Shown piece after piece: positions 1 to 64,000 of a stretch of DNA of 64,000 bases; the first letter of the stretch is position 1, and every line of letters starts with the position of its first letter. Position numbers and translations under genes: made by a program. Location of the stretch: assembly GCA_031291435.1 (NCBI GenBank), contig JARLJC010000370.1, positions 109,101-173,100 of the forward strand, given 5' to 3'. The notes under the pieces are model-generated. The model was not told the origin of the DNA, did no database searches, and saw only the letters and a program-made list of their open reading frames with translations. The stretch is from Alphaproteobacteria bacterium (GTDB taxonomy: Bacteria; Pseudomonadota; Alphaproteobacteria; UBA9219).

Positions 1-1666
1 AACCGATTTTGCGCCGGTGCAGGATTTCGGCGGGCAATATGTCGCGCATCGCTTCGCGTAGAAGCCATTTTTGCACGCCGTTATGGATGCGCATATTGTC
101 GGGCAATCCTGACATGAACGCCGCCAGCTCGTGATCCATAAAGGGCATGCGCGCTTCGATGCTGGCCTCCATGGTCATGCGGTCGCCGCGTTCGAGAAGA
201 TTGTCGGGCAGCCATGAAGTCTGGTCGAAATACTGGCAGCGGCGCAGGGCGGAGATTTCGGTGTTGGGCGCGAAGGCGAAATCGCTGATGCTGCGCGGGG
301 TGATGCCGGGCGTTACCAAAGTATCGCGTTCTTTGAGGCTGAGTGCGCCGAACCAGCGCGGGAAACGTTCGCGCTCATCGCGCAGGCCGAAGGCATGAAC
401 CAATGTGCGGTAACGATAGAATTTCGTGGGTAACGCGTCGACCAGAGGTTCGACCAGATGATCGTGGATGAAGGGCGGCACCAGTTTTTGATAGAGGGCC
501 GCCAGCGGTTCGTATTTATGTTTCGGATATCCCGCCAGAATTTCGTCGGAGCCTTCGCCGGTCAAAACCATTTTGACGCTTTGCGCCGCGACACGCGCCA
601 ACACCATCACGGCGACATCGGTTGGTTCGGCAACGGGCGCATCGCGGAAACCTATCGCTTCGGGCAGCAATTTGATGACATCGTCGGCTTCCATCCGCCA
701 TTCGTGATGATTGGTTTTGAATTGCGTGGCGATTGTCTGCGCATATTCGGTTTCGTCGAAGGCCGTTTCCTTGAACCCGACTGAAAATGTGTTGATCGGC
801 AAATTGCTGTGGCGGCTCATGAGCGCGACGATGGAAGAACTGTCGAGACCGCCTGACAGAAACGCGCCGAACGGCACATCGGAAATCATGCGCAAACGCA
901 CGCTGTCGTCGAGGATTTGCGTGAAGGCCTGCACCGGGTTTTCGTAAGCGGAGGCGGGCAGGGCAGGCGGCGCATCGCCGTCGCTGGGCGTGGCAAAGGC
1001 GCCTTCCGTAATTCTGCCATTTTGCCACAGGGCGTAACGGCCGGGCTGCAATTTCTCGATGCCTTCGAACATCGTATGCGGCCCCGGCACATAACGATAT
1101 TGCAGATAATCGAGCGCCGATTGTTTGTCCTGTTTCGCCACGACGCCGTAAGCAAGAATGGCTTTGAGTTCGGACGCGAACAGCAGGCGCGCGCCGTTAC
1201 GGTGGAAGAACATCGGCTTTTTGCCGAACCGGTCGCGGGCGAGGAACAGGATTTCGCGCCCCGCATCCCACAGCGCGAAGCTGAACATGCCGCGCAAGCG
1301 GCGCAGGCAATCGACGCCCCAGGCGCGCCACGCATTCAGCAAAACTTCGGTATCGGAATTGGTCGAGAAAACGAACCCCTGCGCGCGCAGCTCGTCGCGC
1401 AAAGCCTGAAAATTGTAAATCTCGCCGTTGAAGACCAGAGCGATTTGCCCATCGGTCGAATACATCGGCTGCACGCCGCCTTTGGGGTCGATGATGGCGA
1501 GGCGGCGGTGGCCGAGAGCGATAGCATAACCGCCGTCGCGTGTGGTGGCGTGGAACGCGCCGTTGCCGTCCGGCCCGCGATGCGCCAGCGCGTCGGTCAT
1601 GCGCGTCAACGCGGCGGGTTCCGCATTGTTGGCTTTAAGATCGATCCATCCGGCCAGACCGCACAT
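1..1666 (-). CDS. asnB: asparagine synthase (glutamine-hydrolysing), 3' part cut by the window edge
   Basis: Reverse-strand translation begins MCGLAGWIDLKANN...ALAHRGPDG...LGHRRLAIID..GQIALVFNGEIYNFQALRDELRAQG, typical of a class II glutamine amidotransferase N-terminus (Cys2); the reading continues to base 1. Confidence 0.9.
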   Translation of the reverse strand, partial: MCGLAGWIDLKANNAEPAALTRMTDALAHRGPDGNGAFHATTRDGGYAIALGHRRLAIIDPKGGVQPMYSTDGQIALVFNGEIYNFQALRDELRAQGFVFSTNSDTEVLLNAWRAWGVDCLRRLRGMFSFALWDAGREILFLARDRFGKKPMFFHRNGARLLFASELKAILAYGVVAKQDKQSALDYLQYRYVPGPHTMFEGIEKLQPGRYALWQNGRITEGAFATPSDGDAPPALPASAYENPVQAFTQILDDSVRLRMISDVPFGAFLSGGLDSSSIVALMSRHSNLPINTFSVGFKETAFDETEYAQTIATQFKTNHHEWRMEADDVIKLLPEAIGFRDAPVAEPTDVAVMVLARVAAQSVKMVLTGEGSDEILAGYPKHKYEPLAALYQKLVPPFIHDHLVEPLVDALPTKFYRYRTLVHAFGLRDERERFPRWFGALSLKERDTLVTPGITPRSISDFAFAPNTEISALRRCQYFDQTSWLPDNLLERGDRMTMEASIEARMPFMDHELAAFMSGLPDNMRIHNGVQKWLLREAMRDILPAEILHRRKIG

Positions 1667-1671
1667 GAGAA

Positions 1672-1741
1672 GGAGGGGCTAGAGAAAAAACGGGGCTGGA
1701 GGATAATAACATCAATTGGTTACTTTTTCTCTAGCCCCTTC
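1672..1741. repeat. palindrome family 2, copy 1 (GGGGCTAGAGAAAAA...TTTTTCTCTAGCCCC)
   Basis: Perfect inverted arms AGGGGCTAGAGAAAAA / TTTTTCTCTAGCCCCT between adh and asnB; an extra GGGGCTGGAGG lies in the loop. Confidence 0.85.
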
Positions 1742-1753
1742 TTCTTCTCGCTC

Positions 1754-2809
1754 TTAGCTCGCCTTCTTAAAAGTCGCGGCGTCGATCACGAAACGGTAAC
1801 GCACATCGCTCTTCACGACGCGTTCATAGGCTTCGTTAATCTTGTCGGCGCTGATTTTCTCGATATCGCAGACGATATTGTGCTTGCCGCAGAAATCGAG
1901 CATTTCCTGCGTTTCCGGAATGCCGCCGATGAGCGAGCCCGCGAGGCTGCGGCGCCCCATAATCATCGAGAATGCGCCGACTGGAACCGGCTTTTCCGGC
2001 ACTCCCACCAGAACCATCGATCCATCGACCTTGACCAGAGTCAGATACTGGTTCCAGTCGATATCCTGCGACACCGTGCAGATGATAAGGTCGAATGTGT
2101 TGGCCAGTTTCTGAAAAGTGCCTTCATCAGCGGTCGCATAGAAATGATCGGCGCCCATGCGCTTGGCGTCGGCTTCCTTTTTGTGCGAATGGCTCAGCAC
2201 GGTGACATCTGCACCGAGAGCATGCGCCAGCTTGACGCCCATATGGCCGAGCCCGCCCATGCCGAGGATGGCGACCTTCTTGCCGGGGCCCGCCTTCCAA
2301 TGCTTGAGCGGCGAATAGAGGGTGATGCCCGCGCACAGCAAAGGCGCTGCGGCGTCGAGCGGCAGATTATCCGGCATGCGCAGGACGTAATTCTCATCGA
2401 CGACGATGACGTTCGAATAACCGCCCTGCGTCGGGGTCTTGCCGTCGCGCTCAACGCTGTTATAGGTGCCGGTCATGCCTTCGACGCAGAATTGCTGCAG
2501 ACCATCGTTGCAATATGTGCATTTGCGGCAGGAATCGACGAAGCAGCCGACGCCGACTTTATCGCCGACTTTGTATTTGGTGACTTTGCTGCCGATTTTG
2601 GAAACGATACCGGCGATTTCGTGGCCGGGAACCATCGGGAATTGCGAGCCGCCCCATTCGTCGCGCGCCTGATGGATGTCGGAATGGCAGATGCCCGCGA
2701 ATTTGATGTCGATGACGACGTCATGTTCGCGTGGGTCGCGGCGTTCAAAGGAAAAAGGGGCGAGGGGGGCCTTGGCTTTGAGGGCGGCGTATCCGATGGC
2801 GTCGAGCAT
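1754..2809 (-). CDS. zinc-dependent NAD(P)-linked alcohol dehydrogenase (YahK/CAD-like)
   Basis: [76 protein letters not shown]. Start moved from the ORF-track 2962 to the Met at 2809. Confidence 0.9.
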
Positions 2810-2881
2810 GGGGATGTCCTTTCGGGGGATGGCGGGAAGGGCGGGCTTATACATAGGACCATTGAACCAAGTGTCAAGAAC

Positions 2882-2944
2882 GGTCCGCGATCGTCCTATA
2901 CAAAAACGCTCGTGTTTTTTGTATAGGGCGTGAATCGCTGGACC
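2882..2944. repeat. palindrome family 1, copy A
   Basis: GGTCC-GCGATCG-TCCTATACAAAAA..TTTTTTGTATAGGG-CGTGAATCGC-TGGACC; outer and inner arms self-complementary around the invariant motif. Confidence 0.85.
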
Positions 2945-2957
2945 AAATACATAAAAG

Positions 2958-3004
2958 AGCATTTTTCAGCAAGAATTTTCAATTTCATAAGGCTGAAAAA
3001 TGCT
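2958..3004. repeat. 13-bp perfect inverted repeat upstream of cobT
   Basis: AGCATTTTTCAGC (2958-2970) / GCTGAAAAATGCT (2992-3004), 21-nt loop. Confidence 0.8.
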
Positions 3005-3017
3005 TTAGGACAATCTT

Positions 3018-4811
3018 ATGCCGACTTTATCTCTCGACGATTTTAAGCGCGCTACCGCCGTTGCCGTCAAGGCGATCGGGCATCGGGCTGAGCTCGAAGT
3101 CGGTTTCGCCGTGGCCCCGGTGCAGACCGGCGATACCCGCGTCACCATTCCCGAACCGCCCGCCAAGATGAACGAGGCCGACCGCGCCTATGCGCGCGGC
3201 AATGCCGATGCGGCCGCCTTGCGGCTGCGGCACCATAACTGGCGGCTGCATGCCCGCAGAACCCCGGCGGCTGACGAAGCCCATGCCGCGTTCGATGCTC
3301 TGGAACAGGCGCGGGTGGAATCTTTGGGATCGCGCGACATGGCAGGGGTGGCGCGAAATTTATCGGCTTTGATGGATGAAGAAAGTCGCCGCGGGAATTT
3401 GTTCGCCACGCCGGGGCAGAAAGATAATCCGCTGGCGCAGGCTTTACGGCTCTTGGCTTGGGAGAAATTTACCGGCCGCGATTTGCCGCCCGATGCTGCG
3501 CGGGTGGTGGCGATGTGGCGGCCTTTTGTCGAGACCCGTGCGGGCGATCATTGGGCGCGATTGGAAAAAGCGCTGGGCGATCAGAAAGCCTATGCCGCCG
3601 AGGCTTTGCGCTTCATCACCGCTCTCGACAAGGATATCACCGGCGAGAACAAACAGGACGAGGCCGAGGATAAAGCGTCGCCGCCAAGCGAGCCGGGTGC
3701 CGATGAAGAACAGCAGGCGCAGAAACAGGAAACAGAAGGCGCTGGCGACGAAGGCGAAGACGACAATACCGAACAAGGTGAGAAAATCGGCGAGCAGGCG
3801 CCCGATGCCGATGCGGTGAGCGAAGAAGGCGATACGCCGGTGGAAAATGCCGGCGCCAGCGAAGATGAATTCACCGAAGCGCCACCTACGACATATCGCG
3901 CTTTCACGACGCAGTTCGACGAAACCGTGGTGGCTTCGGATTTATGCCATGCTGATGAATTGGCGCGGCTGCGCCTGATGCTCGACCGGCAGGTGGGCGC
4001 GGTGCAGTCTCTCGTGGTGCGTCTGGCTAACCGGTTGCAGCGGCGCTTGATGGCGCAGCAGACGCGGCATTGGGAATTCGATCTCGAAGAAGGGTTGCTG
4101 GATGCAGCGCGGCTGGCGCGGGTGATTGTGTCGCCGACGCATGCTTTGTCCTACAAGCGCGAAAAGCCAATGGATTTCCGCGATACGGTGGTGACCTTGC
4201 TGCTCGATAATTCGGGGTCGATGCGCGGGCGGCCTATAACTCTGGCCGCCATCAGCGCCGATATTCTGGCCCGCACGCTGGAACGCTGCGGGGTGAAGGC
4301 CGAGATTTTGGGGTTCACCACGCGGGCCTGGAAGGGTGGGTTGAGCCGCGATGCGTGGCTGAAAGCGGGCAAGCCGCATCTGCCGGGGCGGCTGAATGAT
4401 CTGCGCCACATTATTTACAAGAGTGCCGATCAACCGTGGCGGCACGCGCGGAAAAATCTTGGGCTGATGCTGCGCGAAGGGTTACTGAAAGAAAATATCG
4501 ATGGCGAGGCTTTGCTATGGGCCTATCAGCGGTTGCTGGCGCGGCCGGAACAGCGGAAAATTTTGATGGTGATTTCCGACGGCGCGCCGGTCGATGATTC
4601 AACTTTGTCGGTCAATCCCGGCAATTATCTGGAACAGCATTTGCGGTCGGTCATCGGCTGGATCGAAAATCATTCGGATGTGGAATTGACCGCCATTGGC
4701 ATCGGGCATGATGTGACGCGGTATTATCGGCGCGCGGTGACGATTACCGATATGGAACAGTTGGCGCCTGTTATGACCGAGCAATTGGCGCAGCTGTTTG
4801 ACAAGAGCTGA
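3018..4811 (+). CDS. cobT: cobaltochelatase subunit CobT
   Basis: [26 protein letters not shown], acidic central region, C-terminus [30 protein letters not shown] typical of CobT. Confidence 0.92.
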
Positions 4812-4841
4812 CCTCGAAGGTGCGAACTGCATCATCCGCAA

Positions 4842-4936
4842 GCGTCATTCCCGCGCAGACGGGGGAATCCAGGGCCAAGCAGGGCAGGCTTTCGTTCTCG
4901 TGGCTCTGGATTCCCCCGTCTGCGCGGGAATGACGC
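4842..4936. repeat. dRS3-like long inverted repeat (GCGTCATTCCCGCGCAGACGGGGGAATCCAG...)
   Basis: Arms of about 36 bp with one mismatch, each containing ATTCCC-N10-GGGAAT. Confidence 0.9.
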
Positions 4937-4957
4937 GGCACGGGTAATTCTAAAGTG

Positions 4958-5413
4958 TCAGGACTTGGTGCCGGTGGAGCCGAAGCCGCCCGCGCCGCGT
5001 GCGGTGGCAGAAAGTTCCGCCGTTTCCTGCCACGAAACGCGGCTGTAAGCGGCCACGATCATCTGCGCGATGCGGGTGCCGCGCGTGATGGTGAAAGCTT
5101 CGGTGCCGAGATTGGCGAGGATGATCTGCACTTCGCCGCGATAATCCGCGTCGATGGTGCCGGGGCTGTTCAGAACCGTAATGCCGTTTTTCAGGGCAAG
5201 GCCGGAACGCGGACGGATTTGCGCTTCGTAGCCTTCGGGGAGCGCGATTTGCAGGCCGGTAGGGACGAGCGTGCGCTGGCCGGGTTGTAAGGTGATGTCG
5301 TTGGTTATCGCGGCGACGAGGTCCATGCCTGCGGCATGTTCAGTAGCGTAGGCGGGGAGGGCAAGGTCTGTGGCGTGAGGCAGGCGGGTGACGGCGACGG
5401 TGACGGAGGACAT
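4958..5413 (-). CDS. dut: dUTP diphosphatase
   Basis: [58 protein letters not shown]. The upstream [10 protein letters not shown] extension is translated repeat; start set at MSSVTV. Confidence 0.95.
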
Positions 5414-5440
5414 AGAATTTTCCGGGAGATAAAAACAAAT

Positions 5441-5466
5441 GGGATTCCCGCCTTCGCGGGAATGAC
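5441..5466. repeat. dRS3-like short repeat GATTCCCGCCTTCGCGGGAATGACGC
   Basis: ATTCCC-N8-GGGAAT plus GACGC tail, just upstream of dut. Confidence 0.8.
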
Positions 5467-5512
5467 GCAAGAAAGATGCGTCGGGTGAATAAGGCTGCTT
5501 CAGGCGTGGAGA

Positions 5513-5869
5513 TTAAGCCGAAAGAGCCGAAACATTTTCCAGATTGTCGGCCGAGGGAACGATGAGGTCAAGACCGCAGGCGGAGAAAATGTCGCGTGGC
5601 TGGCCTTTCAGCCCTTTGACGAACAGATTGCCGCCGGCATCGCGCATGGTGCGGGCGATGTTCAGAATTGCGCGGGCGCCAGCGCCGGTCATATAGGATA
5701 GAACGCTGCAATCGAGAACCATCATGCGCGAGCCGCTCTTGATGCACAGACGCACATCTTCTTCGACATCCGGCGCGTTGGCGCTGCTCAGATAATGGTC
5801 GAGGCCGAAAATTTCCGGTTCGGTCACTTCCCAAAGGGCGTCGGCTGTTTGCTGCATTGCACTCTCCAA
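5513..5869 (-). CDS. STAS-domain protein (anti-sigma-factor-antagonist-like)
   Basis: VLDCSVLSYMTGAGARAILNIARTMRDAGGNLFVKGLKGQPRDIFSACGLDLI resembles a STAS fold. Confidence 0.65.
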   Translation of the reverse strand: MESAMQQTADALWEVTEPEIFGLDHYLSSANAPDVEEDVRLCIKSGSRMMVLDCSVLSYMTGAGARAILNIARTMRDAGGNLFVKGLKGQPRDIFSACGLDLIVPSADNLENVSALSA

Positions 5870-6000
5870 GGCTCGTTTCAGTCGGGATTAAACATCTTTT
5901 CGTATCCGCAATCAATGCCAACATTATTTTCAGGCTTGAAATAAGCTATTGAAATACCAACCTATGTTTGCGAATAAAGGCATTAACCAATGAGGTGCTT

Positions 6001-7065
6001 ATGTCGCAAATCCCCGTAACTGTGCTGACCGGCTATCTGGGCGCAGGCAAAACCACGCTTCTGAACCGCATTTTGTCCGAACCGCATGGCAAGAAATACG
6101 CCGTGATCGTCAACGAATATGGCGAGGAGGGGATCGACGGCGCGTTGGTCGTGGGCGCGGATGAAGAAGTGTTCGAAATGAACAATGGCTGCATCTGCTG
6201 CACCGTGCGCGGCGATTTGATCCGCGTCATCGAAGGGTTGCTGAAACGCGCGGGCGGGTTCGACGGGATATTGATCGAGACGACGGGCCTGGCCGACCCC
6301 GGCCCGGTCGCGCAGACTTTCTTTGCCGATGAAGATATCGCAGCCAAGACCAAGCTGGATAGTATCGTGACTGTTGTCGATGCCAAGCATCTGCCTTTGC
6401 GGCTGAAGGATTCGAAAGAGGCCGAAGAACAGATTGCCTTCGCCGATGTGATCTTGCTCAACAAGGTCGATCTGGTGAGTGAGGCGGAGCTGAAACAGGT
6501 TGAGGCCTCCATTCGCGCCATCAATCGCTTTGCCAAGATTATCCGCACCACGAAATCGGCGGCGCCCCTGAAGGAAATTCTCGGTCTTGGCAGTTTCGAT
6601 CTCAACGAAATTTTGAAGCGCGAACCGGATTTTCTCAAACCAGCTCATAGCCACGATCATCATCACGATCACGACCATCACCATGAACATGGCGAACATT
6701 GCGGGCATGATTGCGGCCACGATCATCACCATGACCACGACCACGCGCATGAAGATCATGTCAGCGCCAGCGGGATTACGAGCCTGTCGCTCACATCGCA
6801 GAAACCGCTCGATCCGGTGAAATTCGATGCGTGGATTTCCGATTTACGCGCCAATAAGGGGCAGGATCTCCTGCGTTACAAAGGCATCCTCGATATCGCG
6901 GGCAGCGACAGCCGCCTCGTGGTGCAGGGCGTGCATATGATGATGGACGGCACCAATCTTGCGCCCTGGAAAGCGGATGAAAAACGCCTCAGCCGCATGG
7001 TTTTTATCGGACGGCAGCTGGATGAAGAGGGGCTGCGCAAAGGTTTCGCGCTCTGTGCCGCGTAA
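6001..7065 (+). CDS. COG0523/CobW-family GTPase (putative metal chaperone) with His-rich segment
   Basis: TGYLGAGKTTLLNRIL, NNGCICCTVRGDL, His-rich HSHDHHHDHDHHHEHGEHCGHDCGHDHHHDHDHAHEDH; CobW C-terminal domain. Confidence 0.92.
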   Translation: MSQIPVTVLTGYLGAGKTTLLNRILSEPHGKKYAVIVNEYGEEGIDGALVVGADEEVFEMNNGCICCTVRGDLIRVIEGLLKRAGGFDGILIETTGLADPGPVAQTFFADEDIAAKTKLDSIVTVVDAKHLPLRLKDSKEAEEQIAFADVILLNKVDLVSEAELKQVEASIRAINRFAKIIRTTKSAAPLKEILGLGSFDLNEILKREPDFLKPAHSHDHHHDHDHHHEHGEHCGHDCGHDHHHDHDHAHEDHVSASGITSLSLTSQKPLDPVKFDAWISDLRANKGQDLLRYKGILDIAGSDSRLVVQGVHMMMDGTNLAPWKADEKRLSRMVFIGRQLDEEGLRKGFALCAA

Positions 7066-7068
7066 ATC

Positions 7069-8124
7069 ATGACCGACGCCATTCATCGCCGCTGGAAATT
7101 CGATGCGCCCGCGCTGTCGCTTTGCGTCAATCATAACGGGGATTTTGTGCTGGCGGCGCTGGCCGACGGCACGGCGAAATTGTTTCCCGCCAATGACAGC
7201 GCTACCGAACCGAAAACCATTGCCCTGCATGACGGCATTTCCCTGTCGTTGAAACCCGATGCCGACGGGCAGGGTTTTTTATCGGGCGGCGACGACGGCA
7301 AGGTTGTGATCGTCGAACCCGCTGTCGATGCGCCGACTTTGCTGGCGGCGCATAAGAACCAATGGATCGATCACGTCGCCTCGTCGAGCGACGGCAAATA
7401 CCGCGCTTATAATGTCGGCAAGAAAATCTATGTGCTTGATGAAGAGGGCAAACCGAAATTCGCCGAACCTCTGACGGTGCCAAGTAATGTCGGCGATCTG
7501 TGTTTCAGCCCCAATGGGAAAAGACTTGCCGCCAGCCATTATAACGGCGTGACTTTGTGGTGGATGAATTCCAAACATGCCGAACCGGCTACGTTGACAT
7601 GGAAAGGCTCGCATCTCGATCTGGTCTGGAGTCCCGACGGCAAGAATATTCTGACCAGCTTGCAGGAAAATGCGCTGCATGGCTGGCAGTTGGCCGACAG
7701 CAAGGAAATGCGGATGCAGGGTTATGCCGCCAAGGTGCGCTCGATGGGCTTCACCGTGCGCGGCAAATATCTGGCGACCAGCGGCGCGGAACAGATCATC
7801 TGCTGGCCGTTTTCGGGCGGCGGACCGTGGGGCAAGCCGCCGCTGACTCTGGGCGGGCAGGATGCGCGCATGGTGTCGTTCGTCGCCCCGCACCCCAAGG
7901 ATGAAATGGTCGCCGCCGGTTACGGCGACGGCATGATCGTGCTGGCCCCCATCGATGGCCGCATGGAAGTGATGATCGCGCCGCCGGTCAGCGGAGAAAA
8001 ACAGGCGATTACCGGCCTTGTCTGGAACGCCGCAGGCGACGCCCTGTTTGCGGCCACGGAGTCGGGTGCGGTCATGCTCTTCACCCTCGATAGCGTGCGG
8101 CGCGCGGTGACCGGCGGCAACTAA
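7069..8124 (+). CDS. WD40 repeat-containing protein
   Basis: Repeated beta-propeller-like blades (GDLCFSPNGKRLAASHYNGVTLW, LDLVWSPDGKNILTSLQENALHGW); 3-bp gap from the COG0523 gene. Confidence 0.8.
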   Translation: MTDAIHRRWKFDAPALSLCVNHNGDFVLAALADGTAKLFPANDSATEPKTIALHDGISLSLKPDADGQGFLSGGDDGKVVIVEPAVDAPTLLAAHKNQWIDHVASSSDGKYRAYNVGKKIYVLDEEGKPKFAEPLTVPSNVGDLCFSPNGKRLAASHYNGVTLWWMNSKHAEPATLTWKGSHLDLVWSPDGKNILTSLQENALHGWQLADSKEMRMQGYAAKVRSMGFTVRGKYLATSGAEQIICWPFSGGGPWGKPPLTLGGQDARMVSFVAPHPKDEMVAAGYGDGMIVLAPIDGRMEVMIAPPVSGEKQAITGLVWNAAGDALFAATESGAVMLFTLDSVRRAVTGGN

Positions 8125-8218
8125 CTGAATACATTGGTAAAAACATAAAAATACGCGCGTTGACGCCGCCGCACCCATCCCCTATCTTCCCTTGCTCGAA
8201 AGTTAAGGAGTTTTTGCC

Positions 8219-8647
8219 ATGGTATCCGTCACCGTTCCGCCGAACTACAAGCCGACCGAAAAAGAAGCTTACATGAATCCGGTGATGCTCGAGCATTTCC
8301 GCAAGAAGCTCCAGCAATGGAAAACCGACATCGTTCATGAAGCCGATGTCACCCTGCATGATCTGCAGGACGAAGGCGGCATGCAGGAACCCGATATCGC
8401 CGACCGCGCCTCGGCGGAAACCGAAGTCGCACTCGAACTGCGCACCCGCGACCGCCAGCGCAAATTGATCAGCAAGATCGACGAAGCGCTGGAACGCATC
8501 GAACGCAACGAATACGGCTATTGCGAAGAAACCGGCGACCCGATCGGCGTCAAACGTCTCGAAGCGCGCCCGATCGCGACATTGACGGTCGAAGCGCAGG
8601 AACGCCACGAACGCAAAGAACGCACCCAGCGGGATGAGCGGGAATAA
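8219..8647 (+). CDS. dksA: RNA polymerase-binding protein DksA (alphaproteobacterial type)
   Basis: DRASAETEVALELRTRDRQRKLISKIDEALERIERNEYGYCEETGDPIGVKRLEARPIATLTVEAQERHE. Confidence 0.93.
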   Translation: MVSVTVPPNYKPTEKEAYMNPVMLEHFRKKLQQWKTDIVHEADVTLHDLQDEGGMQEPDIADRASAETEVALELRTRDRQRKLISKIDEALERIERNEYGYCEETGDPIGVKRLEARPIATLTVEAQERHERKERTQRDERE

Positions 8648-8682
8648 GAAGGCAGGGTTCAGGGAAGAAAGATAGGGACAAG

Positions 8683-9210
8683 ATGAAAAACGCGGCTCTT
8701 CTTCCTCTCGCTCTTTCTCTTCTCGCTTCTCCGGCTTTCGCGCAGGGCGCCGCGCCCGAAATGTTCGGCGTGCGCGAAGTGATCGTCGATTATGCGCGTT
8801 TCACCGACCCCAAGGCGTCCGATGCCTGCGGCCTGACCCGCGAAGAAGTATCCCGCGTAATGGCCAAGGCTTTGACCGGCAGCGGCGTTCCCGCCATTCC
8901 CGTGGCCGAAGCCAAGCCGCTTTCGCTCGGCGTCGCGCGCATCGAACTGATGCCGCAGATCGCCTCGCATGCCGGGGATAATCTCGACTGCATTTCATGG
9001 GTGACTCTGGCCGCCGAAAACCGCGCCAATGTCGTGGTGCCGCCGGTTCCCACTTTGCGCGGCGTCACCATCGTTTACTGGCGCCAGCAAAGCATGGTGT
9101 CCAGCAGCCAGTCGCAGCATGCCCCCGCGACCGACGATGTGCTTGAGAAAATGGCCGGGCAATTCGCCCAGCAATACCGGCTCGATCAGCCATCCTCCGC
9201 GCCCCAATGA
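8683..9210 (+). CDS. secreted hypothetical protein
   Basis: Signal peptide MKNAALLPLALSLLASPAFAQG; no recognised domain; overlaps the start of the following gene. Confidence 0.6.
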   Translation: MKNAALLPLALSLLASPAFAQGAAPEMFGVREVIVDYARFTDPKASDACGLTREEVSRVMAKALTGSGVPAIPVAEAKPLSLGVARIELMPQIASHAGDNLDCISWVTLAAENRANVVVPPVPTLRGVTIVYWRQQSMVSSSQSQHAPATDDVLEKMAGQFAQQYRLDQPSSAPQ

Positions 9211-10178
9211 GCATAGAGGGCGCGCGCCTCCTCAGGCTCGTCATCACGCCTGACCTCGCCGGGCACAGGCTGGACAAAGCTCTTTCGACATTGGCGGCTC
9301 TGCAGGAACCTGGCCTGTCGCGCGCGCGTCTGCAGGCTTTGCTGAGTGAAGGACAGGTCACGCTCGACAATACGCCGCTCGCCAGCGCCAGCCATAAAGC
9401 CAAGGAAGGCGATGTCTATACGCTGACCCTGCCTCCCCCCGAAAAGGCCGAGCCCGAGGCGCAGGAAATCGATCTGAACATCGTTTATGAAGATGACGAT
9501 GTCATTGTGATCGACAAGCCCGCCGGCATGGTGGTGCATCCCGCCCCCGGCAATCGCGACAGTACTTTGGTCAATGCCCTTCTGGCGCATTGCGGCGCGA
9601 CTTTGTCCGGCATCGGCGGCGTGGCGCGCCCCGGCATCGTGCACCGGCTCGACAAGGATACCAGCGGTTTGATGGTGGTGGCGAAAAACGATGTCGCGCA
9701 TCAGGCGCTGACCAAACAATTCGCCGACAGAAGTCTAAGCCGTACTTATAACGCCGTGGTATGGGGCGTCCCGGCGCCGCCCAGCGGCAGCATCGAAGCC
9801 TCGATTGGCCGGAGTGTAAAAGACAGAAAGAAAATGGCGGTGACGGCCAAGGGCCGTTACGCCCTGACACATTACAAGGTGATCGAGGATCTGGGGTCGG
9901 CCGCTGTGGTGGAATGCAAACTGGCGACGGGGCGCACGCATCAAATCCGCGTGCATCTGGCGCATATCAAATATCCTGTTGTTGGTGATGCGACTTACGG
10001 CGGTTCGCGGCGCGGCAAAACGGGTGTGGCGGCGCAGAAATTTCCGCGTCAGGCGCTGCATGCCACCGCTTTGCAGTTCATCCATCCGCGCACCGGCAAA
10101 TTGCGCAAATTCACATCGAAACTTCCCGCCGATATGCGCAAGCTCATCAAGGCGCTGGAACGCGAAATCAGCCAGTAA
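9207..10178 (+). CDS. RluA-family 23S rRNA pseudouridine synthase (RluD-like)
   Basis: S4-like N-terminus, IDKPAGMVVHPAPGN, RPGIVHRLDKDTSGLMVVAKND, LATGRTHQIRVHLAHI. Confidence 0.93.
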   Translation: MSIEGARLLRLVITPDLAGHRLDKALSTLAALQEPGLSRARLQALLSEGQVTLDNTPLASASHKAKEGDVYTLTLPPPEKAEPEAQEIDLNIVYEDDDVIVIDKPAGMVVHPAPGNRDSTLVNALLAHCGATLSGIGGVARPGIVHRLDKDTSGLMVVAKNDVAHQALTKQFADRSLSRTYNAVVWGVPAPPSGSIEASIGRSVKDRKKMAVTAKGRYALTHYKVIEDLGSAAVVECKLATGRTHQIRVHLAHIKYPVVGDATYGGSRRGKTGVAAQKFPRQALHATALQFIHPRTGKLRKFTSKLPADMRKLIKALEREISQ

Positions 10179-10737
10179 CTTTTTCGATGCGGCGGTCGGG
10201 CACCAGCCACATCAACGCGACAAAAGCATAAACAAAATTAGCCGTTAGCGGCGACCAGAAAGATAAGCCGATCCCCAGCGCATAAAGAACCGGCGACATT
10301 TTACCTTTGATATCGCTTCCGACCGCTTTGGCGAGAACCGAGCGGGTTCCTTCGGTGTGGATGATGATGGTTTGAAGGAGATAATAAGCCAGAGCGCAGA
10401 ACAGAAGTACCGCGCCATAGATCGCGGTCGGCAGTTCGGCGAAACTTTGTCGCACCCATTCCGTCGTCAAAGGGATAAGGGCCAGCCAGAACAGCAGATG
10501 CATATTGGCCCACAGCACCGCGCCGTTGACGCGCCGCGCCGTGCTCAGCATATGATGGTGATTGTTCCAGTAAATCGCGACATAGATGAAACTGAGAACG
10601 TAATTGAGAAAACTCGGGGCCATCGCGCGCAGCGCCGCGAAATCGGAACCCTGCGGTGGTTTCAGTTCCAGCACCATAATGGTGATGATGACGGCAATGA
10701 CGCCGTCGCTGAAGGCCGCTAACCGTTCTTTTTCCAT
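10168..10737 (-). CDS. TMEM175/DUF1211-family membrane protein
   Basis: MEKERLAAFSDGVIAVIITIMVLELKPP..FLNYVLSFIYVAIYWNNHHHM. Confidence 0.85.
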   Translation of the reverse strand: MEKERLAAFSDGVIAVIITIMVLELKPPQGSDFAALRAMAPSFLNYVLSFIYVAIYWNNHHHMLSTARRVNGAVLWANMHLLFWLALIPLTTEWVRQSFAELPTAIYGAVLLFCALAYYLLQTIIIHTEGTRSVLAKAVGSDIKGKMSPVLYALGIGLSFWSPLTANFVYAFVALMWLVPDRRIEKVTG

Positions 10738-10745
10738 CTCAAACC

Positions 10746-11645
10746 TTATGTCGCGGGCAGGAGGCCTTCGCGCTCGGCGGCGATTTTCATGTTCTGCTGC
10801 AGTTTTTCGAAAGCGCGCACTTCGATCTGGCGCACGCGCTCGCGGCTGACGCCGAGTTTCTGCGAAAGATCTTCGAGCGTGGCGGGGTTTTCCGACAGGC
10901 GGCGCGCGACGATGATATCGCGTTCGCGCGGCTGCAAACCTTCCATCGCCTTGGCCAATAAACGCTGGCGGCCATTGAGTTCTTCGCGCTCGCCGAGGCG
11001 CACATCGGCGCCTTCGCTTTTATCGACCAGCCAGTCCTGCCATTCGCTGTCGCCTTCGCCATCGCGGTTGACCGGCGCGTTGAGCGACTGATCCCCGCCC
11101 GCCATGCGCCGGTTCATATTGACCACGTCTTCTTCGGGCACGTTCAAACGGTCGGAGATTTCCTGAACCTGTTCTTTCGACAGATCGCCGTCTTCGATCG
11201 CTTTCATTTCGCCCTTAAGGCGGCGCAGATTGAAGAACAGTTTTTTCTGCGCGGCGGTGGTGCCGATTTTGACCAATGACCAGGAATGCAGAATATATTC
11301 CTGTATCGCCGCGCGTATCCACCACATCGCGTAAGTGGACAGACGGAACCCGCGATCGGGGTCGAATTTCTTGACCGCCTGCATCATGCCGATATTGCCT
11401 TCGGCGATCAGGTCGGCGAGGGGAAGGCCGTAGCCGCGATAGCCCATCGCGATCTTGGCGACGAGGCGCAGATGGCTGGTAACGAGCTTGTGCGCGGCCT
11501 GTAAATCGCCGTGCTCGGCCCATGATTTGGCCAGCATGAATTCTTCGTCCGCATCCAGCATCGGGAATTTGCGGATCTCGCGGAGATAGACGGTAAGATT
11601 GCCCTCGCCGCGGAGGGCGGGCAGGTTGGCGATGGGTGCGCTCAT
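10746..11645 (-). CDS. rpoH: RNA polymerase sigma-32 factor
   Basis: [84 protein letters not shown]. Confidence 0.95.
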
Positions 11646-11789
11646 AATGAACTTCTTACGATATTTAGGGGTACGAGGACAAACTATAAAGTGTTTGTGG
11701 CGCTAAAAAGACGCAATTCCTTCATAAGAGATTGCAAATCCGCCGCCAGGCTTTATATGAAAAGACGGCACAAAAATAAGGTTAAAAAC

Positions 11790-13181
11790 ATGCCCCATAC
11801 GTTCAACCCCACCATCATTCGCGAATATGACATCCGTGGCATCGTCGGGCAGACGCTGCATACCGAAGACGCCCTCGCGCTCGGCAAGGCCTACGGCACC
11901 ATGGTGGCGCGCGCGGGCGGTAAACGGGTCGTGGTCGGTTATGATGGGCGCACCCATTCGCCGGCTTTTGAACTGGCTTTGATCGAAGGGCTGGTCTCGA
12001 CCGGCGCTGCGGTCGAACGTATCGGCCTCGGCCCCACGCCTATGCTCTATTTCGCCACCTTCCATACCAAGGCCGATGCCGGGATCATGGTCACCGGCTC
12101 GCATAACCCCGCCGATCAGAACGGTTTCAAAATGTTGCTCGCCAAGAATCTGACCGGCGGCGGCCCGATTTATGGCGATGCCATCAAGAAGCTTGCCGCC
12201 ATGGCTGCTGCGGACGATTTTGTGATAGGCGCGGGTTCCGTCGCTGTTGTCGATATACGCGCAGCCTATGTCGCGCGCATGCTGCAGGATTACGCCGGGG
12301 ACAAGCCGCTCAATGTCGTGTGGGACTGCGGCAATGGCGCGGCAGGCGAAATCGTGCAAAGCCTGACCGCGAAACTGCCTGGCGTGCATACGCTGTTATT
12401 CGCCGATATCGATGGGCGTTTCCCCAACCATCATCCCGACCCGACCGAACCGCATAATCTTATCGATCTGCAGAAGAAAGTCGCGGAAGTCGGCGCCGAT
12501 CTCGGTATCGCGTTCGACGGCGACGCCGACCGCATCGGCGCCGTCGATGGCAAGGGCCGCATCGTCGCGGGCGATCAGTTGCTGGCGATCTATGCGCATG
12601 AAGTTTTGAAGACGCATCCGGGCGCCGCGATTATCGCCGATGTGAAAGCCTCGCAGGTACTGTTCGACAAAATCGCCGAACTGGGCGGCAAGCCGATCAT
12701 GGGCAAGACCGGTCATTCGCTTATCAAGGTGAAAATGGCCGAAACCAATTCGCCTTTGGCGGGCGAAATGTCGGGCCATGTTTTCTTCGCCGACAAATAT
12801 TACGGTTTCGACGACGCCATTTATTCCGCGGTGCGGCTGATCTCGCTGCTCAGCGCGTCGGGAAAATCGCTGGCCGAATGGCGCGACAGCCTGAAACAGA
12901 CCGTCGCCACGCCGGAACTGCGTTTCGCCGTCGATGAAGCGCGCAAATTCAAGATTGTCGAAGATGTGAAAGCGCGGTTGCAGAAAGCGAACGCCAAGGT
13001 CAACGATACCGACGGCGTGCGCGTGCTGACGGATGACGGCTGGTGGCTCTTGCGCGCTTCGAACACGCAGGCGGTTCTGGTCGCGCGCTGCGAGGCGCAG
13101 AATGAAGCCGGCCTGATGCGGCTGAAGGCGCAGCTGGCCGATCAGCTTGAGAAAAGCGGCATCGACCTGCCCGCCGTCTAA
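11790..13181 (+). CDS. phosphomannomutase/phosphoglucomutase
   Basis: [53 protein letters not shown]. Confidence 0.93.
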
Positions 13182-14089
13182 ACGGTTTTGCCGCGCATAT
13201 CGCGATAGATGATGAACAATCCGCTCGCGGCGACGATGGAAGCGCCTGCAATCAGGGATGAACCCGGCGGTATGTTCCACAGCGCATAGCTGGCCAGCGC
13301 GCCCCAGAAAATCTGGGTGTATTGAAACGGCGCCACCATCGCGATGGGCGCGCGGTGATAGGCTTCCATCAGGCACAGGCTGCCGATGCCGCCAAGAATG
13401 CCGGAGCAGAACAGATGTGCGATATCGCCGAAACTGAGATCGGGCGTATCGAACAGCAACCACAGCAGCAGCCCCATGGCGATGGAAACGATATAACCGA
13501 AAAAGGAAAACGTCATACTGTTATCGCCGCTGCGCATGCGGCGCACCATGATGACGGAAACCGCGTAACAGAAAACGCTGGCGAAGGCGGCCAGCCGCCC
13601 TATCATCAGGCTTCCCATCGTCGCGCCCGCATGCATAGGCTGGAACGGATTGATGACGACCAGAATGCCCACGAACCCGGCGCCGATGGCGATCCAGCGC
13701 GCGCGATCGACATGTTCATGCAGCGCCAGCGCCGATAACAAAGTGACCAGCAACGGTCCCGCGAAAACGATCGCGTAAAATCCGGTCAGCGACAGGCGCG
13801 AATAAGCAAAGATCGCCGCCAGCGCCGACAACGCCCCCATTGTACCGCGTATCGCATGTAGCAGGGGCCGTGGCGTGGCGAGAGAAGACGGCCCGCCGGT
13901 CAGATAAGCGCGCACGAAAATCGGGATCAGCGCGAACAGCCCATTCATCGCCAGCAGCTGATAACCGGGATGCCCCGCCGCCAGCAGTTTCAGAATTGTG
14001 TCGCATCCCGTCGCGAAGGCGAACGATGTCGCCGCCAGCAGAATGCCGGAAAGACCGGCGGAACCTATATGCGGAGCATGCAACGCCAT
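13178..14089 (-). CDS. EamA/DMT-family transporter
   Basis: About ten hydrophobic helices; [49 protein letters not shown]. Confidence 0.85.
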
Positions 14090-14212
14090 GATTTGTGCCT
14101 GCCATCCCAGCGCGTAAAAATGAAAAGCGGGTTAAGAGGCGCGCGGCGTTGCCGGGTTGCCTAAGCGTATCGGCTTTGCCATAACTGGGGCAGGACATAT
14201 GGGGACGGCGTA

Positions 14213-14875
14213 ATGCTGGAAGAAGTCGGCGTTTTTTATCGCGGCGTGGTGCTCGGGCTGGTCATCGCCGCTCCCGTCGGGCCTGTTGGGCTGCTTTGTA
14301 TCCGCCGTACTTTGCAGAAGGGCGTGCTGACGGGGTTTGCTACCGGCATCGGCGCCGCCATTGCCGATACGATTTTCGCCTGGGTGGCGGTGATGGGCAT
14401 CAGCGCGATCCTCGAATTCATCCATCATTACCATGCCTCGATCCGGCTGATCGGCGGAGGGATCGTGTTATTCACCGCCTGGCATACCTGGCATGATCGC
14501 CCGAAACCGCCACAACCAATTGAAATTATTGAAAAAGTTCTGAATATCGCACAGGAGAAACTGGTCTGGAAAACTTTGCGGGCCTGCATCAGCGGCCTTA
14601 TCATTACATTGACTAACCCCTTGACGTTATTCGGAACTTTGGCCGTTGTCGCGACTTTCGGCGATATTACCGAGAAGCTGGAGGCCGATCTGCTGGTGGC
14701 CGGTATTTTCGCGGGATCGGTGGCCTGGTGGTTCCTGCTGTCGGCGGGCGTTGGCCTGTTTCGCTGCCATTTCACCGAAAGCCGCATCGTTAGCCTTAAC
14801 CGCGCCACGGCGGTAATGCTGGCGGCCCTCGCCGGATGGGCGATTATCAGCGGAATCCGCGCTTATATCGCCTGA
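14213..14875 (+). CDS. LysE-family translocator
   Basis: GVVLGLVIAAPVGPVGLLCIRRTLQKGVLTGFATGIGAAIADTIFAWVAVMG. Confidence 0.85.
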   Translation: MLEEVGVFYRGVVLGLVIAAPVGPVGLLCIRRTLQKGVLTGFATGIGAAIADTIFAWVAVMGISAILEFIHHYHASIRLIGGGIVLFTAWHTWHDRPKPPQPIEIIEKVLNIAQEKLVWKTLRACISGLIITLTNPLTLFGTLAVVATFGDITEKLEADLLVAGIFAGSVAWWFLLSAGVGLFRCHFTESRIVSLNRATAVMLAALAGWAIISGIRAYIA

Positions 14876-14921
14876 GAAACGCGATAAAGATTGACGAAAG
14901 CGGTAGAAACCCCTACCCCCT

Positions 14922-15009
14922 AGTCCGCGATCGTTTGTCACTCGCTCGCCTCAGGAAAATTCTCGTTTTTGCAAGGCCGCAGCGAGTGACGGGCGTGAAT
15001 CGCTGGGCT
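14922..15009. repeat. palindrome family 1, copy B
   Basis: AGTCC-GCGATCG-TTTGTCACTCGCT...AGCGAGTGACGGG-CGTGAATCGC-TGGGCT; outer arm contains a G:T pair. Confidence 0.85.
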
Positions 15010-15044
15010 CATGAAAAGCCCGAACCCGAACCCATTGAGAGATT

Positions 15045-16859
15045 ATGAAGCTTCGCAATATCGCCATCATCGCCCACGTTGACCATGGCAAGACCACCCT
15101 CGTCGATCAGATGCTGAAACAGTCCGGCACCTTCCGCGACAATCAGCAGGTGGCCGAACGCGCCATGGACAGCAACGATCTGGAACGCGAACGCGGCATT
15201 ACCATTCTCGCGAAATGCACCTCGATCATGCATGGGGATATGCGCATCAATATCGTCGATACGCCCGGACACGCCGATTTCGGCGGCGAGGTTGAGCGTA
15301 TTCTGTCGATGGTCGATGGCGTCGTTCTGCTGGTCGATGCCGCCGAAGGCCCGCTGCCGCAGACCAAATTCGTGGTGTCGAAGGCTCTGGCGATTGGCCT
15401 CAAGCCGATGGTCATCATCAACAAGGTCGATCGTTCCGATGCCCGCGCGCATCAGGTTCATGACGAAATTTTCGATCTGTTCGCGGCGCTCGATGCCTCG
15501 GAAGAACAACTCGATTTTCCCACTTTGTTTGCCTCGGGCCGCAACGGCTGGGCGGTCGAGAAAATGGGCGACGAGCCCAAGGATCTCGGCCCGCTGTTCG
15601 ACCTTATCATCCGCCATGTTCCGGCGCCGAAGGTCGATCCCGATTCACCTTTCACTTTGCTGGTCACCATTCTTGAAGCCAACCCCTATCTCGGCCGCCT
15701 GCTGACCGGCCGCGTGCAGACCGGCACCGTCAAGACCAACATGCCTGTCAAGGCGATGGATCATACCGGCAAACTGATCGAACAAGGCCGCATTACCAAG
15801 ATTCTGGCGTTCCGCGGCCTGGAACGCGTGCCGGTCGATGAGGCGCAGGCGGGCGATATCGTCGCCATCGCCGGGTTGAGCAAGGCCACCGTTGCCGATA
15901 CTTTAAGCGATATCGCCGTGGTCGAAGCCTTGCATGCGCGCCCCGTCGATCCGCCTACCATCGCCATGACTTTCGCCGTCAACGACTCGCCGCTGGCGGG
16001 CACCGAAGGCGACAAGGTGACGAGCCGCGTCATTCGCGACCGTTTGATGCGCGAAGTCGAAGGCAATGTCGCCATTCGTATCGCCGAGTCGCAGGATCGC
16101 GACGCGTTCGAAGTTTCGGGCCGTGGCGAATTGCAGCTGGGCATTCTGATCGAGACCATGCGCCGCGAAGGCTTCGAATTGTCGATCAGCCGCCCGCGCG
16201 TGTTGTATCAGACCGTCGATGGCCAGCGTCAGGAACCGATCGAAGAAGTCGTGATCGACGTCGATGAGCCTTACTCCGGCACCGTCGTCAACAAAATGTC
16301 GGAACGCAAGGCGGAAATGACCGATATGCGCCCTTCGGGCGGCGGCAAGGTGCGGTTGACGTTCCTCGCCCCGTCGCGCGGCCTGATCGGTTATTACAGC
16401 GAATTCCTTTCCGACACGCGCGGCACAGGCATGATGAACCGCCTGTTCCATTCTTACGCGCCTTACAAGGGCCCGATTGCGGCGCGCCGCACCGGCGTGC
16501 TGATTTCCAATGGCGCCGGCGAAGCCGTCACCTATGCCATGTGGAAGCTGGAAGATCGCGGCCCAATGATGATCGTGCCGGGCGCCAAGGTCTATGAAGG
16601 CATGATTATCGGCGAACATGCCAAGAGCAACGATCTCGATGTCAATGTGCTGGAAGGCAAGAAGCTGACCAACATCCGCACCACCTCGAAAGATGAAGCC
16701 GTGCGGTTGACGCCGCCGATCATCATGCCGCTCGAAAAGGCGATTGCCTATATTTCGGATGATGAGCTGGTGGAAATAACGCCGAAGAGCATTCGCCTTC
16801 GCAAGCGTTATCTCGATCCGAATATGCGCAAGCGCATGTCGAAGCAGATCGAAGGCTAA
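15045..16859 (+). CDS. typA: translational GTPase TypA/BipA
   Basis: NIAIIAHVDHGKTTLVDQMLKQSG, RERGITILAKCTSI, VDTPGHADFGGEVERIL. Confidence 0.96.
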   Translation: MKLRNIAIIAHVDHGKTTLVDQMLKQSGTFRDNQQVAERAMDSNDLERERGITILAKCTSIMHGDMRINIVDTPGHADFGGEVERILSMVDGVVLLVDAAEGPLPQTKFVVSKALAIGLKPMVIINKVDRSDARAHQVHDEIFDLFAALDASEEQLDFPTLFASGRNGWAVEKMGDEPKDLGPLFDLIIRHVPAPKVDPDSPFTLLVTILEANPYLGRLLTGRVQTGTVKTNMPVKAMDHTGKLIEQGRITKILAFRGLERVPVDEAQAGDIVAIAGLSKATVADTLSDIAVVEALHARPVDPPTIAMTFAVNDSPLAGTEGDKVTSRVIRDRLMREVEGNVAIRIAESQDRDAFEVSGRGELQLGILIETMRREGFELSISRPRVLYQTVDGQRQEPIEEVVIDVDEPYSGTVVNKMSERKAEMTDMRPSGGGKVRLTFLAPSRGLIGYYSEFLSDTRGTGMMNRLFHSYAPYKGPIAARRTGVLISNGAGEAVTYAMWKLEDRGPMMIVPGAKVYEGMIIGEHAKSNDLDVNVLEGKKLTNIRTTSKDEAVRLTPPIIMPLEKAIAYISDDELVEITPKSIRLRKRYLDPNMRKRMSKQIEG

Positions 16860-16880
16860 GCAGGCGGAAGCCGGATAATA

Positions 16881-16908
16881 AAAAGGGGCGGTGGAAACCG
16901 CCCCTTTT
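16881..16908. terminator. bidirectional intrinsic terminator between typA and pheT
   Basis: AAAAGGGGCGGT-GGAA-ACCGCCCCTTTT followed by CTTTT. Confidence 0.9.
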
Positions 16909-16922
16909 CTTTTGCGGGTGAT

Positions 16923-19316
16923 TTAGGCACGCAAGATTGCGTTGGTTGCCTTGGCGACCGAGGCCGTAATCTTGGCGGCAATCGCGTCGATTTCCGCGTC
17001 GGTCAGCGTTTTGTCGGCGGGTTGCAGCGTGACGCTGACGGCGATTGATTTTTTGCCCGCCTCGATTTTGTCGCCCTCATAAACATCGAATACCGACACG
17101 TCGCGGATCAGGTTTTTGTCGGCATCCTTGACCGCTTTCAATAATTTGGCGGCGGTGACATCGCGTTCGACGACAAAGGCGAAATCGCGCGATACGGATT
17201 GCAGGCTCTCCAGTTTCAACAGCGGTTTAGCTGTGCTGCTGCTGCGCGAAGCCGGAATGCTGGCGATGAAAATTTCAAACCCGGCCATCGGCCCGGCGGC
17301 ATCGCAGGCTGCCAAAACGCTCGGATGAATTTCACCGAAATAGGCCAGCAGAGCAGGGCCAAGCCGCAGAGCGCCCGAACGGCCCGGATGATACCAAGCG
17401 GGCGCATCGGTCGTGACTTGCAATGAGGATGTCGGCGCTCCGGCCGCAGCGAGTGCGGCAATCGCATCACCCTTGGCATCAAACGCATCGACCGCGCGGG
17501 TGGGGGCTGCCCAATGGCGCGGCGTGTGCCCGGCGCGCAACCCGGTGGCGATAATCGTTTGGCCTTCGGGTGAATAGTTCTTGAACACGGGGCCGATTTC
17601 AAACAAAGCGGCGTCTTCAAATCCACGGTCGGCATTGCGTTTGGCCGCCATGATCAGGTTGCCCAGAATAGTCGGGCGCATGACGTCGAGATCGCTGCTG
17701 ATCGGGTTGGTCAGGCGCATTTCTTGCGTCGTGCCGCCGAATTGATCGGCAATAGATGACGGCATGAAAGACCAGGTGACGGCTTCCATCAATCCCTGCG
17801 CAGCCAGCGCGCGGCGCGCGGCATTGGCGCGGGCATCCTGAATATCGATGGCTGATTGGGTTACGGCGCTGGGGCGTTCCAACGAAGTCACCGGCAGATG
17901 ATCGAAACCCTTGATGCGGATAATTTCCTCGACCAGATCGGCGCCACCTTCGATATCGGGGCGCCAGGTCGGCGGCGTGACATCGAACGCGGTGCCGGAT
18001 TTGGTAGCGACGAAACCGAGCGAGGCCAGAATTCTTTCCTGCTCCGCGACATCGACATTCACGCCGGTGCGTTTCAGGCATGCGCCCATATCGAGTTTGA
18101 TCGCGGCGCGGCCCGCGGGCGGCTTGCCGGATATTTCAAGGGTACTCACGATTGTCGAAGAAGTGCCGCACAATTCCGTCACCAGTCTCGTGGCGATTTC
18201 CATGCCGGAAATGGTGAAAGCGGGATCGACGCCGCGTTCGAACCGGTAACGCGCGTCGGATGTGATCTGCAATGCGCGCCCGGTCATCGCCGTGCGCACG
18301 GGGTCGAACAAGGCGGCTTCGATGAACACTTCGGTCGTGTTTTCGTCGCAGGAAGTGGTCGAACCGCCCATGATGCCGGCGAGGCTGACCACGCCGGTGT
18401 CGTCGCCAATCGCCGTCATGCCTGCTTCGAGGGTGTATTCCTTGCCGTTCAGGCCTGCGAATTTCTCGCCGCCTTTGGCCGCGCGCACCCACAGATTGCC
18501 TTTGAGTTTCTTCGCATCGAACACATGCAAAGGCCGGTCGCAATCGAAAGTCAGGTAATTGCTGATATCGACCAGCGCCGATATGGGGCGCAGGCCGATG
18601 GCGCGCAGTTTCTGCTGCATCCAGTCGGGGCTGGGGCCGTTTTTGATATTGCGGATCAAACGCCCCACGAATATCGGGCAATTGTCGCTGCCGTCCAGCG
18701 CCACTTTGATGCGGCTGGGTTCGCTGCCTTTGACGGGCGCGGTGTCGATGGGTTTTATCTGGCCGATGCCGGTGGCCGCCAGATCGCGGGCGATGCCGAG
18801 AACGCCCGCGCAATCGGGCCGGTTGGGCGTCAGGTTGATTTCGATGATGGGGTCGTTGTAACCGGCATAGGCGGCAAAGCTGCCGCCCACGGGCGCATCC
18901 GCGCCCAGTTCCAGAATGCCGTCATGCTCGCCACCGATGCCGAGTTCATCGACTGCGCACAGCATGCCCTGCGATTCAACGCCGCGAATGGTGCCTTTTT
19001 TCAGGGCTTCGCCGCTGTCGGGCATGACGTCGCCGGGGCGCGCCAAAACGACTTTGATTCCGGCGCGGGCATTGGGCGCGCCGCACACGACTTGTAATTT
19101 TTCCTTGCCGGTATCGACGGTGCAGACGCGCAGACGGTCGGCATTGGGATGCTGCGTGGCGTCGAGCACCTGCGCGACGATGAAGGGCGCGAGTTTTTGG
19201 CCGGGGTCTTCGACGCTTTCGACTTCAAGGCCGATGGCGGTCAGCCTGTCGCATATTTCGTTGAGCGAGGCCGGTGTGTCGAGATGCTCTTTGAGCCAGG
19301 AGAAGGTGAATTTCAT
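16923..19316 (-). CDS. pheT: phenylalanyl-tRNA synthetase beta subunit
   Basis: MKFTFSWLKEHLDTPASLNEICDRLTAIGLEVE..tRNA-bind, B5 and FDX-ACB domains. Confidence 0.96.
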   Translation of the reverse strand: MKFTFSWLKEHLDTPASLNEICDRLTAIGLEVESVEDPGQKLAPFIVAQVLDATQHPNADRLRVCTVDTGKEKLQVVCGAPNARAGIKVVLARPGDVMPDSGEALKKGTIRGVESQGMLCAVDELGIGGEHDGILELGADAPVGGSFAAYAGYNDPIIEINLTPNRPDCAGVLGIARDLAATGIGQIKPIDTAPVKGSEPSRIKVALDGSDNCPIFVGRLIRNIKNGPSPDWMQQKLRAIGLRPISALVDISNYLTFDCDRPLHVFDAKKLKGNLWVRAAKGGEKFAGLNGKEYTLEAGMTAIGDDTGVVSLAGIMGGSTTSCDENTTEVFIEAALFDPVRTAMTGRALQITSDARYRFERGVDPAFTISGMEIATRLVTELCGTSSTIVSTLEISGKPPAGRAAIKLDMGACLKRTGVNVDVAEQERILASLGFVATKSGTAFDVTPPTWRPDIEGGADLVEEIIRIKGFDHLPVTSLERPSAVTQSAIDIQDARANAARRALAAQGLMEAVTWSFMPSSIADQFGGTTQEMRLTNPISSDLDVMRPTILGNLIMAAKRNADRGFEDAALFEIGPVFKNYSPEGQTIIATGLRAGHTPRHWAAPTRAVDAFDAKGDAIAALAAAGAPTSSLQVTTDAPAWYHPGRSGALRLGPALLAYFGEIHPSVLAACDAAGPMAGFEIFIASIPASRSSSTAKPLLKLESLQSVSRDFAFVVERDVTAAKLLKAVKDADKNLIRDVSVFDVYEGDKIEAGKKSIAVSVTLQPADKTLTDAEIDAIAAKITASVAKATNAILRA

Positions 19317-19321
19317 TTGAG

Positions 19322-19918
19322 TTAGCCCAATGATAAAAGCCGGAATTCGCGCTTGAGAGGTGAAAGCGGGAACCAGTCCACATCCGAACGATGCGACTGA
19401 AGAGAGTTTGCGTTGCCGAAGGTCATATTATTGTCGTCAAGCATTGCGTAGGCGATGCGCGATAAGGCCGTGAAAAAGAGGGGCGGGCAATCCTGCGCGG
19501 CAACAAAAAAACTTTCCCTACAGGGAACATCAAATCCATCCGGGCCTTGAACGGGACGCTCGAGCGTGATGCTGTAACCATTGCGCGCGTTTAGCGACAG
19601 GGTGACGACAATACCCGAGTCGTCTTCGATGCGGTCGATGGAAAAATCGTGATGCAAGGGCAGCGGGCAATCAGGTTCATTGGCGCCGGTTTCAAAGGTT
19701 CTGGCGAGAGACATCAGAGCCATGAAGGTTTCAGGCGATTTGCCGCCGCCCGAACCGCAATCGCGGAAGCGGGCGCTCAAACGAGGCGTGCTGATCCAGT
19801 AATCGCCGCCGCCACTACCGAAGGAAACGCAGGAGCGGTCTTCCTTGATGAAGGTCAGGAAATCATGGCCCTCCAGAGAAGCGGGCCGGTCGTGATTGAC
19901 AAGGGTAGAAACCTTCAT
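19322..19918 (-). CDS. hypothetical protein embedded between pheS and pheT
   Basis: 198-aa ORF with 4-5 bp gaps to both pheS and pheT; no recognised family. Confidence 0.7.
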   Translation of the reverse strand: MKVSTLVNHDRPASLEGHDFLTFIKEDRSCVSFGSGGGDYWISTPRLSARFRDCGSGGGKSPETFMALMSLARTFETGANEPDCPLPLHHDFSIDRIEDDSGIVVTLSLNARNGYSITLERPVQGPDGFDVPCRESFFVAAQDCPPLFFTALSRIAYAMLDDNNMTFGNANSLQSHRSDVDWFPLSPLKREFRLLSLG

Positions 19919-19922
19919 GGCC

Positions 19923-21023
19923 TTAAGCCTTCAATGCCGGATTGGGGATGTCGAGCGGCAGGAAGCCGTAATGTTTCAGCCAGCGCAGATCGGCCTCGAA
20001 GAAAGTGCGCAGATCGGGAATGCCGTATTTCAGCATCGCGAGGCGCTCGATGCCCATACCAAACGCGAAGCCCTGATAGTGATCGGGGTCGATGCCGCAA
20101 TTGCGCAGCACATTGGGATGCACCATGCCGCTGCCCAGAATTTCCAGCCAGTCGCCGTGATTGCCGAGTTTGATCTCGCCGTTCTTGCGCGAGCAGCCGA
20201 TATCGACTTCGGCGCTCGGTTCGGTGAAGGGAAAGTAGGACGGGCGGAAACGGATCGGCAGATCGGCGATGCCGAAAAACGCGCGCAGGAAATCGAGCAA
20301 ACAGCCTTTCAGATGCCCCATATGCGATTTTTCGTCGATGACGAGGCCCTCGACCTGATGGAACATCGGCGTATGGGTCTGGTCGTAATCGACGCGATAG
20401 GTGCGGCCGGGCGCAATCACACGGATGGGCGGTTTCTGCCCCATCATGGTGCGGATCTGCACCGGCGAAGTCTGCGTCCGCAGAACGGTTTTATATTTGG
20501 GGTCGGTTCCGGGCAGAAAGAACGTCGCCTGCATATCGCGCGCCGGGTGCGACGAGGGGATGTTGAGCGCCTCGAAATTATAATATTCGCTTTCGATATC
20601 CGGCCCCTTGGCGACCGCGAAACCCATGCTGGCGAAAATCGTCACGATCTCATCGATGGTTTGCGAAATCGGGTGCACGCGGCCTTCGCTGGCCGGACGC
20701 GCGGCCAAAGTCACATCGATGCTTTCGCGCGCGAGCTTGTCCTGCATCGCCGCTGCCGACAAAATTTTCTGCCGCGCATCGATAAGCGCCGTCATTTCAT
20801 CCTTCAGAACATTGAGCGCCGCACCGCGTTCCTTGCGCGCTTCGGGGGCCAGAGCGCCCAAACTTTTCATCATCTCGGTGAGGCGGCCTTTTTTGCCGAG
20901 GATGCCGACGCGGATTTCATCGAGCGCCGCCAGATCCGCCGCCGCAGTAACGGTAAGGGCGGTTTCGCTGCGAAGGGTGGCGAGATCGTCCGACGGGTTA
21001 AGATTTGCTGCGGCTTCGGCCAT
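19923..21023 (-). CDS. pheS: phenylalanyl-tRNA synthetase alpha subunit
   Basis: [80 protein letters not shown]. Confidence 0.96.
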
Positions 21024-21174
21024 TTGTGCTCTGTCTATCCTTTAGGGCTGCGTGCTTACGGGCACTTTATCATTTGCGGTCGTTCATGCAAAATATATCG
21101 GTAGAAAGCCTTTCCCGCCCCTTTTTTGCCGGAATCCCGACTCCATAATCGCCCTCGTCACAAGAGGGAGAAAA

Positions 21175-22011
21175 ATGAAAAACAGCACGCAATGGGAAAT
21201 CGCCGATCTGCCCTGGAACCGGTTCGACGCCGCCCGCGTTTCGCCCGATTTGCTTAAAATCGTCAAAGCGGCGGCTCTGGTCGAATATAACGCCCATGAT
21301 TATGCCACCTATCTCGCCAATGTTTTCCCCGCCGATGCCCAGTTCCGGGCCGCAGCCCGCCAATGGGCGACTGAGGAAACGCGCCATGGCGCGGCGCTGG
21401 GGGCATGGGCGCGCCGCGCCGATCCCGATTTTAATTTCGAGGCGGCTTTTGAACGCTACAAAGCTGGCTACGCGATCAATGTCGATGCCGCGACTTCCAT
21501 TCGCGGGTCGCGGACCGGCGAGCTGATCGCCCGCTGCATTGTCGAGACGGGCACCAGTTCTTATTACACCGCGCTCGGCGACGCCGCCGATGAACCGGTA
21601 TTGAAGGCCCTGTGCCGCAACATCGCCGCCGATGAATTGCGGCATTACAAATTGTTCCATGGCTATCTGCAGCGTTACGCCGCGCAGGAAGGGCTCAGCC
21701 GCTGGCAGCGATTGAAGATAGGGCTGGGCCGCATGCAGGAATCCGAGGATGACGAGCTGGCCTTCGCCTATTTCTCCGCCAATGCTCCGGCGGGTGCGCT
21801 TTACGACCGGCCTGCTTATAGCTCGGCCTATATGGTGCGGGCTTTTCCGCTTTATCGGCCCGAGAATCTCGAACGCGTGGTGGCGATGGTGTTTCGCGCC
21901 TGCGGCATCCGTCTATCGACCTTCTGGCGCAAGGCCATCAGGGGCGCTGCGCATGTGGTGATGCGGGTGAAGGTGCGGCGCGCCCTTAGCGTGGTCAATG
22001 CGGCGGCCTGA
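21175..22011 (+). CDS. ferritin-like/di-iron-fold protein
   Basis: ExxRH-type motifs ATEETRHGAALGAW and AADELRHYKLFHGYL in a helical protein. Confidence 0.65.
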   Translation: MKNSTQWEIADLPWNRFDAARVSPDLLKIVKAAALVEYNAHDYATYLANVFPADAQFRAAARQWATEETRHGAALGAWARRADPDFNFEAAFERYKAGYAINVDAATSIRGSRTGELIARCIVETGTSSYYTALGDAADEPVLKALCRNIAADELRHYKLFHGYLQRYAAQEGLSRWQRLKIGLGRMQESEDDELAFAYFSANAPAGALYDRPAYSSAYMVRAFPLYRPENLERVVAMVFRACGIRLSTFWRKAIRGAAHVVMRVKVRRALSVVNAAA

Positions 22012-22016
22012 AAAGA

Positions 22017-22052
22017 AAAACGCGCTTCCCGGTTTCCCGGAAAGCGCGTTTT
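22017..22052. terminator. bidirectional intrinsic terminator
   Basis: AAAACGCGCTTCCCGG-TTT-CCCGGAAAGCGCGTTTT between convergent genes. Confidence 0.85.
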
Positions 22053-22065
22053 AGAAAACTTCGGC

Positions 22066-22425
22066 TTATTTCTTTAAAGCCGAGGAGGCCGTATCGACCA
22101 GCGACTTGAAAGCCGCCGGTTCGGTCGCGGCCAGTTCAGCCAGCGATTTACGATCCAGCTCGATACCCGCGATTTTCAGCCCGTGGATGAAACGCGCATA
22201 GGTCAGGCCGTGCTCGCGCACGCCGGCATTGATGCGTTGAATCCACAAAGCGCGGAACTCGCTCGCCTTGGCGCGGCGATCGCGATAGGCATAGCGCAGG
22301 GCCTTTTCGACTTTTTCGACGGCGATGCGGAAGTTGGTGCTGGCGCGGCCGCGATAGCCTTTGCCCAGCTTGACCATTTCCTGATGACGCGCATGCGTCG
22401 TGACGCCACGTTTAACTCGTGCCAT
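22066..22425 (-). CDS. rplT: 50S ribosomal protein L20
   Basis: [68 protein letters not shown]. Confidence 0.97.
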
Positions 22426-22436
22426 GTTCCGCTCCC

Positions 22437-22637
22437 TTACGCGTTACGCAGATAATGCTTGATGATATTGTCGCCGTCGGTCTTGAACAGGATCAAGCCT
22501 TGGCGGGCGGTGCGCTTCATGTCCTGCGAACGGCGGCGCATGAAGTGGCGGCGGTGCGAGGCGCCCGATTTCACTTTACCGTTGCCGGTCACGCGAAAAC
22601 GCTTTTTGGCCCCGCTATGGGTCTTGAGTTTGGGCAT
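22437..22637 (-). CDS. rpmI: 50S ribosomal protein L35
   Basis: [42 protein letters not shown]. Confidence 0.97.
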
Positions 22638-22777
22638 TTCATATCCTTAGGTTAACAGTTAGGCGGCCGGGCATGCCAGGGCACAACGGCTCGCGAAGGC
22701 GGTTTGATAGCGGCTGGCAGGGGGGAAAGCAAGGGCTTATTGGCCGAATCCCTGTTTTTACAGGGAAAAGCCAGAAT

Positions 22778-23356
22778 TTATCCCCTCGGATGAGCGCCCG
22801 CCACCGGCCGGAAAGCCACCACCCGCCCTCCGGGTGCTGTCAGAGGTCTGTGCGGGCGGGCCCCCGTGACGCTGGCGATAGGGGTGATTTCGCAGGGCGG
22901 CGGCTCTACCGCCCGCGGTATCGGCTTCACGCCCTCTGCATCCGGGTATTTCTCGATAATGCATGTGCGGATATAGGCAATCGCCTGAAGCAGGGGTTCT
23001 CCTTCTTCAGGCCCGTCTCGCAGGCTGTTGACGTAGCTGATGACCGTGTGGGTGGGATAATTCGCGCAATAATCTCTGCGCGGGTCGGCGCCTTCATCAA
23101 GCAGGACCTTGAAATTGCCGCAGCCGATTTTGCCGCGCCTCAGTTTTTCGGGCGTTACCGTGAAATAGAGCGGGATATAATATTTATTGCCCGTGCGATT
23201 GACATCGATTTTGCCACGATGGAGATCGAAGAATTTCCGCAGCATCGGCGGCGTGCCTTCTTCGGCGAGACGGCATAAGGATTCCTGCAGGGAATGCTTC
23301 TCGGCAATGGCGATGGCTTCTTGCCGTTTGAGTTCGATTTCGTCCAATAGATCCAT
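22778..23356 (-). CDS. hypothetical protein
   Basis: 192-aa ORF MDLLDEIELKRQEAIAIAEKHSLQESLCRLAEEGTPPMLRKFFDLHRGK...; charged, no recognised family. Confidence 0.6.
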   Translation of the reverse strand: MDLLDEIELKRQEAIAIAEKHSLQESLCRLAEEGTPPMLRKFFDLHRGKIDVNRTGNKYYIPLYFTVTPEKLRRGKIGCGNFKVLLDEGADPRRDYCANYPTHTVISYVNSLRDGPEEGEPLLQAIAYIRTCIIEKYPDAEGVKPIPRAVEPPPCEITPIASVTGARPHRPLTAPGGRVVAFRPVAGAHPRG

Positions 23357-23394
23357 AGTCCCTCAAATTAATAATCAAAAATTGCGTTGTGTTC

Positions 23395-24165
23395 TTAAAG
23401 CCGCCAGCCTTCGTGAATGACGGCGATACCGCCGGTCAGGTCTGTCCATTTCGCGCGGCTTAAACCGGCTTGTTCCATGCGTTTGGCCAATGGCTCCTGC
23501 GGCGGGAATTTCAGGATGCTTTCGGCCAGATATTGATAGCTGTCACGGTCCTTGGCCACGAATTGCCCGAGCACCGGCAGCACATTCAGACAATAGGCGT
23601 CATAGAAGGGTTTGAGCGCGGGCGTGACGCCGGGGCTAAATTCCATGCAGAAAAACCGCCCGCCGGGTTTCAGCACCCGTGCCGCTTCGCGTAACGCCGC
23701 ATCGATGCGCGTGACATTGCGCAGGCCGAAGGCGATGGAGTAGGTGTCGAAGCTGCGGTCGGGGAAGGGCAGCTCCTCGGCGTTGCCGGTGACCCAGGTC
23801 AGTCCCTGCATGATGCCGTGATCGAGGGCTTTGGCTTTGCCCTGTTCCAGCATCGCGGGATTGATGTCGCAAACCGTGATGTCGGCCTCGCCATGCGTGC
23901 GGCGGTGGCAGCGCAGCGCGATGTCGCCTGTGCCGCCCGCGACGTCGAGGAGTTTCTGGCCGGGCTTGGGATTCATGCGGCGCACCAGGGTGTCTTTCCA
24001 CAAACGGTGCAGCCCGCCCGACATCAGGTCGTTCATCAAATCGTAGTTGCCTGCCACCGAAGCGAAGACATTGCGCACCAGACCGGTTTTATCTTCGGGC
24101 TTAATGCGGCGGAAACCGAACCATTCGGCTTCGGGATTGGCGGTTTTTCTGCGTGTTGCGGGCAT
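23395..24165 (-). CDS. ubiE: demethylmenaquinone/ubiquinone methyltransferase UbiE
   Basis: YDLMNDLMSGGLHRLWKDTLVRRMNPKPGQKLLDVAGGTGDIALR..SIAFGLRNVTRIDAAL. Confidence 0.95.
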   Translation of the reverse strand: MPATRRKTANPEAEWFGFRRIKPEDKTGLVRNVFASVAGNYDLMNDLMSGGLHRLWKDTLVRRMNPKPGQKLLDVAGGTGDIALRCHRRTHGEADITVCDINPAMLEQGKAKALDHGIMQGLTWVTGNAEELPFPDRSFDTYSIAFGLRNVTRIDAALREAARVLKPGGRFFCMEFSPGVTPALKPFYDAYCLNVLPVLGQFVAKDRDSYQYLAESILKFPPQEPLAKRMEQAGLSRAKWTDLTGGIAVIHEGWRL

Positions 24166-24272
24166 TGTTAACCAATTAAAGAAAGTTTTTGCCTGTTGGG
24201 CAGCATAGAATACAATAACCGGGCTTCATAGCCCGAGCAAATACAGACAAAAAGCGGATTTTTTAGAAAATT

Positions 24273-24662
24273 ATGCAAAAAACAAGTCAGGCATATTTGG
24301 TTTTCGATCAGGATCAAATGGAACTTTACAACATCGCCGCAATTGCGGGCTATGCGCGTAATTTTCCGGAATTTGTTTTTGCGGCGCTTGATTTTACGCT
24401 CAAAATACAATTTTGCCAGAATCTCGATTTCAGCCAATGCGCGGCCACGCACCAATTTCACAATGGCGACCATATCTTTTCTTTCTCGGGAACGGGACTG
24501 GCGGAAACCCAAATGCGGTTGCTCGGCTGTTTCTCGGGCGATAAGCTGGTCTGGATTAATGCTTTCGAGCGCTATTTGGACTTCCACGGGATCGAACCTG
24601 TCCGTTTGGAACGAGGGTTGCCGACCACGCTGCCCTTGCGCGATGCGCCGCGCCATCCGTAA
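24273..24662 (+). CDS. hypothetical protein (coding strand uncertain)
   Basis: 129-aa ORF MQKTSQAYLVFDQDQMELYNIAAIAGYARNFPEFVF...; a competing 162-aa ORF lies on the minus strand (24168-24656). Confidence 0.35.
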   Translation: MQKTSQAYLVFDQDQMELYNIAAIAGYARNFPEFVFAALDFTLKIQFCQNLDFSQCAATHQFHNGDHIFSFSGTGLAETQMRLLGCFSGDKLVWINAFERYLDFHGIEPVRLERGLPTTLPLRDAPRHP

Positions 24663-24668
24663 ACACCA

Positions 24669-25925
24669 TTACTCTTCCCAGCCGATCTGCTCGGTTACGG
24701 TAATGCGGCGGCGGATGGTGCGGAACTTGTCGCCCGATGTCAGAACCTCCGGAACAAGGGCGCGTCCGTTATAATTTGACGACATCGCCGCGCCATATGC
24801 CCCCCCTTGCAGGATAGCGACCAGATCGCCCTGTCCGACGCCGGGCAGCAGATAATTTTCACCGAATAAATCGGATGTTTCGCAGACCGGGCCGACGACA
24901 TCGGCGGGTTCCGGCTCGCTGTTGTGATAGCCGGTGACCGGCCCTTCGCGCACCGGGACGATGGAATGGCGCGCTTCATACATAGCCGGGCGGATCAGGT
25001 CGTTCATGCCCGCATCTAGAATAAGGAAGCGTTTGCTGACGCCGCGTTTATCGTAAACCACGCGCGAAACCAGAGCGCCCGCATCCCCGACCAGACGGCG
25101 GCCCGGCTCAAACGCCAACTCGCAGCCCAGCTTGCCCACGGTTTCGTGGACGATCTGCGCATATTCGCTGAACGGCGCCTGCGTGCGTCCGTCATAGGGA
25201 ATGCCGACGCCGCCACCGAGATCAAGGCGCGTCAAAGCGAAACCTTTGCCACGCCAGAAACGCACCATGTCGGCAAGCTTGGTATAGGCTTCGCGGAAAT
25301 CGCCGTAATCGAACAAATGCGTGCCGACATGGACCTGAAAGCCTTTGAGATCGAGCGCGGGCAGGGTGCGGGTCAGCTCCATCGCTTCGTCGAGCTGGGC
25401 CGAGTCGATACCGAATTTGGTGCCCATTTCCCCTGTCGCCAGCTTGAAATGCGTATGCGCCGCGACATTGGGGTTGACGCGCAGGGTAAGCGGCGCGCGC
25501 AGATTGAGGGACGCCGCCACTTCGCTGATGATGCGCATTTCGGGAATCGATTCAGCGTTGAGCTGAAAAATGCCGAGCTTGAGCGCGATCGCGATTTCGT
25601 CGCGGGTTTTGCCTACGCCTGAAAAAATGATTTTTTGCGGGGGGATGCCCGCTTTGACCGCGCGTTCCAGTTCGCCCGCTGAAGTGATATCGGCGCCAGC
25701 CCCGCAATCGGCGAGGATTTTAATCACGGCCACATTGGGGTTGGCTTTGACCGCAAAGCAGATGAGGGGATTAAGATCGGCGAGATGCGAATGGAATTCG
25801 CGGAAATTTTCGCGCAGCCGCGTTTCCGAATAGACATAGAAGGGTGTGCCAACTTTGGCGGCGATGTCGGCCAGCGAAACGGAATCGGCGCACAACACGC
25901 CGTCGCGATAGGTAAATGCGGTCAT
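24669..25925 (-). CDS. lysA: diaminopimelate decarboxylase
   Basis: PFYVYSETRLRENFREF..CFAVKANPNVAVIKILADCGAGADITSAGELERAVKAGIPPQKIIFSGVGKTRDE..GPVCETSDLFGEN. Confidence 0.96.
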   Translation of the reverse strand: MTAFTYRDGVLCADSVSLADIAAKVGTPFYVYSETRLRENFREFHSHLADLNPLICFAVKANPNVAVIKILADCGAGADITSAGELERAVKAGIPPQKIIFSGVGKTRDEIAIALKLGIFQLNAESIPEMRIISEVAASLNLRAPLTLRVNPNVAAHTHFKLATGEMGTKFGIDSAQLDEAMELTRTLPALDLKGFQVHVGTHLFDYGDFREAYTKLADMVRFWRGKGFALTRLDLGGGVGIPYDGRTQAPFSEYAQIVHETVGKLGCELAFEPGRRLVGDAGALVSRVVYDKRGVSKRFLILDAGMNDLIRPAMYEARHSIVPVREGPVTGYHNSEPEPADVVGPVCETSDLFGENYLLPGVGQGDLVAILQGGAYGAAMSSNYNGRALVPEVLTSGDKFRTIRRRITVTEQIGWEE

Positions 25926-26161
25926 TTATTATATTCCGGGTTGGGGTAAATATGCGGGAAGCCATTGCCTTTGCCGGAATCGTCGCCTGCCGCGTCTTCC
26001 GGCAGATCGACATGCGGCGGCTTCTTGCCGCAGGCGGCAAGCGACAGGGCGCAGCAAATCATTGCGCCAAGCAGGATAATTTTGAGGAAAGCAGGCGCCC
26101 GCGAAAGCTTAGGCTGCGCGGCTGCTGCTGATGATGCCACGCAACTCATCCAGGCTTTCAT
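25922..26161 (-). CDS. small LptM/YifL-like lipoprotein (start uncertain)
   Basis: LSLAACGKKPPHVDLPEDAAGDD lipobox immediately upstream of lysA; the full ORF overlaps the phasin 3' end so the true start is probably internal. Confidence 0.6.
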   Translation of the reverse strand: MKAWMSCVASSAAAAQPKLSRAPAFLKIILLGAMICCALSLAACGKKPPHVDLPEDAAGDDSGKGNGFPHIYPNPEYNK

Positions 26162-26582
26162 TCATACGGTTGCTGACAGCTTCCATCGCCTGGCTGTTGC
26201 ACTTGGAAATGGTCTCGGTGATGTCGCGCACATTGGCGAGGCATTTTTCCATCGCGACCTTGCTGACTTCCGCTTGCTTGATCATTTTTTCTTCAGGCGT
26301 GGGGCAGCTCATGATGCTGCTCATCATTTGCGACGTTTCTTCCATCGCCTGGCGGACCATTTCAGCCTGACGTTGCCACAGGGCCTGGAAGCTCTGACTG
26401 GCAGCCTGTTGCAGGGCGCTGAAAGACTCGATGTTGCGGCGCTGCGCCGTCATCATCGATTCCATATTCATCTGGGGCATGCGGAAATCGCCGGTCATTT
26501 TCGACATATCGAACTTCGACATATCAAACAGCTTCGACATATCGGCTTCGAAGAAGGGATTGGTGAACGGCTTCGACATCAT
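26109..26582 (-). CDS. phasin-family protein
   Basis: ALQQAASQSFQALWQRQAEMVRQAMEETSQMM..MEKCLANVRDITETISKCNSQAMEAVSNRMNESLDEL. Confidence 0.8.
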   Translation of the reverse strand: MMSKPFTNPFFEADMSKLFDMSKFDMSKMTGDFRMPQMNMESMMTAQRRNIESFSALQQAASQSFQALWQRQAEMVRQAMEETSQMMSSIMSCPTPEEKMIKQAEVSKVAMEKCLANVRDITETISKCNSQAMEAVSNRMNESLDELRGIISSSRAA

Positions 26583-26776
26583 GCCTCCTGAGGGAATGGA
26601 TGTAAGTTGCGCAAAAACTATCGAACGGGGACGTCAATTAAGGTTAATTAATAAGTATCGCATTCTTCATGTTTTGTCACGCCCTTTTTGCGGCGCACAT
26701 ACACGGGAAGGTTGAGCTGGGCGCGGCATCTGTTTTATTGCCGAGTCATTGCCTTAGCGGCGCGTGGGCGCAAAAA

Positions 26777-26805
26777 AAAGACCGCGATTCGCATCGCGGT
26801 CTTTT
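26777..26805. terminator. intrinsic terminator downstream of bactofilin
   Basis: AAAAGACCGCGA-TTCGC-A-TCGCGGTCTTTT. Confidence 0.9.
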
Positions 26806-26837
26806 CGTTTCGTATGCGGAAACTTCCGCAGCCGGAC

Positions 26838-27443
26838 TTAAGCGCTCTTGCGCTGTTCGTCCGAGATCGAGGCGCTGTCGTCTTCGTCGAGCAGCGAGGT
26901 GAATTTCGACGCGCTCTTGAATCCGCCGGTGCCCGGAGCCTGCGCGCCTGCGCCGCCGCCCGTGACCTGCAATTCGCCGATGATCTGGCCACCCGCATTG
27001 ACTTCGAGTTCGCCATACTTGACCATGCCGCTGATGCGGCCGGTTGAACGTACGGTCAGGCGGCCATGCACAACGAGCTGGCCGTCATAACGGCCGGCGA
27101 TGTCGGCGTTTTCGATTTCGACGCTGCCGCGGAACTGGCCCGATTCATTGATTTCAAGCAGCTTGCCGTCGGTGAGCTTGGCTTCGACCTTGCCGGCGAC
27201 CACAAGGATGTCGCAGGAGGTGATTTCGCCCGAGAGCGAGAGACCGTCGCCGACGATAAGCTTGCGGCCTGAATCGCCGGTCGAGGAAGCGCGGCGGCTG
27301 CTGGGGTCGGGAAGGCGGCGGCCGGCTGCGGCCGGAGTCGCGACGCGCGGCGCCAGATTGGTCATCTGCGGCGCGGAGCTTTCTTCCGTGGCCACGGTCA
27401 CTTCAGGGGTCTCGCTCTTGCTGTTTTTGTTGGGGCCGAACAT
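26838..27443 (-). CDS. bactofilin (polymer-forming cytoskeletal protein)
   Basis: LIVGDGLSLSGEITSCDILVVAGKVEAKLTDGKLLEINESGQFRGSVEIENADIAGRYDGQLVVHGRLTVRSTGRISGMVKYGELEVNAGGQIIGEL. Confidence 0.92.
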   Translation of the reverse strand: MFGPNKNSKSETPEVTVATEESSAPQMTNLAPRVATPAAAGRRLPDPSSRRASSTGDSGRKLIVGDGLSLSGEITSCDILVVAGKVEAKLTDGKLLEINESGQFRGSVEIENADIAGRYDGQLVVHGRLTVRSTGRISGMVKYGELEVNAGGQIIGELQVTGGGAGAQAPGTGGFKSASKFTSLLDEDDSASISDEQRKSA

Positions 27444-27614
27444 TCGTTGCTCCTCCGGAATAAAATAGGGAAACTTTGGGAAACGGGTGCCCAATCGTTA
27501 ACACATCTTTAACGTCTCTGGCAAGGGAATGATTTTTTATGCAGGGCTTGATTGTTCTCGCGAATCACGGTTGCTAACAGAAAAATAAAGCTGCCTCTGG
27601 TCCTCAGGTTTTTC

Positions 27615-28592
27615 ATGTCCGAACCCCTTTACGATCTCTGCGCCATTGGCAACGCCATGGTCGATATTCTTATTCCCGCCGACGATGCGTTTCTGGCGGC
27701 CAACGATGTCGTCAAAGGGGCCATGACTTTGGTCGATGCCGAACGTTCGGCGCAGCTTTATGAAAACGCGGGCGCGGCGGCGGAAATGCAGTCGGGCGGT
27801 TCGGCGGCCAATACGCTGGCGGGATTTACCTCGCTGGGCGGGCGGTCGGCTTTCATGGGCAAGGTCGGACGCGACGAATTCGGCGATATTTTCACCCATG
27901 ATCTTAAGGCGCAGAATATCCGTTTCACCTGCGCGACCTCGCCCGATCTTTCCACCGGGCGCTGCCTCGTCATCGTCACGCCCGACGCGCAGCGCAGCAT
28001 GAATACGTTTCTTGGCGCCGCCTCGATGTTCGGGCCCGAAGATGTCGATGCCGAGATTGTGCGCGCTTCAGCCATTACCTATCTTGAAGGCTATCTGTTC
28101 GATCGCGAACCGGCGCAGGCCGCCTTCCGCAAGGCCGCAAAAATCGCGCATGATGCCGGGCGCAAATTATCGCTCACGCTTTCCGACACTTTCTGCGTGC
28201 AGCGGCACCACGAGGCTTTTCTCGAGCTGGTCAGCGGCGAAGTCGATATTCTCTTCGCCAACGAACACGAATTGCTGACACTTTATAAGACGCAGGATTT
28301 AAGCGCCGCCATCGAAGCCGTGCGCGCCCATACCGATATCGCCGTGGTGACGCGCGGCGTCAAAGGCGCCGTGATCGTCGCCGGCGCCGCCACGCATGAA
28401 ACGCCCGTGCATCCGGCGCCGTCCGTGATCGATACCACAGGGGCGGGCGATCTGTATGCCGCCGGATTTTTGTACGGACTCACGCGAAACGTGAGTTTGC
28501 CCGAAGCGGCGCGCATCGGCGCGATCGCGGCGGCGGAAGTGATCGGCCATTATGGCCCGCGCCCGCAGAAAAAACTCGCCGGTCTGATTTGA
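27615..28592 (+). CDS. adenosine kinase (PfkB family)
   Basis: MSEPLYDLCAIGNAMVDIL..GGSAANTLAGFTSLGGRSAFMGKVGRDEFGDIF..DTTGAGDLYAAGFLYGL. Confidence 0.92.
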   Translation: MSEPLYDLCAIGNAMVDILIPADDAFLAANDVVKGAMTLVDAERSAQLYENAGAAAEMQSGGSAANTLAGFTSLGGRSAFMGKVGRDEFGDIFTHDLKAQNIRFTCATSPDLSTGRCLVIVTPDAQRSMNTFLGAASMFGPEDVDAEIVRASAITYLEGYLFDREPAQAAFRKAAKIAHDAGRKLSLTLSDTFCVQRHHEAFLELVSGEVDILFANEHELLTLYKTQDLSAAIEAVRAHTDIAVVTRGVKGAVIVAGAATHETPVHPAPSVIDTTGAGDLYAAGFLYGLTRNVSLPEAARIGAIAAAEVIGHYGPRPQKKLAGLI

Positions 28593-28773
28593 GGCTACCT
28601 GTAAAGGGTATCGTTTGTGCCGACCCGGCTTCTGGTGCGCTGCACATAGTCATTTTGTTGACCCGAGTCGGTAGCGAGACTAGCTTGCCGCAGGTTCTTC
28701 ACGAAAATTTACATTTTTCGGGCGCATAATTCCCCTTCGCGTCTCGAATGATTCCCGGCCAGGAGAGTATCGC

Positions 28774-31700
28774 ATGCCGCGTCCCGCGTCCCCCGCCCCA
28801 TCTTCATCGTCTGCTTCGGGCAAAAAAGAATCCGTGCCCTTCACGCCCGCACCCGCCAATTTCGTCGCCGCTTTTTACGAACATCTTCTGCCCGCCGACC
28901 TCGCTTTGTTCACCGCGCAGGAACGCGCGCGCATCGCCTCGTCGATCTGGGCGCTGGCCTCCTCGCGCAAACGCGGCGAAGTCAAATTGCGTGTCTTCAA
29001 CCCGTCGCCCGAACGCGACGGCTGGACGGTCGATCACACGGTCATCGAAATCATCAATGACGATATGCCGTTTCTGGTCGACAGCGTCACCGGGGTTTTG
29101 CAGCGCCGCGGCCTTGCCGTGCATATGGTCATTCATCCCGTTCTGCGCATCAACCGCGACGGGGCCGGGCATGCGCTTTCCTCGCCGCCCGCCAAACCTG
29201 AGGACGCGCCGGCTGAATCCTTCATGCATATCCAGATCGATCATTCGCTGGAGCCGGCTCAGCTTAAGGAAATCGAGGAAGAAGTGCGCGCCACTTTGCG
29301 CGACGTGCGCATTGCCGTCGAAGACTGGCCGCGCATGCGCTCTCGAATGCAGGAAGTCAGCGACCAGATCACCGCCTCCTCGCATCACAAGGACGCCGCC
29401 GAGGATATCGACGAAGTGCGCGCTTTTCTGCGCTGGCTCAGCGAGGATAATTTCACCTTTCTCGGCTACCGCGAAATCGATCTGAAGCAGTCGGGCGACG
29501 ATGTCACCTCGATCCGCGTGGTGCCGGGGCAGGGCCTCGGCATTCTGCGTGACGACGAAGCCCGCATGTTCGGCGGGTTGCGCGATTTCGACAAACGCAA
29601 GAATCCGGCCTTGCGCAAATATGTGCGCCAGCATCATGTGCTGTTCGTCACCAAGACCAACGCGATTACCCGCGTGCATCGCGCGATCCCGATGGATGCC
29701 GTGTTCGTGCGCCGTTTCAGCGCCGAGGGCGCCGTCGTCAGCGAAAAATTGTTCGTCGGATTGTTCACCTCGAAAACCTATGCCCAGACGCCGCGCGATA
29801 TTCCCTTCATGCGCCGCAAGATCGGCGATGTGGTGGCGCGCATGGGCTTCGCGCCCAAGAGCCACGATGGCCGCCATCTCATGCACATCCTCAATACCTA
29901 TCCGCATGACGAACTGTTTCAGATCAGCGAAGAAGATCTCTACGCCAATGCGCGCGGCATCCTGCAATTGCAGGAACGCGCCCGCGTCGCCTTGTTCGTG
30001 CGGCAGGATCCGTTCGGCCGTTATGTGACCTGCCTCGTTTACGTACCGCGCGACCGTTACGATTCCAAGCTGCGTTCCCGCATTCAGGATTTCCTCGAAG
30101 TCGCCTATCAGGGCAAGGCCCAGCCCTGGAATGTGCGCATCGACGACAGCCGCCTCGCGCGCGCTTTCGTGACCATCAGCCTCAGCCCCGACAGCCCGCG
30201 CCCCGATTCCGCGCAGCTGGAAAGCGCCTTGCGCGAATTATGCCGCACCTGGGCAGGCCGCCTGCGCGACAGTCTGGTGGAAGCCTATGGCGAAGCTTCG
30301 GCTTTGGTGCTGCTGCGCCGCTATGGCGAGGCGTTCCCGGAAACTTATTGCGAAACCGTGCCGCCGCCGCGCGCCGTCACCGATATCCGCAATCTGGAAC
30401 GCGTGCGCCAGCATCCGCATTTCATCGCCGATCTGTTCGATATCGGCGACGGGCGTTTGCGCCTGAAACTATTCCAGCCCGGCAAGCCGCTGTCGCTTTC
30501 GGAAACCTTGCCGCTGATCGAAAATATGGGCCTCAAGATCGATTATATGGGCGGGCCTTACGAAATTACTTTTAAGGACGAAAGCGCGCCGATCTATATC
30601 CACGAATTTGTCGGCCGTTCCGCCCAGCCTTCGCTGGTCGCGTTCGATCATGTCAAGATCGCGTTCGAGGAAGCCCTCGCCAAAATCGTGGCTGGCGAAG
30701 TCGAAAGTGATTCCTTCAACGCCTTGACCCTGCGCATCGGCATGGGGTGGAGCGGCATTGTGGTGCTGCGCGCGCTCGCGCGCTATCTGCGCCAGCTGCG
30801 CATCCCCTACAGCCATGAGATGATTGCCGCGGTGATGAAAACGCATCCGCAGGTGGCGCAGCAGCTTTATGCCCTGTTCTATGCGCGGCATAATCCGGAA
30901 TTGAAGGGCGACCGTGCCGCCGAAATGCGCGCGCTGGAAAATGTGATCGCCGGGGCGCTCGCCAAAATCGATGCGCTCGAAGATGATCGCATCATTCGCC
31001 GTTATCTGAATCTGGTGCAATCCTCCCTGCGCACCAATTATTTCCAAACGGACGAAGCGGGCCGGGGCAAGAATTACTTGTCGATCAAGTTCGACAGCCG
31101 CGCGGTCGATTTCATGCCGCTGCCCAAACCCCTGGTCGAAATTTTCGTCTACAGCATGATGACCGAAGCCGTGCATTTGCGCGGCGGCAAGGTCGCGCGC
31201 GGCGGCATTCGCTGGTCGGATCGCCGCGACGATTTCCGCAACGAAATTCTGGGCTTGATGAAGGCCCAGATGGTCAAGAATTCGGTCATCGTGCCGGTCG
31301 GTTCCAAAGGCGGCTTCATCGTCAAGAATCCGTCACCGGAGCCGGAGAAATTCGCCGCCGAAGGCATCGCCTGTTACAAGGTGATGATGGCGGGCCTGTT
31401 CGACATCACCGATAACAGCAAAAACGGGCGCATTGTCCCGCCGCCGCAGGTCGTGCGGCATGACGGTGACGACCCCTATCTGGTGGTGGCCGCCGACAAA
31501 GGCACCGCGAAATTTTCCGATACCGCCAATGCGATTTCGCAATCTTATGGTTTCTGGCTCGACGATGCTTTCGCGTCGGGTGGGTCGGCTGGTTATGACC
31601 ACAAGGAAATGGGCATTACGGCGCGCGGCGCGTGGGAGGCGGTCAAACGCCATTTCCGCGAGTTGGGCAAAGACATACAGAATGTCGATTTCACCTGCAT

Positions 31701-33570
31701 CGGCGTCGGCGATATGTCGGGCGACGTGTTCGGCAATGGCATGCTGCTGTCGAAGCACACCCTTCTGCTTGGCGCGTTCGATCACCGCCATATTTTCTGC
31801 GACCCCGCGCCCGACGCTGCGAAAAGTTTCGCCGAGCGCCGCCGTTTGTACAATCTGACACGCAGTAGCTGGAACGATTACGACCGCAAGCTGATCTCGA
31901 AAGGCGGCGGTGTTTTCGCGCGCGGCGAAAAATCGATCAAGATTTCGCCCGAAATGAAAAAGGCTTACGGCATCAATGCTGAAACATTGGCACCCGCCGA
32001 ATTGATGCAGGCGATGCTGAAGGCCGATGTCGAATTGATGTATTTCGGCGGCATCGGCACCTATGTGAAGGCGACCGACGAGTCGCATGATGATGCCGGC
32101 GACCGCGCCAACGACGCCGTGCGCATCAGCGGGGCTGAGTTGCGCGCCAAAGTTGTAGGCGAAGGCGCCAATCTTGCGATGACGCAACATGGCCGCGTCG
32201 AATATGCCAAGAATGGCGGTCACCTCAATACCGACGCCATCGATAATTCCGCCGGGGTCGATACGTCCGATCACGAAGTGAATATCAAGATTCTGTTGCG
32301 CAAGGCGGTTGATAAAAAGGCCCTCACCATCGAAGCGCGCAACAAATTGCTGGCCAGCATGACGGAAGAAGTTGGCCATCTCGTCCTGCGCGACAATTAT
32401 CTGCAGACCGAGGCTTTATCTGTGGCCGAGGCGCGGGCGTCCGATCTTCTGCCCGCCCATGTGCGCTGCATTCAACTGCTGGAAAAAACCGGCCTGCTCA
32501 ATCGCGGCGTGGAATTTCTGCCCGACGACGCCGAAATATCCTCCCGGCAGAAAGTCGGCAAAGGCCTGACGCGCCCCGAACTCGCGGTGCTGCTGGCCTA
32601 TACCAAATTGTGGCTATTCCAGAAACTGATCGACAGCGATCTGCCCGATGATCCCGCCTTGCAGGAAGATCTCGCTTCCTATTTCCCGCAGGCTTTGCGC
32701 AAAAACTATGCCCGTGACATCGCGCAGCATCAGTTGAAACGCGAAATCGTCGCCACCGTCGTCACCAACGACATCGTCAACCATACCGGCCCGCAGACCG
32801 TCCTTATGCTGGGCGAACGCACAGGGGCCGCGCCCGATCTCATCGTGCGCGCCTATCTTCTGGCCCGCGCCTCGTTCGATCTGCCCGGAATCTGGGCCGG
32901 GATCGACGCGCTCGACAACAAGGTCAAGGCGGCGACGCAGACACGCATGATGGTTACGGTCAAGACCGCGCTGGCCGGAGCCATGGAACGTTTGCTGGCG
33001 GAACCTCAAAATCTGCAAAATCTTTCAGCATCCATTGCCGTAAATCACAAAAGGCTGGAACAACTCGGCGAATGGCTGGGCCAGAACGCCACCATCCTGA
33101 CCGCCATCGGCGCGCATCATGCCGAAGCCGACTGGCGCGCGCAGGGCGTGCCCGCCGATATCGCGCGCCGCGTCGCCGTGTTCCCGGTGATAGCGGGGGC
33201 GCTCGACCTGGTGGCGCTCGCGGTCAAAACCGGGATGGGCATGGGCGATTTGGCCGCTTTGTATTTCGGGCTCGAAAAACGGCTGGGGATAGGCTGGCTC
33301 GCGCATCTGGGTGCGGCGCAGACGCCGTGGCAGCGCGAAGCCGCCGGTGCCGCGCTTGACGAGTTGGCCGAACATCACCGCCGCCTGACGGCGCAGCTTG
33401 CCGCCAAAAAGACCAAGGGCAAACAGAAGGATATGGCGGAATGGGAAGAGCGCAACGCCGCCAAGCTGGAACCCTACGACGCGCTTCTGGCCGAAGGGCG
33501 CGCGGCGGGCAATGCCGATCTCGCCATGCTGCTGCTTGCCAATAAGCGGCTGAGTGGATTGCCGGCTTAG
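28774..33570 (+). CDS. NAD-specific glutamate dehydrogenase, large (about 180 kDa) type
   Basis: 1598-aa ORF; [127 protein letters not shown]. Confidence 0.95.
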   Translation: [1598 protein letters not shown]

Positions 33571-33601
33571 GTCCAGGAGACAGGAAGAGATTGCATCAAA
33601 A

Positions 33602-33786
33602 AATGCCGTCATTCCGGAAAAACTGCTTTTTCGGAAATCGCCTCAAGCGATTTGCGAAAATGCGGTTTTGTCCGGAATCCAGTTGGCTTCGCCGCAAATA
33701 ATGTCTGTGCCGCAAGGGGAACTGGATTCCGCACAAATTTTCTTTCGCCACGCAAGCGCGTCGCAAGAAAATTTTGCGGAATGACG
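33602..33786. repeat. nested composite dRS3-like palindrome
   Basis: Outer GCCGTCATTCCG...CGGAATGACGGC; inner GGAATCCAGTTGGC / AACTGGATTCC; each half contains its own unrelated stem-loop. Confidence 0.85.
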
Positions 33787-33857
33787 GCTTTATTGTGAGG
33801 CTTGCCTTCAGACACCTTTGCGCTTTGAGGCGTGGCGACGGGCTGGTATAAAAGGGC

Positions 33858-34562
33858 ATGCCTGCCATCGTCGCCGCATCGGACGAAGAAGATACCCCCC
33901 ATTATCACGGGCATCGCCAGCGATTGCGCGAAAGGCTGCTGCGCGCCGGGCCGGACGCGCTGCAGGATTACGAGCTGATCGAATTGCTGCTGTTCAGCGC
34001 AATTCCCCGCCGCGATGTCAAACCGCTGGCCAAAAAACTGCTGGCCGAGTTCAAGAGTCTGTGGGCGCTTGTCAATGCCTCGCCGGAACGGCTGGTTCAG
34101 GCCGGGCTGAGCGAAGGTGCGGCCTCGACCCTTATCATCACCGGCGCGATTGCTTTGCGCGCGCAGAAGAAAGCCATCGTCGGCGGCGCGTTGTTGAATA
34201 ACTGGCAGCGCATCGTCGATTATTGCCGCATGGCAATGGCGCACGAAACGGTCGAGCAGTTCCGCCTGCTGTTCCTCGATCGCAAAAATCACCTGATCGG
34301 CGAGGAAGTGCAGCAGCGCGGCACCATCGACCACACGCCCGTCTATCCGCGCGAAGTGGTCAAGCGGGCGCTCGATATCGGCGCGGGGGCGTTGGTGCTG
34401 GCCCATAATCATCCCAGCGGCGACCCCACCCCCAGCAAAGACGATATCGCCATGACCCGCGCCATCGTCGAAGCCTGCAAACCGCTGGGCATTACCGTGC
34501 ATGACCACATCATTATCGGCCATGCCGAGGTCACCAGCTTTAAAACCCTCGGCCTTCTATAA
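33858..34562 (+). CDS. radC: RadC-family (JAB/MPN) protein
   Basis: DALQDYELIELLLFSAIPRRDVKPLAKKLL..EEVQQRGTIDHTPVYPREVVKRALDIGAGALVLAHNHPSGDPTPSKDDI. Confidence 0.95.
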   Translation: MPAIVAASDEEDTPHYHGHRQRLRERLLRAGPDALQDYELIELLLFSAIPRRDVKPLAKKLLAEFKSLWALVNASPERLVQAGLSEGAASTLIITGAIALRAQKKAIVGGALLNNWQRIVDYCRMAMAHETVEQFRLLFLDRKNHLIGEEVQQRGTIDHTPVYPREVVKRALDIGAGALVLAHNHPSGDPTPSKDDIAMTRAIVEACKPLGITVHDHIIIGHAEVTSFKTLGLL

Positions 34563-34626
34563 GGGATTGATTTGCGGCGCAAAATCGCCGATGATGAAGG
34601 GCATTTTGTTTCAGCCGGAGATTTTC

Positions 34627-35034
34627 ATGCGCCGTTCGATGTCCGCTTTGCTGCTCTGTGTGTCATTGGCCGCTTGCCAAAGCGCGCCTGCCCCTGTGTC
34701 GCAATTCTGGCGCCCGATCAGCGAACCCAACCTGTTGATGAGCGGCGACGCTTTGCAGCAGAAACTCGGCTTCGATCTCGGCCAATGCCATTGCGGATCG
34801 TACCCCGCCAATGCCACGCATGACGATATGGTCGCCTATCAGCCCGACAAACAGCGCCTCGCCGAAACAGGGGTGACCGTGACGCCGAACAGCGACGGCC
34901 AATGCCTGCAGCTGCCGAGCCTCGTGGTTTCGGAATGCATGCGTCAACGCGGCTGGGAGCCGACTTCGTGTTCGGGCCGCACGCCGCTTGCCGGTGGTGG
35001 TGCCCTCTGCGCTTCTTACGCGCCGCAAAATTAA
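34627..35034 (+). CDS. lipoprotein, hypothetical
   Basis: MRRSMSALLLCVSLAACQSAP lipobox; Cys-rich mature part. Confidence 0.7.
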   Translation: MRRSMSALLLCVSLAACQSAPAPVSQFWRPISEPNLLMSGDALQQKLGFDLGQCHCGSYPANATHDDMVAYQPDKQRLAETGVTVTPNSDGQCLQLPSLVVSECMRQRGWEPTSCSGRTPLAGGGALCASYAPQN

Positions 35035-35141
35035 AAGAGGGGAGAAGATTAGGGATAGAAAGGGACTAGAGGGGTAACCGATAGACGATAATCTGCCTGT
35101 TGTCCCTCCACCCCCTTTCTATCCCCGCTTCTCCCCTCTTT
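35034..35141. repeat. palindrome family 2, copy 2
   Basis: AAAGAGGGGAGAAG(ATTA)GGGATAGAAAGGGACTAGAGGG ... TCCCTCCACCCCCTTTCTATCCCCGCTTCTCCCCTCTTT; spans the gap between two convergent stop codons. Confidence 0.9.
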
Positions 35142-35142
35142 C

Positions 35143-35634
35143 CTAATCGAAAGTCTCATTGGGATAAGCGCCCCAGAACTGGGTTTTGCGCAAATACCCC
35201 TTCACGCCTTCGAATTTGAGTTTGCACCAGTCGGGTTTGCAGGACAGGATTTGCCCCATCGCGCCCGGTTCCAGATGCGCTACCACCGGTGATTTATCAT
35301 CGGCATCGTCGCGCAATTCCTGCGTCCCGCCGCTGACCAATGCCGAACGTTTGGCGGTCAATTCCGTTTTATGGAACCACCCTTCATTGCCTTCGGGATC
35401 GCGCACGCGCCGCCACACATCATATTCCGCGATGATCTCGACCGGCAGGCTGCGCCGCGTATAAACCCATTCGATCGGATAGCGCGTGCCGGGGCCGGTG
35501 CGCAGATTGGCCTCGCCGCTGCGCAGGGAGGCAAAGCGCGGCAGCGGTCCGTGCGGGCCGTTATCGGTATCTTCGGCCTGCGCTGCGAAAGGGAGCAGCG
35601 CGAGCGCGGCGAGGAGGAAGAAAAATTTTCTCAT
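35143..35634 (-). CDS. SH3-domain secreted protein
   Basis: Signal peptide; [59 protein letters not shown]. Confidence 0.88.
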
Positions 35635-36761
35635 GATACTGGATCGATGTCGCCCCGCGCCTGGCCTTCGTGGAATGCGGCCGCGAAATCATCGAGTTTG
35701 TGGGATTCGATGCTCTCGCGAAGGCCGCGCATCAGATCCTGATAATACTGCACATTGTGCAAAGTAAGCAACATCGGCCCCAGCATTTCTTCGCCCCGGA
35801 ACAGATGATGCAGATAGGCGCGGCTGTAACGCGTGCAGGCAAGGCAGGCGCAGGTTTCGTCGAGCGGGCGCATATCATCCTGATGACGGGCATTTTTGAT
35901 GTTCAATGTACCGCGCCGCGTGAATCCCTGCCCGGTGCGGCCAGAGCGTGTCGGCATCACGCAATCGAACATATCGACACCGCGTAAGACCGCGCCCACG
36001 ATATCGTCGGGCCGCCCCACGCCCATCAAATAACGCGGTTTTTCGGCTTTATACGCCGGCACGATGGATTCCAGCGTCGCGAACATCGCTTCCTGCCCTT
36101 CGCCGACGGCAAGACCGCCGATGCCGTAGCCGTCGATATCAAGCTGGGCGAGCGCTTCGGCGGATTCAAGCCGCAGGTCGGGGTAAGTACTTCCCTGATT
36201 GATGCCGAACAAAGCATAACCGTCGCGGCGGACGAACGCCTTGTTGCAACGTTCGGCCCAGCGCATCGACAGGCGCATCGATTGCGCGGCCTGTTCGTGG
36301 GTGGCGGGGTGCGGCGTGCATTCGTCGAAACACATGGTGATATCGCTGTCGAGCAGGTTCTGAATCTGCATCGACCGTTCGGGCGTGAGTTCATGCGCGG
36401 TGCCGTCGAGATGCGAGCGAAACGTCACGCCGTTTTCGTTGAGCGTGCGCAGTTTCGACAGAGACATGACCTGAAAGCCGCCGGAGTCGGTGACGATAGG
36501 GCCGGGCCAGTCCATGAATTTATGCAAGCCGCCAAGTTGCGCGACGCGCTCGGCTGTGGGGCGCAGCATCAGATGATAGGTATTGCAGATCGCCAGCTGC
36601 GCGCCGGTCGCTCGCACGTCGTCAGGGAACATGCCCTTGACGGTCGCGGATGTGGCGGTCGCCATAAAACACGGCGTTTCAAATGTGCCATGCGCGGTGG
36701 TGACGCGGCCGCGCCGGGCTTTTTTATCGGTGCCGAAAATATCGAAAGTGAATGTGGTCAT
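35631..36761 (-). CDS. tgt: tRNA-guanine transglycosylase
   Basis: [87 protein letters not shown]. Confidence 0.97.
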
Positions 36762-37819
36762 TGTCTTTCCAGGAGAGAAGCATCGCCGAACGAATAAAAG
36801 CGATAATTGTGGGTGATAGCATGGGCATAGGCGCTTCGCATAATTTCAAGACCCATAAAGGCCGCCACCAGCATGAACAAGGTCGATTGCGGCAGATGGA
36901 AGTTGGTCAACAGCGCATCGACGGCGCGGAATTTATAACCCGGCGTGATGAAAATCGCGGTGTCGCTGGCGAAAGGATGCACGGTGCCGTGTTCGTCGGT
37001 GGCGCTTTCGAGAACGCGCAGGCTGGTGGTGCCGACAGCTATGATGCGGCGGCCCGCGCGTTTGGCGTCGTTGATGGATGCTGCCGTTGCGGCGTCGATC
37101 TCGCCATATTCGGCATGCATCTTATGGTCTTTGATATAATCGGCCTTCACCGGCAGGAAGGTTCCGGCACCGACATGCAAAGTGACTTTGGCAAAACCGA
37201 TGCCTTTTGATTTCAGTTTGTCGATAAGTTCAGGCGTGAAATGCAATCCGGCGGTGGGGGCCGCCACCGCGCCGTCGCGCGCGGCGTAAACGGTTTGATA
37301 GCGCGCGCTGTCGGCTTTGGCGGCGCCGGGGTCGCGTTTGATGTAAGGCGGCAAAGGCGGTTCGCCGTATTTTTGCAGAAGGGCGAGAAGATTCTCATCG
37401 GGCGCGTTGAAACGCAGCAGCACTTCGCCGCCTTCATGCTTTTCCACAATCTCGGCGGAAAAATCCGGCGCGAAGTGGATTGTGTTGCCGATGCGCAATC
37501 TTTTGCCGGGCCGCGCGAAAGCCAGCCATTGCCGGGCCCCATGTTTTTTATGCAGCAGAGCTTCGACTTTCACCGCGTCGCGCATGCCGTATAAACGTGC
37601 CGGGATGACGCGCGTATCATTCATCACCAGAAAATCGTCAGGGCGCAGGAGGTCCGGCAGATCGTAGACATGATGATCGGCAAGCCCCGTCGGCGTCACG
37701 CGCAGCAAACGCGCGGCGTCGCGCGGCTCTACGGCCTGCTGGGCGATGTGGGTTTGCGGCAGGTCGAAATCGAAATCCGATGTTCGCAAACCGCTGTCTG
37801 TCGCGGTTTGGTCAGGCAT
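36758..37819 (-). CDS. queA: S-adenosylmethionine:tRNA ribosyltransferase-isomerase
   Basis: [77 protein letters not shown]. Confidence 0.97.
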
Positions 37820-38492
37820 CGCCGCTCTCCAGAGCCTTTTTGGCCAGCGCGACGCTGATCTTGCGTCCTTCGGCGAGCCCCGCCTGATCGAGTTTTTCGA
37901 CCAGCTCGCGAATGCCTGCGGCGTCGCGCGGCATGCGCGGCAACAGATAAGTCACTACCCCGGCATCGAGATCGATCTGCCGGTCGCGGAATTGCTTGAC
38001 GATAAGGGCTGCCAGTAAATCATCGTCGGGCGCGCCGAGCGAGGCGACTGGTAATGTAAGCAGGCGCGAGCGTAGATCGGGCAGTCTGAATCCGGAAAGC
38101 CCGACGCCCCGCGACAGGGTGACGAGCAGAGAGCCGAGCGAGGATTTCAGGTGATTGTAAAGATGAAACAGGGCTTCCTCGGCGGGGGCGTTGCCCGCCA
38201 GAGCGTCGATATTATCGATGGCGATTTTCGCGCTGCGCGCGCAAAGCGTGGCTGCATCCTGCGTCAGCAATTCCTGAAGGGTAATCAGCCGCCCGCCGCT
38301 TTTCGCCAGCCAGAGATTCAACAGATGCGTCTTGCCGCTGCCCGAAAGTCCCGAAACTACAAGGCCGTGCGCGGGCCAATGCGGCCATTTGTCGATCCAG
38401 CTTGCCGCTTCGCGGTTACTCGGCGTCACAAGATAATCATCCGCCCCCATGGCGGCTTCATGGGGCAGGGGGAGGGGTATCTGCCTGATCAT
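37812..38492 (-). CDS. hdaA: DnaA-related regulatory ATPase (HdaA/Hda-like)
   Basis: HGLVVSGLSGSGKTHLLNLW..IAIDNIDALAGNAPAEEALFHLYNHLKSSLGSLLVTLSRGVGLSGFRLPDLRSRLLTLPVASL. Confidence 0.8.
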   Translation of the reverse strand: MIRQIPLPLPHEAAMGADDYLVTPSNREAASWIDKWPHWPAHGLVVSGLSGSGKTHLLNLWLAKSGGRLITLQELLTQDAATLCARSAKIAIDNIDALAGNAPAEEALFHLYNHLKSSLGSLLVTLSRGVGLSGFRLPDLRSRLLTLPVASLGAPDDDLLAALIVKQFRDRQIDLDAGVVTYLLPRMPRDAAGIRELVEKLDQAGLAEGRKISVALAKKALESGDA

Positions 38493-39547
38493 TTGTAAAG
38501 CGAGCTGTCTTTATACTCGCGCACCGCAAAGCGGATCAGGACGCCTACCACGGCGGCGGTCGGCACGGCGATCAGAACGCCGGTAAAGCCCATCAATTTC
38601 ACGCCCGCGATCAAAGCGAACAAAATCCAGACCGGATGCAGATTGACACGGTGCCCGACAAAACGCGGCGTCAGGATATAGGCTTCGAAGAAATGGCCGA
38701 TGGCGAACACCGCCACCACGCCGCCGATGCGCCACCAGTCGCCGTCGAACTGCACGGCGGCCAGCAATACGGCGGTGACCCAGCCGAACACGGTGCCGAC
38801 ATAAGGAATGATGGTCAGGATACCGGCGATGATGCCGACGGTGGCCCCATATTTCAAACCGTTGACCGCGAGGCCAAGGCTGTAAACCGTGCCGAGGATC
38901 AGGCACACAATCGCCTGCCCGCGCACGAACCCGGAAAGGGTTTCGTCGATGGCGGCCATCTGCTCGCGCACCACGGCGTAATGATTGCGGGGGATAAGCT
39001 GGTCGATGACTTTGGTCAGTTTGCCCCAGTCGCGCAACACATGGAACGCGGTGACCGGCGTGATGATCGACAGCATCACGGCGTCGATGAAGGCAAATCC
39101 GCCGCTGACGATTTTCTTGACCGTGCCGCTGACCCATTCCGCCGCGTCGCCAGCACTTTGTGTTGCGGCGTTGCGGATTTTTTCGACATCGTCGGGCGAG
39201 AAGCGCGCCAGCCAGTCCTGCGCCCACGGCACGTAATGCTCGCGGATTCGGGTGGCGTAATCGGGCAGGATGTTGAGGAGCGCGCTGACCTGCGTGTTGA
39301 CCAACGGCCACACCAGCAAAATCATCAACCCGACGACGAGCAAAAAGCCCGACAGTACGATCAGAGCGCCCGCCCAGCGCGGCACCTTGCGTTTTTCCAG
39401 CGCGCTGACGACCGGTTCGAGGAAGTAGGCAACCGCGAGACCGGCCAGGAACGGCATCAGAACCGGTTTGAACAGGATGAACAGCCCGATGAACGCGGCC
39501 AGCAGGATAAGCCAGAAACGCAGCGCGAAATTATTGATGATGGGCAT
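38489..39547 (-). CDS. AI-2E/PerM-family transporter
   Basis: Multi-helix; VYSLGLAVNGLKYGATVGIIAGILTIIPYVGTVFGWV..LTPRFVGHRVNLHPVWILFALIAG. Confidence 0.9.
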   Translation of the reverse strand: MPIINNFALRFWLILLAAFIGLFILFKPVLMPFLAGLAVAYFLEPVVSALEKRKVPRWAGALIVLSGFLLVVGLMILLVWPLVNTQVSALLNILPDYATRIREHYVPWAQDWLARFSPDDVEKIRNAATQSAGDAAEWVSGTVKKIVSGGFAFIDAVMLSIITPVTAFHVLRDWGKLTKVIDQLIPRNHYAVVREQMAAIDETLSGFVRGQAIVCLILGTVYSLGLAVNGLKYGATVGIIAGILTIIPYVGTVFGWVTAVLLAAVQFDGDWWRIGGVVAVFAIGHFFEAYILTPRFVGHRVNLHPVWILFALIAGVKLMGFTGVLIAVPTAAVVGVLIRFAVREYKDSSLYK

Positions 39548-39607
39548 GCAACCGTCCTTTGAAGGGAAGAGGACGGATTTTACCTGTTTTTGGGGAAAGG
39601 TCGAGAT

Positions 39608-40312
39608 TTATGCGTCGAGCCACGCCTTCATCAACGAATTAACCTTCTGGGGCTGTTCGAGGGCGGAAAGATGCCCGCAATCCTCGATGATTTCCAGATG
39701 CGCGCCTTTGATCCCTGCTGCGATTTCCTCGACAAGTTCCGGCGGCGTCAGCACATCCTGCCGCCCGCCTATGACCAGAGTGGGACAGGCGATGTTTTTG
39801 AGACTGTCTCGGCTGTCGCTGCGATTCATGATCGCGGTCTGCTGATTGGCAAAGGCGTCGCGGCCGACTTTCTCGGCCATATGCATGATGATATGGGTCA
39901 AAGCTTCGTCATGCAGCCGGTTGGGATGGATCAACAAAGGCAGCAGGCGCGGCGTCACGCCCTTGAACTGCCCATGGCTCGCCATCGCCAGCAGCAGGCG
40001 GCGGCGTTCTTTCTGTTCCGGCGTATCCGCCCGCGCCGATGTGTCGAGTAAGGCCAGTTTGGTCACCCGTTCGGGCGCGCGGCGCATGATCTCCATCGCC
40101 ACATAACCGCCCATCGACAGGCCCGCGAGGGCGAACCGGGGCGGCGCGTCGCGCAGCACGTCTTCGGCAATTGCGGCGATACTGTCATGCCGGGTGGTAT
40201 CGGCGACCCTGCAATCAACGATAGATTTCAAGGCGTTAATCTGATTTTGCCACAACTCGGCATTGCACAGCAATCCGGGCAGAAGCAGCAGGGGCGGCAG
40301 GTTCGGCATCAT
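39608..40312 (-). CDS. alpha/beta-hydrolase
   Basis: LLLLPGLLCNAELW..FALAGLSMGGYVAMEIMRRAPERVTKLALLDTSA (GLSMGG nucleophile elbow). Confidence 0.9.
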   Translation of the reverse strand: MMPNLPPLLLLPGLLCNAELWQNQINALKSIVDCRVADTTRHDSIAAIAEDVLRDAPPRFALAGLSMGGYVAMEIMRRAPERVTKLALLDTSARADTPEQKERRRLLLAMASHGQFKGVTPRLLPLLIHPNRLHDEALTHIIMHMAEKVGRDAFANQQTAIMNRSDSRDSLKNIACPTLVIGGRQDVLTPPELVEEIAAGIKGAHLEIIEDCGHLSALEQPQKVNSLMKAWLDA

Positions 40313-40404
40313 GTCACGCGTTTATTTGCAATTGGCGCTGTCTTTCTGCTACAAGCACGCTTGAAAAGAAACAAGTGAGTTGACCAAACCTGCTCAGAAT
40401 CTTG

Positions 40405-40500
40405 GCGTGCTGTGGCGAAAATCAGATTTTTCGATTTTTTGCGCGCAGCGTATACAAGGATACGTGAGCAGCAAAAAATCGGAAAAGCTCGATTTGCAGC
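40405..40500. repeat. long imperfect hairpin upstream of DEAD-box helicase
   Basis: AAATCAGATTTTTCGATTTTTTGC (40419-40442) / GCAAAAAATCGGAAAAGCTCGATTT (40471-40495). Confidence 0.75.
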
Positions 40501-40533
40501 CCAGCGCGGCGAGATTATGAGTAGGTTTAACAC

Positions 40534-41970
40534 GTGACCACATTTGCCGATCTAGGGCTTAGCGAAGACATCCTCAAGGCAATCGCGGATGTCGGTTATA
40601 CGACCCCAACACCGATCCAGGAACAAGCCATCCCCTACGTGCTGATGATGCGCGATGTACTGGCCTGCGCGCAAACCGGCACGGGCAAGACGGCGGGCTT
40701 TGTCCTGCCGATGCTGGAAATGCTGGGCAATGGCCGCGCCCGCGCGCGCATGCCGCGCTCGCTCATCCTCGAACCGACGCGCGAACTCGCGGCGCAGGTG
40801 GCCGAGAATTTCGAAATTTACGGCAAATACCACAAACTCTCGATGGCCAAGCTGACCGGCGGCGAGACGATGGATGAACAACTGCGCCTGCTCGATCGCG
40901 GCGTCGATGTTCTGATCGCCACGCCGGGCCGCATGCTCGATCTGTTCGAACGCGGCAAGATCATGCTCAACGACATCAAGATTTTCGTGATCGACGAAGC
41001 CGACCGCATGCTCGATATGGGCTTCATTCCCGATGTCGAGAAAATCGCGGGCCTGCTGCCGCCGATGAAGCAGACTTTGTTTTTCTCGGCGACGATGCCG
41101 CCCGAAATCCGCAAGCTGGCCGACAGATTCCTCAGCAATCCCAAGACGATTACGGTTTCGCCGCCTGCCAGCACGGCGGTGAATGTCACCCAGAAATTCA
41201 TCGACGTGCCGCAGAACAATGACTGGCTCAAGCGCGAAACGCTGCGCCATCTGCTTAAAAAGGACGACGTCAAGAACGCCTTCTTCTTCTGCAATCGCAA
41301 GCGCGATGTCGCTTCGCTGCATAAATCGCTGCTCAAGCATGGCTTCAATGCCGGGGCTTTGCATGGCGATATGGAACAATCCGACCGCACCGCAACGCTC
41401 GACAAATTCCGCAAGGGTGAGATTTCTTTGCTGGTATGCAGCGACGTTGCCGCGCGCGGCCTCGATATCGACGCGGTGAGCCATGTGTTCAATTTCGACG
41501 TGCCTTTCAACGCCGAAGATTACGTGCATCGCATCGGCCGCACCGGCCGCGCCGGGCTTTCGGGCGCGGCTTATACGCTGGTGACGCCCGATGACGCCAA
41601 GCAGGTCGCCTCTATCGAGCATCTCATCAAAAAGAAAATCGACCGCGAAACCGTTCAGGGCCTGCCCGAACCGCAGGAAGAAAATCATCATCGCCACCGC
41701 AGCGACAATCCGCGCGACCGCCGCGGCGGTCGCAATGCAGGTAGCCATTCTTCCGGCGGACGGCATGAACGTCCGCGTTCGGCCTCCCGAGATTCCGCAC
41801 CGGCCCCCGTGCGCGAACGCGACGAAGCGCAGGCCACCTTGCGCACACCACATAAATCTTCAGCGCCCGCCAAACCCGTCCGCGACAACGCTGAAAGCGG
41901 TAATGATCGTTTCGATGGCGATTTGCCGGCTTTCCTTCGCCGCCCGCCCGCCGTGGTCAAAGGCGCATAA
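40534..41970 (+). CDS. DEAD-box RNA helicase (RhlE-like), GTG start
   Basis: TPTPIQEQAIPYVLMMRDVLACAQTGTGKTAGFVLPML..VIDEADRMLDMGF..SDVAARGLDIDAVSHVFNFDVPFNAEDYVHRIGRTGRAG. Confidence 0.95.
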   Translation: MTTFADLGLSEDILKAIADVGYTTPTPIQEQAIPYVLMMRDVLACAQTGTGKTAGFVLPMLEMLGNGRARARMPRSLILEPTRELAAQVAENFEIYGKYHKLSMAKLTGGETMDEQLRLLDRGVDVLIATPGRMLDLFERGKIMLNDIKIFVIDEADRMLDMGFIPDVEKIAGLLPPMKQTLFFSATMPPEIRKLADRFLSNPKTITVSPPASTAVNVTQKFIDVPQNNDWLKRETLRHLLKKDDVKNAFFFCNRKRDVASLHKSLLKHGFNAGALHGDMEQSDRTATLDKFRKGEISLLVCSDVAARGLDIDAVSHVFNFDVPFNAEDYVHRIGRTGRAGLSGAAYTLVTPDDAKQVASIEHLIKKKIDRETVQGLPEPQEENHHRHRSDNPRDRRGGRNAGSHSSGGRHERPRSASRDSAPAPVRERDEAQATLRTPHKSSAPAKPVRDNAESGNDRFDGDLPAFLRRPPAVVKGA

Positions 41971-42012
41971 ACCGGCTTGCCGGGGCGCGCTGCCTCTGGC
42001 AATCCTTGAGGC

Positions 42013-44415
42013 ATGGGTCCCGCCTCTTTTTCCAAACGATTCGCGGCTTCTTTCGCCTTGGGCGCCGCCTGCCTCGCATGGGCGCCGCTGGCTGCGCCAT
42101 GCCGGGCCGATCCGCCGCCGATCGGTTATGTCGGCCCGGTGCCGCATGCCGATAATCCTGCTACGCCGCCGCCCATCGGTTATGTCGGGCCGATGCCGCA
42201 TCCGGTCAGTACTGTTCTGACCGGCGATGAACTCGGTCTGCCGCAGCCCGCCCCCAGCCCCGATCATACCGGCGAGACTTTGATCACCGCGCGGCAGATG
42301 CATTCCGACAGCGCCACCAATATCGTCACCGCTACCGGCAAGGTCGAGATCGTGCGCGGCGATTACGTCCTTCATGCCGATAAGGTGATCTATAATCAAA
42401 GAACCGGCGTCATGGTCGCCGACGGCAATGTCGCGTTGCTGATGCCGACCGGCGAAGTGCAGTTCGCCCAGCATGAAGAAATCACCGGCGACATGAATCA
42501 GGCCTTCGCCGAAAATATCGGCATCCTGTTCCCCGACAATTCGCGCATGGCTGCCCGCACCGCGCAACGTTACGAAGGCCGCTATACCGTCGCCGACAAG
42601 GCCATGTACACGGCCTGTAACGTCTGCGCCAAAAACCCGGATCATCCGCCGATCTGGCAGCTGAAGGCCGACAGCATCACGCACGACAATGTTGAACATG
42701 AAGTTTATTACCATAACAGCACGATCGATCTGGCCGGGGTGCCGGTGATATACACGCCTTACATCTCGGCGCCCGACCCTACCGTCAAACGCCAGCAGGG
42801 CTTTCTGTCGCCCTCGCCGGGCCTGTCGCCCAATATCGGTCCTTTGCTTCGGGTGCCTTATTATGTCGATATCGCACCCGACAAGGATATGACGATCACG
42901 CCGACTTTCAGTCAGACCGACAAGGCGCAGCTGGCCACGCAATATCGTCAGCGCTTCGAAAACGGCAATCTTCTGCTCAGCGGTTCCTTCACGCGCGCCG
43001 ATCTGATCGACGATAACGGCGTCGATCAGGGCCAGCAATGGCGCGGCAATCTGTTCGGCACTTTCCTCTACGATATCGACGATACCTGGCGCGCGGGCAG
43101 CGACGTGCAACTGGTTTCCGATAAAAGCTATCTGCATCGCTACAATATTTCCGGCGCTGACCAGACCACCACCCGCGCTTATGTCGAAGGTTTCCGCGGC
43201 CGCGATTATACGGCGGTGAATTCTTACTATTTCCAGGATATGCGCGCCGGCCCCAACGCGGCGCAACCGATTGTCATGCCCTCGGTGACCTTCAGCGCGC
43301 TGGGCGACCCCGGCCAGACTTTGGGCGGACGCTGGTCGTTCGACGGCAATACGCTTATTACGTCGCGCGATAATACCGGCCAGACGGTTTCGCAACAGGG
43401 GCCCAACACGCGGCGTTTGTCGTTGAATGGCGGCTGGGAGCGACAGCTGATTTCGGATACCGGCCTTGTCACCCAACTGTCGGGGCTGATGCGTACCGAC
43501 AGTTACTGGGCCAACAATATTCCCTCGGTTGACGGCTCCGGCACTATTTACGATCACACCGCTTTCACCCGGCCTTTCGCCCAGGCCAACGCCGTCTTCC
43601 GCTATCCGATGGGCCGCAGCGGCGACGGCTATCAGCAATTGATCGAGCCGATCGTGGCTATCACCGGCGCGCCCGATGCCCGCGTTATCACCAAGCAGCC
43701 GATCGAAGACAGTCTCGACGTCGAATTCGACGAAACCAATCTGTTCTCGCCCAACCGCTTTACCGGCAGCGATTTGATTGAGGGCGGCAGCCGCGCCACC
43801 TATGGGGTGCGTAACGCCATCACCACCGATTACGGCGGCCGTCTCGATGTGTTCGCCGGGGAAAGCTATGACTTTACCGCTAACAGCGAATTCCCGGCTT
43901 TATCGGGCCTCAACGGCCATGCTTCCGATTATGTCGGTCGCATCGATTTCGCCCCCACCACATGGATGGAAGCCAATTACGGGTTCCGCCTCGCCCGGAA
44001 TGATTTCTCGCCGCAGCGGCAGGATGCCTATCTCGCCATCGGCACTTCTTATTTCCGTCCTTTTGTGCGCTATATCGAAGCCTATGAGAACGATAGCGCG
44101 ACAGGGTTGCTCGATCAGGTCAAGCAGGCGTCGATAGGTTTTTCCTCAGTTTTTGCCAAATACTGGACGCTTAGCGGCTCGCATACACAGTCTTTCAGCC
44201 CGCAGCCGGGGCCGCGCAGCACCGGTATTAACCTGACCTATGTCGATGAATGTTTCGCCATTGGCGTCGCCGCTTCGCATGACGATACCAACCGCGTCGA
44301 TATCAACAGCGGCACCACGCTCGGTTTCCATATTTATCTCAGGAATGTCGGCGGCATGAATACCGACTCCGCGGGGGGCATCCAATTCCCCGCCGAATTC
44401 CGCCAGATGGACTAA
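42013..44415 (+). CDS. lptD: LPS-assembly protein LptD
   Basis: N-terminal OstA-like domain (ATGKVEIVRGDYVLHADKVIYNQRTGVMVADGNVAL..TACNVCAKNPDHPPIWQLKADSI..VPVIYTPYISAPDPTVKRQQGFLSPS) and C-terminal barrel. Confidence 0.93.
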   Translation: MGPASFSKRFAASFALGAACLAWAPLAAPCRADPPPIGYVGPVPHADNPATPPPIGYVGPMPHPVSTVLTGDELGLPQPAPSPDHTGETLITARQMHSDSATNIVTATGKVEIVRGDYVLHADKVIYNQRTGVMVADGNVALLMPTGEVQFAQHEEITGDMNQAFAENIGILFPDNSRMAARTAQRYEGRYTVADKAMYTACNVCAKNPDHPPIWQLKADSITHDNVEHEVYYHNSTIDLAGVPVIYTPYISAPDPTVKRQQGFLSPSPGLSPNIGPLLRVPYYVDIAPDKDMTITPTFSQTDKAQLATQYRQRFENGNLLLSGSFTRADLIDDNGVDQGQQWRGNLFGTFLYDIDDTWRAGSDVQLVSDKSYLHRYNISGADQTTTRAYVEGFRGRDYTAVNSYYFQDMRAGPNAAQPIVMPSVTFSALGDPGQTLGGRWSFDGNTLITSRDNTGQTVSQQGPNTRRLSLNGGWERQLISDTGLVTQLSGLMRTDSYWANNIPSVDGSGTIYDHTAFTRPFAQANAVFRYPMGRSGDGYQQLIEPIVAITGAPDARVITKQPIEDSLDVEFDETNLFSPNRFTGSDLIEGGSRATYGVRNAITTDYGGRLDVFAGESYDFTANSEFPALSGLNGHASDYVGRIDFAPTTWMEANYGFRLARNDFSPQRQDAYLAIGTSYFRPFVRYIEAYENDSATGLLDQVKQASIGFSSVFAKYWTLSGSHTQSFSPQPGPRSTGINLTYVDECFAIGVAASHDDTNRVDINSGTTLGFHIYLRNVGGMNTDSAGGIQFPAEFRQMD

Positions 44416-44417
44416 AT

Positions 44418-44969
44418 TTACAGGCGTTCGAGCGCCGCCGTGAAATCAGGCACAAGGGCCACGCCCTTGGGCGCGGTCTTTTCCTGCGTCAGCCACAAAC
44501 AGTTTCCGATGCCGCCGCCCTGCGCCGCCTGCATATCGCGTAGCGCGTCGCCGAGAAAGGCCGAGCGTCCGGCTTCGAGATCAAGCCGTCGCACCGCCTC
44601 CAGCACCATGCCGGGATTGGGCTTGCGCCAGAAGCTCTCGAAGGCATAGGGGGCGATTTTGCCTTCGGGATGCGCGAAACAGGCAAGCGTCAGGGAAATA
44701 TCGATAGTCTCACGCCGCAGTTCGGCCAGCATATGCGCGGTAACGGCCTCATAATCCTGCTCGCTATAAAAGCCGCGCGCCACGCCCGACTGGTTGGTGG
44801 CGACGGCCAGCAGATAGCCTTTATCGACAGCGGCGCGCAGAAAGGGGAAGAGGCCGGGCATAAAGTCGAATTGCGTGACCGAACCGACATAGCCGCGATC
44901 GATATTGATCACGCCGTCCCTGTCGAGAATAAGGCCGCGCCGTTTTGTCCCCACCTGTTTTGTCCCCAC
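44418..44969 (-). CDS. gmhB: D-glycero-D-manno-heptose 1,7-bisphosphate phosphatase (HAD-IIIA)
   Basis: RRGLILDRDGVINIDRGYVG..LLAVATNQSGVARGFYSEQDYEAVTAHM..WRKPNPGMVLEAVRRLDLEAGRSAFLGDALRDMQAAQGGGIGNCLWL; GTG start. Confidence 0.9.
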   Translation of the reverse strand: MGTKQVGTKRRGLILDRDGVINIDRGYVGSVTQFDFMPGLFPFLRAAVDKGYLLAVATNQSGVARGFYSEQDYEAVTAHMLAELRRETIDISLTLACFAHPEGKIAPYAFESFWRKPNPGMVLEAVRRLDLEAGRSAFLGDALRDMQAAQGGGIGNCLWLTQEKTAPKGVALVPDFTAALERL

Positions 44970-44972
44970 CTG
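44943..44972. repeat. 15-bp tandem duplication at the 5' end of gmhB
   Basis: TTTTGTCCCCACCTG x2. Confidence 0.9.
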
Positions 44973-45057
44973 TTTTATCGTTGTTTAACCCCTTATTTCT
45001 GCTTATATTCCGATTCATCTTTTCGGCCCAGATGAATTTGCAAAGGCTGCCCCTCCC

Positions 45058-45627
45058 ATGACGTTCCCCAAATCGCTTCGCCTGTTTGCGCTTATCTTCA
45101 CCCTTTTGTCCGGAGTATTCTCCATGCCTGCCAACGCGGCTGACGCCCTCGATCCCCAGAACACTTTGTATCTCGATCTGCCCGCCGGTCGCGTGGTGAT
45201 CGAACTGCGCCCAGACCTTGCGCCGGGCCATGTCGCGCGCATCAAGGAACTGGTGCGCCAGCATTTCTATGACGGGCTCACTTTCCACCGTGTCATTCCG
45301 GGATTCATGGCGCAGACCGGCGACCCCAAGGGCGACGGCACCGGCGGTTCGGGCCAGAAACTGAAAGCCGAATTTTCTGACGCGCATCATGTGCGCGGCA
45401 CCGTGTCGATGGCGCGCGCTTCTTCGCCGGACAGCGCCGACAGCCAGTTCTTCATCTGCTTTGCCCCGGCGCCGTTCCTCGACGGGCAATATACCGTCTG
45501 GGGCCAGGTGGTTTCCGGCATGGAGTTCGTCGATGAAATCAAGAAGGGCGACAAGTTCGATAATGGCGCGGTCACCGACCCCACCAAGATCGTGCGCATG
45601 ACGATTGCCGCCGACGAGAAGAAATAA
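45058..45627 (+). CDS. cyclophilin-type peptidyl-prolyl isomerase, secreted
   Basis: Signal peptide; [83 protein letters not shown]. Confidence 0.95.
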
Positions 45628-45630
45628 ACA

Positions 45631-45677
45631 CGCGCGCGATCGTTCGGCGTCTTGGCGCCGAACGTGAATCGCTCGCG
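45631..45677. repeat. palindrome family 1, copy E
   Basis: CGCGC-GCGATCG-TTCGGCG-TCTTGG-CGCCGAA-CGTGAATCGC-TCGCG. Confidence 0.8.
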
Positions 45678-45688
45678 AAAATAAAGAA

Positions 45689-47230
45689 TCAAGCCGCTGG
45701 TTCGACGTAACGCGGGAACAGGCCTTGCGGTGCGGGCAGCGCCGCACCTGCTTCGAGCGCATGCGCGGTGCCGACATTGGCGAAAGTGCGGTCATCTGTG
45801 GCCACACCCAGTTGATCGAGCAAGCCGTTCGCCGAATCCGGCATGAAAGGCTGCAGGAACAGACCAAGATTGCGCAACGTTTCCGCCAGCACATAGAGAA
45901 CCGTTTCCATGCGGGCAATATCGGTTTTCTTGAGTGCCCATGGCGCCTGCTCATCGACATAACGGTCGGCTTCGCCGATCACGCTCCAGATCGCGTCGAG
46001 CGATTTGCTGAAGCTCTGCACATCCATAAGGGCGCGCAATTGGGGCAGAAGCGCCTCGGCCATGCTCAACAACGCTTTGTCGGTGTCGGTAAACGCGCCG
46101 GGGGTCGGGACTTTGCCGCCGCAATTCTTGGCGATTTGCGAGAGGGTACGCTGCGCCAGATTGCCGATGCCGTTGGCGAGGTCGCTGTTGATGCGGCGGA
46201 TCATCGCGTCGCGGGCGAAATCGCCGTCATTGCCGAACGGTACTTCGCGCATCAGGAAATAGCGCGTCGGGTCGAGGCCGTAAGTGGTGATGAGTTCATA
46301 CGGGTCGATGACGTTGCCGAGAGATTTGGAAATTTTCTGGCCTTCATTGGTCCACCAGCCATGGGCGAACACGCGCTTCGGCACTTCCAGCCCCGCCGCC
46401 ATCAGGAAGGCGGGCCAATAGACGGCATGAAAACGCAGGATATCCTTGCCCACCATATGCAGATCGGCGGGCCAATATTTTTTGAAACTGCCGGCGTTGG
46501 TGTCGGGGTATCCGATGGCGGTCAGATAATTGGTCAGCGCGTCGAGCCACACATACATGACATGCTTGGGCTCGTTGGGAACCGGCACGCCCCAGGTGAT
46601 CGCGGTGCGCGACACGGATAAATCGCGCATGCCCGATTTGACGAAGCTGGTCACTTCGTTGCGGCGCGTGTGCGGCAAAATGAAATCGGGATTGTCGTCG
46701 TAGAATTTCAGCAGCCGGTCGCCCCATGCCGAGAGTTTGAAGAAATAGCTGGGTTCCTCGACCCATTCACATTCCGCGCCGCTGGGCGCGATCTTTTTGC
46801 CGTTGGGCCCGTCCTTGAGTTCGTCTTCGCCGTAATAGGCTTCGTCGCGCACGGCATACCAGCCCGCATATTTATCGAGATATATTTCGCCGCGTTTGAG
46901 GAGTTCGTTCCACAAAGCCTGACAGGCTTTCTTGTGGCGTTCCTCGGTCGTGCGGATAAAATCGTCATTGGATATTTTAAGGGTTGCCGCCAGATTACGG
47001 AAATTCTGCGAGACTTTGTCGGTGAAGGTCTGCGGATCGATCCCGGCGGCGGCGGCCGATTTGGCGACCTTCTGCCCGTGCTCGTCGGTGCCGGTCAGGA
47101 ACATCACATCGAAACCGTCGAGGCGCTTGAAGCGCGCTAATACGTCGCAGGCGAGAGAGGTGTAGGCATGCCCGATATGCGGCGCGTCATTGACATAATA
47201 AATCGGCGTCGTGAGGTAATATTTTTTCAC
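45689..47230 (-). CDS. metG: methionyl-tRNA synthetase
   Basis: KKYYLTTPIYYVNDAPHIGHAYTSLACDVLARFKRLDG..FLTGTDEHGQKV..GWWTNEGQKISKSLGNVIDP. Confidence 0.97.
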   Translation of the reverse strand: MKKYYLTTPIYYVNDAPHIGHAYTSLACDVLARFKRLDGFDVMFLTGTDEHGQKVAKSAAAAGIDPQTFTDKVSQNFRNLAATLKISNDDFIRTTEERHKKACQALWNELLKRGEIYLDKYAGWYAVRDEAYYGEDELKDGPNGKKIAPSGAECEWVEEPSYFFKLSAWGDRLLKFYDDNPDFILPHTRRNEVTSFVKSGMRDLSVSRTAITWGVPVPNEPKHVMYVWLDALTNYLTAIGYPDTNAGSFKKYWPADLHMVGKDILRFHAVYWPAFLMAAGLEVPKRVFAHGWWTNEGQKISKSLGNVIDPYELITTYGLDPTRYFLMREVPFGNDGDFARDAMIRRINSDLANGIGNLAQRTLSQIAKNCGGKVPTPGAFTDTDKALLSMAEALLPQLRALMDVQSFSKSLDAIWSVIGEADRYVDEQAPWALKKTDIARMETVLYVLAETLRNLGLFLQPFMPDSANGLLDQLGVATDDRTFANVGTAHALEAGAALPAPQGLFPRYVEPAA

Positions 47231-47257
47231 GCAACATCCTTTTGAATAAAGCCGGAC

Positions 47258-47563
47258 TCAGGTCGTCGGCGGCTGCGCCGAAGCCGGGAACGGCGCGAAC
47301 GGGAACGGTTTTTCGTCCGACGCGAAAGTCAGGTAACGCGTCACCTGTCCCTGATACTGGGCGAGATTGTCGCCGAATTCGGCGAGGCCGACAAAGGCCG
47401 AACCGCTGAACAATTTGGCGAGGAACTGGAACACCGAAGCGGCGAAGGTCAACAGGATGGACAGGTAGAACGCCACCCCGAACACCACCAGATAAACGAA
47501 ACGCAGCCAGGTATCTTTGTCTTTGACGTTCTTGCGCAGATCTTCTTCGTTCAAACCGGTCAT
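47258..47563 (-). CDS. small membrane protein (DUF4389-like)
   Basis: MTGLNEEDLRKNVKDKDTWLRFVYLVVFGVAFYLSILLTFAASVFQFLAKLFSG. Confidence 0.7.
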   Translation of the reverse strand: MTGLNEEDLRKNVKDKDTWLRFVYLVVFGVAFYLSILLTFAASVFQFLAKLFSGSAFVGLAEFGDNLAQYQGQVTRYLTFASDEKPFPFAPFPASAQPPTT

Positions 47564-47651
47564 GTTTTCCTCCGCATAGGTGGCCTTTTTTATAGGCGGT
47601 TCCGGGCCGGAAAGCAATTGCCCCCATATTCCGGCTGCGTCAGTATAAGAC

Positions 47652-48368
47652 ATGCTCATGCGCGCTCTCGATCTGCTGCTGCCGCCTTTGTGCCTGATAT
47701 GCGATGAGCCTGTCGGTGGGGCCGCCACGCTTTGCCCCGATTGCTGGAAATCGGTGCCTTTTATCGCCCCGCCTTTCTGCGCCTGCTGCGGCGCGCCTTT
47801 CGATATTCCGGTGGGGGCGGGCATGCTGTGCGGGCATTGTCTGGTGGAACCGCCGCATTATAAAACCGCGCGCGCCGCCATGCTCTATGACGATAACAGC
47901 CGGGGGCTGGTGCTGGGCTTCAAACATGGCGACCGCACGCATGCGGCCCCCGCTCTTGCGGCCTGGATGCACCGCGCGGCGGGCGAGATTTTGCCACAGG
48001 TCGATATGCTGATACCGGTACCTTTGCATCGCTGGCGCTTGTTCAGCCGCCGTTATAACCAGTCGGCTTTGCTGGCGCAGCAGGTGGCGCGTTTGGCGGG
48101 CAAGCCGTTCCGTGCCGATATTCTGCGCCGCATCCGCGCCACGCCGACGCAGGCGCATCGCAAGCGCAAGGAGCGTCAGGAAAACGTGAAGGGCGCATTT
48201 GCGATTATGCCGCGGCATTTCGCGGAGATTGCAGGCAAGGCGATTTTACTGGTCGATGATGTGCTGACGACAGGTGCTACGGTTGAGGAATGCGGGCGCG
48301 TGCTGCTTGCTGCGGACGCGAAAGAAATCCATGTGCTTACTTTGTCGCGCGTGAAAAGTTCCGTTTAG
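47652..48368 (+). CDS. comF: ComF-family phosphoribosyltransferase
   Basis: LLPPLCLICDEPVGGAATLCPDCW..CCGAPF..PVPLHRWRLFSRRYNQSALLAQQVARL..ILLVDDVLTTGATVEECGRVLL. Confidence 0.92.
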   Translation: MLMRALDLLLPPLCLICDEPVGGAATLCPDCWKSVPFIAPPFCACCGAPFDIPVGAGMLCGHCLVEPPHYKTARAAMLYDDNSRGLVLGFKHGDRTHAAPALAAWMHRAAGEILPQVDMLIPVPLHRWRLFSRRYNQSALLAQQVARLAGKPFRADILRRIRATPTQAHRKRKERQENVKGAFAIMPRHFAEIAGKAILLVDDVLTTGATVEECGRVLLAADAKEIHVLTLSRVKSSV

Positions 48369-48429
48369 TCCGCGATCGCTTTACGTCAAAGCGTTTTACG
48401 ATTTGACGTAAAGCGTGAATCGCTGGACT
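48367..48429. repeat. palindrome family 1, copy C
   Basis: AGTCC-GCGATCG-CTTTACGTCAAA-GCGTTTTACGA-TTTGACGTAAAG-CGTGAATCGC-TGGACT; perfect 12-bp inner arms. Confidence 0.9.
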
Positions 48430-48982
48430 TATATTTAGTCGCGAATTCGGCGGCCTTATCGGCGTAACGCAAGCCGCGGTCGAGGGCGGCCATTGTTTTC
48501 GCCATATCGCGGCTTTCGTCGCGCCGCCATGCCAGAAAGGCCCAGCCATAGACGAGGCCCAGCGTGGCCGCCACAAACGGACGCGGCGCGGGGAGAGTAT
48601 CTATGTGGGCAGCTTCGATCAGCCGGTATATGCCGTCGCCGGTCGCGAGCGCCAAAGCGCAGCCAAGGGCGCGGTCGTGCCGCGCGGCTTCGGCCATGCT
48701 GAGAATGCCCTTGCGGTGTTTCTGCATAATGTCGAAACGCGCCATCAGTAGTTCGAACAATTTGTCATGGGTGTTGCCGGAAACTTTGCCCGCGAAAGCT
48801 TCACGGTCGATTTCCTCGGCGATGACGGGTGCAAGGGCGGCGGTGTTTTTGAACGCTTCCATCGAAGTTTTCGCGGCCTTGCCGATTTTGGCCAGCGTCA
48901 CGGCTTGCCAGCCCTGCGTGGCGGCGAGATGCAGCGCGGCGGCGGCAATACGGGCGTTAACTGTGTTTTTCATCATGCGCAT
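48386..48982 (-). CDS. TetR-like transcriptional regulator
   Basis: NARIAAAALHLAATQGWQAVTLAKIGKAAKTSMEAF HTH; C-terminal SSDSRFTSNRKTL is encoded by repeat copy C. Confidence 0.75.
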   Translation of the reverse strand: MRMMKNTVNARIAAAALHLAATQGWQAVTLAKIGKAAKTSMEAFKNTAALAPVIAEEIDREAFAGKVSGNTHDKLFELLMARFDIMQKHRKGILSMAEAARHDRALGCALALATGDGIYRLIEAAHIDTLPAPRPFVAATLGLVYGWAFLAWRRDESRDMAKTMAALDRGLRYADKAAEFATKYKSSDSRFTSNRKTL

Positions 48983-49063
48983 AGTCTAACCAATCTCGAG
49001 TTTTTGCGCCATATGCGAATGATAATCGTTGAATGGCGGGGGGAATTCTGTTTCTCTGGCGGC

Positions 49064-49579
49064 ATGTTAAAGAAAGTCGATAGCGCCGGTTTGCGGCAGG
49101 TTATGGGCAATTTCGCCACCGGCATCGCCGTGGCCACCGCCCGCAATGAAAAAATCGGTTCCTTCGGGCTGACCGTCAATTCGTTGACGTCTTTGTCGCT
49201 CGACCCGCCTCTGGTGCTGTTCTGCGTCGAAAAATCGGCGTTTTTGCACCCGCATTTCAAACGCGCCAAATATTTCGCGTTTAACATTTTATCGGCGGGG
49301 CAGGAAAAAGTTTCCCGCCATTTCGCCGATCGGCATCATAACCCCGCGCCCAAAAATATGTGGGGCACGCCGCAGAAGGAATGCCCGATTTTGCGCGGCA
49401 CGCTGGGCTGGGTGCTGTGCAAGCCGCATGCCTTGCATGAAGGCGGCGACCACACGATTTTTGTCGGCGAAGTTATCGGGCTGCACAAAAACGCAGGTGC
49501 CAAAGAGCCTTTGATCTATTTCCACGGCCGTTACCGCGATTTAGCTGAGGCGAAGGTCACATCCGGCTCACGCAAATAA
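49064..49579 (+). CDS. flavin reductase-like FMN-binding split-barrel protein
   Basis: LRQVMGNFATGIAVATARNEKIGSFGLTVNSLTSLSLDPPLVLFCVEKSAFLHPHF. Confidence 0.92.
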   Translation: MLKKVDSAGLRQVMGNFATGIAVATARNEKIGSFGLTVNSLTSLSLDPPLVLFCVEKSAFLHPHFKRAKYFAFNILSAGQEKVSRHFADRHHNPAPKNMWGTPQKECPILRGTLGWVLCKPHALHEGGDHTIFVGEVIGLHKNAGAKEPLIYFHGRYRDLAEAKVTSGSRK

Positions 49580-50145
49580 AGCGGGCGCGGCAGATAATCG
49601 GGATGCATGGCATCGGCGGTTGAGGCCAGCAGCGCACAGGCCGCCAGAATATCATCCGCAGGCGTGGCTTTGTCCCCCGCGATTTGCGCGTTCGGATGCG
49701 CGGTTTTGAACGCGCCGATTTGTTCCTGCGTCATCAGGCTCGGTTCGTGCGCCGTACTCCCTTCAAAAAACCGGCAGAACATTTCCGCGCGGCGTGAATC
49801 GATCACCGCCAGCAAATCGCCGTTGGGACGCAGGGCGCGGTAAATCGCGAAACGGTCGATGCCGATCACTTGCTTGCCGGCCGCAAGACCGATGCCGCGT
49901 GCTGTGGCAAGCCCGACGCGCAATCCTGTAAAACTGCCGGGGCCGCGCGTGACCGCGATTTTATCGAGTTGGGGAAATTCGGCGCCAGCGTCTTTCATCA
50001 CACCGATAATCATCGGAACCAGACGCGCATCCTGCCCGCGTTCCATCGCTTCCTGTGCGCGCGCAACAACAACGCCGTCGCGCCAGACGCCTACGCCGCA
50101 ACCGGCACCCGCGCTGTCGATGGCGAGTATCAGCATATTATCCAT
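49531..50145 (-). CDS. tsaB: tRNA threonylcarbamoyladenosine biosynthesis protein TsaB
   Basis: MLILAIDSAGAGCGVGVWRDG..LVPMIIGVMKDAGAEFPQLDKIAVTRGPGSFTGLRVGLATARGIGLA. Confidence 0.93.
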   Translation of the reverse strand: MDNMLILAIDSAGAGCGVGVWRDGVVVARAQEAMERGQDARLVPMIIGVMKDAGAEFPQLDKIAVTRGPGSFTGLRVGLATARGIGLAAGKQVIGIDRFAIYRALRPNGDLLAVIDSRRAEMFCRFFEGSTAHEPSLMTQEQIGAFKTAHPNAQIAGDKATPADDILAACALLASTADAMHPDYLPRPLYLREPDVTFASAKSR

Positions 50146-50152
50146 TTTCTTA

Positions 50153-50214
50153 GTCCAGCGATTCACGTCTTTTATCGAAGCGCACGTCGCTTCGATAAAA
50201 GACGATCGCGGACT
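50153..50214. repeat. palindrome family 1, copy D (minus orientation)
   Basis: On minus: AGTCC-GCGATCG-TCTTTTATCGAAGCG-ACGTG-CGCTTCGATAAAAGA-CGTGAATCGC-TGGACT; inner arms perfectly complementary. Confidence 0.9.
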
Positions 50215-50779
50215 AGCGGCTTTGCCGCACTTCGCGGATTTCGGGGATATGGTGGCGCAGCATGCTTTCGACCCCGGCTTTCAGCGTCATCGCCGAACTC
50301 GGGCAACCGGCGCATGAGCCTTTGAGATTCAGCGTGACGATACCGTCTTCATAGCTTTCGAAGGTGATGTCGCCGCCATCCTGCGCCACGGCAGGGCGGA
50401 TTTTGTGATCGAGCAGATCACGGATTTTGGCGACCACCGGCCCCTCATTGAGAGGATCACCGTCGCCCGCGACTTCGCCCAGAATGGTTTCGCCTGCCGC
50501 AATCATAGGCTTGCCCGAACTGAAATGCTCCATGATCGCTGTCAAAACCGGTGGTTTCATGGTGGCCCAGTTTTTGGCTTCATCCTTGGTCACGGTGATG
50601 AAATCCTTGCCGAGAAACACGCCGCGCACGCCCTCAATGCCGAACAGGCTGTGCGCCAGCGGCGATTGCGATGCGCCATCTTCCGACACGACTTCAAGCG
50701 TTCCCTGGCCCATGACATCGCGTCCGGGCAGGAACTTCATCGTGGCGGGATTCGGCGTTTCCTCGGTCTGGATGAACAT
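50213..50779 (-). CDS. NifU-family Fe-S scaffold protein (NfuA-like)
   Basis: MFIQTEETPNPATMKFLPGRDVMGQGT..IRPAVAQDGGDITFESYEDGIVTLNLKGSCAGCPSSAMTLKAGVESMLRHHIPEI. Confidence 0.94.
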   Translation of the reverse strand: MFIQTEETPNPATMKFLPGRDVMGQGTLEVVSEDGASQSPLAHSLFGIEGVRGVFLGKDFITVTKDEAKNWATMKPPVLTAIMEHFSSGKPMIAAGETILGEVAGDGDPLNEGPVVAKIRDLLDHKIRPAVAQDGGDITFESYEDGIVTLNLKGSCAGCPSSAMTLKAGVESMLRHHIPEIREVRQSR

Positions 50780-50805
50780 GGCGGTCTCTCCTATGTGTTT
50801 TGAAG

Positions 50806-50925
50806 CTGGAGAAGAAGGAGGGATAGAAAGGGGCTGGAGGGTATCTGGCAAACAACCGATAGGCGGCATGCCGGTTGTCCCTCCAGCCCCTCTCTATCTC
50901 TATCTTCCTCTATCTTCCTCTCACT
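50806..50925. repeat. palindrome family 2, copy 3
   Basis: GGATAGAAAGGGGCTGGAGGG...CCCTCCAGCCCCTCTCTATC with loop AACCGATAGGCGGCATGCCGGTTGT homologous to the loop of copy 2. Confidence 0.9.
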
Positions 50926-51847
50926 TCCCCTTATATATCTCGACCAGTTGATCGAGAAGCTTCATCGCTTCGTCGCGCGGACGCTGGAAGCAGTTGCGGC
51001 CGATGATCGAGCCGTTGCCGCCGCCCGCATGAATGGCGCGCGCATCTTCCAGAACGCTGTCGGCGCCCTTGGCGGCACCGCCCGAAAACACGACGATGCG
51101 CTTGTTGTTGAAACAGCATTGCATAATGTGCTTGACGCGCTCGGCCTGCGTTGCAATCGGAATCTTCTTCTCTTCATAAACCTTCTTGGCTTCTTTTTGT
51201 TCCAGATGGGCCGAAGGCAGTTTCACCTTGATGATGTTGGCGCCGAGCAAGGCGGCCATATGCGCGCCATAGGCGATCACATCGACCGCGAGTTCTCCCT
51301 CCTTGGTGACTTCGCCGCCGCGCGGATAGGACCAGAGAACGACCGCCAAACCCTTGGCCTTGGCTTCCGCCGATAAGTCGCGGAATTCTTCATACTGGTT
51401 ATACATCGCATCCGAACCCGGATAGATGGTGAAGCCGATCGCCGCGCAGCCGAGGCGCAGCGCGTCGCAAACGCTCGCCGTCACGGCCTGATCGGCGTTT
51501 TCTTTCTGGCGCGACAGGCTGTTGGCGCTGTTCATTTTCAGGATGGTGGGGATGGCGCCCGCAAAAGTGTCGGCTCCGGCGGCCAGCGAACCTAACGGCG
51601 CTGCATACGCGCTCAATCCGGCATCGATGGCGAGCTGATAATGATAATGCGGGTCGTAGGCTTCGGGGTTCATGGCAAAGCTGCGCGCCGGGCCATGCTC
51701 GAAACCCTGATCGACCGGCAGGATCACCATATGGCCGGTATTGCCGAGGCGGCCTGCCGTCAGCATCCGGGCGAGATTAGCCTTGGTGCCGGGCGTTTCG
51801 CCTTCATACCAGCTCAGGATTTCACGGACGCGGCGCGACAATTTCAT
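50921..51847 (-). CDS. class I fructose-bisphosphate aldolase
   Basis: RVREILSWYEGETPGTKANLARML..ILPVDQGFEHGPARSFAMNPEAYDPHYHYQLAIDAGLSAYAAPLG..GAAIGFTIYPGSDAMYNQYEE. Confidence 0.93.
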   Translation of the reverse strand: MKLSRRVREILSWYEGETPGTKANLARMLTAGRLGNTGHMVILPVDQGFEHGPARSFAMNPEAYDPHYHYQLAIDAGLSAYAAPLGSLAAGADTFAGAIPTILKMNSANSLSRQKENADQAVTASVCDALRLGCAAIGFTIYPGSDAMYNQYEEFRDLSAEAKAKGLAVVLWSYPRGGEVTKEGELAVDVIAYGAHMAALLGANIIKVKLPSAHLEQKEAKKVYEEKKIPIATQAERVKHIMQCCFNNKRIVVFSGGAAKGADSVLEDARAIHAGGGNGSIIGRNCFQRPRDEAMKLLDQLVEIYKGK

Positions 51848-51977
51848 CGGGTAACCTCTTTATGTGTGGAAAGCGCCCTCTTGATAGCCAACAAGGGCGA
51901 TTTTGTCCATGTGCCTTGCATTTATGCCTATGCCCTCATAGAATCGCGGCAGCTGTCATCCGGGAGAGGAGAAAAGA

Positions 51978-52352
51978 ATGCGTTTTGCCGCTTTCGCGCT
52001 TATGGGGATAGGCCTCTCCCTCGCCGCGCTTCCGGCCCATGCGGAGGGCAGCGGGTTCGTGTTTAACGGATTTTTCTGTCCGCAACAGGTGGCCTGTAAT
52101 CCCGGGGACCCGAGTTTTCCCGCCACGCATGACCTGATTTCAATGGTTAGCGCATGTGTCGTGCAGAACCTGTCGGTTAGGCCTGGCGGTACCTATTTTA
52201 ATGAGATTGCCGGTCTTAATAGCAATGGCTGCCTGACGGCTGAGTCAGAAAATTTTCCGGTTGTCGCCGGGACGCGTTCGGTGCCGATCTGTTGCGTTAC
52301 GCAGATTCCCGAAGGCGGCTGTGCCGTGCATTGCCGCGTGCAGATCCAGTAA
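51978..52352 (+). CDS. secreted Cys-rich small protein
   Basis: Signal peptide MRFAAFALMGIGLSLAALPAHAEG; eight Cys in the mature part. Confidence 0.7.
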   Translation: MRFAAFALMGIGLSLAALPAHAEGSGFVFNGFFCPQQVACNPGDPSFPATHDLISMVSACVVQNLSVRPGGTYFNEIAGLNSNGCLTAESENFPVVAGTRSVPICCVTQIPEGGCAVHCRVQIQ

Positions 52353-52372
52353 AAACCGGAATTGGCGGTTTC

Positions 52373-53782
52373 TCAGGGGGCTGTGCCGCGATGCTCGAGC
52401 TTGTCGAGCCGTGCCGTCTGATCGCGTAACTGCGCGCGCAGATCGTCATTCTGGTGTTTGAGTTCCTGCACCGAGCCGATCAGCGGCCCGATCAATCCGT
52501 TATAATCGACATATTTGCGACCGTTATGATTCTCCACCAGATCGGGGTAGATCGGCTCCAGCTGTTGTGCGGTAACGCCCATGCCATGGCTATTGGTGTC
52601 TTTATACATGAAGGCGACCGGGTCGATCTTCATGACATGGTCGAGCGCGCCGGTAATCGGGTGAATGTCGGTTTTAAACCGCGCATCGGAAGTTGGAAAA
52701 ACCTTGATGGCATAAACTGCCCCCTTAATGACGTTGATATCGCCCTGATTGATAACCATCACCGGCGGGCAATTGGCATTGGTCAGCGACGAGCAGGCGC
52801 TATTGTTAAGGCTGATAAGGGAAGGCGCGCCGTTGGTGGTAAGCGCGGTCGTCAGAGAGATCTGCGACGGGGCCAGCGTGCTGGGCGGGCCGTTGCCGTC
52901 GATATAGCCGCTTTGCAGATGGATCGAAGGGCCGGTCGTGCTAAGCGCGGTAGCCGCCAGTTTCGTTCCCATGAAGATATCGGTCATCATGGTGTTGTCG
53001 GTATAGGTGCTGTCGCCGGTGATGACGTTGCGCGCCAGCCATTGATTGTTGCTGTTGCCGGTGGTCGAAGAGACAAAAGTGCGCGCCGCGATGCCGCCTT
53101 TTTGCACCTGCGCCGCGGGGAAGCCGTATCCGCTCGGCCCTGCCGCCGTAACATCGCTAATCTGCCAGGCCCCCAGCGCGCCGCAGGCGGCAACCGCCGA
53201 GGCGGCCGCGGTGCAAACCGCGCTCGAATAAACAAAGCCGCCATCGCCGCCGATCAACCCCGATATACGCCCTCCATCGACATCCGCGATGACGGTGCCG
53301 CCGCTGGTCGTAATCATGAACGAGTAATTGACGGGGTAGGTGCCGCCTCCGGTGTTGTCCTTAAGGACGCGGATATTATAGGTCTGGCCATAGGAATTGG
53401 TCGTCGCGCTGGTGAATCCCGTCGGCAGGTAGTTACAGAATTGCTCGGCGTTGGCCATTGCGGCATCGGCCTTGCACAGGGTCACATTGGTGCTCGCGGC
53501 ACCGGGCAGCGGCAGGGCTTGAGTGGCATTTGCGAGCATCTGTTGCATCCACCACTGACCGCCATGGCCGGTAACGGGTACCGTCGTATCCGCGAGAAAA
53601 CCTTTGACCGCATTGATCAGCGCGATCTGCTGCTGCGCCGTGGCCTGATCCTTGGATTGCTGGTTGCCGGTCGACATCAGCCGCCACAGCCCCGCCGACA
53701 TCACGCCGACGACGCCGAGAACGATGGCCAGCTCGATAAGCGTGAAACCGCGGCGGCGGTTGAGAAATTTGTGCGCCAGCAT
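52373..53782 (-). CDS. PilV-like type IV pilin with C-terminal S74 (chaperone of endosialidase) domain
   Basis: Prepilin signal RRRGFTLIELAIVLGVVGVMSAGLWRLM; PilV-like middle (LPTGFTSATTNSYGQTYNIRVLKD..ADVDGGRISGLIGGDGGFVYSS..GAWQISD); S74-like C-terminus TSDARFKTDIHPITGALDHVMKIDPVAFMYKDTNSHGMGVTAQQLEPIYPDLV..DYNGLIGPLIGSVQELKHQNDDLRAQL. Confidence 0.85.
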   Translation of the reverse strand: MLAHKFLNRRRGFTLIELAIVLGVVGVMSAGLWRLMSTGNQQSKDQATAQQQIALINAVKGFLADTTVPVTGHGGQWWMQQMLANATQALPLPGAASTNVTLCKADAAMANAEQFCNYLPTGFTSATTNSYGQTYNIRVLKDNTGGGTYPVNYSFMITTSGGTVIADVDGGRISGLIGGDGGFVYSSAVCTAAASAVAACGALGAWQISDVTAAGPSGYGFPAAQVQKGGIAARTFVSSTTGNSNNQWLARNVITGDSTYTDNTMMTDIFMGTKLAATALSTTGPSIHLQSGYIDGNGPPSTLAPSQISLTTALTTNGAPSLISLNNSACSSLTNANCPPVMVINQGDINVIKGAVYAIKVFPTSDARFKTDIHPITGALDHVMKIDPVAFMYKDTNSHGMGVTAQQLEPIYPDLVENHNGRKYVDYNGLIGPLIGSVQELKHQNDDLRAQLRDQTARLDKLEHRGTAP

Positions 53783-53865
53783 TTTTTCTCCTCATACGCA
53801 GTTATTTGCGGCGCGATCTTTCAATCAGGCCGGCCCGGGGCAGAAAATCATTTCCTGATTTAAGG

Positions 53866-54540
53866 CTACTCTGCCGTCGAGATAATGGCAACCGATCCGT
53901 TGGGGATCGAGGTGGGAACGACATAAGCGAGAGTCGAACTGACGGTATTGGTGGCGGCGTCGGTCACGGTGGTCGCTTTCGAGGTGGCGGTCAGCGTGCC
54001 GCCCTGCACGGTGCCGTAGGTCAGCGTCGGCGAGCTGTTGCGATGCAGCTGGTTGAGCAGATCGCTGGTCGTGAATCCCGACGAAGCGCCGTTGGACAAA
54101 GTCAGCTGGCCCTGGCTGTTGGGCGCGGCATAGGTAAGCACATAGGTGACGGCGTTGGGCGCGCCGACGAAAGGCAGCGACTGGAACACCACCGAATAAA
54201 AACCGTAAACCGATTGATAGCCCGGCGGCAGCGATACCGTGCCGGTCGGCGTCGTATTGGTGCTGATCGTCAGATTGCTGGCGATGCCGCCGATTTTGCC
54301 GCTGCAGGTCGCCAGCGGATTGTTGCCGCCGGTGACGACAGGCGTCAGGCTGCAGCCGGTGGTCGAAAAACTGGTGGGCGGATTAACCAGGGTCTGTTTC
54401 AGCGCGATGCTGTGCCAGGTTTCCATGGTGTCGGCCAATGTCGTCTGGGCATTGGCGATCTGCGCGCTTTGCAGGCTGACGACCTGCGCGAACACGCCCA
54501 TCACGGACAAAGCCAAAGTGACGAAGACCACTAAAAACAT
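53866..54540 (-). CDS. PilM-like (R64 thin-pilus type) membrane-anchored protein
   Basis: Single N-terminal TM MFLVVFVTLALSVMGVFAQVVSLQSAQIA; C-terminal VPTSIPNGSVAI; directly upstream of the PilV-like gene. Confidence 0.5.
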   Translation of the reverse strand: MFLVVFVTLALSVMGVFAQVVSLQSAQIANAQTTLADTMETWHSIALKQTLVNPPTSFSTTGCSLTPVVTGGNNPLATCSGKIGGIASNLTISTNTTPTGTVSLPPGYQSVYGFYSVVFQSLPFVGAPNAVTYVLTYAAPNSQGQLTLSNGASSGFTTSDLLNQLHRNSSPTLTYGTVQGGTLTATSKATTVTDAATNTVSSTLAYVVPTSIPNGSVAIISTAE

Positions 54541-54718
54541 CGAAAACCCTTATGTCATAGGTCTTGTTTCAAACTATACTTTACGGGATTTAGGATAAAA
54601 ATCGGTTAAGGCGGGGATAAGGACCGGACAGGGTTAAGGGCGTCCTAACCATATTCTCTTTAATTTCGGCAAGCACCTGTTGTAGCTTGATTCTCCGTTC
54701 CAACGAGTGCCCTGCTGC

Positions 54719-55543
54719 ATGAATTTTTCCTTTCTCCTCAATCGCTTCGACAGCGCCAATCTGCGCCTGCGCGTTCTTTCCTCGCTTATTCTCGCCCCCC
54801 TGACGCTGTTTGTGGTCTGGATGGGCGGCTTTACCTATGACGCGCTGGTGACGGCTGCCGTGACGCTCGGCTTGTTCGAATGGCTGCGCATGGCCTGCCC
54901 CGGCGCAAAGCCGCGTTTCACCGGTGCGGCCTGTCTGATGCTGGTCGCGATTATGGCGGGCGGCATCATCGTGTCGCCTTCCTTCGGCGCGGCGCTGGGC
55001 GCGGGGGTGATCCTCATTTTGTCGATTGCGGCGTCACGGCCCCTCGCGCGCGGCGGGGCCCTGGGGCTGGCTTATATGGGCGGCAGCGGGCTGGCTTTGC
55101 TGGCGTTGCGCCACACTTCCGTGACCGGCACGGGGCTGGTGTTTTTTCTGCTGGTGTCGGTATGGGCCACCGATATCGGTGCTTTCGCGGCGGGCAGGTT
55201 GATCGGCGGCCCGAAGCTCGCGCCCTCGATCAGCCCCAGTAAGACATGGGCTGGACTGTTCGGTGGTATGGCGTCGGCGCTGGTTCTGGGTTATTTTGCC
55301 GCGACGGTTCTGGGCGCGGCGCGGCCATCGGTGGCCTGGGGGCTGGCGCCCGCATTGGCCGTCATCGCCCAGCTGGGCGATCTGTTCGAATCGTGGATCA
55401 AGCGCCGCGCGGGCGTGAAGGATAGCGGCGACCTGATACCGGGGCATGGCGGCGTCCTCGATCGTATCGACGGGCTTGTCATTGCCGCCATGGCGCTGGC
55501 TTTGTTTCAGTCGATCATGGGCGACGTGATCAATTGGTGGTAG
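54719..55543 (+). CDS. cdsA: phosphatidate cytidylyltransferase
   Basis: VWATDIGAFAAGRLIGGPKLAPSISPSKTWAGLFGG..AQLGDLFESWIKRRAGVKDSGDLIPGHGGVLDRIDGL. Confidence 0.95.
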   Translation: MNFSFLLNRFDSANLRLRVLSSLILAPLTLFVVWMGGFTYDALVTAAVTLGLFEWLRMACPGAKPRFTGAACLMLVAIMAGGIIVSPSFGAALGAGVILILSIAASRPLARGGALGLAYMGGSGLALLALRHTSVTGTGLVFFLLVSVWATDIGAFAAGRLIGGPKLAPSISPSKTWAGLFGGMASALVLGYFAATVLGAARPSVAWGLAPALAVIAQLGDLFESWIKRRAGVKDSGDLIPGHGGVLDRIDGLVIAAMALALFQSIMGDVINWW

Positions 55544-55551
55544 GAGAGAGT

Positions 55552-56736
55552 ATGAGTAGCGTTCAGCAAATGAAACCGGCGCATGCGCGTCGCAAAATCG
55601 CCATTCTCGGTTCGACTGGCTCGGTAGGCCAGCAGACCATCGACCTGATTGCGCGCGCGCCAGACGCCTATGAAGTCGTCGCGCTGACCGCCAACAAAAA
55701 TGCCGTCAAACTTGCGGAACAGGCCAAGGCTTTGAACGCGCAGATGGCGGTGGTGGCGGATGAAAGCCAGTATCGGGCGCTGAAAGATGCTCTGGCGGGT
55801 AGCAACGTGAAGGCCGCCGCCGGTGCGCAGGCCGTGGTCGAAGCCGCGCAGGCCGACAGCGACTGGATCATGTCGGCGATTGTCGGGGCCGCCGGGTTGC
55901 CGGGAACATTGGCTGCCGCGCGGCGCGGGGCGACGATCGCCTTCGCCAATAAGGAAACTCTGGTCTGCGCCGGGCCTTTGATGATGAAACTGGTAGCCGA
56001 ATGCGGCGCGACTTTGCTGCCGGTCGATAGCGAGCATAACGCCATCTATCAGGTTTTCGATTTCGATCATCCCGAAGGTATCTCGCGTTTAATTTTAACC
56101 GCCTCCGGCGGGCCGTTCCGCTCCACTTCGCGCGAAGAGATGGCCAAAATGTCGCCCGAACAGGCGGTCAAACATCCGGTCTGGAGCATGGGCGCGAAAA
56201 TTTCCATCGACAGCGCCACTTTGATGAACAAGGCGCTCGAAGTGATCGAGGCGCATTTTCTGTTCCAGATGCCGCCCGAGAAAATCGACGTGCTGGTGCA
56301 TCCGCAATCGGTCATTCACAGCATGGTGGAATATCAAGACGGGTCGGTGCTGGCGCAGTTGGGCTCGCCCGATATGCGCACGCCGATTGGATATTGCCTG
56401 GCATGGCCTGAACGCATGCAGACGCCGGCACCGCGTCTCGATCTGGCGAAGCTGGGCCAGCTGACATTTGAAAATCCGGATCCCGTGAAATTCCCGGCGC
56501 TGCGTTTCGCCAAGGAAGCGATGAAGAAAGGCGGCACCGCCCCCGCCATGCTCAGCGCCGCCAACGAAGTCGCGGTGCAGGCTTTCCTCGATAAACGCAT
56601 CGGCTTCCTCGACATCGAACGCATCAATGAAACGGTACTGAGCGAATCCAATGTCGCGCCGCTGACCGATCTCGAAATTCTGGCCGAAGCCGACGGCGCC
56701 GCCCGCGCCCGCGCGGCGGAACTGATCAAGCCATGA
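55552..56736 (+). CDS. dxr: 1-deoxy-D-xylulose 5-phosphate reductoisomerase
   Basis: RKIAILGSTGSVGQQTIDLI..FANKETLVCAGPLMM..LPVDSEHNAIYQ..LTASGGPFRSTS..KISIDSATLMNKALEVIEAHFLF. Confidence 0.97.
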   Translation: MSSVQQMKPAHARRKIAILGSTGSVGQQTIDLIARAPDAYEVVALTANKNAVKLAEQAKALNAQMAVVADESQYRALKDALAGSNVKAAAGAQAVVEAAQADSDWIMSAIVGAAGLPGTLAAARRGATIAFANKETLVCAGPLMMKLVAECGATLLPVDSEHNAIYQVFDFDHPEGISRLILTASGGPFRSTSREEMAKMSPEQAVKHPVWSMGAKISIDSATLMNKALEVIEAHFLFQMPPEKIDVLVHPQSVIHSMVEYQDGSVLAQLGSPDMRTPIGYCLAWPERMQTPAPRLDLAKLGQLTFENPDPVKFPALRFAKEAMKKGGTAPAMLSAANEVAVQAFLDKRIGFLDIERINETVLSESNVAPLTDLEILAEADGAARARAAELIKP

Positions 56737-57884
56737 CCAACGCCGCGCCCGATTTCGCCGATAATGCCCGCGTCGCCGGCGGAAAAATCATCCCCGTCGA
56801 TGTCGCGCATGCGCCCTACGATATCGTTATCGGGCAAAGCATCCTGTCGGAATCCGGCACGCTGATCCGTTTGCGCATGGGCGCGCGGCGTTGCGTGATC
56901 GTGACCGACAGCATTATCGAACCTTTGTACCGTGCACGCCTTGAAGCCGTTCTGGCCGCCAGCGGCCATGATGTGCGCGGCGCTTTCGTGGTGCCTGCGG
57001 GCGAGGCCAGCAAGGATTTCGCCCATCTGCAATATTTGTTAGAGCGCATGCTGGAGGCCGGTGTCGATCGCAAAACCTTGGTGATCGCGCTGGGTGGCGG
57101 CGTGGTCGGCGATCTGGCAGGATTGGCCGCTTCGCTTCTGATGCGCGGCATCGATCTTGTGCAAATTCCCACCACGCTTTTGGCGCAGGTCGATAGCAGC
57201 GTCGGCGGCAAGACCGGCATCGATACCGCGCATGGCAAAAATACCGTCGGCACTTTTTATCAGCCGAAACTCGTGATCGCCGATGTCACCTTGCTCGACT
57301 CGCTGGCCGCGCGCGAAATGCGCGCCGGTTATGCGGAAGTGGTGAAATATGGGCTGATTGCCGACCCGGCTTTCTTCCGCTGGTGTCAGGCGCATGGCGG
57401 CCAATTGCTGGCGGGCGATCATGAATCGCAGATTTATGCGGTGGGTGTCAGCTGCGCGGCCAAGGCCAAAATCGTCGCCGATGACGAACGCGAAAGCGAC
57501 AAAGGCTCCCGCGCTTTGCTCAATTTCGGCCATACCTTCGGCCATGCGCTCGAATCCGCGACCGGTTACGGCAATCTTCTGGTGCATGGCGAGGCGGTCT
57601 CCATCGGCATGGTCATGGCGCTGCGCCTGTCGGTGGAAATGGGCCTGTGCCCGGCCAAGGATTACGAAGAAGCGCGCGCGCATCTGGCCAGCGTCGGTTT
57701 GCCGGTCAAGCCGCCTGCTTTCGCTTACGATATCGACCGGCTGATGGAATTGATGGCGCAGGATAAGAAGGCCACCGGCGGCAAATTGACGCTTATTCTG
57801 GCGCGCGGTATCGGGCAGGCTTTCGTCAGCCGCGATGTCGATCCGGCGCAAGTGCGCGCTCTCTGGAAGGAATTTCTGGTATGA
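56733..57884 (+). CDS. aroB: 3-dehydroquinate synthase
   Basis: VIALGGGVVGDLAGLAASLLMRGIDLVQIPTTLLAQVDSSVGGKTGIDTAHGKNTVGTFYQPKLV. Confidence 0.97.
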   Translation: MTNAAPDFADNARVAGGKIIPVDVAHAPYDIVIGQSILSESGTLIRLRMGARRCVIVTDSIIEPLYRARLEAVLAASGHDVRGAFVVPAGEASKDFAHLQYLLERMLEAGVDRKTLVIALGGGVVGDLAGLAASLLMRGIDLVQIPTTLLAQVDSSVGGKTGIDTAHGKNTVGTFYQPKLVIADVTLLDSLAAREMRAGYAEVVKYGLIADPAFFRWCQAHGGQLLAGDHESQIYAVGVSCAAKAKIVADDERESDKGSRALLNFGHTFGHALESATGYGNLLVHGEAVSIGMVMALRLSVEMGLCPAKDYEEARAHLASVGLPVKPPAFAYDIDRLMELMAQDKKATGGKLTLILARGIGQAFVSRDVDPAQVRALWKEFLV

Positions 57885-58774
57885 CCAAAACATCTTTCGC
57901 GGTTCCCGATTCCGAACTTGATGCTTTGCTGGCGCGCTATACGCGCGACATCACCGCGCAGGATCGCACCGGGAAATTCGATCCCATCACCGGGCGCGAT
58001 ATCGAAATCGACCAGATGATTTTGGTGCTGCTGCAGCGCATGCGCAAAAACGTCGTGCTGCTGGGCGAGGCCGGAACCGGTAAAACTGCTTTGTTCGTCG
58101 GCCTTGCCCAATGGATCAATGGCGGCAAAGTTCCAGCGATGCTGAAGGGCGCGCGCCTCATTGAACTCGAAATGTCGATGATCGGCGCGGGCTCGCAATC
58201 GCGCGCCGATCTCGAAGGGCGATTGATTCCGATTTTGAAAGGCGTGGCCGAACGCAACGCCGTTCGCGAAGCGGGGGACAAAGTGCGCCCGCCGATTATT
58301 TTCTGCATCGACGAAGTGCATCAATTGATGCTGGCCTTTAAGGCCAGCAGCTACAGCGGCATCGCCGATCTGATGAAGCCCTATCTGACCGCGGGCGATC
58401 TGTATGTGGTGGCGGCGACGACGCGCGAAGAATATGACGATTATGTTTCGGTCGAACCGGCCATCGATCGCCGCTTCCAGAAAATCGCCTTGCGTCCCGC
58501 CGATCTCGCAATGACGCTCGACATCCTGATGAACGTCAAAACCAATTTCGAAAAACATTACGGGATTGAAATCACGCGCGATGCGACCGCGCGTTTGATC
58601 AAGCTCACCGATAAATTTATCCGCAACCGCAACAATCCGGATAAATCGATTCTCGTACTCGATCAGGCCTGCGCGCGTTATGTGAAAGAAGGCGGCAAAG
58701 GCGCGCTCGATGAAAAATCCATCCATGCCGCCGTGGCCGCCGAAGCAGGCATCGACGCCGCCGCGATCAGCTAG
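57881..58774 (+). CDS. stand-alone ClpA/ClpB D1-like AAA+ ATPase
   Basis: FDPITGRDIEIDQMILVLLQRMRKNVVLLGEAGTGKTALFVGLAQWI..GAGSQSRADLEGRLIPILKGV..PPIIFCIDEVHQL..VVAATTREEYDDYVSVEPAIDRRFQKIAL; 297 aa, no second AAA domain. Confidence 0.85.
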   Translation: MTKTSFAVPDSELDALLARYTRDITAQDRTGKFDPITGRDIEIDQMILVLLQRMRKNVVLLGEAGTGKTALFVGLAQWINGGKVPAMLKGARLIELEMSMIGAGSQSRADLEGRLIPILKGVAERNAVREAGDKVRPPIIFCIDEVHQLMLAFKASSYSGIADLMKPYLTAGDLYVVAATTREEYDDYVSVEPAIDRRFQKIALRPADLAMTLDILMNVKTNFEKHYGIEITRDATARLIKLTDKFIRNRNNPDKSILVLDQACARYVKEGGKGALDEKSIHAAVAAEAGIDAAAIS

Positions 58775-58811
58775 AACTCATCTTTGATTAGTGTGTGCTG
58801 TCTTTTCCCTT

Positions 58812-58843
58812 GGGGTCATTCCCGCCTACGCGGCAATGACGCT
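58812..58843. repeat. dRS3-like short repeat TCATTCCCGCCTACGCGGCAATGACG
   Basis: ATTCCC-N8-GGcAAT, one mismatch. Confidence 0.6.
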
Positions 58844-58879
58844 TATGGGGGGTGGTGAAAAAAAACCGAAAGGCCGAAT

Positions 58880-59005
58880 TTAGCCTTGACGCGCTTTGTA
58901 ACGCGGATTGGTCTTGTTGATCACATAGGTGCGGCCCTTGCGGCGAACGACCTTGCAGTTGGCGTGGCGCTTCTTGAGCGACTTGAGCGAATTGGCGACC
59001 TTCAT
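58880..59005 (-). CDS. rpmJ: 50S ribosomal protein L36
   Basis: Hand translation [41 protein letters not shown]; absent from the ORF track because it is short. Confidence 0.95.
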
Positions 59006-59236
59006 AGTGTTTCCTTACTTTCTTATCAGCTACGCTCAATCGGTGGCGCTTCTCTTGAGAGCGCGCAAATTAGGGATAAGGGCCTTGTCTGTCAAGGAAT
59101 TCGCGGGTGCAAAAAGCGAAATTCACCTCTTGCAAAGACAGACAGGGTAACTATTTATTAACCTGAAGAGCCTAACATGAGAGTAGGGTTAATAGGGTTT
59201 AGTTTAAGTCCTTACGTTCCAATGTGTTAGGAACAA

Positions 59237-59429
59237 TTGCCGGATCTGGTTTTCCGGCAAACAGGGGGTAGAAACATTAACAGGGCCTATGCAGCACACC
59301 CGATCAATAAGCCCACTTCCGGCCTCCTGCCTTCTGTACCCCGCATAAAATCTTCATATCAGGTTCTACCGCCAGAGTTTGCGCGCGGTGCGCAAGCCCG
59401 GCACAGCCATGTCCGGACTTCATCCGGAC
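59237..59429 (+). promoter_or_regulatory. structured leader upstream of phoH-like gene
   Basis: Three short hairpins: TTGCCGGA..TCCGGCAA (59237-59260), TTGCGC..GTGCGCAA (59379-59395), GTCCGG..CCGGAC (59411-59429), the last just before the Shine-Dalgarno AAAAGGAG. Confidence 0.4.
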
Positions 59430-59444
59430 GGAAAAGGAGCACCT

Positions 59445-60194
59445 ATGGGCAAGCGGCGTAACTACGAGCATACGAACCGCAACGAAAAATCGCATAATGT
59501 CGAACCTCTTTATGCGGCCAGTTCGCCCTGGGATCCCTTGAATCAACCTTCTTTCGAACGCCGCGACCAAAGCTATGTGCGTAAGATCAAGCCGCAGAAC
59601 GCCAATCAGGCGATGCTGCTGGAAGCCATGGCGCAGAACAGCCTGGTAGTGGCCGCTGGCCCGGCGGGCACCGGTAAAACCTATCTGGCGATTACGGCGG
59701 CGGTCGAAGCTCTCGAAGCCGGCCGGGTCGATCGCATCATCCTGTCGAGCCCCGCGGTGGAAGCGGGCGAAACGCTGGGATTTTTGCCCGGCGATTTGCA
59801 GGAAAAAATGTCGCCCTTCCTGCGGCCTCTCTATGACGCGCTCAATGACCGCATGGGCGGCAAGCGGCTGAAACAGCATATGGCCGACGGATCGATTGAA
59901 ATCGCACCGATCGGTTTCATGCGCGGGCGCACCCTGAACAATGCCTTCGTGGTGATCGATGAAGCGCAGAACTGCACCTATACCCAGATTAAAATGCTGC
60001 TGACGCGCCTCGGCTGGCACTCCACGATGGTGTTGACCGGCGACCCGGATCAGAGCGACTTGCTCGAAGGCATGTCGGGGTTGAACGATATCGCCAAAAA
60101 GCTGGAAGCGGTGCCGGGGATTGCGGTGGTCAGACTGACGGATAAAGATGTCGTCCGCCATCCGCTGGTCGCCAGCATGCTGGGCGTCCTCTAA
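59445..60194 (+). CDS. PhoH-family ATPase
   Basis: VVAAGPAGTGKTYLAITAAVEALEAGRVDRIILSSPAVEAGETLGFLPGDLQEKMSPFLRPLYDAL..FVVIDEAQNCTYTQIKMLLTRLGWHSTMVLTGDPDQSDL. Confidence 0.93.
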   Translation: MGKRRNYEHTNRNEKSHNVEPLYAASSPWDPLNQPSFERRDQSYVRKIKPQNANQAMLLEAMAQNSLVVAAGPAGTGKTYLAITAAVEALEAGRVDRIILSSPAVEAGETLGFLPGDLQEKMSPFLRPLYDALNDRMGGKRLKQHMADGSIEIAPIGFMRGRTLNNAFVVIDEAQNCTYTQIKMLLTRLGWHSTMVLTGDPDQSDLLEGMSGLNDIAKKLEAVPGIAVVRLTDKDVVRHPLVASMLGVL

Positions 60195-60200
60195 CCGCGA

Positions 60201-60803
60201 CTACATGCGGCCACTCAATACGCCCTGCTGGGCAATCGGTTCCTCATCCAGCGCGGTGAACAAAGCTTCGACTGTATCCACCACTTTGAACAAAGCGCGG
60301 TCGCCGGGTTGCGAAAACCCTTCGGCAATGGTTTTGTCGATCAGCGCCAGCATCGTGTCCCAATAGCCGTTCTGATTGAAGATCAGGACAGGTTTGTTGT
60401 GCAGCTTGAGTTTTTTCCATGTCAAAATTTCGAACACTTCGTCGAGCGTGCCGAACCCGCCGGGCAGGATGACGAAAGCATCGGCATGCTCGACCATCAT
60501 GCGTTTGCGCGTGTGCATGTCGGGCACGACGTGAAGCTTGGTCAGTCCCATATGCTGCACCTCCTGCGCGCGGATATGCTCGGGGATGATGCCGATAACG
60601 ACGCCGCCGAGCTTGAGCGCGGCGTCGGCGACGATACCCATCAAACCGACATGGCCGCCGCCGTAAACCACGCGGCCGCCGCGGCGCGCAATTTCGCTGC
60701 CGATAGCCTGAGCCGAGTCTTTGAAAGCTTGCGCGACGTTACTGGAGGAGCCGCAATAAACGCATACCGATGGAAAAGCCAAGATATAGGGTTCCTGAAA
60801 CAA
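60201..60803 (-). CDS. LOG-family protein (TIGR00730-type)
   Basis: VCVYCGSSSN..GGRVVYGGGHVGLMGIVADAAL..MHTRKRMMVEHADAFVILPGGFGTLDEVFEILTWKKL. Confidence 0.95.
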   Translation of the reverse strand: MFQEPYILAFPSVCVYCGSSSNVAQAFKDSAQAIGSEIARRGGRVVYGGGHVGLMGIVADAALKLGGVVIGIIPEHIRAQEVQHMGLTKLHVVPDMHTRKRMMVEHADAFVILPGGFGTLDEVFEILTWKKLKLHNKPVLIFNQNGYWDTMLALIDKTIAEGFSQPGDRALFKVVDTVEALFTALDEEPIAQQGVLSGRM

Positions 60804-60843
60804 AAGTTACCGGGCCAGTTTAACGCCGGATTGGTTAAAAAAT

Positions 60844-61311
60844 CTATACAGGCGATTTGGGGGCGGCGCTGGCGGGCATATATTGCCCGATCAGGCGGAT
60901 GAAAGGCCGCGCTTCCTGCAAAAACATGACGAGCGGATAGAAAATGAAATCCGGCGCTTCGAGATGCTGAATTTCCAGCAGGCCGCCGACGGTGATCTTG
61001 CCCGCATAATCGATGGCGAAGCGTGCATGCGGCAGGGTGCGTGCGGAATCGACGATCGCCTTGATGGTGTCGCGCCTTTGCACCGATTCGATGCTGAAAG
61101 GCAGGTGGCCGAGCGTCATCACGATCAGAAAACGGTGGCCCTCGATCTGGGCGATGCGGCGCAGTTCGACCGCGATGCCGTCGAGTTCAAAGCTGAAACG
61201 CTCGACGATCGAGGGAAAGGCCGCGAACTGCTCATCGAGCGTTTGCAGCAATTCTTCGAAATCGAGCGGCAAAGGGGCTTGCGGCGAAGCGTGCAAGGAA
61301 GGGGCAGCCAT
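60844..61311 (-). CDS. hypothetical protein
   Basis: 155-aa ORF starting MAAPSLHASPQAPLPLDFEELLQTLDEQFAAF; long ORF extension to 62214 overlaps psd and is spurious. Confidence 0.6.
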   Translation of the reverse strand: MAAPSLHASPQAPLPLDFEELLQTLDEQFAAFPSIVERFSFELDGIAVELRRIAQIEGHRFLIVMTLGHLPFSIESVQRRDTIKAIVDSARTLPHARFAIDYAGKITVGGLLEIQHLEAPDFIFYPLVMFLQEARPFIRLIGQYMPASAAPKSPV

Positions 61312-61491
61312 GGTTAAATCCTTGGGAGAGGCGGGAGTTAAGAATTTCAAGGACGCCTCACTATAAACACGCAACCCCCGAAATTCCAGGCTTTTGTCGG
61401 TCGCCGCATACCGGTTAAGGGCTTGAGAAAGCGAAGGGCCGCCGCTAGGGTAGGCCCTGTAATTGCCACTTTGTTGAGACATCCTCGCCCC

Positions 61492-62199
61492 ATGAAAAAC
61501 AGCAGCCCCTTTCTCTACTTCAATCAGGCCGGATGGCCCTTCATCGGCATTTTCGTCGTTGTGACCTTTATCCTGCTTTTCATCAGCGGGGTTTTGTTCT
61601 GGATCGGCGTTTTGCTCACCGGCTGGTGCTTTTACTTTTTCCGCGATCCCGAACGCGTCACACCGGTGCGCCCCGGCCTGATCGTCAGCCCCGCCGACGG
61701 CAAAGTAGTCCTGATTCAGGATGTGGTGCCCGACGCCGAATTCGGCCTCGGCGATATGCCGCGCACCCGTATCAGCATTTTCCTCAATGTGTTCGATGTC
61801 CATGTCAACCGCGTTCCGGCGGCGGGCAATGTCATCGCGCGCCGTTACCGCGCCGGGAAATTTTTCAACGCCTCGCTCGATAAAGCCAGCGTCGATAACG
61901 AACGCATGGGGCTGACGATCAAGCTCGACGGCGATCATCCCAAGGCGGGCGAAACTTTGGGCGTGGTGCAGATCGCGGGCCTGATCGCCCGCCGCATCAT
62001 CTGCGATGCGCAGGAAGGCCAGCAGGTTCGCACCGGCGAGCGTTTCGGCATCATCCGTTTCGGCAGCCGCACCGATGTGTATCTGCCGCGCGGCGTTTCG
62101 CCGATGGTGAGCGTCGGCCAGTATATGCTGGGCGGCGAAACCGTGCTCGCCGATTGCGCCTCGATTGAAAATCCTCGCGCCGGAGAAGTGCGCGAATGA
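61492..62199 (+). CDS. psd: phosphatidylserine decarboxylase
   Basis: [61 protein letters not shown]. Confidence 0.96.
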
Positions 62200-62963
62200 G
62201 TTTCGAGCAGCCACCGCGCCGCATCATCAAGGATCTGCCGCTGACGCGCCTGTTGCCCAACGCGCTCACTTTGATGTCGCTTTGTTCGGGGCTGACCGGC
62301 ATTCGCTTTGCCCTGCACAGCCATTGGGATCAGGCGGTGCTGGCGATCATGGCCGCCGCTGTGTTCGACGTTCTCGATGGCCGGGTAGCGCGCATGCTCA
62401 ATATGGCCAGCAAATTCGGGGCCGAACTCGACAGCCTTTCCGACGCCATCAGCTTCGGCGTGGCGCCCGGCTTCATCATGTATGAATGGGTGTTGAACGA
62501 TGCCGGCGATCTCGGCTGGGTCGCGGTGCTGCTGTTCGCGGTGTGCGGCGTGCTGCGTCTGGCGCGGTTCAACACGATGCTCGACAATCACGATATTCCT
62601 TTATGGGCCAAACGGTACTTCACCGGCGTGCCCGCCCCCGCCGGGGCTTCGCTGGCTTTGCTGCCGCTGGCTTATGTGCTGGCCTGGGGCGATGCGATGC
62701 GTATCTCGCCCGCTTTTTACGCCGTGTGGTTGATGATCTGCGGTGGGTTGATGGTCAGCCGCATGCCGACTTTCTCGCTCAAGGGCTGGCGCATTACGCC
62801 GGTCTGGATCGCGCCGATTTTCATTCTGATCGTCGCTTTGATCGCCGAACTGGTGACGGATACATTCGCCACGCTTGCCGTGCTTGGCACCGTTTACGCG
62901 GTGGGATTGCCGCTCGGCTGGCTCAGTTATCGCGCCCGCGCGCGGAAGGAAAACGCAGCATGA
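62196..62963 (+). CDS. pssA: CDP-diacylglycerol-serine O-phosphatidyltransferase
   Basis: [63 protein letters not shown]. Confidence 0.95.
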
Positions 62964-63802
62964 AACACGTCGAAATCAAAACGCCGAAAGGCGGTATGCT
63001 CAAAATCGGCAACGATCTGCCGCTCGTGTTTTTGCTGGGGCCGTGCCAGATGGAATCGCGCGCCCATGCTCTCGAGATGAGCGCGGCGCTCAAGGAAATC
63101 TCCGACAAATATAAAGTCGGCGTGGTTTATAAAACTTCGTTCGACAAGGCCAATCGCTCGTCGATCAAGACCCAGCGCGGCCTCGGGCTCGACGAGGCCT
63201 TGCCGATCTTCGCCGAAATCCGCGAAAAAACCGGCCTGCCGGTGATGACCGACATTCATGAACGCGAACAATGTGCGCGCGTGGCCGAAGTGGTCGATGT
63301 CTTGCAGATTCCCGCCTTTTTGTGCCGCCAGACGGATTTGTTATTGGCGGCGGGCGAAACCGGGCGCGTTGTGAATGTTAAGAAGGGCCAGTTCCTCGCT
63401 CCGTGGGACATGAAGAATGTCGCCACCAAAATCGCTTCGACCGGCAACGAGAAAATCCTGCTCTGCGAACGCGGCGTCAGCTTCGGTTATAATACTTTAG
63501 TGTCCGATATGCGCAGCCTGCCGATCATGGCGGAGACCGGTTATCCGGTCGTGTTCGACGCCACCCATTCTGTTCAGCAGCCGGGCGGCAAAGGCGAAAC
63601 CAGCGGCGGCGAGCGGCGTTTCGTGCCCGTGCTGGCGCGCGCCGCCGTGTCGGTCGGCGTTGCCGCCGTGTTCATGGAAACGCATGAGAATCCCGATTGC
63701 GCGCCCTCCGACGGCCCCAATATGGTGGTGCTGAAGGATCTGCCCAAACTGATCGAGAATCTTCTCGCCTTCGACAAACTGGCGAAGAATCTCAGCGCAT
63801 AA
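62960..63802 (+). CDS. kdsA: 3-deoxy-8-phosphooctulonate synthase
   Basis: LPLVFLLGPCQMESRAHALEMSAALKEI..VVYKTSFDKANRSSIKTQRGLGLDEAL..PAFLCRQTDLLLAAGETGRVVNVKKGQFLAPWDMKNV. Start overlaps the pssA stop (ATGA). Confidence 0.97.
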   Translation: MKHVEIKTPKGGMLKIGNDLPLVFLLGPCQMESRAHALEMSAALKEISDKYKVGVVYKTSFDKANRSSIKTQRGLGLDEALPIFAEIREKTGLPVMTDIHEREQCARVAEVVDVLQIPAFLCRQTDLLLAAGETGRVVNVKKGQFLAPWDMKNVATKIASTGNEKILLCERGVSFGYNTLVSDMRSLPIMAETGYPVVFDATHSVQQPGGKGETSGGERRFVPVLARAAVSVGVAAVFMETHENPDCAPSDGPNMVVLKDLPKLIENLLAFDKLAKNLSA

Positions 63803-64000
63803 GAAGCGCAAGCCATAGTGGCTTGTAGGGCGCCAGCAGCAGGCAGGCCACGAACGCCGCCGCGACTCCGGCCAGCATCGTATATCCGGTCTTACCGATC
63901 TTTTGTTTCAGGGCGATTGCCAGTTTTGGGAATCGCCGTTTCAGCACGATACGCGCCGCGAAATTCAGGAGTGCCCAGCTTGCCGCCAGCGCCGCGCCCA
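63792..64000 (-). CDS. hydrophobic membrane protein, 5' part cut by the window edge
   Basis: Hand translation ...RIVLKRRFPKLAIALKQKIGKTGYTMLAGVAAAFVACLLLAPYKPLWLALLMR*. Confidence 0.45.
   Translation of the reverse strand, partial: GAALAASWALLNFAARIVLKRRFPKLAIALKQKIGKTGYTMLAGVAAAFVACLLLAPYKPLWLALLMR

Follow-up and report, generated by a model that had tools for sequence, protein, structure and literature searches.

When examining a 64,000-nucleotide stretch of DNA (the window; positions 109,101 to 173,100 of contig JARLJC010000370.1, assembly GCA_031291435.1) from a member of the alphaproteobacterial order UBA9219, we observed that a single reading frame encodes both the N-terminus of a type IV pilin and, near its other end, a Peptidase_S74 domain, that is, an intramolecular chaperone (ICA). 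On the sequence evidence, the protein, denoted here PilV-S74, is a PilV-type minor pilin with a homologous constant region. The interpretation that we favor, with a probability of about 0.7, is that of a chromosomal, R64-like type IVb PilV in which a short variable neck, followed by a self-cutting S74 chaperone, takes the place of the exchangeable tip. The pairing of a pilin with S74 was already known from a 2021 catalogue (PMC8179133), as was S74 autocleavage from Bdellovibrio fibres; added here are the PilV identity, the order-wide orthology, the conservation of the catalytic dyad, the variable neck and the reading of S74 as a self-removing chaperone. Among open-licence papers, we found none that ties S74 to PilV or reads S74 as the chaperone of a pilin.

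Domain architecture

The open reading frame that the first-pass annotation had delineated is present at exactly the proposed coordinates (Table 1) and is preceded by a good ribosome-binding site, with the Shine-Dalgarno sequence GAGGAG at 53788-53793. Most of the gene is overlapped by an antisense frame, also of 469 aa (window 52454-53863, plus strand), which is taken as a high-GC artefact. Within the one frame, Pfam recognizes N_methyl (1.3e-6) and Peptidase_S74 (1.2e-13), both above the curated cut-offs, and the N-terminus also matches TIGR02532 above its cut-off (24.4 bits), in agreement with the class III prepilin signal originally proposed. The predicted cut in MLAHKFLNRRRG/FTLIE falls after G12, so that F13 becomes residue +1 and E17 residue +5, and all three residues are unchanged across the 18 aligned sequences. 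A phmmer search against the PDB gave weak matches only, the best of them to pilins along the N-terminus.

Table 1. Features of the pilV-S74 locus, in window positions
Feature	Position	Strand	Remarks
PilV-S74 gene	52373..53782	-	469 aa; ATG at 53782, TGA at 52373-52375
Prepilin leader MLAHKFLNRRRG, aa 1-12	53747..53782	-	N_methyl; TIGR02532
N-terminal pilin helix, aa 13-64	53591..53746	-	AlphaFold helix 15-64, pLDDT mostly 69-93
PilV-type globular constant region, aa 65-268	52979..53590	-	hhalign; Shufflon_N in orthologues; AlphaFold
Variable neck, aa 269-364	52691..52978	-	Predicted mature tip once cleaved; lowest identity, widest length range
Neck Cys pair, C330 and C338	52793-52795; 52769-52771	-	
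Peptidase_S74/ICA domain, aa 365-445	52448..52690	-	Pfam; Foldseek
Ser365 codon TCC	52688..52690	-	Predicted cleavage immediately N-terminal of Ser365
Lys370 codon AAA	52673..52675	-	Predicted catalytic base
C-terminal long helix/coiled coil, aa 427-465	52388..52504	-	AlphaFold helix, pLDDT about 80-86
Conserved upstream partner, 224 aa	53866..54540	-	Helix aa 2-52 and beta domain (model)
Small Cys-rich exported protein, 124 aa	51978..52352	+	Convergent with pilV-S74

The AlphaFold monomer consists of a confidently modeled pilin domain, the globular part of which has pLDDT values mostly between 65 and 96 up to about residue 240, and a confident S74 domain with a 39-residue helix that corresponds to the expected terminal coiled coil. 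The neck between them has pLDDT values below 50, as it should if this segment needs trimerization to fold.

The PilV-type constant region

The HMM comparison suggested by the first-pass annotation had a split outcome: Peptidase_S74 was readily detected, whereas Shufflon_N, the Pfam family for the PilV part, is not matched by the window protein itself and is matched by 2 of 18 orthologues (best E-value 1.4e-4). The relationship to PilV became apparent in profile-profile comparison. An alignment of 25 PilV-S74 family members, compared by hhalign with an alignment of PilV from R64, IncI2, Methylovorus, Bordetella and Enterobacter plasmids together with the PilV-position protein of a Burkholderia plasmid, gave a probability of 99.5% (E 4.5e-23, 243 columns). 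With the N-terminal helix removed, the probability was still 98.4% (E 4.8e-15), compared with 0.1-0.6% for the controls (PilS, PilM and the neighbor family), which bears out the PilV-type constant region claimed from inspection of the sequence.

R64 PilV is the type IVb tip adhesin of the thin pili of IncI plasmids. PilV-S74 shares with it the prepilin N-terminus, the homologous constant region, a variable distal part and, in related genomes of the order, the position of the last gene in the pil operon. It differs in that it is chromosomal and in that S74 and the coiled coil replace the exchangeable C-terminal domains, the position in which the S74 module had indeed been placed; furthermore, pilT and pilU are not seen between pilS and pilV in loci L069 and L071, and neither a shufflon recombinase nor shufflon repeats were found. 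In particular, a search with the sfx pattern produced a single weak match 24 kb away, at chance level, no inverted repeats were found, and no recombinase was recognized by inspection among the neighboring ORFs. Shufflon exchange of the C-terminus is rejected on these grounds.

The S74 domain and the neck

The assignment of the C-terminal part to S74 is supported by several comparisons. Peptidase_S74 is matched by all 18 aligned members, the PHROGs matches of the C-terminal part are to phage baseplate and tail-fiber families (best 4.6e-25), and the matches in a viral structure library are S74 tail fibers. Foldseek retrieved the ICA domain of MyRF (7dc3, probability 1.00) and the K1F chaperone (3gw6, 0.93), along with CofB (0.16). 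The domain is the same as in the K1F phage endosialidase, the T5 fiber and MyRF, with the same Ser-x4-Lys dyad and a matching fold, but it is carried here by a pilin and not, as there, by a virion spike or a transcription factor bound to a membrane.

Ser365 and Lys370 form the S74 dyad (S-D-x-x-x-K) with the five-residue spacing that had been noted, although the serine codon had been given one nucleotide off, as 52687-52689. The motif is kept in 29 of 29 distinct full-length orthologues from three families, a count that leaves aside one orthologue cut at a contig end (G002) and one split gene (G029), whereas elsewhere in the protein identity falls to as little as 28%. Some of this invariance may be due to the S74 motif being conserved in general. 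The mean pairwise identity amounts to 53% in the N-terminal helix, 39% in the PilV core, 25% in the neck and 48% in S74. The neck, at 73-163 aa, is the most divergent and the most length-variable part of the protein. It carries a pair of cysteines 26-63 residues before the serine in 15 of 18 orthologues and a repeated glycine/hydrophobic pattern that is clearest in several of them. The expectation that cleavage would leave a folded adhesin has to be revised: what would remain beyond the pilin is no large adhesin but the short variable neck, of about 96 aa in the window protein. In a phylogenetic tree, the S74 domains of the pilV genes do not form a clade, although their monophyly is not rejected (p-AU 0.139).

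The source genome encodes five additional S74 proteins (L001, L002, L003, L005 and L006, on contigs C313, C219, C40 and C259), the N-termini of which look like secretion signals, not pilins, and which resemble bacterial S74 fibers. One of these S74 proteins contains a Shufflon_N-like stretch (1.4e-8; L054, contig C219:785-1075).

Genomic context

In the same two loci (L069 and L071), the gene order is PilP, PilQ, PilR, PilS, a gene of unassigned family and, last, PilV-S74, that is, an R64-like type IVb operon, with family matches for PilP (TIGR03021, 8.8e-9), PilQ (T2SSE, 7.9e-49), PilR (T2SSF, 1.6e-23) and PilS (PF08805, 2.8e-13). Two further loci (L085 and L086) have, by inspection, a similar layout with apparent secretin and PilO genes upstream. 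The association with pilN-O-P-Q-R-S is accordingly that of an operon in L069 and L071, while in the source genome the pil genes that were found are on other contigs: PilQ, PilO and a PilN-like protein (matched below the cut-off of that family) are encoded on contig C223, apart from pilV-S74, and PilS-type pilins on contigs C111 and C223. Near PilN/O/Q on C223, inspection shows an apparent block of phage or gene-transfer-agent structural genes (L082-L083). PADLOC gave no match.

In the window, pilV-S74 stands together with the gene immediately upstream (53866-54540), and the convergent gene for a Cys-rich protein is adjacent. Most of 17 loci that were retrieved have a relative of this upstream gene directly upstream of the pilin, the cluster of relatives comprising 14 loci. 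Its product matches no Pfam or NCBIfam family and no PDB fold; an identification as PilM fits by position and size but is at most tentative, given an hhalign probability of 0.9%, relatives with no Pfam match and no matching PDB fold. In 10 of the 17 loci, a relative of the Cys-rich protein is encoded at the corresponding position and, as a matter of speculation, this protein might be a candidate secreted partner of the tip, by analogy with TcpF and CofJ.

Phyletic distribution

Of 33 genomes from the order, 31 have an orthologue of PilV-S74; they represent 15 of 15 genera, and the gene is found at one location per genome with the exception of the fragmented G002. Its absence might be accompanied by that of PilQ: G028 has neither, and in G029, where the gene is broken into two frames (L089), no orthologous PilQ was found. 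Co-loss is, however, weakly supported since G016 and G019, both fragmented assemblies, retain the gene where no orthologous PilQ was found.

Among 386 genomes drawn across the class, PilV-like matches were found in 12 outside the order, and S74 was not recognized in those of their C-termini that were read, some of the frames ending at a contig edge. Genome G077 has two tandem PilV-like genes with different ends, neither of them S74; G133 has three PilV-like paralogues (L155 and L156) with similar Cys-rich, possibly lectin-like C-termini ending in CFVDP or CFVHP. The matches in 399 Pseudomonadota genomes include no further protein combining pilin and S74, a count that does not extend to the ends of the PilV-like proteins of G734, G580 and G443. 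In plasmid and phage records, tblastn covers, among the matches listed, the S74 end alone or the neck plus S74.

A proposed self-removing chaperone at the pilus tip and the alternatives

In characterized S74 proteins, the domain drives trimerization and then removes itself by cleavage before the serine. Trimerization, self-cleavage before Ser365, tip location and a binding role are what we infer for PilV-S74, the location by analogy with tip pilins of other type IVb systems. The prepilin would enter the inner membrane via its N-terminal helix, with the C-terminus in the periplasm, where three S74/coiled-coil ends would come together and serve as the template on which the neck folds into an intertwined trimer, joining three pilins as in the tips formed by CofB and TcpB. 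Folding would complete the Ser365/Lys370 site, and the chain would be cut just before Ser365, releasing a fragment of roughly 105 residues and leaving the short, variable, beta-rich neck as the tip. The trimer would then cap the pilus, and may initiate it, with the neck displayed as a contact surface. That the tip trimerizes and then loses its chaperone is the simplest reading of the PilV identity combined with the autocleavage of S74 in Bdellovibrio Bd3182, which is lost in the S782A mutant (PMC10769870), the location of the TcpB trimer on top of the pilus (PMC9565799) and that of the CofB trimer at the tip (PMC10191384).

Conceivably, S74 trimerizes the tip but stays uncut, with the coiled coil and S74 serving as a distal cap, and the uncut S782A form of Bd3182 is indeed a stable single species (PMC10769870); the invariance of both catalytic residues in all 29 orthologues from three families, against the divergence of the remainder, makes this unlikely. 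Localization to the shaft or a pseudopilus would be in line with the resemblance of the N-terminal helix to the GspH/GspG pseudopilins (NCBIfam) and with its match to PilS, which covers just the helix (hhalign, 93.6%). We assign this possibility a low probability given that the globular part specifically matches PilV and the adjacent genes in relatives are those of a type IVb pilus, PilP to PilS; a bulky trimeric end would also fit best at the tip, judging by CofB, TcpB and PilB of S. sanguinis.

Yet another possibility, which Raynaud et al. suggested for pilins with S74, is that the pilus displays S74 as a protease effector acting on other proteins. Phage and MyRF S74/ICA domains cleave their own chain, however, and the serine of PilV-S74, like that of phage spikes, marks the expected scissile bond where the variable neck meets S74. 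Since the characterized S74 domains of Bdellovibrio also cut their own chain (PMC10769870), we consider an effector role very improbable, notwithstanding that the catalogue of Raynaud et al. (PMC8179133) labels the module a predicted S74 peptidase. Finally, the source genome is a fragmented MAG (2.84 Mb, 373 contigs, 6.5% contamination), so an accidental fusion, a prophage remnant or an assembly chimera would come to mind; this explanation is refuted, and its probability reduced to a negligible level, by the 29 full-length orthologues, which show the same architecture and conserved neighbors in independent assemblies, and by the orthology across 31 of the 33 genomes.

Relation to known systems and implications

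PilV-S74, with its pilin N-terminus and S74 module in one chain, has the IPR012902-IPR030392 architecture that is among the 15 commonest of the modular pilins compiled by Raynaud et al. 2021; the two modules, class III pilin and S74, are the same, but there the architecture was only counted and was called a predicted S74 peptidase (PMC8179133). The MAT fibers of Bdellovibrio (PMC10769870), for which autocleavage is proven, are likewise bacterial surface fiber proteins ending in S74 with SDxxxK. They are typically about 1000 aa long and differ from PilV-S74 in that a signal peptide, followed by a MAT N-terminal domain, stands in place of the type IV pilin stem that Pfam and AlphaFold identify here. 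With CofB and TcpB, the protein shares the nature of a type IVb minor pilin that would be expected to form a trimer at the tip, and CofB is its best, if weak, pilin fold match. To our knowledge, the distal domains of CofB and TcpB are not S74.

A conserved PilV with a putatively self-removing trimerization module bears on how type IVb tip pilins trimerize and how new tips evolve. We also put forward, tentatively and as a possibility short of an even chance, that self-cleavage serves as an assembly checkpoint, such that only a correctly trimerized PilV tip would shed its chaperone and be able to cap and start the type IVb pilus, the neck being the rapidly evolving contact surface of the order. 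If that is the case, pilus initiation would be coupled to a phage-type folding proofreader. More generally, the finding suggests that the catalogued 'peptidase' pilins may be self-trimming trimers, tying the folding of phage spikes to pilus tips.
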